DNA from: a virus | Direction: 5' to 3' (one strand) | IMG/VR virus record: IMGVR_UViG_3300037319_000040 | Span: 1 to 23,646 of that record | Length of the DNA stretch: 23,646 nt | Shown here: positions 1 to 23,646 of the stretch, piece after piece | Numbering within the stretch: position 1 is the first letter of the stretch | Layout of the letters: each line of letters begins with the position of its first letter | Position numbers and translations under genes: made by a program | Notes under the pieces: model-generated | What the model was told of the DNA's origin: nothing | Seen by the model: the letters and a program-made list of their open reading frames with translations, nothing else | Database searches by the model: none

Positions 1-908
1 AGATAAACATCTTATTGATGTCAGAGAGAACTTCTAGCAGGGGTATGGGATTTGCAGACCCAAGGATAATCAAAAGCCCAGTAAAAGCCTTGCCATCCAC
101 GCAAGACAGCGGGGCAGTTAAAGCCGCAGCAGACTATGCCAAACAATTAGCATCTCAACGTGCAGAGTTAGCTAACCTCATGACGGTTGAGGAAACCCGC
201 GCCCGCAAAGGTATTGCTGAGATGTACCGACTGCGCGATGCTGCCAACGAAAGTGGCCAGGCTTTTAGGAACTCTTACGCAGAGGCTAAAAAGTTGCGTG
301 ATAACGTTGGTGGCGCTGAGATGATTGCCATTCGCGAAACTGTAGAGGCAATGAAAACGCCTTTAGAGCAGTTTGCAGATGGCATCAAGACCGTTGAGGA
401 CTCAATGCAGGACATAGCCCTTGGTGGACTTATGAAGTTAGAGGACGGCTTGGTCGGCCTTATAAATGGCACAAAGAGCGCGTCTGAAGCGTTCCGAGAC
501 ATGGCAAACAACATCATCAACGATATGATTCGCATGGTGATTCAGCAAAGCATTACAGCACCTTTGGCGGGTGCTTTAAGCGGTGCAATAAGCGGTATGT
601 TTGGTGGCGCATCGGCTCCGGCAATTCCTAGCGCAATCGGTGGCTCGGTTCAGTCAGGCAGGACACACCTTGTCGGCGAGCGTGGGCCAGAGTTGTTCAT
701 ACCATCAGCCAGCGGCTCAATTGTTCCAAACAACGCTATGGGTGGCGGTGGCGTAACCGTGGTGCAAAACATAAATGTAAGCACCGGCGTACAACAAACC
801 GTTCGCGCTGAGATAATGACCCTAATGCCTCAAATCTCAAACGCTGCTAAATCAGCAGTTGCAGAGGCAAGATTACGCGGTGGCTCATTTAGCGCTGCGA
901 TGAGGTAA
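1..908 (+). CDS. Tail tape-measure protein, C-terminal part (5' truncated)
   Basis: The reading frame is already open at the left edge (codons start at base 3) and no ribosome site precedes the TTG/ATG at 15-20, so I treat it as the 3' end of a longer gene. The visible ~300 residues begin with a charged, Ala/Glu/Arg-rich helical stretch. They then show the segment AFRDMANNIINDMIRM, a Gly/Ala-rich hydrophobic stretch, and a VGERGPELFIPSASG motif followed by Gly-rich sequence. That order is typical of the C-terminus of tape-measure proteins of lambda-like tails, which set tail length and are ejected with the DNA. The distal-tail-like gene starts two bases after its stop. The role is inferred from motif and position; the start is outside the window. 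Confidence 0.85.
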   Translation, partial: INILLMSERTSSRGMGFADPRIIKSPVKALPSTQDSGAVKAAADYAKQLASQRAELANLMTVEETRARKGIAEMYRLRDAANESGQAFRNSYAEAKKLRDNVGGAEMIAIRETVEAMKTPLEQFADGIKTVEDSMQDIALGGLMKLEDGLVGLINGTKSASEAFRDMANNIINDMIRMVIQQSITAPLAGALSGAISGMFGGASAPAIPSAIGGSVQSGRTHLVGERGPELFIPSASGSIVPNNAMGGGGVTVVQNINVSTGVQQTVRAEIMTLMPQISNAAKSAVAEARLRGGSFSAAMR

Positions 909-910
909 AT

Positions 911-1531
911 ATGGCAATCTCTTATCCAGTCACTTTCCCAGCCTCAATTGGCGTTAGCTCAATAAACATTCGGGCTAAAACCGTAGTTGGCGTTAGCTCG
1001 TCACCATTTACTGGGCAACAGCAAGTCTACAAGCACCAAGGTCAATGGTGGGAGGCGGAGGTGAGCCTGCCACCAATGAAGCGAGACGAGGCCGAGCAGG
1101 TAGTTTCGTTTCTTATCAAGATGAATGGTCAATATGGCACTTTCTTGATGGGCGACTTTCTAAGCACGGCGCCCAGAGGCATTGGTACTGGAACGCCACT
1201 TGTAAACGGTGCAAGCCAGGCGGGTGATGAATTGGTCACTGATGGCTGGACTGTAAGCACAACGGGCATACTGAAAGCCGGTGATTGGATACAGCTAGGC
1301 TCTGCATCTACCTCTACATTGCACAAGGTTTTGGACGATGTAACCAGCGATGCATCAGGAAATGCCACTCTAAACATATTCCCCAACCTACGTTCATCGC
1401 CTGATGACAATGCGGCAATCACAATCAGCAGCCCCAAAGGGCGGTGGCGCTTGGCCAGCAATGAGACGGACTACGCAATTGACAACGCCAGCATCTACGG
1501 CATGACCTTTGCCTGTATTGAGGCATTATGA
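911..1531 (+). CDS. Distal-tail-like protein (minor tail protein)
   Basis: A 206-residue protein starting at ATG 911, behind a GAGGT ribosome site inside the end of the tape-measure gene. The N-terminal third has the pattern I recognise from minor tail proteins of aquatic siphophages: VYKHQGQWWEAEVSLPPMKR, then a stretch ending QYGTFLMGD. The C-terminal half looks beta-rich (TAGDW-like turn, a WRLASNETDYAID region). Its place directly after the tape measure and before the hub-like gene matches the distal tail protein slot in siphophage tail modules. It overlaps the next gene by ATGA (1528-1531). Family recall is good; the exact structural role is inferred. Confidence 0.75.
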   Translation: MAISYPVTFPASIGVSSINIRAKTVVGVSSSPFTGQQQVYKHQGQWWEAEVSLPPMKRDEAEQVVSFLIKMNGQYGTFLMGDFLSTAPRGIGTGTPLVNGASQAGDELVTDGWTVSTTGILKAGDWIQLGSASTSTLHKVLDDVTSDASGNATLNIFPNLRSSPDDNAAITISSPKGRWRLASNETDYAIDNASIYGMTFACIEAL

Positions 1532-2085
1532 GAAACATTACAGCAGGCGTACAGACAGCCATTGAACAAACAGAAGTTGCTCCAATACTGCTATTCGAAG
1601 GCTTGTTTTCTTCTGGCTACGTAAGAATTTGGTCAGGCTATGGCGATTTGTCCTATGGCGGCAACGTGTGGACTGGAGTTGGCTCGCTAGGTAGCGTCTC
1701 AGCAGTTCAGGAGACAGCAGAGGTGCAGGCCAACGGCATAACGGTTTCATTGACCGGCATTCCGTCTGAATTTATATCATTGGTGCTGAACGAATCAGAG
1801 CAAGGCAAGTCTGGCAAAGTCTTTATCGGATTTATGGACGTAAATAACGCGCTGATTGCAGACCCCTACATGATGTTTGAGGGCAAGCTGGACATTCCAG
1901 CCATTGCCGAGGAGGGTGAGACCTCTGTTGTCAGCATCACATACGAGTCGCGCTTAATAAACTTGCAACGCCCACGCGAAAGCCGTTACACAAACGAAGA
2001 ACAGCAGCACGAGTACCCAAACGACCTTGGCTGTGAATATGTGCCAGCCATGAAAGAAGTTACCCTAACCTGGGGTCGGGCATGA
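1528..2085 (+). CDS. Tail tip/baseplate hub-like protein (DUF2163-like position)
   Basis: A 185-residue protein coupled by ATGA to the gene before it and by ATGA to the gene after it. It starts MRNITAGVQTAIEQTE and has a beta-rich core with motifs such as VRIWSGYGDLSYGGNVWTGV and a SVVSITYESRLINLQRPRES segment near the C-terminus. This arrangement is familiar from the gene between the distal tail protein and the NlpC/P60-like protein in aquatic siphophages and gene-transfer-agent tails, where a DUF2163-type hub protein sits. I did not see a catalytic motif. The assignment rests on architecture and gene order, so the general role (tail tip) is surer than the family. Confidence 0.65.
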   Translation: MRNITAGVQTAIEQTEVAPILLFEGLFSSGYVRIWSGYGDLSYGGNVWTGVGSLGSVSAVQETAEVQANGITVSLTGIPSEFISLVLNESEQGKSGKVFIGFMDVNNALIADPYMMFEGKLDIPAIAEEGETSVVSITYESRLINLQRPRESRYTNEEQQHEYPNDLGCEYVPAMKEVTLTWGRA

Positions 2086-2471
2086 GGATAGAAGGGTGGG
2101 AGCGCATCCTGCAAAACAGGATTGAAAACGCGCAACCTTTTGATTGGGGTACTAACGATTGTTGTATGTTCGCTGTGAGCGTCGTAGAGGCAATTACAGG
2201 CGTTGACCATGGGGTAGCCTACCGAGGCTATAAAACCAAGCGAGGAGCCGCCTCAAGGCTTTTAAAGGCAGGTGGCGTTGAGGCCATAGCAACCAATGCG
2301 CTTGGAGAGCCAAAACAAAGAAAAATGGCAAGGCGTGGCGATGTAGTTTCGTTTATGTCCGAGCAAGAAGTGTCGCTTGGTATCTGCAATGGCGATAAAA
2401 TAGCGGCAGTGTCTGACGATGGTTTGGTGTTGTTGCCGATGAGTCATGCATTAAAGGCTTGGAGCGTATAA
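2082..2471 (+). CDS. DUF6950 / NlpC-P60-like tail tip protein
   Basis: A 129-residue protein with the signature FDWGTNDCCMFAVSVVEAI at residues 20-38, where Cys27 or Cys28 takes the place of the catalytic cysteine of NlpC/P60 peptidases. A RRGDVVSF strand follows at about residue 83. Its place just before the gpJ-like gene equals that of lambda gpK, an NlpC/P60 tail-tip enzyme thought to help local wall penetration. No clear catalytic His appears in the C-terminal half (GICNGDKIAAV where a His might be expected), so peptidase activity is uncertain. It starts in an ATGA overlap with the preceding gene and stops directly before the next start. Confidence 0.7.
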   Translation: MRIEGWERILQNRIENAQPFDWGTNDCCMFAVSVVEAITGVDHGVAYRGYKTKRGAASRLLKAGGVEAIATNALGEPKQRKMARRGDVVSFMSEQEVSLGICNGDKIAAVSDDGLVLLPMSHALKAWSV

Positions 2472-5354
2472 ATGGCAAAGGCAGTAAAAGCAGCGGTAAT
2501 TGTTGCGGCAGTCGCCACCGGCGTTGGTATGTTGGTCGCGCCTGGACTTATTGCGGGAGCAGGCGCTATTGCCGGTTTCGCTACTGGTACGGCTGGTGCT
2601 TACTTCGCAACTACCTTTGTATCAACCCTGGTGCTAGGCGCTGTTTCTAAAGCAATGGCCAAAACGCCAACAGGCGCATCCATTACCCAGCAAGACAAAA
2701 CCGTAACATCGCGCCAGCCAATAGCGCCACACAACGTTATTTATGGCAGAACCCGCATAGGTGGCACGATTCTTTACATGGAATCAACCAACGCAAACAA
2801 ATACTTACACGTTGTTGTTGCCATAGCGGGTCATGAAATAGACGAGGTTGAAAAATTCTATTTCAACGACGTAGAGGTCGGCATTGATGGTTCTGGCAAC
2901 GTACAAGGAGGCCAATACAAAGACAGGGCGCGTATTCAATTCAAGCTCGGCACTGATGACCAAACCGCTTTTAATGACTTGGTTGCAGAGTCTGACGGCA
3001 AATGGACTAACAACCATCGAGTGCGTGGTCGGTCTTTGGTTTATATGCGCCTTGAGTACGACCAAAACGTATTTATTAACGGAGTGCCAAACCTGTCTGT
3101 TGTTGTTCGTGGCAAAAAGGTTTACGACCCGCGCACAGAGACAACGGTCTGGTCTGCAAACCCAGCCTTGTGCGTGACCGATTACTTAACCAATAACAAG
3201 TACGGCATGGCTGCCATTTACTGGGATGAAATAGAACAAGAAGCCTTGATTGCGGCGGCCAACATTTGCGACGAAGATGTAACTAAGGTGGGTGGCGGCA
3301 CGGAAAACCGCTACGAGATGCATGGCTCTTTTGCCACATCAAGCCAGCCAGAGGACATTATTAACCAAATGGTTTTTGCAATGGCAGGTCGATGCATTTG
3401 GTCTGGCGGCGTTTGGCGCATTTTGGCAGGTGCGTACTACACGCCAACATTGACATTTGATGAAGGCGACTTGCGTGGCGGCATCAAGGTGCAGTCCCTA
3501 GTATCGCGCAGAGAGTCATTTAATGGGGTTAAGGGCGTCTTTGCCTCTGTAGACGATAACTACATACTCAGCGACTTTCCACCCATAACATCTGCTGCTT
3601 TTGTTGCCAAAGACAACGGCGAAGAAAACCTAAAGTCAATTGAGTTGCCGTTTACCACCTCTGCAAGCATGGCGCAGCGTTTGGCCAAGATAGAGCTATT
3701 AAGGGCAAGACAGCAAATCACGGTTGCAATGCCAATGAAGCTGGTTGGTATGAAGGCTAACGTCGGTGACATTGTGCAAATCAACAACACGCGGATGGGT
3801 TGGTCAAGCAAACCTTTTGAGGTTGTAAGTGCAAACATTGCTTTTGGCGAGACTGTTGGCGTTGACATTGATTTGCGCGAAGTCTCTACTGACGTCTACG
3901 ATTGGTCTACCAGCGAAGAACAGGCATACGACCCCGCACCAAACACAAACCTGCCAAGTGGCTTTGTGTCTGAACCAGTGGGTATAAGCATTACAGACAC
4001 TTTAGCTATTAGCGCCGAAACTATCATTACACAGCTAGTGGTTACGGTAACAGGTAGCGACGTGTTTGAAGATAGATTCGAGGTTCAAGCCAAACCTTCT
4101 ACTTCTGACGATTTTTTAAACTTAGGCCAAGCCTCTGGAAATATATTCCAGCTTGCAAACGTTATTGATGGGGCTATTTACAACGTAAGAGCCAGGGCAA
4201 TCAACGTTTTTGGCGTTCGCTCTGATTGGACTATTGATGACCACGAGGTTATCGGCAAGACTGCGCCTCCTGAAAACGTTACAGGGTTAACCGGCAACCT
4301 GATTGGCAATCAATATTTGCTGACTTGGAACGCTGTCCCAGACCTTGACTTGTCGTATTATCGCGTGCGTTATGCGTCACCTGAGAACGGTAGTAATTAT
4401 GAGAACTCGGTGTCTCTTGTTCCCAAGGTATCTCGACCAGCAACGTCTGTATTTGTGCCAGCACGAAACGGAACTTACTTTGTCAAAGCTGTAGATAAGC
4501 TAGGCTTGGCATCCATCACTCCAACAAGTATTGCTTTAGACACAAACATTGCAGCGGTTGAGTCTCTTAACTTTGTGCAGACCATAAACGAAGCGCCAGA
4601 TTTCAACGGCACGTTTGACGACATAGTAGAGCTTGATGACGAAAATTCTTTGGTTTTAAACACTAGCCTGTTGTTTGACGGTGTATCAGGCAATTTTGAT
4701 GATGCGAGTGGTTTATTTGATGGCGGCTCTGGTAACGTAGATGCGTTTGGATACTACTACTTTGCAACTGACATTGACTTGGGCGCAATTTACATATCAC
4801 GTTGCACAGCCTATGTCGAACACATACGCTTAGACTATGTTGTATTGTTTGATTCGGCTGAAGGTTTGTTTGATGGCCGTCAAGGCGACTTTGAAGGCGA
4901 TGTAAACGCTTTTGATGATACAGACGTACAAATAGAGGCGAGGCATACTCAGGACAACCCAAGCGGCACGCCTACATGGTCGGACTGGCAATCGTTCGCA
5001 GTTACTGACATAAGGGCTCGCGCCATTCAGTTTAGAGCTAAGTTAAGCACAACGGATGAGCAGGCCACGCCAAAAGTTACCCAGTTGAGCGTTAGTGTAG
5101 ATATGACTGACCGCACTGTATCTGGGAATGATATTGTGTCTGGTGCTGGCGCAAAGGTCGTAACTTTTGCACAAGGCTTTAGGGAAACACCGGCAATCGG
5201 CATTGGCGCACAGGATATGCAGACAGGCGACTACTACGAAATCGCCTCAAAGTCTCGCTCGGGGTTTACAATAACCTTTAAAAATTCATCTGGTACGGCT
5301 GTCAGCCGCAGTTTTGATTATGTAGCAAAAGGCTACGGAGTGGAGTTAAGCTAA
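2472..5354 (+). CDS. Central tail tip / host-specificity protein (gpJ-like)
   Basis: The largest gene (960 residues). It starts immediately after the preceding stop, behind GGAG. The N-terminus is strongly hydrophobic (residues ~5-60), as in gpJ-like tip proteins. A PHNVIYGRTRIGGTILYME motif and beta-rich tail-hub sequence follow to about residue 500. A fibronectin-III-like domain begins near APPENVTGLTG (residue ~597). Two clusters of F-D-x-x-x-G repeats lie at ~735-755 and ~793-818. From ~890 there is a beta-rich terminal domain (VTFAQGFRETPAIGI). By analogy it caps the tail tip, contacts the receptor or carries fibres, and opens during ejection. It overlaps the next gene by one base (TAATG). 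Confidence 0.85.
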   Translation: MAKAVKAAVIVAAVATGVGMLVAPGLIAGAGAIAGFATGTAGAYFATTFVSTLVLGAVSKAMAKTPTGASITQQDKTVTSRQPIAPHNVIYGRTRIGGTILYMESTNANKYLHVVVAIAGHEIDEVEKFYFNDVEVGIDGSGNVQGGQYKDRARIQFKLGTDDQTAFNDLVAESDGKWTNNHRVRGRSLVYMRLEYDQNVFINGVPNLSVVVRGKKVYDPRTETTVWSANPALCVTDYLTNNKYGMAAIYWDEIEQEALIAAANICDEDVTKVGGGTENRYEMHGSFATSSQPEDIINQMVFAMAGRCIWSGGVWRILAGAYYTPTLTFDEGDLRGGIKVQSLVSRRESFNGVKGVFASVDDNYILSDFPPITSAAFVAKDNGEENLKSIELPFTTSASMAQRLAKIELLRARQQITVAMPMKLVGMKANVGDIVQINNTRMGWSSKPFEVVSANIAFGETVGVDIDLREVSTDVYDWSTSEEQAYDPAPNTNLPSGFVSEPVGISITDTLAISAETIITQLVVTVTGSDVFEDRFEVQAKPSTSDDFLNLGQASGNIFQLANVIDGAIYNVRARAINVFGVRSDWTIDDHEVIGKTAPPENVTGLTGNLIGNQYLLTWNAVPDLDLSYYRVRYASPENGSNYENSVSLVPKVSRPATSVFVPARNGTYFVKAVDKLGLASITPTSIALDTNIAAVESLNFVQTINEAPDFNGTFDDIVELDDENSLVLNTSLLFDGVSGNFDDASGLFDGGSGNVDAFGYYYFATDIDLGAIYISRCTAYVEHIRLDYVVLFDSAEGLFDGRQGDFEGDVNAFDDTDVQIEARHTQDNPSGTPTWSDWQSFAVTDIRARAIQFRAKLSTTDEQATPKVTQLSVSVDMTDRTVSGNDIVSGAGAKVVTFAQGFRETPAIGIGAQDMQTGDYYEIASKSRSGFTITFKNSSGTAVSRSFDYVAKGYGVELS

Positions 5355-5974
5355 TGTCACAGCACGATATGAACATCGCGAACCAGGGTTTCCCTGCTTT
5401 TCGTGAGGATTTAAACAACGCTCTGCCAGCATTGGCGAGCAACAACGCAGGCGCAACAGAGCCTGGCGCTATGTTTGCCCATCAATGGTGGGTTGATACA
5501 TCTGCAAACCCAAGCGTTTTAAAGCAACGCAATGCTGACAACGACGCTTGGATAACACTGGCCACGATTGACCAAACGGGCGGCACGTTTAGCATTGCAC
5601 TAGCCGAAGGTGGAACGGGCGCATCTACAGCGGCGCAGGCAAAAATAAACCTAGAAGTTATTACGGCAGCAACCGGCTCTAGTCGTTTGCCAACAGGAAC
5701 CACGGGACAACGCGATGGTTCGCCATCAACGGGGTTTTTGCGATTTAACACCAGCGTATCAAAGCCAGAAGTTTACAACGGCACTACTTGGGGGTCTGTT
5801 GGTGGTGGCGCAACTGGCGCAGGCGGCGATGAGGTCTTTGTTGAAAACGGCCAAGAAGTGACTGCGGACTACACCATCACCACCAACAAGAACGCCATGA
5901 GCGCTGGGCCTATTACAGTTAACAGCGGCGTGTCTGTTACCGTCCCCACCGGCTCACGCTGGGTTATTAGTTAA
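5354..5974 (+). CDS. Tail fibre protein, tip-attached type
   Basis: A 206-residue protein with GGAG upstream and a TAATG junction with the gpJ-like gene. The N-terminus contains GAMFAHQWWVDTSANPSVLK and a WITLATIDQ stretch, which I know from the N-terminal segments of aquatic phage fibre proteins. An AEGGTGASTAAQAKINL motif, common in trimeric fibre shafts, lies mid-protein. The C-terminus (ITVNSGVSVTVPTGSRWVI) is also typical of short fibres. It probably binds the tail tip and starts the fibre set. No chaperone or enzyme motif was seen. Attachment to the gpJ-like protein is an inference from adjacency. Confidence 0.75.
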   Translation: MSQHDMNIANQGFPAFREDLNNALPALASNNAGATEPGAMFAHQWWVDTSANPSVLKQRNADNDAWITLATIDQTGGTFSIALAEGGTGASTAAQAKINLEVITAATGSSRLPTGTTGQRDGSPSTGFLRFNTSVSKPEVYNGTTWGSVGGGATGAGGDEVFVENGQEVTADYTITTNKNAMSAGPITVNSGVSVTVPTGSRWVIS

Positions 5975-5981
5975 GGTTTAT

Positions 5982-6476
5982 ATGGCAATTATATTAAACG
6001 GCACAACTGGCATTACAACGCCGGATATTACCAGCACAACCAGCACGTTAGGGGCTTTGACTCAGGCGCTTGACTTAGGCTCCACAGGACAGGTTGTTTT
6101 TCCTGCAACCCAATCAGCATCAGCCAACGCCAACACGCTGGATGACTATGAGGAGGGGACTTGGACTCCAAAAGACGCGGTTGGAGCCGCTTTAACTACT
6201 TCAACCCCTGCCTACTACCGAAAAGTTGGAAGCATCGTCACTATTACCTTTGATGTGACTTGGACTTCAAGTACAACTACAAGGATGACAAATCTTCCGT
6301 TTTTAAATCTATCGACTCATGCAGGTGGTGCATTTTGCTATAGCAGCTCAGGCTCGCTTAGGACAATACTAATCGCTTCTGAGTCGTCAGTTGCCGATAT
6401 CTACAACGGCGGCTCTACACTTGCGAACCCAGCCTCAGCACGATTTATTGGCAGTTTTGTATATCAAACAAATTAA
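5982..6476 (+). CDS. Tail fibre / receptor-binding protein, short
   Basis: A 164-residue protein starting seven bases after the previous stop with AAGG upstream. It opens MAIILNGTTGITTPDIT, then carries NTLDDYEEGTWTPKD at about residues 48-62. The DDYEEGTWTP motif is very frequent in fibre proteins of aquatic phages and usually leads a small beta-sandwich receptor-binding domain. The rest (YYRKVGSIVTITFDVTW and Ser/Thr-rich strands) fits such a domain. It is short for a fibre, so it may act as an exchangeable tip on a shaft provided by neighbouring proteins. The receptor is unknown. Confidence 0.75.
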   Translation: MAIILNGTTGITTPDITSTTSTLGALTQALDLGSTGQVVFPATQSASANANTLDDYEEGTWTPKDAVGAALTTSTPAYYRKVGSIVTITFDVTWTSSTTTRMTNLPFLNLSTHAGGAFCYSSSGSLRTILIASESSVADIYNGGSTLANPASARFIGSFVYQTN

Positions 6477-6488
6477 AAGGAAAATATC

Positions 6489-6758
6489 ATGCCAATCACA
6501 AAACAAACAGTAGTTGACCAAATCACAGTAACTGAGAATGGCGCTGTGCTGTACCGCGAAGCAACTCGCATCATGGAGGACGGCGTTCAACTGACGCAGA
6601 CCTACCACCGTTCAAGCCTTACACCAGGACAAGACATGACAGGCGTACCAGCCAACGTAGCAGCTATTTGCAATACCGCATGGACTGCTGAAGTTATCGC
6701 CGCTTACGAGGCTGCACAAGCTGCTGCCGCGACAAAGATGGAGAACAACAATGAGTAA
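6489..6758 (+). CDS. Small protein of fibre cluster, unknown function
   Basis: An 89-residue protein behind an AAGGA ribosome site. The N-terminal half includes QITVTENGAVLYREATRIME, and the C-terminus is Ala-rich (AAYEAAQAAAATK). I recognise this as a small conserved protein found among fibre genes in aquatic phages, but know no function. It sits between two fibre genes and overlaps the next by eight bases. A role as a fibre assembly factor or small decoration protein is a guess from position only. Confidence 0.6.
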   Translation: MPITKQTVVDQITVTENGAVLYREATRIMEDGVQLTQTYHRSSLTPGQDMTGVPANVAAICNTAWTAEVIAAYEAAQAAAATKMENNNE

Positions 6759-7332
6759 AGTAGCGATAATCGGCAACGCCTCCGGCACAGGTGTTTTTAC
6801 AGTAGCCAGCCCAAACAGCAATGTTGACCGAGTGCTCACGTTGCCTGATGAGAGTGGTACGGTAGATACGTTGCAACGTAGTGGTAATGTAATTCAGGTG
6901 GTTAATTTCCAGACTGGCGCTTTGGCTACTGGGACTGGAAGAATCCCTTGGGATGACTCAATTCCACAAAGCTCTGAAGGCGACCAGTATATGTCGCAGG
7001 AATTTACCCCAACAGCCTCTGGCAACATTTTACTAATTAGTGTTGTAGTTATGTATAGCAATAGCGCTTCAAACGATATGAGTAGCGCTCTGTTTATAGA
7101 CTCTGGCGCTGACGCAATAGCATCAATGGGAAATTACGCCTTCGCCTCGACTGCCCCCTATTTTATGAATTACACACACAAATTTACATCTACAAGCACA
7201 GCCTTGTTAACATTTAAAGTTCGAATAGGCGGAAATGCGGCGGGTACAACCACATTTAACGGAGCTAACGGTAATAGGCGGGGCGGTGGAGTTGTCGCCT
7301 CCTCAATCACAATTACGGAGTACACAGCATGA
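6751..7332 (+). CDS. Tail fibre protein, second module
   Basis: A 193-residue protein, ATG 6751 behind GGAG and overlapping the preceding stop by eight bases. The N-terminus (VAIIGNASGTGVFTVASPNS, then RVLTLPDESGTVDTLQ) is the shaft-type sequence seen in many aquatic phage fibres, where LTLPDxxGT repeats precede a tip domain. The remainder is Ser/Thr/Gly-rich with alternating hydrophobics, as expected of a beta-sandwich tip, and ends GVVASSITITEYTA. It is followed by a small gene in ATGA overlap. The receptor is unknown. Confidence 0.75.
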   Translation: MSKVAIIGNASGTGVFTVASPNSNVDRVLTLPDESGTVDTLQRSGNVIQVVNFQTGALATGTGRIPWDDSIPQSSEGDQYMSQEFTPTASGNILLISVVVMYSNSASNDMSSALFIDSGADAIASMGNYAFASTAPYFMNYTHKFTSTSTALLTFKVRIGGNAAGTTTFNGANGNRRGGGVVASSITITEYTA

Positions 7333-7610
7333 CCTACAAAGTAATCCGCAACGCTCAGGGTGAAGCTACCTGCTTCGGCCCAAACGAGGACTTTTACCAA
7401 CCTATTGTTAAGGACGGTGAAACTCTAAACATTGAAGCCGATGTCCCGCAACCTTCAGCAACAGAACTCCAAAGCCAAGCTAACGCAAAAGCCCAAGCCT
7501 ACCTAGCCTCAACAGACTGGATGGTGCTAAGGCAAGCAGATAGTGGCGAGGTTATGCCTAACAACATTAAAGAACTACGCGCTGCGGCTCGACTGGAGAT
7601 TAAGCCATGA
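7329..7610 (+). CDS. Fibre-associated small protein, possible assembly chaperone
   Basis: A 93-residue protein joined by ATGA to the fibre gene before it and to the gene after it. The C-terminal segment AYLASTDWMVLRQADSGEVM followed by a charged helix (RAAARLEI) resembles the C-terminal helix-rich part of tail-fibre assembly proteins (DUF4376/gpTfa-like: a YL-x-x-TDW pattern). That similarity is from memory and moderate. Position directly behind a fibre gene supports a chaperone role. No enzymatic motif is visible. Confidence 0.6.
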   Translation: MTYKVIRNAQGEATCFGPNEDFYQPIVKDGETLNIEADVPQPSATELQSQANAKAQAYLASTDWMVLRQADSGEVMPNNIKELRAAARLEIKP

Positions 7611-7876
7611 CCTTTGACCAATGGTTTGCCTCATTAGACGGTGGCTATGACAGCTACGAAGACTTATTAAAAGAGTGCTGGGAAGCGGCGCAGAAAGCAG
7701 AAACAACATCTGACAAAGAATTTCTTAAAGGAGTTCTCGACTATATTGAAGAGACGGAAATTACTCTGGAAGCTGAGTTTAGCGGAGGTGAGAAACCAGA
7801 AATGCCTGCTATATACGATGATGTGTTAATACGTCTTAAGGCCAACACCCAACAACAGGAGACAACTAATGTCTGA
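7607..7876 (+). CDS. Hypothetical acidic protein in fibre cluster
   Basis: An 89-residue, strongly acidic protein (DSYEDLLKECWEAAQKAE; later DYIEETEITLEAEFSG) that is probably all-helical. It starts in an ATGA overlap behind GGAG, and its end overlaps the next fibre gene by eight bases. The pattern 'FDQWFASLDGGYDSYEDLLKE' at the start (split here for reading: FDQWFASL, then DSYEDLLKE) is shared, as far as I recall, with small phage proteins that contain an EAAQKA helix; those also have no known function. Real by coupling and ribosome sites; role unknown. Confidence 0.6.
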   Translation: MTFDQWFASLDGGYDSYEDLLKECWEAAQKAETTSDKEFLKGVLDYIEETEITLEAEFSGGEKPEMPAIYDDVLIRLKANTQQQETTNV

Positions 7877-8945
7877 TTTAAGCGTAAATAGCATACTAGA
7901 TGCCAGCGGTGGTGCTACTACGACCATCAACGGGTTCACGCCTACTGTCAGCAACATGGCAGGTAGGAATAGGATTATTAACGGTGATATGCGGATTGAC
8001 CAGAGGAATGCTGGGGCTGCTGTTACTGTAACAAGTCATTTTGTTGTTGATAGGTTTAGGTCTGATAATCAGACAGGTACAGGAACTATGACAGGGCAAC
8101 GCTCAACCTTGGGTAACTCTTATAGTCTTAAATTAACCGCTACTGCTGCTCTTACTACCTTAACGACATCTGCGTATATGACTCCCGTGGTCTATCAGGC
8201 AGAAGCACAAGATATATTTAATTTAAACAGTAAAAATGTAACTGTATCATTTAAAGTTGAAACTAATTGGACAGGCAATTTAGCAATATCTATTAGAAAG
8301 TCTGACTTCTCACGAAGTTATGTAGTGGACGTTGCTGTTACATCTGGTACAAATAGTGTTTATGTGGTTATTCCGTTTGAGGCTGCAACTATAGTAACGA
8401 ATGGTACTGGTGTTGGAATTATGCTTTTAATAGGTACTAACAACGAAGCAGACTTTAGAACAGCCACCACAGGTTCGTGGCAAGCAGGTAGTTTATTTGT
8501 CTCAACCTCCAGTACTCAATGGGCTAAGACAATAAATAACTTTGTTAATGTCACCGAAGTACAACTAGAAGAAGGCTCAGTAGCAACCCCTTTTGAGCAT
8601 AGGCAGTATGGGCAGGAGTTGGCGTTGTGTCAGAGGTATTTTCAGAAATTTCAAGGAGTGAACCAAGATAATTGTTGGGCGGCAGGGGTGGCCTATGCCG
8701 CAGGACTGGGTATATGTTCTTTTACTTGGTCTCCTCCATTAAGGGCAACGGCAACAATAACCTCTAATGGTAATTTTGAAACTGTTGGAACTGGAGTAAA
8801 TTCAGCAACTTTAGCCTTTGATCAGTTAACGCCTTTTTCTGCTCAACTAGCTGCCACCACTACTGGTTTAACCAGTGGGGGAGGGTGTTTAATACGGACG
8901 GGAACTATCGGTGATTCCTTTATTTCAGTGAGTGCGGAGTTATAA
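7869..8945 (+). CDS. Tail fibre / receptor-binding protein, third module
   Basis: A 358-residue protein behind AGGAG. The N-terminus ([19 protein letters not shown]) is a fibre attachment-type sequence. It is followed at about residue 33 by [17 protein letters not shown] and then VDRFRSDN, a signature very common in aquatic phage fibres that begins a carbohydrate-binding-like beta-sandwich. A second typical motif, [20 protein letters not shown], closes that domain at about residues 228-247, then comes a C-terminal beta domain. It looks like the main receptor-binding protein. The DNA from ~8000 onward looks more AT-rich than the flanking tail genes, suggesting recent exchange. Confidence 0.8.
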
Positions 8946-8946
8946 A

Positions 8947-9108
8947 ATGTATAAACTATATAAATTACCTATGTCTACAAACATGCAAACTGTAATTCGC
9001 CTCGCAGACAACGCCTTTATCCCCTTCGACCCTGCCAACACCGACTACCAAGAGTATCTGAAGTGGCTGGCTGAGGGCAACGAACCAATCCTGGCTGATG
9101 TGTTATGA
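8947..9108 (+). CDS. Small fibre-cluster protein (53 aa)
   Basis: A 53-residue protein starting one base after the fibre gene's stop, with GGAG about 9 bases upstream. It contains [20 protein letters not shown] followed by [11 protein letters not shown], a pattern I know well from small proteins encoded after fibre genes in aquatic phages. It overlaps the next gene by ATGA (9105-9108). Its function is unknown; by position it may be a fibre accessory or assembly protein like the 93-residue protein at 7329. Confidence 0.7.
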
Positions 9109-9203
9109 CAGAAGAAGTAACACATGTTGAGATATACGAGCGCCTAATAGAGGTGGCATACATTGATGAATGTCTGGCAGTAAAGGCTAAGTATCCTAAA
9201 TGA
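9105..9203 (+). CDS. Micro-protein (32 aa), unknown
   Basis: A 32-codon gene whose start lies in an ATGA overlap with the gene before it and whose stop lies in an ATGA overlap with the gene after it (9200-9203). The product is acidic and probably helical ([20 protein letters not shown]). Being locked between two coupled genes is the main argument that it is translated. No function can be given. Confidence 0.5.
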
Positions 9204-9550
9204 CTTATCTAGCGCTTGGCGGCTGGTACATCGCAGCTAGCGCCCTTGGCTTCTACATTCTCTGGGTGTTCTACCTTGCAGTGATGAACCTGAAAAGGGC
9301 CAAGGATGCTGGCATGATGACCAAGACTGCGATGGTGTTTGGTTACCCGATTTTGCTTGCGGGGTGGCTGGTTGACTTTATAATCAACGCAATGGTTTTA
9401 ACGTTGATACTGCTTGAGTGGCCTAAAGAAATAACGGTAACTGCTCGTTTAAAGCGTCACAACGCAACAAGCACTGGATGGCGCAAAGCTGTAGCAGTGT
9501 GGTTTGAACCTTTGTTAGACCCTTACGACCCTAGCGGAGACCATATTTGA
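9200..9550 (+). CDS. Membrane protein of late operon, unknown function
   Basis: A 116-residue protein with two or three membrane segments: residues ~4-27 (LALGGWYIAASALGFYILWV) and ~45-72 (VFGYPILLAGWLVDFIINAM then VLTLILLEW). It ends in a soluble tail with an LLDPYDPSG motif. I recall small phage proteins with the same LD-x-x-x-N-x-x-x-x-T and LLDP-x-DP-x-G pattern, annotated as hypothetical. It lies just before another small membrane protein and near the lysis genes, so a role in lysis or superinfection exclusion is possible but unproven. ATGA overlap upstream; one-base overlap downstream. Confidence 0.65.
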   Translation: MTYLALGGWYIAASALGFYILWVFYLAVMNLKRAKDAGMMTKTAMVFGYPILLAGWLVDFIINAMVLTLILLEWPKEITVTARLKRHNATSTGWRKAVAVWFEPLLDPYDPSGDHI

Positions 9551-9750
9551 TGGAAAACATCGACCCAGTGCAATACGGCCGTTTGATTGCTCAAGTTGAG
9601 AACTTGACAACTAAAGTGGAGTCGATGGACACAGACATTAAAGAGCTGCTTGCTTTGGCCAACAAAGGGCGTGGTGGTTTTTGGATGGGCATGACAATCG
9701 CATCTATGTTGGGTGGCGCTCTTGCCTGGGCTTTAGGTCACTTTAGGTAA
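9550..9750 (+). CDS. Small coiled-coil membrane-anchored protein (XhlA/holin-like shape)
   Basis: A 66-residue protein; I use ATG 9550, which shares one base with the preceding TGA, not the TTG just before. It has a heptad-like N-terminal half (LIAQVENLTTKVESMDTDIK) and one membrane segment at the C-terminus (MGMTIASMLGGALAWALG). This shape is shared by XhlA-type haemolysins and many small phage proteins before or among lysis genes. It could be an accessory holin; the main holin candidate is at 10463. TAATG junction with the next gene. Confidence 0.6.
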   Translation: MENIDPVQYGRLIAQVENLTTKVESMDTDIKELLALANKGRGGFWMGMTIASMLGGALAWALGHFR

Positions 9751-10193
9751 TGCTGGCTGAATTAGCGGTTGCTAATGCTTGCTTTGCGGCGGTAAAAACA
9801 GCGCTAAAAAATGGTTCTGAATTAGCTGCATGTGCATCACAACTAGGTGAGTATTTTGGTTTAAAGGCTGAGATTGCAAAAAAGGCATCAAGCAAGGGCA
9901 GTGATTCAGATGCTTTTTGGGCGATGGAATCTTTACGTGAGGCGGAGGCTGAGTTAAAAGAGATGCTTATCTACTCAGGGCGCCCAGGACTATACGATGA
10001 TTTTCTGCAATATCAGTCTTTAAAAAAACGTGAGCGTGAGCAAGAGGTACGTAACAAGTCCTTAGCAATATACAAACGCAGGCAGAAGCTCTGGGGCTGG
10101 GTAAACGGCATACTGATTGGCATAGCCGTACTAACAGGTCTTGTGGTTGTGGTTGGCCTTATTTGGGTAATAGTAAAAAAGGGGACTTTTTAA
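9750..10193 (+). CDS. Late-operon protein with C-terminal membrane segment, unknown
   Basis: A 147-residue protein, start in a TAATG overlap. An Ala-rich helical N-terminus (AVANACFAAVKTALKNGSEL, then QLGEYFGLKAEI) is followed by a charged helix (KKREREQEVRNKSLAIYKRR) and a strong membrane segment at residues ~117-140. I recognise the family as widespread in podo- and siphophages without a known role. It ends the long rightward tail operon; the next gene with strong support starts 270 bases later, behind a separate promoter. Confidence 0.65.
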   Translation: MLAELAVANACFAAVKTALKNGSELAACASQLGEYFGLKAEIAKKASSKGSDSDAFWAMESLREAEAELKEMLIYSGRPGLYDDFLQYQSLKKREREQEVRNKSLAIYKRRQKLWGWVNGILIGIAVLTGLVVVVGLIWVIVKKGTF

Positions 10194-10208
10194 TGGCCTA
10201 CTAATTCT

Positions 10209-10319
10209 ATGAACACGACCAAACCTCCAGCATTTTCTTTGACGTTGCTAGGAACAGGTACAACAACTGTAAGCAACACTTCTTCAGTTGGGATGGTGAT
10301 TGAGGGCGTATTGACTTGA
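10209..10319 (+). CDS. Possible micro-ORF (36 aa)
   Basis: An ATG-initiated 36-codon frame with the sequence PAFSLTLLGTGTTTV and a GMVIEGVLT end. It looks protein-like (beta-strand character, no rare-codon clutter) and vaguely like fibre-derived segments, but no ribosome site precedes the ATG and its end overlaps the -35 of the promoter at 10311. It may be a decayed gene remnant. Weakly supported. Confidence 0.3.
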   Translation: MNTTKPPAFSLTLLGTGTTTVSNTSSVGMVIEGVLT

Positions 10320-10340
10320 GATGAATAATCTAATTATTAT
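10311..10340 (+). promoter_or_regulatory. Sigma70-type promoter before the lysis cassette
   Basis: TTGACT (10311-10316) and TATTAT (10335-10340), each five of six matches to consensus, are separated by 18 bases. It lies in the largest gene gap of the window (10194-10462), upstream of the holin, so it can give the lysis genes their own transcription start. The rest of the gap is AT-rich and holds only weak micro-ORFs. Confidence 0.55.
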
Positions 10341-10400
10341 GGTTGCTAAATTCTTTACTTTAACCTTATCTTTTTATACTTAAACAAAAGGGCGATTCTA

Positions 10401-10466
10401 ATGACTAGACCACTACCAGTTCGCAATATGCGAAAAGCCAAAAACAAAAAGCCACCGAAAAAATGA
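10401..10466 (+). CDS. Possible basic leader peptide coupled to holin (21 aa)
   Basis: A 21-codon frame, very basic (RKAKNKKPPKK end), with AAAGGG 12-14 bases from its ATG and an ATGA overlap (10463-10466) with the holin start. The holin itself has no good ribosome site, so coupling through this frame would explain its translation. A lysis-timing leader is an inference. The alternative is a chance frame. Confidence 0.42.
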   Translation: MTRPLPVRNMRKAKNKKPPKK

Positions 10467-10873
10467 TTGCACTAGCTGGACTACTTGAAATTGGCGGCAA
10501 GCTGATTGACAAACTTATTCCCGACCCAACGGCTAAGGCTAATGCGCAGCTAGAACTGGCCGCACTTGTGCAAAGCGGCGATTTAGCAAAGATGGCCAAC
10601 GAAACCGACCTCTACAAGACAGAGCAAGGGAACCTCACAGAGCGCCTGAAAGCCGATATGGGTAGTGACAGTTGGCTGTCAAAGAATATACGCCCTATGA
10701 CCCTCCTGGCCATCCTAGTGGGCTATTTCACGTTCGCCATGATGTCGGCTTTTGGTCTTGACGCAAATTCAGCCTATATTGAGCTTCTTGGCCAATGGGG
10801 CATGCTAATAATGTCGTTTTATTTTGGCGGCAGAACGCTTGAAAAAATCATTGACATGAAAGCAAAGAAATAA
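10463..10873 (+). CDS. Holin, GTA_holin_3TM family
   Basis: A 136-residue protein. The N-terminal amphipathic part (GLLEIGGKLIDKLIPDPTAK) is followed by a charged helical region (LAKMANETDLYKTEQGN), an RPMTLLAILVGYFTFAMMSA membrane segment (~77-97) and a second one (LLGQWGMLIMSFYFGGRTLE, ~108-127). The order and the KLIPDPxAKA and FYFGGRTLEK motifs match the 3TM holin family (PF11351) known from gene transfer agents and many proteobacterial phages. It should form the inner-membrane lesion that starts lysis. The M15 peptidase gene lies 200 bases downstream. Confidence 0.85.
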   Translation: MIALAGLLEIGGKLIDKLIPDPTAKANAQLELAALVQSGDLAKMANETDLYKTEQGNLTERLKADMGSDSWLSKNIRPMTLLAILVGYFTFAMMSAFGLDANSAYIELLGQWGMLIMSFYFGGRTLEKIIDMKAKK

Positions 10874-10886
10874 TCTGGAGTACGTT

Positions 10887-11081
10887 ATGTCGTTTTGGCT
10901 ACCTGTTGTTTTTATTTGTCTCAGTGGCGGCAATTGCGGGTTTGCCAACGGCAGCTTAACAGCGACAGCCAGCCAGTGCGAGGCGACGAATTACGCGGTC
11001 AGACAAAAGCTGGCCACAGACCTGGATGTTGCAAGTTTTAAACTTGTCTGCATAGAAATAAAGAAAGACGAATTTATATGA
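10887..11081 (+). CDS. Small secreted/lipid-free cysteine protein of lysis cassette
   Basis: A 64-residue protein behind GGAG. The N-terminus is hydrophobic (FWLPVVFICLSGGNCGFANG), then a short soluble part with two further cysteines (SQCEATN; LVCIEI). Four cysteines suggest disulphides in the periplasm. Proteins of this shape recur between holin and endolysin in phages. A spanin-like or lysis-accessory role is possible, but no lipobox or coiled coil is seen. ATGA overlap with the peptidase gene. Confidence 0.6.
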   Translation: MSFWLPVVFICLSGGNCGFANGSLTATASQCEATNYAVRQKLATDLDVASFKLVCIEIKKDEFI

Positions 11082-11533
11082 AGCTGTCGGCAAACTTCTC
11101 TCTTAACGAACTCACAAAAAGCGAGACTGGCACTCGCAACGGCATATTTAACACCCCATCAGCGCTTGTTATTGAAAAGCTGCAAGCATTGACTGACAAC
11201 ATCCTGCAACCCTTGCGCGACAAGTTCGGCCCAGTCATTGTTACAAGCGGCTACCGTTCGCCGGAGGTAAATAAAGCAATCGGTGGAAGCGCTACCTCGC
11301 ATCACTGTTTTGGGTACGCAGCCGATTTTGAGGCGCTTGGCATGGATAACCGCGAGTTAGCTATATACATCCGAGACTCGCTAACTTATACCCAACTGAT
11401 ACTTGAGTTCTACAATGGCGAGCCGGATTCAGGATGGGTTCACTGTTCTTATGACGCGGCAGACCTAAAGTGCCAGACTCTTACTGCGCGTCGGGTTAAC
11501 GGCCGGACTCAGTACTCCAACGGGATTCTTTGA
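11078..11533 (+). CDS. Endolysin, peptidase M15 family (D-Ala-D-Ala carboxypeptidase type)
   Basis: A 151-residue protein with the M15A fold signature: VIVTSGYRSPEVNKAIGG (~53-70), the zinc-binding motif S-x-H-x-x-G-x-A-x-D at 74-83 (His76, Asp83), Glu110 in QLILEFYN, and the terminal W-V-H at 120-122. Length fits a single-domain phage M15 endolysin. No signal peptide, so it needs the holin for access to peptidoglycan. It cleaves cross-link or stem peptides by family knowledge. Its last 69 bases overlap the convergent zinc-ribbon gene. Confidence 0.88.
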   Translation: MKLSANFSLNELTKSETGTRNGIFNTPSALVIEKLQALTDNILQPLRDKFGPVIVTSGYRSPEVNKAIGGSATSHHCFGYAADFEALGMDNRELAIYIRDSLTYTQLILEFYNGEPDSGWVHCSYDAADLKCQTLTARRVNGRTQYSNGIL

Positions 11534-11668
11534 CCGACTTGCAACGACCAGTTCTTTTGTTGAAAAGAGGTGACCGTTGGCGCACACGTAACGCCTGTAT
11601 GTAGACCCGTTTGCCCGCTGGCGAGTCTCTTTAACAGCCGCCCAAACCCCGCATTCTGGGCATTTCAT
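11465..11668 (-). CDS. Zinc-ribbon protein, Ogr/NrdR-like
   Basis: A 67-residue protein; I take ATG 11668, which makes an ATGA overlap with the upstream gene, not the TTG at 11680. It starts MKCPECG with Cys3 and Cys6, then a basic stretch (ETRQRANGSTYRRY), then Cys29 and His33 (CANGH): a one-zinc ribbon as in small phage zinc-ribbon proteins. The last ~20 residues are encoded antisense to the endolysin end and are probably unstructured. It is the last gene of the leftward operon. A transcription-factor role is likely but unproven. Confidence 0.7.
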   Translation of the reverse strand: MKCPECGVWAAVKETRQRANGSTYRRYVCANGHLFSTKELVVASRSKNPVGVLSPAVNPTRSKSLAL

Positions 11669-12042
11669 CTTGCGCCACAATCTATAAGCCTTGAACCTAA
11701 GTTAAACACGGTCGTGCCTTGCATCCGCCTTTTTTTGCTATCTCGGTATTTCTTTGCAATAGCTTTAGCGTTGGACTTTGGCTTGGCTCTACATGTGTCA
11801 TCACCAAGCCGGTAGACGGGTCTAGGATAGCGTCTATCGCCTTCATTGTCATATACATATCTAACAATATGCGCTCTCTTTAACCCGTCATTTGTTCGTC
11901 TTTTTAGCTTACTCAAAGCGGCATGAGCATCAAACCTCGTCACGTCTAATATTTCTGCAACTTCAGCGCCTGACAACTCACCAAATTCTTCAAGCGTGGC
12001 AATTACACGCTTAATCATCACGCCGTGTCCCAATGGCGTCAT
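11665..12042 (-). CDS. Winged-helix DNA-binding protein, phage conserved
   Basis: A 125-residue protein; ATG 12042 is chosen because it forms ATGA with the stop of the upstream gene (ATG 12054 is possible). The N-terminal half reads as a winged helix: VIATLEEFGELSGAEVAEIL, then VTRFDAHAALSKLKRR as a recognition helix, then a wing with RRYPRPVYRLGD. The basic C-terminal part includes AKKYRDSKKRRM and VFNLGSR. I recall this architecture, including the YPRPVYRLGD motif, in phages of Burkholderiales. It probably regulates early or late genes; target unknown. Confidence 0.7.
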   Translation of the reverse strand: MTPLGHGVMIKRVIATLEEFGELSGAEVAEILDVTRFDAHAALSKLKRRTNDGLKRAHIVRYVYDNEGDRRYPRPVYRLGDDTCRAKPKSNAKAIAKKYRDSKKRRMQGTTVFNLGSRLIDCGAR

Positions 12043-12191
12043 GCTTCCAGCCATTCAGTCAAACGTTGCCACGCGGTCTTAGGCTTGGCCAATAACGCCC
12101 TTTGCAAGAGCATCATGTCACGGCCAATATACTGACGTACTGGTGGCTTGTAGTGCAGGCCAATTAGCACTTTTCCTGTGTTGTAAATCAT
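12039..12191 (-). CDS. Conserved micro-protein (50 aa)
   Basis: A 50-codon gene starting in an ATGA overlap with the upstream gene and ending in an ATGA overlap with the winged-helix gene. The sequence GKVLIGLHYKPPVRQYI followed by LLQRALLA resembles small phage proteins I recall with an 'IG-x-x-Y-x-PP ... LQ-x-ALL' pattern. Unknown function. The double overlap and the family-like pattern make it very likely real despite its size. Confidence 0.65.
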   Translation of the reverse strand: MIYNTGKVLIGLHYKPPVRQYIGRDMMLLQRALLAKPKTAWQRLTEWLEA

Positions 12192-12367
12192 TTCACAAGC
12201 ACCTTGCGGCCATCACGGTAAAACAACCACCTACCCACGCGAGATGGAAACGCTAGGTTTTCTTCGCTACCTGCGCGAACAGGAGTTGAGCTAAAGTCCC
12301 GTGGCTCAAGCGTGGATTTAAAGTCGCCCGTGTAGCGGTGCGTGTTTACATTTCCATTGGTACTCAT
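12188..12367 (-). CDS. Conserved small protein (59 aa)
   Basis: A 59-codon gene behind GGAG (about 11 bases upstream), joined by ATGA on both sides. It contains RYTGDFKSTLEPRDFSSTPV and ends RWLFYRDGRKVLVK. The 'P-R-D-F-S-S-T-P-V-R' stretch looks like a conserved phage motif. There is no membrane segment or metal site. Function unknown. It sits in a chain of four micro-genes between the 99-residue gene and the winged-helix gene. Confidence 0.65.
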   Translation of the reverse strand: MSTNGNVNTHRYTGDFKSTLEPRDFSSTPVRAGSEENLAFPSRVGRWLFYRDGRKVLVK

Positions 12368-12477
12368 TTGCTCAACTCCAAAAGCAGGCCGTATGCAACG
12401 GCAATTGATACAGCGACAACGAAAAAAAGTTCGGTGTAAGAAGATAAGCCAATGCTGGCTAAAAATTTATTGCTCAT
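12364..12477 (-). CDS. Micro membrane protein (37 aa)
   Basis: A 37-codon gene whose start lies eleven bases inside the end of the upstream gene and whose stop overlaps the next start by ATGA. It has one membrane segment, ELFFVVAVSIAVAYGLLLEL, and short polar ends. Single-span phage micro-proteins of this kind often modulate host membrane processes, but nothing specific can be said here. Supported by coupling and by its clear membrane segment. Confidence 0.5.
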   Translation of the reverse strand: MSNKFLASIGLSSYTELFFVVAVSIAVAYGLLLELSK

Positions 12478-12577
12478 TTCGGTCTTTCTCAACGTCATGT
12501 TGCTCACTTTCCCAGTCGTCACGCTCTTGTTGAGCTTCTAAGAATTCCTCGTATTTATCTTGGCTTTCAAAATCCAT
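12467..12577 (-). CDS. Acidic micro-protein (36 aa)
   Basis: A 36-codon gene with a strong ribosome site (CTAGGAG, then an A-run, then ATG). The product is almost wholly charged and polar, with YEEFLEAQQERDDWESEQH, and probably one long helix. Such short acidic phage proteins can be anti-host or DNA-mimic factors, but that is speculation. Its good ribosome site and overlap with the next gene are the evidence for translation. Confidence 0.55.
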   Translation of the reverse strand: MDFESQDKYEEFLEAQQERDDWESEQHDVEKDRNEQ

Positions 12578-12591
12578 TTTTTTCTCCTAGT

Positions 12592-12605
12592 GAGGCCGTA
12601 GCCTC
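12592..12605. other. Short hairpin between leftward genes
   Basis: GAGGC, a four-base loop CGTA, then GCCTC form a GC-rich hairpin in the 34-base gap between two leftward genes, just upstream of the CTAGGAG ribosome site at 12582-12588. On the plus strand it is followed by T-rich sequence (GTTTGTTT), so it could weakly stop rightward antisense transcription. It may equally protect or process the leftward mRNA. Confidence 0.35.
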
Positions 12606-12611
12606 GTTTGT

Positions 12612-12911
12612 TTAGTATGTAAAAAAGCCGGCACACACGCCAAGGTATCCACCGGTGCTAGTTGGGCGGCGAATTAGCTCGCTCATGTCTACAGCACCAA
12701 CCCAGCGTTCCCACGCCTCATTAAAAAACACAACGTAGCTGGCTGGCTTGATTTCCTCATTTGGCACTGTAAAGTTTGTAGCTGCTTTGGTAGCAATATT
12801 AAGCGTGGCTTTTTCAGCGGCAGCTTGTGAGCCGTAGTTTTTGCAGGGCTGCTTGTTTTCTTTGCGGTAGTCTTCAATGCGCTCGGTAAGTGTTGTGATA
12901 ATGTTTGCCAT
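12612..12911 (-). CDS. Hypothetical early protein (99 aa)
   Basis: A 99-residue protein with a good ribosome site (AGGAG, then AAAGCAAA, then ATG). A helical, charged N-terminus (ITTLTERIEDYRKENK) is followed by an Ala/Lys-rich part and a compact C-terminus (YVVFFNEAWERWVGAVDMSE). No motif I recognise. What is notable is its leader: the ribosome site is one arm of an 11-base perfect inverted repeat (12920-12974) and lies just downstream of an operator-like dyad, so its expression is likely to be controlled separately from the rest of the operon. Confidence 0.65.
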   Translation of the reverse strand: MANIITTLTERIEDYRKENKQPCKNYGSQAAAEKATLNIATKAATNFTVPNEEIKPASYVVFFNEAWERWVGAVDMSELIRRPTSTGGYLGVCAGFFTY

Positions 12912-12919
12912 TTTGCTTT

Positions 12920-12974
12920 CTCCTGTTTGGTTGGTATGTGTTTATTTTATACACAAAGACAGGCCAAACAGGAG
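12920..12974 (-). promoter_or_regulatory. Inverted repeat sequestering a ribosome binding site
   Basis: CTCCTGTTTGG (12920-12930) and CCAAACAGGAG (12964-12974) are perfect 11-base inverted repeats around a 33-base AT-rich centre. Read in the leftward mRNA, the first arm holds CTCCT and the second holds the AGGAG used by the gene starting at 12911. The hairpin would hide that site in any transcript from upstream. A transcript starting inside the centre (TATAAAAT on the minus strand, no good -35) would lack the first arm and be free. Confidence 0.5.
12937..12955. promoter_or_regulatory. Operator-like dyad in loop of inverted repeat
   Basis: The dyad follows TGTGTnTAnnnTAnACACA and spans 19 bases, with the minus-strand -10-like TATAAA inside it. 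It sits 26 bases upstream of the gene starting at 12911. A repressor bound here would block a local leftward promoter. The binding protein is unknown; the ribbon-helix-helix protein encoded next door is a candidate. Confidence 0.4.
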
Positions 12975-12993
12975 GTTTATTAAGTTATTTTTT

Positions 12994-13010
12994 TAGGTGT
13001 TTACCCTATT
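12994..13010. repeat. Repeat copy shared with divergent control region
   Basis: TAGGTGTTTACCCTATT here matches TAGGTGTTTACCCCTATT at 15459-15476 in 17 of 18 positions, with one deleted C. This copy covers the stop codon of the ribbon-helix-helix gene. The deletion spoils the inner symmetry present in the other copy. Confidence 0.6.
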
Positions 13011-13138
13011 GCTTTTTTGAGCAAAAACACGATTTGCGCAGTCAACGAGCGCTCATTTTGCTTTGCCAGGGAAACCAGCTTGGTGTGCAGTGGCTTTGGT
13101 ACGCGCAAGCTGACGTACTCTTTAAGTTCTTTTTCCAT
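13001..13138 (-). CDS. Arc-like ribbon-helix-helix DNA-binding protein (45 aa)
   Basis: A 45-codon gene behind TAGGAG. The product starts MEKELKEYVSLRVPKPLHTK, giving the beta strand (YVSLRVP) and first helix. A turn and second helix follow (NERSLTAQIVFLLKKAI). This is the Arc/MetJ-type fold in minimum length, as in Arc (53 aa). Such proteins act as dimers that insert a beta ribbon into the major groove, usually at dyads and often at their own operon. Candidate targets in the window are the dyads at 15459 and 12937. Its ribosome site overlaps the stop of the upstream gene. Confidence 0.7.
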   Translation of the reverse strand: MEKELKEYVSLRVPKPLHTKLVSLAKQNERSLTAQIVFLLKKAIG

Positions 13139-13147
13139 TATTTACTC

Positions 13148-13300
13148 CTATTGAAACCAGATTAGCGTGCCGTGTACCCAGGCGATTGGGAACAACAGCG
13201 CGCCTGCTATTAAAAAGCCCCATGAGCCAGTTAGCAAGCAGGTGATGATGTGTGTTAGCCAAGCGGATATTATCCAAGCGGCAAATATGTACGGCCACAT
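13148..13300 (-). CDS. Small two-span membrane protein (50 aa)
   Basis: A 50-codon gene with AAAGGG upstream of its ATG. It has two membrane segments: PYIFAAWIISAWLTHIITCL and, after a short GSWG turn, FLIAGALLFPIAWVHG. The product starts MWPY and keeps a P-I-A-W-V-H-G motif. I recall similar MWPY-starting two-span proteins with a P-x-x-x-x-HG motif in the early regions of phages, all without assigned function. Superinfection exclusion or membrane modulation is possible. It lies between the SSB-like and ribbon-helix-helix genes. Confidence 0.65.
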   Translation of the reverse strand: MWPYIFAAWIISAWLTHIITCLLTGSWGFLIAGALLFPIAWVHGTLIWFQ

Positions 13301-13309
13301 ATTGGCCCT

Positions 13310-13576
13310 TTAAAACGGCAAATCATCATCAAGCATTGGTTCTGCTTGTGGTGTTTGACGTGGTAGTGTTTGACGTGCTGGCGCTTGCTGTTGTTCTTTG
13401 GGCTGGAAGCTGAACGACATAAACTTTGTGCCGTTTGCGCCGGTCTTTAGCCATGCGCTCATCCACATTTCTACGCCACCCACCATGCAAGTGCCTTTGT
13501 AGTCTGGGTGGTTGTCTTTTTCTTTGCGGTCATTCTTAAATAATGAGCCTGAGTTGTCGCGTTGTTCATATGCCAT
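13310..13576 (-). CDS. SSB-like / DUF736-like ssDNA-associated protein
   Basis: An 88-residue protein behind AAGGA. The N-terminal part (SGSLFKNDRKEKDNHPDYKG, then MWMSAWLKTG and KFMSFSFQPKE) is a small OB-like beta pattern known from DUF736-type phage proteins. A Gln/Pro-rich linker follows, and the last residues are DDDLPF. That acidic tip ending in Phe is the hallmark of bacterial SSB proteins, through which SSB recruits repair and replication enzymes. Location beside the exonuclease and annealing genes fits a single-strand binding role. The OB fold itself is inferred. Confidence 0.65.
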   Translation of the reverse strand: MAYEQRDNSGSLFKNDRKEKDNHPDYKGTCMVGGVEMWMSAWLKTGANGTKFMSFSFQPKEQQQAPARQTLPRQTPQAEPMLDDDLPF

Positions 13577-13580
13577 TTGA

Positions 13581-13781
13581 TTATTCCTTGGTGGTTAAAA
13601 AATATTTTGCAAACGTTTTGCCGTTTTGTGTGACGTATTCTGTCTTTATTGCCATTCCATTTTTGCGTAACTTATGAATCGCAGCAGCCAGTCTAAAACA
13701 GCCGTATTTATTTAAAGCCTGCAACGATGTTATTGACTTGCCAGACATTAAATATTTTTGGATTTGATAAATTGCGGTCAT
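13581..13781 (-). CDS. Helix-turn-helix protein, HTH_39 family
   Basis: A 66-residue protein whose ATG forms ATGA with the exonuclease stop. The sequence QKYLMSGKSITSLQALNKYG followed by CFRLAAAIHKLRKNGMAIKT matches the HTH_39 phage family (PF14090): the SIT-x-x-x-A-x-x-xYG-x-x-RL-x-x-x-I-x-x-L pattern is nearly complete. The wing ends with NGKTFAKYFL. Length is normal. In other phages these genes accompany recombination or replication genes. DNA-binding is likely; the target is unknown. Confidence 0.8.
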   Translation of the reverse strand: MTAIYQIQKYLMSGKSITSLQALNKYGCFRLAAAIHKLRKNGMAIKTEYVTQNGKTFAKYFLTTKE

Positions 13782-14413
13782 AACGCCTCCATTGCAGCTT
13801 TTAGCTTGACTACTTTTTTGTTTAACTCCTCAATAAACCGTGTTATTTCCAACTCCATCTCTGCAATAAAAGCATCGTCGCGGTCTACGCGCACAACCAA
13901 CAACTGAGCTTTTTCGGGCATTCGCGGGTCGTAAATAACGTAGTCGCACCATTTGCGCTTAGTGCAAGCCATCTGCATCTGCATTTGAACGTTGTACTTG
14001 CTAGCTACCGGATTCTTCTCGTCTGCCCACCTCAACCAAGCCTCTAGTGCGGTGTTGGTGTTTGGGCACTTAATCTCAACCAAGCCACTGTCACCCACCA
14101 GTCCATCAGGTGAAGCTCCACAGCCTGCAATTGTCGGATGGAGTATGAACCCTACTTCGTCAACCAAAACGTTCGCCTTGGCCTCGTATGCTGCGCGTGC
14201 AAAAGGTTCTTGCTCATTACCCCATGCCATAGATGCGTTGCTGTAAGACTCCTCGCGCTGGCCGGTAACTAACTCACACACTAATTGCGCCATGTAGTTG
14301 TCACGGCTGGCTGAGTAACCCGACTTGGTTTTGGCCATGAGGTCAGCTACACGGCTGGCGGTAACTTGACCAATTCGGGTCGCAAACCATTCTGGCGTGC
14401 CTTGTTCGATCAT
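13778..14413 (-). CDS. YqaJ-like viral recombinase / lambda-type exonuclease
   Basis: A 211-residue protein; I use ATG 14413 (ATGA with the ERF stop), where MIEQGTPEWFATRIGQVTAS gives the conserved start of the family. The catalytic core is SPDG with Asp103, followed by VEIKCPN with Glu113 and Lys115, the D-(x)n-E-x-K nuclease motif. YNVQMQMQMACT downstream is also typical. The enzyme should resect double-stranded ends 5' to 3' to give single strands for the ERF protein. Longer starts upstream read inside ERF and lack family similarity. Family PF09588. Confidence 0.9.
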   Translation of the reverse strand: MIEQGTPEWFATRIGQVTASRVADLMAKTKSGYSASRDNYMAQLVCELVTGQREESYSNASMAWGNEQEPFARAAYEAKANVLVDEVGFILHPTIAGCGASPDGLVGDSGLVEIKCPNTNTALEAWLRWADEKNPVASKYNVQMQMQMACTKRKWCDYVIYDPRMPEKAQLLVVRVDRDDAFIAEMELEITRFIEELNKKVVKLKAAMEAL

Positions 14414-15018
14414 GCTGACAACTCCTCTTTGCGTTGGTTCTTTGACGCAATAACGTGAGCCTTGGCTGCATCGTCTGAGCCACAAAACTTAATTGCCTCT
14501 GTGTAAACGCTCTTTAGGTCGTCTAGCGTCTGAGCGTGTGCAACGCTGTTAAGAGCTATATTTAAATCTTGTTCGCTGATTTGATTTACAGATTTGCGAG
14601 CCAACTTTGCTTCCGCTGCTACCTTTGCTTCCGCTGCTGCTTTCGCCTTGGCTGCCGCATTACCATCGTCATCCTCTGCCGCTATGCCGCAAGCCGCCAT
14701 AACTGAGTAGCGTCTGGCATATGTAAGTGCTGAGCCGTAACCCTGCGGGTCTTGCTTGCTAGCAGGCACGTGCAGCTTGCCGCCGCGAAACGTCTCGCCT
14801 GATTCATGCAAGAAAACAGTCTCAACTGTCACGCCGGTGCTGTCTTCGCTGGTCTCCTGGTACAGCGCGATGCCGTTGGCTAGCAGCGAGTCGTTAACAG
14901 CATCTAAGCAAGCGCCTAAGTCAGCGTATTTGGTGCGGAAGTGCGGGTTTGTTTTATCCTTTAATGCAGGACTAAACTCGCGTTTTGCGGCTACAAAAGC
15001 CTGTGCTATTTTTTGCAT
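14410..15018 (-). CDS. erf: ERF-family single-strand annealing protein
   Basis: A 202-residue protein with CTAGGAG before its ATG. The N-terminus (FVAAKREFSPALKDKTNPHF, then TKYADLGACLDAV) and the block YGSALTYARRYSVMAACGIA with EDDDGN (~94-120) are the ERF signature (PF04404). ERF proteins form rings that anneal complementary single strands, and pair with the exonuclease encoded directly downstream. After the core comes an Ala/Lys/Glu linker with a DNA-level tandem repeat (14605-14638), then a helical C-terminal domain ending KNQRKEELSA. Length is near the P22 Erf size. Confidence 0.9.
   Translation of the reverse strand: MQKIAQAFVAAKREFSPALKDKTNPHFRTKYADLGACLDAVNDSLLANGIALYQETSEDSTGVTVETVFLHESGETFRGGKLHVPASKQDPQGYGSALTYARRYSVMAACGIAAEDDDGNAAAKAKAAAEAKVAAEAKLARKSVNQISEQDLNIALNSVAHAQTLDDLKSVYTEAIKFCGSDDAAKAHVIASKNQRKEELSA
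14605..14638. repeat. 18-base-period tandem repeat in ERF linker
   Basis: CTTTGCTTCCGCTGCT occurs at 14605-14620 and again at 14623-14638, a perfect 16-base match at a period of 18. It encodes the repeated Ala-Glu-Ala-Lys linker between the ERF core and the C-terminal domain. Expansion or contraction in steps of six residues would keep the frame. Confidence 0.8.
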
Positions 15019-15029
15019 GATATTTTCTC

Positions 15030-15230
15030 CTAGTATGCGATTTTGATTTCGTCAAAGTCCTCAGCGCCAAGCGTCAACTCTTGGCCGTGAATTAAGATGG
15101 TAGTCTGATTGCCAGACTCCATCTTTTCTTCAAGGTCTAGCATCGCGTCGATGTACTCGTCGCTTAACTTGCTGACCAAGGCGGCTATTTTTACAGCGCC
15201 CTGGTGGTTTACCGAATAAAGTTGTTTCAT
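15030..15230 (-). CDS. Hypothetical early protein (66 aa)
   Basis: A 66-residue protein whose start forms ATGA with the preceding gene. It reads as helical (AALVSKLSDEYIDAMLDLEE) with a short beta-rich end (TTILIHGQELTLG, EIKIAY). The stop TAG lies in the ribosome site of ERF, so the two are tightly linked. No family recognised. An accessory role in recombination is suggested only by position. Confidence 0.6.
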   Translation of the reverse strand: MKQLYSVNHQGAVKIAALVSKLSDEYIDAMLDLEEKMESGNQTTILIHGQELTLGAEDFDEIKIAY

Positions 15231-15397
15231 ACCTCAACTACCTCAACATTGTTGCCACCAAACTCCTCAGCCTGCTCAGCCATCGCAGACCATGATTGAT
15301 ATCCTGCACATGAGGCAAAAGCGTCTTGTGCCTGGGCTTTGTCACGGCCTTCGTAGTTGCCATAATCTAAACCGCATGAATGAAAATTAAAGGTCAT
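15227..15397 (-). CDS. Hypothetical first gene of leftward operon (56 aa)
   Basis: A 56-codon gene behind AGGAG (leader CAAACAGGAG). It carries two cysteines (FHSCGL; FASCAGY), an Ala/Gln-rich middle (RDKAQAQDAFA) and an acidic end (NNVEVVEV). It is the most promoter-proximal leftward gene and overlaps the next by ATGA. The short length and lack of motifs prevent a functional call. First genes of early operons are often host-takeover factors, which is only a possibility. Confidence 0.6.
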   Translation of the reverse strand: MTFNFHSCGLDYGNYEGRDKAQAQDAFASCAGYQSWSAMAEQAEEFGGNNVEVVEV

Positions 15398-15458
15398 TTC
15401 TAACTCCTGTTTGTGTTGCTGACGAGGTTATTTTAACGCAGAAAAAACACGTTTTATC

Positions 15459-15474
15459 TAGGTGTTTACCCCTA
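15459..15474. promoter_or_regulatory. Operator-like dyad in divergent control region
   Basis: TAGGTGTTTACCCCTA is symmetrical as TAGGnGTnnACnCCTA (12 of 16 positions). It lies in the 112-base gap (15398-15509) between the divergent early operons. Candidate -10-like elements on the minus strand (TAGATA directly beside it, TAAAAT further down) put it where a repressor could block leftward, and perhaps rightward, transcription. A near-identical copy is at 12994-13010. Confidence 0.5.
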
Positions 15475-15495
15475 TTTACCAAAACAATTTTCCGC

Positions 15496-15509
15496 GCTCA
15501 CAATTGAGC
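15496..15509. promoter_or_regulatory. Inverted repeat directly before first rightward gene
   Basis: GCTCA, CAAT, TGAGC form a 5-base inverted repeat ending at the base before ATG 15510. As RNA it would be a small hairpin over the ribosome-site region, which has no clear Shine-Dalgarno sequence. As DNA it could be a second operator. Confidence 0.4.
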
Positions 15510-15674
15510 ATGACTACATTAGAAAACTACATTGAAGACCTTGAGGCGCTACTGAGCCGCAAGCCCACTACAGATGAAGCGGCCATCCATTGGCTGCACG
15601 CTGTCATTTCTGATGCGACAACTGCGCGGTACAAACTTATTTCAGAGCTTTACCCAGTCGGTTGCAGTGACTAA
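15510..15674 (+). CDS. Hypothetical first gene of rightward operon (54 aa)
   Basis: I take ATG 15510 (54 codons), since the upstream GTG at 15462 would read through the operator-like repeat. The product is helical and acidic at the start (TTLENYIEDLEALLSRKPTT, then ALHWL-like HWLHAVISDATTARYK). No family recognised. In lambda-like phages this place is held by a Cro-type repressor, but no helix-turn-helix motif is visible here. The ribosome site is poor, so it may be under translational control by the hairpin at 15496. Confidence 0.5.
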   Translation: MTTLENYIEDLEALLSRKPTTDEAAIHWLHAVISDATTARYKLISELYPVGCSD

Positions 15675-15676
15675 CG

Positions 15677-15682
15677 TATAAT
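15677..15682 (+). promoter_or_regulatory. Perfect -10 hexamer before replication gene
   Basis: TATAAT stands two bases after the stop of the preceding gene and about 100 bases before the replication gene. No good -35 lies 15-19 bases upstream, so it would need an activator or be weak. Confidence 0.35.
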
Positions 15683-15699
15683 ATTTTGAAACCCAGCTA

Positions 15700-15769
15700 G
15701 GTCTGAAGTCATGAGCAGACCGAAAAGCGAATTCCCCGCCTGCTGTCGTTTCTTTTCTGGGAATTACGC
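15700..15769 (+). promoter_or_regulatory. Two-hairpin leader of replication gene
   Basis: Two inverted repeats occupy this leader. GGTCTG (15700-15705) pairs with CAGACC (15716-15721). GCGAATTCCC (15727-15736) pairs with GGGAATT-A-CGC (15759-15769), with one bulged A. The second ends twelve bases before the replication ATG (15781) and touches its GGAA ribosome site. Together they suggest a structured mRNA leader. They could also be protein sites. Confidence 0.4.
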
Positions 15770-15780
15770 GGAAATGCTTT

Positions 15781-16569
15781 ATGCACTATTACAAGTTCAA
15801 CATCGCCGACTATCGCAAGGATACCGGCCACCTCACAACAATTGAGCATGGCATCTATCGCCAGCTAATTGATTGGCAGTACTTAGATGAGCAACCAATA
15901 CCACTTGAAACCCAAGTGGTTATGCGGCGGTTACGACTCGGTTCTGAGCATGAAACATCATTGCTGAATGTGTTGTCAGACTTCTTTGCTAAGGGCGATG
16001 AGGGATACTCGCAAACACGGATTAGGTTGGAAATTAATGAGTATCACGGCCAAGCTGATAAAAATCGCACCAACGGGAAGCTAGGCGGTAGGCCGAAGAA
16101 AACCCAGTCGGTTATTGCTGGGAACCCAGACGAAAGCCAAAATAACCCTAACCACAAACCACTAACTACAAACCATAAACTATTAACCAAAGATAAGACA
16201 GCAACACGCGGTGCGCGGTTGCCAGCAAACTGGAAGCCTGATTCTGAACTTGCCGAGTGGTCAAAGACAGAGCGGCCAGACCTTGATTTACGCAAAGTTT
16301 TTGCAGAGTTCACGGACTACTGGAATTCGGTAGCTGGCGGCAAGGGTGTCAAGCTAGACTGGAACGCGACTTGGCGAAACTGGGTTAGAAGTCAGAAAGT
16401 TGAAAAGCAATCTTTTGCACAGCAATCTGCTGACGTTGTGAGGAATACTGTTGCAATTTCACCTTCATACGATTCAGCTTTGAGGCAGATAGAGCTTGAC
16501 CGCAAAACGGCTGTGCCTATGCCTGCAGACATAAGGGCAAAAATCAACGCAGTATTGAGGAAAGCATGA
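15781..16569 (+). CDS. Replication initiation protein, DUF1376 family
   Basis: A 262-residue protein. The N-terminal domain YYKFNIADYRKDTGHLTTIE followed by HGIYRQLIDWQYL is the DUF1376 signature (PF07120), a winged-helix replication domain. A Lys/Arg-Pro linker (KLGGRPKK) and a repetitive NHKPLTTNHKLLT segment come next. The C-terminal block RLPANWKPDSELAEWSKTER then WNATWRNWVRSQ is typical of phage replisome-loading proteins related to lambda O or DnaT. It likely binds an origin inside its own gene and brings in the host helicase. No phage helicase is encoded in the window. It overlaps the next gene by ATGA. Confidence 0.82.
   Translation: MHYYKFNIADYRKDTGHLTTIEHGIYRQLIDWQYLDEQPIPLETQVVMRRLRLGSEHETSLLNVLSDFFAKGDEGYSQTRIRLEINEYHGQADKNRTNGKLGGRPKKTQSVIAGNPDESQNNPNHKPLTTNHKLLTKDKTATRGARLPANWKPDSELAEWSKTERPDLDLRKVFAEFTDYWNSVAGGKGVKLDWNATWRNWVRSQKVEKQSFAQQSADVVRNTVAISPSYDSALRQIELDRKTAVPMPADIRAKINAVLRKA
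16154..16175 (+). repeat. Iteron-like repeats within replication gene
   Basis: ACAAACCA occurs at 16154-16161 and 16168-16175, a 14-base period, inside a purine/pyrimidine-skewed stretch (16145-16190) rich in A and C with related half copies (CTAACC, TTAACC). Repeats placed in the middle of an initiator gene recall the lambda origin within O. They also encode the NHKPLTTNHKLL segment of the protein. Confidence 0.45.
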
Positions 16570-16709
16570 ACTATTACACAGCAAGAAAAATACTTGATTT
16601 GGTGCGTGAAGGTAGGGATTACCCTGTATTCATAATCAACCAAGCGTTGTACATTATTAGTGAGCTTACAGAGGAAGAATATGAAAAAACAAAGCAAATA
16701 CAAGCCTAA
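16566..16709 (+). CDS. Hypothetical small protein (47 aa)
   Basis: A 47-codon gene starting in an ATGA overlap with the replication gene and running 29 bases into the next gene. It contains YTARKILDLVREGRDYPVFI and an acidic end (ELTEEEYEKT). The end region also holds the ribosome site for the next gene. Real by coupling; no function recognised. Confidence 0.5.
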   Translation: MNYYTARKILDLVREGRDYPVFIINQALYIISELTEEEYEKTKQIQA

Positions 16710-17160
16710 ACCTGTCTTAGTCAACCCGTTGGCTTTTGTGATTGAAAGCATTACACCGGTTGCAAAGCACGAAGGCTCTCTGTTGACCCTGAAGTTGAAG
16801 AACCACAATGCCCTGGCAATGCTTGTCAAAGGTGAGGCAAGACGAAAAGAGCTGGATGTACTGATAAGCGCTTTAAACACGTGCGAGGCGCTCGTTCTCA
16901 TGGGGTTTGGTACTGAGTATGCTTTTGTTGCGAAAAACGGTTTAGACGCCCTTCTGGAGGTCTGCAAACGCGGTATGAGGACAGACCACTACATCTTGAA
17001 GGGTGTTGAGATGCAAACCCTGGACGAGGCAATGCAATTACACGACGAGCAATTAGAAATCGTGACGGTGGGTGAGTTAGACAGGTCGCAGCGGATTGTC
17101 CGAGATGTACTGAGGTCGAAGAAGGCAAAAGTTATAAATGACAAGGAGAAATCAAAATGA
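16681..17160 (+). CDS. Conserved phage protein (159 aa), unknown function
   Basis: I take ATG 16681 behind GAGGAAG. The basic start (KKQSKYKPKPVLVNPLAF) and the helical core (LVKGEARRKELDVLISALNT, then CEALVLMG) match a family I remember from replication regions of Burkholderiales-type phages, always listed as hypothetical. It seems all-helical with a basic C-terminus (RSKKAKVINDKEKSK). It overlaps both neighbours. A DNA-associated role is plausible from charge and context only. Confidence 0.65.
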   Translation: MKKQSKYKPKPVLVNPLAFVIESITPVAKHEGSLLTLKLKNHNALAMLVKGEARRKELDVLISALNTCEALVLMGFGTEYAFVAKNGLDALLEVCKRGMRTDHYILKGVEMQTLDEAMQLHDEQLEIVTVGELDRSQRIVRDVLRSKKAKVINDKEKSK

Positions 17161-17381
17161 GCAATGGATTTAGGAGTTTTTCACCCGCTAAAGAAAACGC
17201 TGATGCGTTATCAGCAAAGACGAAACATGAGCGTTATATGCACTCCAGGCCGCAAATGTGCCTCAGGTGTCAAAAGGATAAATACTTAAAAGGCGGAAGC
17301 ATTCGGTTTATTGGAACGTTTCGCAAGTTTATTTGCAAAGACTGCGTAGATGCTAAGCAACATGAGAAGAACAATGGCTAA
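17157..17381 (+). CDS. Small zinc-finger protein (two CxxC knuckles)
   Basis: A 74-residue protein with a strong AAGGAG ribosome site. Cys35-x-x-Cys38 (MCLRCQKDK) and Cys60-x-x-Cys63 (FICKDCVDAK) form a treble-clef-like zinc site with a GGSIR...GTFRKF strand pair between. The N-terminal 30 residues are polar. Similar small zinc proteins occur in nin-type regions of phages. It may bind nucleic acid or RNA polymerase; no direct evidence. Confidence 0.65.
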   Translation: MSNGFRSFSPAKENADALSAKTKHERYMHSRPQMCLRCQKDKYLKGGSIRFIGTFRKFICKDCVDAKQHEKNNG

Positions 17382-17613
17382 GTTAATTGACTTCCCCATT
17401 GGCCTAGAAGCAGGCGAGACGCGCCTTGACCTTGACCCAGACGCGGTATTGACTGGAGCAGTGGGAATGCTAAAAGAGGTGGTGATTGTTGGCTATGAAG
17501 CTGACGGCTCATTGTATTTTGCGTCGACTGGAACACATAGGCCGGATGTGCTGTGGCTGCTCAAGCAAGCAGAGCAGTTTTTGCTTGCTATTGAACGGGA
17601 GATGAGGACATGA
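17374..17613 (+). CDS. Conserved small phage protein (79 aa)
   Basis: I use ATG 17374 (MAKLIDFPIG), with AGAAGA just upstream, over ATG 17350, because family members I recall begin with a similar K-x-I-D-F-P. The rest carries LDLDPDAVLTGAVGMLKEVV and a GYEADGSLYFASTG motif, then HRPDVLWLLKQAEQFLL. This matches a small family in proteobacterial phages and prophages that pairs a short beta sheet with a C-terminal helix. Function unknown. Eight-base overlap with the zinc gene; ATGA with the next. Confidence 0.65.
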   Translation: MAKLIDFPIGLEAGETRLDLDPDAVLTGAVGMLKEVVIVGYEADGSLYFASTGTHRPDVLWLLKQAEQFLLAIEREMRT

Positions 17614-17915
17614 CCAAAGAAGAAGTTATTGCAATGTCGCGGAAGGCTGGATTCATGCTGCGGTCGGAATCAGTGGTCGGCGAAAGTGATTGGTGGGAAT
17701 GTTTTGATGAGGAGATTGAGAGCTTCGCCAAGCTCGTAGTGGAAGACTACAACAACAAGCATTCACAGTTGTGGCAAGTGTGCATTGAAGATGTGGTCAA
17801 GGCAGAGCGAGAGGCGTGTGCAAAGGTGTGTGACGACATTGACGCTGAATACGGGCGCGAGGATGTTCTGGCGACTTGGTGCGCCAAAGCCATACGTGCA
17901 AGGGGCAGTGTTTAA
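17610..17915 (+). CDS. Conserved small phage protein (101 aa), Ea/Eaf-like end
   Basis: A 101-residue protein starting in ATGA overlap. It opens MTKEEVIAMSRKAGF, has an acidic WWECFDEEIESFAKLVVEDY region, and closes with VVKAEREACAKVCDDI and CAKAIRARG. The AEREACAKVCDD...CA-x-AIRARG end is very common in small phage proteins of nin regions and in Ea22-like proteins. Function unknown. The SleB gene starts within its last eight bases. Confidence 0.65.
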   Translation: MTKEEVIAMSRKAGFMLRSESVVGESDWWECFDEEIESFAKLVVEDYNNKHSQLWQVCIEDVVKAEREACAKVCDDIDAEYGREDVLATWCAKAIRARGSV

Positions 17916-18351
17916 GCTACTACTGGCCGTGTTGATGCTACCGGCATCGGCATTGGCTGTGCCGTACTCGCCACAAGCCAAGTGTCTGGCTGATAATTTG
18001 CACTATGAGGCAAGGGGAGAGAGCCTGGCTGGCATCAGAGCTGTGGCCTCGGTGGTCTTAAACAGGGTCGCAAGTAAGCGCTGGCCAAACTCAATTTGCA
18101 GGGTTGTGTATCAAAGCAAGCAGTTTAGTTGGGCAAACGATTACAGAGCTCGGAACCCCAGGCTGGTGGCGTACACAGAGAAGGTGCAACGGGTCGTTGC
18201 TAGGGCAATGTCGGGGCGGCTAAGGGACAACACGCGAAGGTCAACGCACTACCATACCCTGGCCGTTTATCCAAAGTGGGCGAGCAGGCTTGAGATGACA
18301 GAGGTAATTGGTTTTCACGTTTTTTATAAATACCCTAGGAGAAAAAAATGA
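17908..18351 (+). CDS. Cell wall hydrolase, SleB family, with signal peptide
   Basis: I favour GTG 17908 (147 residues), which gives a clean signal peptide, MFKLLLAVLMLPASALA, cut before VPYS. ATG 17863 and a TTG/ATG near 17785 also read in frame but run deep into the previous gene. The domain CLADNLHYEARGESLAGIRA with Glu34, then VVLNRVASKRWP and YQSKQFSW, is the SleB/Hydrolase_2 signature (PF07486), a lytic transglycosylase-type fold. This is the second wall enzyme in the window, and unusually it sits in the early rightward operon. It would act in the periplasm without a holin. It overlaps the next gene by ATGA. Confidence 0.78.
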   Translation: MFKLLLAVLMLPASALAVPYSPQAKCLADNLHYEARGESLAGIRAVASVVLNRVASKRWPNSICRVVYQSKQFSWANDYRARNPRLVAYTEKVQRVVARAMSGRLRDNTRRSTHYHTLAVYPKWASRLEMTEVIGFHVFYKYPRRKK

Positions 18352-18572
18352 ACGCAGAAAAAGAAATTAGACGCACAAACGCTTGGCTACAACGGCGAGT
18401 TAGGGCAAGTCAAGTACCGATTGATGCAGAGCCATACATCAATTACCAGCATCAAAACCCGCAACGCTGGCGCAATGTTTTAGTAAAACTATCGGTTGTT
18501 GCTGTAATACTGTTTGCAGTAGGGCTTGTCACTTGCGGATTAATTACACTCAATTTATGGCTTGCTATATGA
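18348..18572 (+). CDS. Single-span membrane protein (74 aa)
   Basis: A 74-residue protein behind TAGGAG, starting in ATGA overlap with the SleB gene. A basic N-terminal half (IRRTNAWLQRRVRASQVPID) should stay in the cytoplasm. One membrane segment spans residues ~49-72 (SVVAVILFAVGLVTCGLITL). Direct coupling to the exported hydrolase suggests joint action at the envelope, but the function is unknown. Confidence 0.6.
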   Translation: MNAEKEIRRTNAWLQRRVRASQVPIDAEPYINYQHQNPQRWRNVLVKLSVVAVILFAVGLVTCGLITLNLWLAI

Positions 18573-18772
18573 AAAAAGAATCAATACCAAATGCTTTCAC
18601 AATGTTTATTGGGAAAAGTATTATTAGCGATGACACCAGTTTTAGACGTTCGAGAGCTGGAACGGTTGGTGGCAAGGCAAGGTCAAAGAATTTAAATGGC
18701 GATGGAATACAAAATGTCCATCAACTTAAAGTCAATTCAAAACTTACAGAAAAGCAAAAGCGTTGTCTTTAA
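18569..18772 (+). CDS. Hypothetical basic protein (67 aa)
   Basis: I use ATG 18569, in ATGA overlap with the membrane protein gene. The product (KKESIPNAFTMFIGKSIISD, then FRRSRAGTVGGKARSKN, then KLTEKQKRCL) is basic and probably disordered. No family recognised. A competing 43-codon frame (18696-18827) overlaps it but has no coupling. Confidence 0.45.
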   Translation: MKKESIPNAFTMFIGKSIISDDTSFRRSRAGTVGGKARSKNLNGDGIQNVHQLKVNSKLTEKQKRCL

Positions 18773-19014
18773 TACCCTGGGGCACAAAGAAAGAGCAAGC
18801 CGAGCGCCGAGTGCAACAAAGCATTGAGTCTAAAAGGTCGCAACAGGCCGCTGACGAGGGTTTGGCTCGCGAGTTGGTGTACAGCTACAAGTGGCAAGCT
18901 GAAAAAGCGCCAGAGTGGTTTAGAAGTGTGATGGGTAACTTGGCTAAAAAATACGGACAAAAGTACGCGGATGATATAAGGGCGCTAATGACATTGGAGA
19001 AGAACAGAAAATGA
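18763..19014 (+). CDS. Hypothetical helical protein (83 aa), TTG start
   Basis: The only in-frame start before the body of the protein is TTG 18763, which lies ten bases inside the preceding gene; no clear ribosome site is seen, so coupling is likely. The product is helical and charged: GTKKEQAERRVQQSIESKRS, then EKAPEWFRSVMGNLAKKYGQ. It directly precedes ninB with ATGA overlap, the position of small nin genes in lambdoid phages. Function unknown. Confidence 0.55.
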   Translation: MSLIPWGTKKEQAERRVQQSIESKRSQQAADEGLARELVYSYKWQAEKAPEWFRSVMGNLAKKYGQKYADDIRALMTLEKNRK

Positions 19015-19418
19015 AAATAACGCTGCACAATGCGCAACAGGCGCACCAGGTGGTAACGGACATTTATCAAAAGATGAAGCCCCACTTTATGGGGGGTAAG
19101 AAATTTACTTTGGAAGTCACAAGCGAGACTCGCAGCCAGCCACAAAATGAGATGTACCACGCAATTATTGGCCATATTGCAAAGCAGGCAAACCATGCGG
19201 GCGCTAAGTGGGATGGCGAAAGCTGGAAACGGTTTTTGATTGACCAGTGGGCAAGCGAGACTGGCAGGTCAGCAGGTAAGGTGGCGCCCAGCTTAGATGG
19301 CCAAAGGGTGGTTCAATTGGGCTTGCAGTCGCGCAAATTCAATAAGGCAGACGCAAGCGAGTTCACAGAGTGGCTAATTTGCTGGGCAACAGACAAAGGT
19401 TTTGAGGTGAACGAATGA
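19011..19418 (+). CDS. ninB: NinB (Orf) recombination mediator
   Basis: A 135-residue protein of the NinB family (PF05772). The core motif SETRSQPQNEMYHAIIGHIA, followed by WDGESWKRFLIDQW, is characteristic. The C-terminal part (FNKADASEFTEWLICWATD) also fits. Lambda Orf/NinB binds single-stranded DNA and SSB and can replace host RecFOR, helping load annealing proteins. Here it can work with the ERF, exonuclease and SSB-like proteins made from the leftward operon. Length agrees with lambda NinB. ATGA overlap on both sides. Confidence 0.88.
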   Translation: MKITLHNAQQAHQVVTDIYQKMKPHFMGGKKFTLEVTSETRSQPQNEMYHAIIGHIAKQANHAGAKWDGESWKRFLIDQWASETGRSAGKVAPSLDGQRVVQLGLQSRKFNKADASEFTEWLICWATDKGFEVNE

Positions 19419-19960
19419 AAACAAAGAAGTGCAAGGTTTGCAAAGATACTTTTCAACCAGCCAGACCGCTACAGACATGTTGCAGCCCATCTTGCGCTAT
19501 GCAGTTGGTCAAAGCGGTTAAAGTCAAGAAAGACAAGCAAGAAACAAAATTAAAGCTGGATGCACTGCAAACCAAGCCGCAACTGGTCAAGAAGGCGCAG
19601 GCTGCGTTTAATTCGTACATCCGAGCTAGAGATACAGGCAAGCCATGCGTATCGTGTGACAAGCCTCTAGGAGGCACGCCAAACACATTTGACGCAGGAC
19701 ATTACAGGTCGGTTGGTTCAGCTCCGCACATGAGGTTTGTCGAGGACAACGTGCATGGTCAATGCAAGCATTGCAATAACTGGCTTGGCGGGAACGTTGT
19801 CGAGTATCGCAAGCGGCTGATAGACAGAATCGGTGAACGCCAGCTAAACTTACTCGAATCTGACAGCACGCTGAGGAAGTACGCCAAAGAAGGCCTGGTT
19901 GAGATTGCCAGGCACTACAACGCAGAGGCTAGACGGCTGAACAAAGAGAGGCTACAATGA
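19415..19960 (+). CDS. ninG: NinG (Rap-like) protein
   Basis: A 181-residue protein of the NinG/Rap family (PF05766). The N-terminal zinc site has Cys6, Cys9, Cys22/23 and Cys27 (KKCKVCK; CCSPSC). After a basic helix, the second metal/nuclease part reads CVSCDKPLGG, FDAGHYRSVG and QCKHCNNWLGGN. Rap is a structure-specific recombination endonuclease that resolves branched DNA. It completes a recombination set with NinB, ERF and YqaJ. It is the last gene before the terminator at 19994. Confidence 0.9.
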   Translation: MKTKKCKVCKDTFQPARPLQTCCSPSCAMQLVKAVKVKKDKQETKLKLDALQTKPQLVKKAQAAFNSYIRARDTGKPCVSCDKPLGGTPNTFDAGHYRSVGSAPHMRFVEDNVHGQCKHCNNWLGGNVVEYRKRLIDRIGERQLNLLESDSTLRKYAKEGLVEIARHYNAEARRLNKERLQ

Positions 19961-19993
19961 AGGCTCTTTCTCCTAGTCGTTTGTAGCGACTTT

Positions 19994-20021
19994 AGACCAC
20001 TAACGCAGTGGTCTTTTTTTT
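19994..20021 (+). terminator. Rho-independent terminator of the rightward early operon
   Basis: AGACCACT (19994-20001), a five-base loop AACGC and AGTGGTCT (20007-20014) form a perfect 8-base stem followed by a run of T's to 20021. A weaker hairpin (AGTCG 19975-19979 with CGACT 19987-19991) lies directly upstream. It separates the early operon from the packaging genes, so late expression needs read-through or the promoter that follows. Confidence 0.9.
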
Positions 20022-20029
20022 GGTATGAT
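20021..20029 (+). promoter_or_regulatory. Extended -10 promoter for packaging operon
   Basis: TGGTATGAT fits the extended -10 pattern TGn-TATAAT with one mismatch. It overlaps the end of the terminator's T run and stands 33 bases before the methyltransferase ATG. There is no fair -35, which extended -10 promoters can tolerate. The gene start at 20062 has GGAG upstream. Confidence 0.45.
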
Positions 20030-20061
20030 GGTTTCACTTTGGATTTACCAATGGAGAACCC

Positions 20062-21327
20062 ATGACGACAATGGATAAAGTCGGGAACAATTTAGAATAT
20101 ATTGCTCTTGAAACGCTAATTCCTTATGCTAGGAACAGCAGAACGCACTCAGACGCGCAAGTCGCGCAAATAGCCGCAAGCATACGCGAGTTCGGATTCA
20201 CAAACCCTATATTGATAGACGCAGAGGGCGGCATCATTGCTGGCCACGGCCGTACTATGGCGGCACGTAAGCTGGGGCTGGACGAAGTGCCATGCATACG
20301 GCTAAGAAACCTCACGGACGCTCAAAAGAAAGCCTACATCATTGCCGACAACAAGCTGGCGTTAAACGCTGGGTGGGACGATGAGATGCTTAAAGTCGAA
20401 TTGACAGAGTTAAAAGACCTGGACTTTGATTTATCCTTAATCGGCTTTGATGCTGATGAGTTGGCAAACCTATTGGAGCCTGAACAGGTAGATGGGTTAA
20501 CCGACGAGGATGACGTCCCAGAAGCCCCAGAAACACCCGTAACCGTTGAAGGCGATGTTTGGATACTTGGCAACCACAGGCTGATGTGCGGTGATAGCAC
20601 CAGCATTGATGCGGTTGAAAAGTTGATGGATGGTCAAAAGGCTGATTTAATCTTTACTGACCCGCCTTACGGCATGAGTTATGGGGGAGGCAGGGCGGCA
20701 GGTAGCACAAAGAAAGGCGCTCTCGTCAAGGCGCATGGCATGATTATTGGAGACGAACTCCGCGGCCAAAATTTAATCCAAATGATTGCTGAAGCGCTAT
20801 CATCTGCTAAGGCTTGCGCTAAAGATGGCTCTGCTTTTTATGTATGCTTTCCATGGCGCACCTATTCAGAGTTTGAATCCGCCATGGAGGGCGTAGGATT
20901 GGATGCTAGTGCCTGCATCGTATGGGATAAAAAGTCCATTGGTCTTGGAAATTCAAATTATCGGCCGCAGCATGAGTTCATTTTTTACGTTAAGGGTGGC
21001 TCTTGGTACGGAGACAAGTCGCAGTCCGATGTTTGGTATTTAAGCAGGGGAGCGACCGGAAAGTATGTACATCCAACACAAAAGCCGGTGGAGTTGATTG
21101 AGAAGGCGTTGCTAAACAGCAGCAAATCTGGCGATGTTGTTCACGACTGCTTCGGCGGCTCTGGCTCAACATTGATAGCAGCAGAAAAGAATGCACGCTA
21201 TGCTCGCTTGATGGAACTCGACCCTAAATACTGTGATGTCATAGTCAAACGCTGGCAAGAGTTTACGGGCAAGCAAGCCGTTCACGAAGTGACTGGAGAG
21301 TTGTTTACGGGGGTTGCGCATGGCTAA
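20062..21327 (+). CDS. ParB-domain / DNA methyltransferase fusion (beta-class N4/N6)
   Basis: A 421-residue two-domain protein. Residues ~14-95 are a ParB-like nuclease domain (LIPYARNSRTHSDAQVAQIA, then GIIAGHGRTMAARKLG). From ~165 a DNA methyltransferase of the N6_N4_Mtase family (PF01555) follows: DPPYG at 200-204 (motif IV), HPTQKP at about 337, FGGSGST from 364 (motif I). DPPY before the SAM-binding motif marks the beta class. It modifies adenine N6 or cytosine N4; the site is unknown. No matching restriction gene is present. Its place next to terminase suggests protection of DNA or marking before packaging. Eight-base overlap with the next gene. Confidence 0.88.
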   Translation: MTTMDKVGNNLEYIALETLIPYARNSRTHSDAQVAQIAASIREFGFTNPILIDAEGGIIAGHGRTMAARKLGLDEVPCIRLRNLTDAQKKAYIIADNKLALNAGWDDEMLKVELTELKDLDFDLSLIGFDADELANLLEPEQVDGLTDEDDVPEAPETPVTVEGDVWILGNHRLMCGDSTSIDAVEKLMDGQKADLIFTDPPYGMSYGGGRAAGSTKKGALVKAHGMIIGDELRGQNLIQMIAEALSSAKACAKDGSAFYVCFPWRTYSEFESAMEGVGLDASACIVWDKKSIGLGNSNYRPQHEFIFYVKGGSWYGDKSQSDVWYLSRGATGKYVHPTQKPVELIEKALLNSSKSGDVVHDCFGGSGSTLIAAEKNARYARLMELDPKYCDVIVKRWQEFTGKQAVHEVTGELFTGVAHG

Positions 21328-21709
21328 GATAGGAAACCAAGGCGATGGTGGAGGACGCCCAATAGTAGTGTTCGATACCACACAGGTGGCGCAGGTAGAA
21401 GCGCTTGCCGCTGTATTGTCTAAAGGGCAAATGGCTGATTACTTTAGTATTGGCGAGAACACTCTGCGCGAGGTAGAAAGTCGTCAACCTGAAGTTTTGG
21501 AGGCATATAAAAGAGGAAAGGCCAAAGCTATTGGTAATGTGGCCAAGAACCTTATTGGTCAAGCGCAGGCAGGCAACATCGCAGCGGCCATCTTTTACTT
21601 AAAGACTCAAGCGGGTTGGAAAGAGGATAAGTCGGTTGCAACGATTAACCACAACGTCCGTTCGTTTGAGATATTAGAAGACGATGCGAATAGCAGCGAG
21701 AGCTACTAA
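21320..21709 (+). CDS. terS: Terminase small subunit
   Basis: I take ATG 21320 (129 residues), just inside the methyltransferase stop; the TTG six bases earlier is less likely. After a Gly-rich start (KIGNQGDGGGRPIVVF) comes a helix-turn-helix-like region (VLSKGQMADYFSIGENTLRE), then a helical region with YKRGKAKAIGNVAKNLIGQA and FYLKTQAGWKED. The Y-x-x-G-K-A...AIFYLKT-x-x-GW pattern is typical of terminase small subunits, which recognise the packaging site. The 26-base overlap with terL supports the pair. Confidence 0.82.
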   Translation: MAKIGNQGDGGGRPIVVFDTTQVAQVEALAAVLSKGQMADYFSIGENTLREVESRQPEVLEAYKRGKAKAIGNVAKNLIGQAQAGNIAAAIFYLKTQAGWKEDKSVATINHNVRSFEILEDDANSSESY

Positions 21710-22934
21710 GCCACAGACTGCGCTGGCCAACAGCACTAGACGGTTCCCAGCAATGGTGGCTGGCTTTGGCGCCGGTAAGACGCACGCATTAGTGCTGAGG
21801 GCTTTGCGGTTGTTGTTTGAAGATGGTGGCGGCGACATTGCTTACTACCTGCCCGATTACCCGCTAGTACGGACAATTGCCTACCCTCGTTTCCAGGCGG
21901 CTCTTGACGACCTAGGCGTCCCATATGAGCTTAATAGGTCTGAGCACCTTATGAAAGTAAACGGGCGGAGCGTCATATTTAGGACAATGCAAAACCCTGA
22001 TTCAATAGTAGGCTATGAAGTTGGCGACAGCTTGATTGATGAGCTTGATACTCTGCCCAAAGCCAAGGCGAATGATGTATGGAATAAGATTATTGCTCGT
22101 AACAGGCAAAAGAAAGCCAATGGCAAAATAAATAGCGTGGCGGTTGGTACGACACCCGAGGGCTTTAGGTTTGTTTATGAAAAGTGGAAAAAGAACCCAA
22201 CTGAGTCTTACCAACTTATAAAAGCGCCGACATACAGTAACCCGCACCTGCCGGACGGGTATATACAGTCTTTGCGCGAAACATACCCAACGCATTTGCT
22301 AAGCGCTTATATTGAGGGTGACTTTGTTAACTTGACCAGTGGCTCGGTATACATGAACTGGGACAGGGCGCTTAATGGAACGTTGTCGGAAGCCAATAAG
22401 AGCGAGACCTTGCACATAGGGATGGACTTTAACGTTAACAACATGGCGGCTGCAATCCATGTAATGAGAGATGGGAATGCTTACGCAGTCGATGAGATAA
22501 GCGGAGGCCAGGACACGCCGAACGTTATCAGAACCTTGCGCAACAGATACCCAGACAACCCAATAATTGTTTACCCAGACGCAAGCGGTGGGGCAACAAG
22601 CACTACTAACGCGGCATCTAGCGACTTGGTTTTATTGCGTAACGCGGGGTTCACTATCAACGCACCAAGGGCGAACGGTAGGGTAAAAGACAGGGTTGCG
22701 GCTGTCAATATGGCTCTTTGCAACAATGAAGGCCATCGCTTATACTACATAAACATTGATAAATGCCCCAACATTGCTCTTGGGTTGGAACAACAGGCCT
22801 ATGACAAAAACGGTGAGCCGGACAAATCAACAGGATTCGACCACATGAACGACGCGGTTGGATATTTTGTCGTTCGTAAAATGCCTATAAAGCGCAGACA
22901 CGAATTTACAGCACAACCTGCTAGGTGGACATAA
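21684..22934 (+). CDS. terL: Terminase large subunit
   Basis: A 416-residue protein with both terminase activities. The ATPase has Walker A GFGAGKT at 27-33 and a Walker B-type IDE at 118-120 (SLIDELD), with a coupling motif near VAVGTTPEG. The nuclease has the acidic residues Asp248 (GMDFNVN), Asp299 (YPDASGG) and Asp386/Asp390 (DHMNDAVGY). It translocates and cuts phage DNA at the portal. The Walker A lies very near the N-terminus, so the adenine-binding extension is short, as in several siphophages. One-base overlap (TAATG) with portal. Confidence 0.93.
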   Translation: MRIAARATKPQTALANSTRRFPAMVAGFGAGKTHALVLRALRLLFEDGGGDIAYYLPDYPLVRTIAYPRFQAALDDLGVPYELNRSEHLMKVNGRSVIFRTMQNPDSIVGYEVGDSLIDELDTLPKAKANDVWNKIIARNRQKKANGKINSVAVGTTPEGFRFVYEKWKKNPTESYQLIKAPTYSNPHLPDGYIQSLRETYPTHLLSAYIEGDFVNLTSGSVYMNWDRALNGTLSEANKSETLHIGMDFNVNNMAAAIHVMRDGNAYAVDEISGGQDTPNVIRTLRNRYPDNPIIVYPDASGGATSTTNAASSDLVLLRNAGFTINAPRANGRVKDRVAAVNMALCNNEGHRLYYINIDKCPNIALGLEQQAYDKNGEPDKSTGFDHMNDAVGYFVVRKMPIKRRHEFTAQPARWT

Positions 22935-23646
22935 TGGTTTTAATCACAAACAAGCATCCCGACTATGACGACAACTCAAATCGTTGGGAGTTTTTCCTGC
23001 GAAGCTATATGGGTGGCGATGAGTATAGGAATGGCCAGTACTTAACAAAGTACGTAAGTGAAGATAAGACCGAGTACTTGCGTCGTATTGACCTGACGCC
23101 TCTAGACAACCATTGCCGAAATATTGTGCATATTTACAGCAGCTATCTGTGGCGTGTAGCACCGAAACGTGAGTTCAACAGCTTAGACGGCAACCCAACG
23201 CTTATTAACTTTCTTAAAGATGCAGACCTTGATGGCCGCACATTTGATTCGTTTATGCGAGAGGCTCAAATTTGGGCGAGCGTTTACGGTCATTCCTGGC
23301 TGGTTCTAGACAAGCCGAAATCAAACGCTGGGACTCGCGCTGATGAGTTGGCGCAGGGCGTTAGACCTTATGTGAACCTATTTACTCCTGAAAACGTATT
23401 TGATTGGAAGTACGAACGGACAGCTTCAGGGCGACAGCAGCTTGTTTATTTCAAGGTTCGAGAGTCAGTCATACGGCACACAGCTACGAATACAACCCAA
23501 ATGATAAGGGTTTGGACTAACGAATCAATCAAGCTGTACGAAGTGAACAACGACAACGAACGCCTGGTTGAGGAAATAGAAAACCCGCTTGGCGTTATAC
23601 CGGCTGTTTACGTGCCAGCACAGCGTTCGGTGATTCGAGGTATAGG
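22934..23646 (+). CDS. Portal protein, N-terminal part (3' truncated by window)
   Basis: An open frame of 237 codons running off the right edge. It begins behind AGGTGG in a TAATG overlap with terL. The sequence includes RNGQYLTKYVSEDKTEYLRR, then TPLDNHCRNIVHIYSSYLWR and VYGHSWLVLDKP, all known from portal proteins of proteobacterial siphophages. Order terS-terL-portal is standard. The portal forms the ring at the capsid vertex that passes DNA. Head genes should follow beyond this window. Confidence 0.85.
   Translation, partial: MVLITNKHPDYDDNSNRWEFFLRSYMGGDEYRNGQYLTKYVSEDKTEYLRRIDLTPLDNHCRNIVHIYSSYLWRVAPKREFNSLDGNPTLINFLKDADLDGRTFDSFMREAQIWASVYGHSWLVLDKPKSNAGTRADELAQGVRPYVNLFTPENVFDWKYERTASGRQQLVYFKVRESVIRHTATNTTQMIRVWTNESIKLYEVNNDNERLVEEIENPLGVIPAVYVPAQRSVIRGI

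Follow-up and report, generated by a model that had tools for sequence, protein, structure and literature searches.

A conserved hairpin around a putative internal promoter probably shields an exchangeable gene slot from read-through translation in uncultured phages

In the 23.6-kb viral record IMGVR_UViG_3300037319_000040 (positions 1 to 23,646, hereafter the window), a long inverted repeat at 12920-12974 probably acts as a translational insulator around an internal promoter: RNA reading through from upstream is predicted to hide the Shine-Dalgarno (SD) sequence of the gene whose ATG lies at 12911, whereas RNA started in the loop of the hairpin would leave it free. The hiding of the SD in read-through RNA is a computed pairing; the conservation of the hairpin and the -10-like hexamer in its loop are read from the sequences themselves. 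If the reading is correct, a device that phage T4 employs for the control of single genes appears here, judging by sequence, as a fixed regulatory slot in an uncultured phage family, in which the switch is constant and the gene changes. Separately timed accessory genes could then be found from their leader alone, and it would become testable how an operon of a phage can take in a new gene and still avoid its premature expression.

The repeat consists of two perfect 11-bp arms with 33 nt between them; on the plus strand, CTCCTGTTTGG occupies 12920-12930 and CCAAACAGGAG 12964-12974, both exactly. In the leftward direction the second arm carries AGGAG (12924-12920), the SD of the 12911 gene, with a spacing of 8 nt, and the whole element occupies a gap of about 90 nt on the 3' side of a gene for a small ribbon-helix-helix (RHH) protein (Table 1). 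The original prediction had described these arms correctly and had proposed folding of the leftward transcript as a check. Read-through RNA folds with -22.1 kcal/mol (z = -4.52, with 0/200 shuffles equally stable), and its SD is paired with upstream sequence, as is also the case in the computed folds of the relatives. An RNA begun at 12940, on the other hand, is unstructured (-0.2 kcal/mol). Between the arms lies the dyad TGTGTnTAnnnTAnACACA, the sole exact match to which within the window is the one at 12937-12955, and the inner stem is paired in 12/12 close relatives, via G.U in 4/12. No Rfam family matched the window at gathering score (0 matches). An intrinsic terminator was considered and rejected, as no T run directly follows either arm and none was called at 12920-12974 on either strand by a scan that permits loops of 3-8 only.

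Table 1. Positions of the hairpin, the putative promoter elements and the neighbouring genes in the window
Feature	Position	Strand	Remark
5' arm (anti-SD strand)	12964..12974	-	CTCCTGTTTGG in leftward RNA; exact 11-bp repeat; conserved or compensated in relatives
3' arm, including the SD AGGAG	12920..12930	-	CCAAACAGGAG; its leader recurs at further promoters in this phage group
Inner stem and loop TGTGTATAAAATAAACACA	12937..12955	-	5-bp stem, 9-nt loop
Loop hexamer TAAAAT, putative -10	12944..12949	-	hexamer types seen in 22/22 RHH-anchored loci
Box AGGGTAAACACC, putative regulator site	12996..13007	-	58 nt before the -10; a copy lies at the first promoter
Arc-like ribbon-helix-helix (RHH) gene, 45 aa	13001..13138	-	stop codon inside the box; precedes the hairpin in anchored relatives
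Presumed controlled gene, 99 aa, PHROG 3633, no known function	12612..12911	-	other genes in the slot in other phages
First leftward promoter: box GGGGTAAACACC	15461..15472	-	37 nt before the corresponding -10
First leftward promoter: putative -10 TAAAAT	15430..15435	-	leader without stable hairpin
First leftward gene (15227-15397): CAAACAGGAG leader with SD	15404..15413	-	

A search for the dyad together with AGGAG identified 35 viral contigs; most of the extra matches to the bare dyad were dropped, as they belong to unrelated conserved sequence. In addition, we sampled relatives without reference to the motif, by fetching loci through their single-strand-binding and ERF proteins and locating the RHH gene by profile. 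Twenty-two loci had an RHH match with E below 1e-15 and remained after the removal of near-duplicates (90% identity) and of three truncated loci; the weak profile matches L019, L083 and L024 were left out of this count, because these sequences are not RHH genes. In 22/22 of the non-redundant loci a hairpin follows the RHH stop, holds a -10-like hexamer in its loop and places its 3' side at the next SD, the hairpin of L225 being the same as that of L085. The first arm, the absence of which from relatives the original prediction had named as evidence against it, is present and paired in every one of them. The SD is less well paired in L231, L232 and L236; here the stem stops just short of it or the SD has the box as its partner. 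The arms themselves vary among relatives, distant phages having, for example, TTGTGTTGCGATGTGT and ACACATCGCAACACAA, and the element is found before differing genes (MANI.., MDFN.., MTKK.., MTQF.., MKVF.. and MKHY..). Altogether, the slot genes fall into more than ten small families, mostly without a known family. The strict pattern gave no match in 84,980 bacterial and archaeal genomes, so that no prophage or host was identified, and the stretch examined of Methylophilales phage MEP301 had neither a box nor an RHH match.

The loop is probably a promoter, judging from the sequences of its neighbours. The original prediction had named TATAAA as a -10-like element. In the relative L002, whose downstream protein is 97% identical, the corresponding position reads TGTAGAAT, which destroys TATAAA and keeps TAnAAT; therefore, the conserved -10 is TAAAAT at 12949-12944, with a predicted transcript start near 12937-12939. 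The loops of the 22 loci contain TATAAT, TAGAAT, TAAAAT or TATACT, each matching the -10 consensus in at least five of six positions (read from the listed sequences). A sigma-70 promoter scan of the window did not call the loop, and box promoters lack a -35 element, the best match being 2.68 of 6 versus 2.56 in shuffled sequence. The first leftward gene is preceded by the same CAAACAGGAG leader, as originally noted, yet simple copying as the origin of the arm is not supported; CAAACAGGAG is a portion of the leader common to the promoters of this phage group. On the sequence evidence, the 12911 site stands out by an extra upstream arm complementary to this common leader. For the leader of the first leftward promoter, the fold of 15390-15460 has a z of +0.39.

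Among loci selected purely by protein, a palindromic box of the AGGGTAAnCCCT type occurs as many as three times in a single locus. The two boxes of the window are nearly identical and stand at different distances from their -10 elements (Table 1). The boxes lie some 37, 47 or 57 nt before the -10; the distances between boxes and near-perfect -10 hexamers cluster at 35-39, 46-47 and 56-60 nt, i.e. in steps of about one helical turn. A near-perfect -10 at a phased distance accompanies 34/68 non-redundant boxes, compared with a mean of 7.4 and a maximum of 16 after shuffling, for offsets that were set after the peaks had been seen and at sites that are related by descent. Class I and class II activated promoters show a CRP-type spacing. 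The present arrangement resembles them in having a palindromic site with its centre at around -42 or -63 (the box lies at about these positions from the predicted start), steps of roughly a helical turn and no -35; it differs in the site, here AGGGTAAnCCCT, and in that the binding protein is only putative. To our knowledge, AGGGTAAnCCCT is no recognised activator site. The phased box without a -35 suggests an activator site, and AGGGTAAnCCCT-type boxes with a phased -10 and no -35 apparently constitute an undescribed phage regulon. Recurring box sites were noted at 15461-15472 and 12996-13007 of the window and in loci L222, L227, L231, L232, L234, L235 and L237. L085, L091, L015 and L018 have a degenerate box or none behind the RHH gene, and the hairpin and the -10 are retained there. 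At 2048-2062 of L232 a single box is shared by a divergent pair of promoters, with the -10 at 38 nt in both; the gene that starts on one side encodes a protein with the N-terminus MNELALFAGAGGG, which looks DNA-methylase-like by eye. A loose form of the box pattern was dropped (103 matches, near chance expectation by a rough estimate), and a motif resembling the box, at about 16612-16623, falls within a coding frame and is probably due to chance.

The hairpin tracks a position and not a promoter or gene type. Seventeen promoters behind the RHH gene have a median MFE of -25.1 and a median z of -5.9, versus -8.1 and -0.6 for 16 divergent first-gene promoters (labels set by hand) that possess a like box, -10 and leader; the Mann-Whitney p of about 1e-6 is only nominal because the sites are related. 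The same holds for cargo of one type in two places: an AQQQM-type gene has z -5.1 behind the RHH gene (L195) versus +0.25 as first gene (L018), and SD pairing at an MKHYPNQ-type gene is 1.00 in L107 versus 0.37 in L091. Internal promoters behind a second cargo gene (L143+477, L091-8796, L231+1876 and L097-3603) mostly have no SD-hiding hairpin, and thus internal position by itself does not predict one. In isolated phages of Pseudomonas, Xanthomonas, Variovorax and Burkholderia, the homologues of the 99-aa gene show no significant leader structure (z -1.9 to +1.4). By these sequence comparisons the hairpin stays with the slot and does not travel with the 99-aa gene.

These data can be held against other functions of a conserved hairpin. 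We consider it unlikely that the element is a protein-controlled RNA operator without a loop promoter, in which a translational repressor or activator would bind the conserved loop nUAnAAUAA. Loop and inner stem are indeed among the best conserved parts, and hairpin operators that overlap the SD are known in phages, as in the case of T4 gene 43 (PMC3014915). However, all loop variants are good -10 hexamers, promoters without a stable hairpin bear the same hexamer and leader, and an RNA operator does not predict the phased spacing between box and hexamer.

That the repeat is a DNA operator, i.e. a dimeric repressor site over the -10 with the RNA fold as a by-product, appears quite improbable, although the inner dyad overlaps the -10 and a weak TGTGT/ACACA symmetry also occurs at hairpin-free promoters. 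The arm sequences differ among relatives while the pairing is kept, and on the sense strand of the symmetrical subclass 24 G.U stand against 2 A.C. Folding is stronger on the sense than on the antisense strand in most of this subclass, but not in the subclass to which the window belongs. The dyad is moreover broken in L200, L188 and L007, where ATACA replaces ACACA and the strands re-pair through other bases; the 19-base dyad of the original prediction is therefore present at 12937-12955 but not conserved as a separate operator. Co-changes of SD and anti-SD are seen as well, GGAG occurring with CUCC or CUUC and GGGG with CCCC (L230 and L233), and in L111 both strands of the outer stem have changed. 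Since the 3' arm is nearly constant, the counts of two-sided changes do not exceed those of shuffles, and formal covariation is therefore not claimed.

T7-like phages use processing sites at which a stem is cleaved. A processing or decay site of this kind, where a long stem is cut (e.g. by RNase III) and downstream messages are released for translation, would fit stems that reach 20-25 pairs (L095, L212), but leaves the loop -10, the phased box and the end of the pairing at the SD unexplained, and is in our estimation very improbable. Chance, or a functionless leftover of promoter duplication, is scarcely credible: the leader is common to the first promoter, but the hairpin persists with changed arms in all anchored loci.

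The insulator thus remains the preferred reading, and its context is an operon. The leftward genes from 15397 to the RHH gene are tightly packed on the same strand (gaps of -76 to +11 nt), and the terminator scan called nothing between the RHH gene and 12911; the weak terminator-like matches farther upstream in the operon are about as numerous as expected by chance. RNA started upstream, for example at a promoter before 15397, would run through the leftward operon and carry both arms; CUCCUGUUUGG would pair with CCAAACAGGAG, burying the SD of the 12911 gene and leaving the gene untranslated. If, in turn, RNA polymerase starts at the loop -10, the RNA would begin at about the predicted start and hence lack the 5' arm, so that the SD would be open. 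With read-through silenced and the loop start open, the 12911 gene would be expressed only when its own promoter fires. The original prediction of a private switch for one gene of an operon is favoured in this form by the comparison of relatives. Promoter activity, transcript start, translation block and activator are what we infer here from sequence. The loop promoter lacks a -35 and probably needs a factor bound, on the same helical face, to the palindromic box. The benefit of read-through silencing is less obvious if one factor drives both the first and the internal promoter.

This arrangement has a counterpart in T4, where long early RNAs conceal the SD or start codon of e, soc, 49 and I-TevI (PMC3014915, PMC2988022). 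Synthesis of T4 lysozyme is about 100-fold lower from the long early RNA, and the late-promoter RNA lacks the 5' strand; further cases are I-TevII/III, segB and mobE of Aeh1, with the late promoter beside or within the hairpin (PMC3014915, PMC2988022). The likeness lies in an SD that is buried only in RNA from an upstream promoter (here in computed folds), in a nearby promoter whose RNA lacks the 5' arm (here predicted) and in a gene placed inside an earlier transcription unit (here presumed from the packed same-strand genes). However, the T4 promoter is the late one, TATAAATA, together with gp55, whereas the loop described here has a sigma-70-like -10 without a -35 and usually with a box upstream. 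TATAAATA is absent, the loops reading TAAAATAA, TAGAATAA, TATAATAA or TATACT, and the element is outside the T4 late-promoter system. In T4, furthermore, the hairpin is tied to particular genes, whereas here it marks a fixed slot behind the RHH gene with changing cargo. A similar logic protects the transposons IS10 and IS50 from impinging transcription: transcripts coming in from outside fold and mask the ribosome-binding site, and those from the inner promoter do not. There, however, the structure guards the transposase of a mobile element, and neither a transposase nor mobile ends were seen here.

The RHH protein is the natural candidate for the box-binding factor, because the stop codon of its gene falls within the box and because box promoters are likewise present in 50/55 RHH-bearing loci; this co-occurrence could also stem from shared descent. 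The RHH signature of the 45-aa protein comes from PHROG Arc-like families (E 5e-5 to 6e-4), and neither Pfam nor PDB gave a match. One may tentatively picture a plug-in port with a timer, a possible but rather doubtful extension of the insulator: RHH protein translated from the long early transcript would bind the box and fire the loop promoter, and the slot gene would be on only after RHH protein has accumulated, the hairpin silencing it before. A second candidate regulator is encoded in the same operon (window 13584-13781), namely a 66-aa winged-helix protein (HTH_39), which is present in 31/50 of the loci having both box and RHH gene.

Several variants of the element were observed. In the sub-lineage of L212, L200 and L194, which have the element behind the RHH gene, the inner stem is swapped for TTTGTCCTGTATTT/AAATACAGGACAAA and the stem comprises over 20 pairs, with the -10 still in the loop. 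L107 (5800-6500) has two hairpin elements in tandem, each before its own small cargo gene, in the manner of a repeated unit. Finally, a 60%-identical relative of the 99-aa gene on a 242-kb contig (L003, 595-665) has an unrelated leader with z -4.6, in which TTATACT lies in a loop and the SD region is paired, and which may be an independent case.
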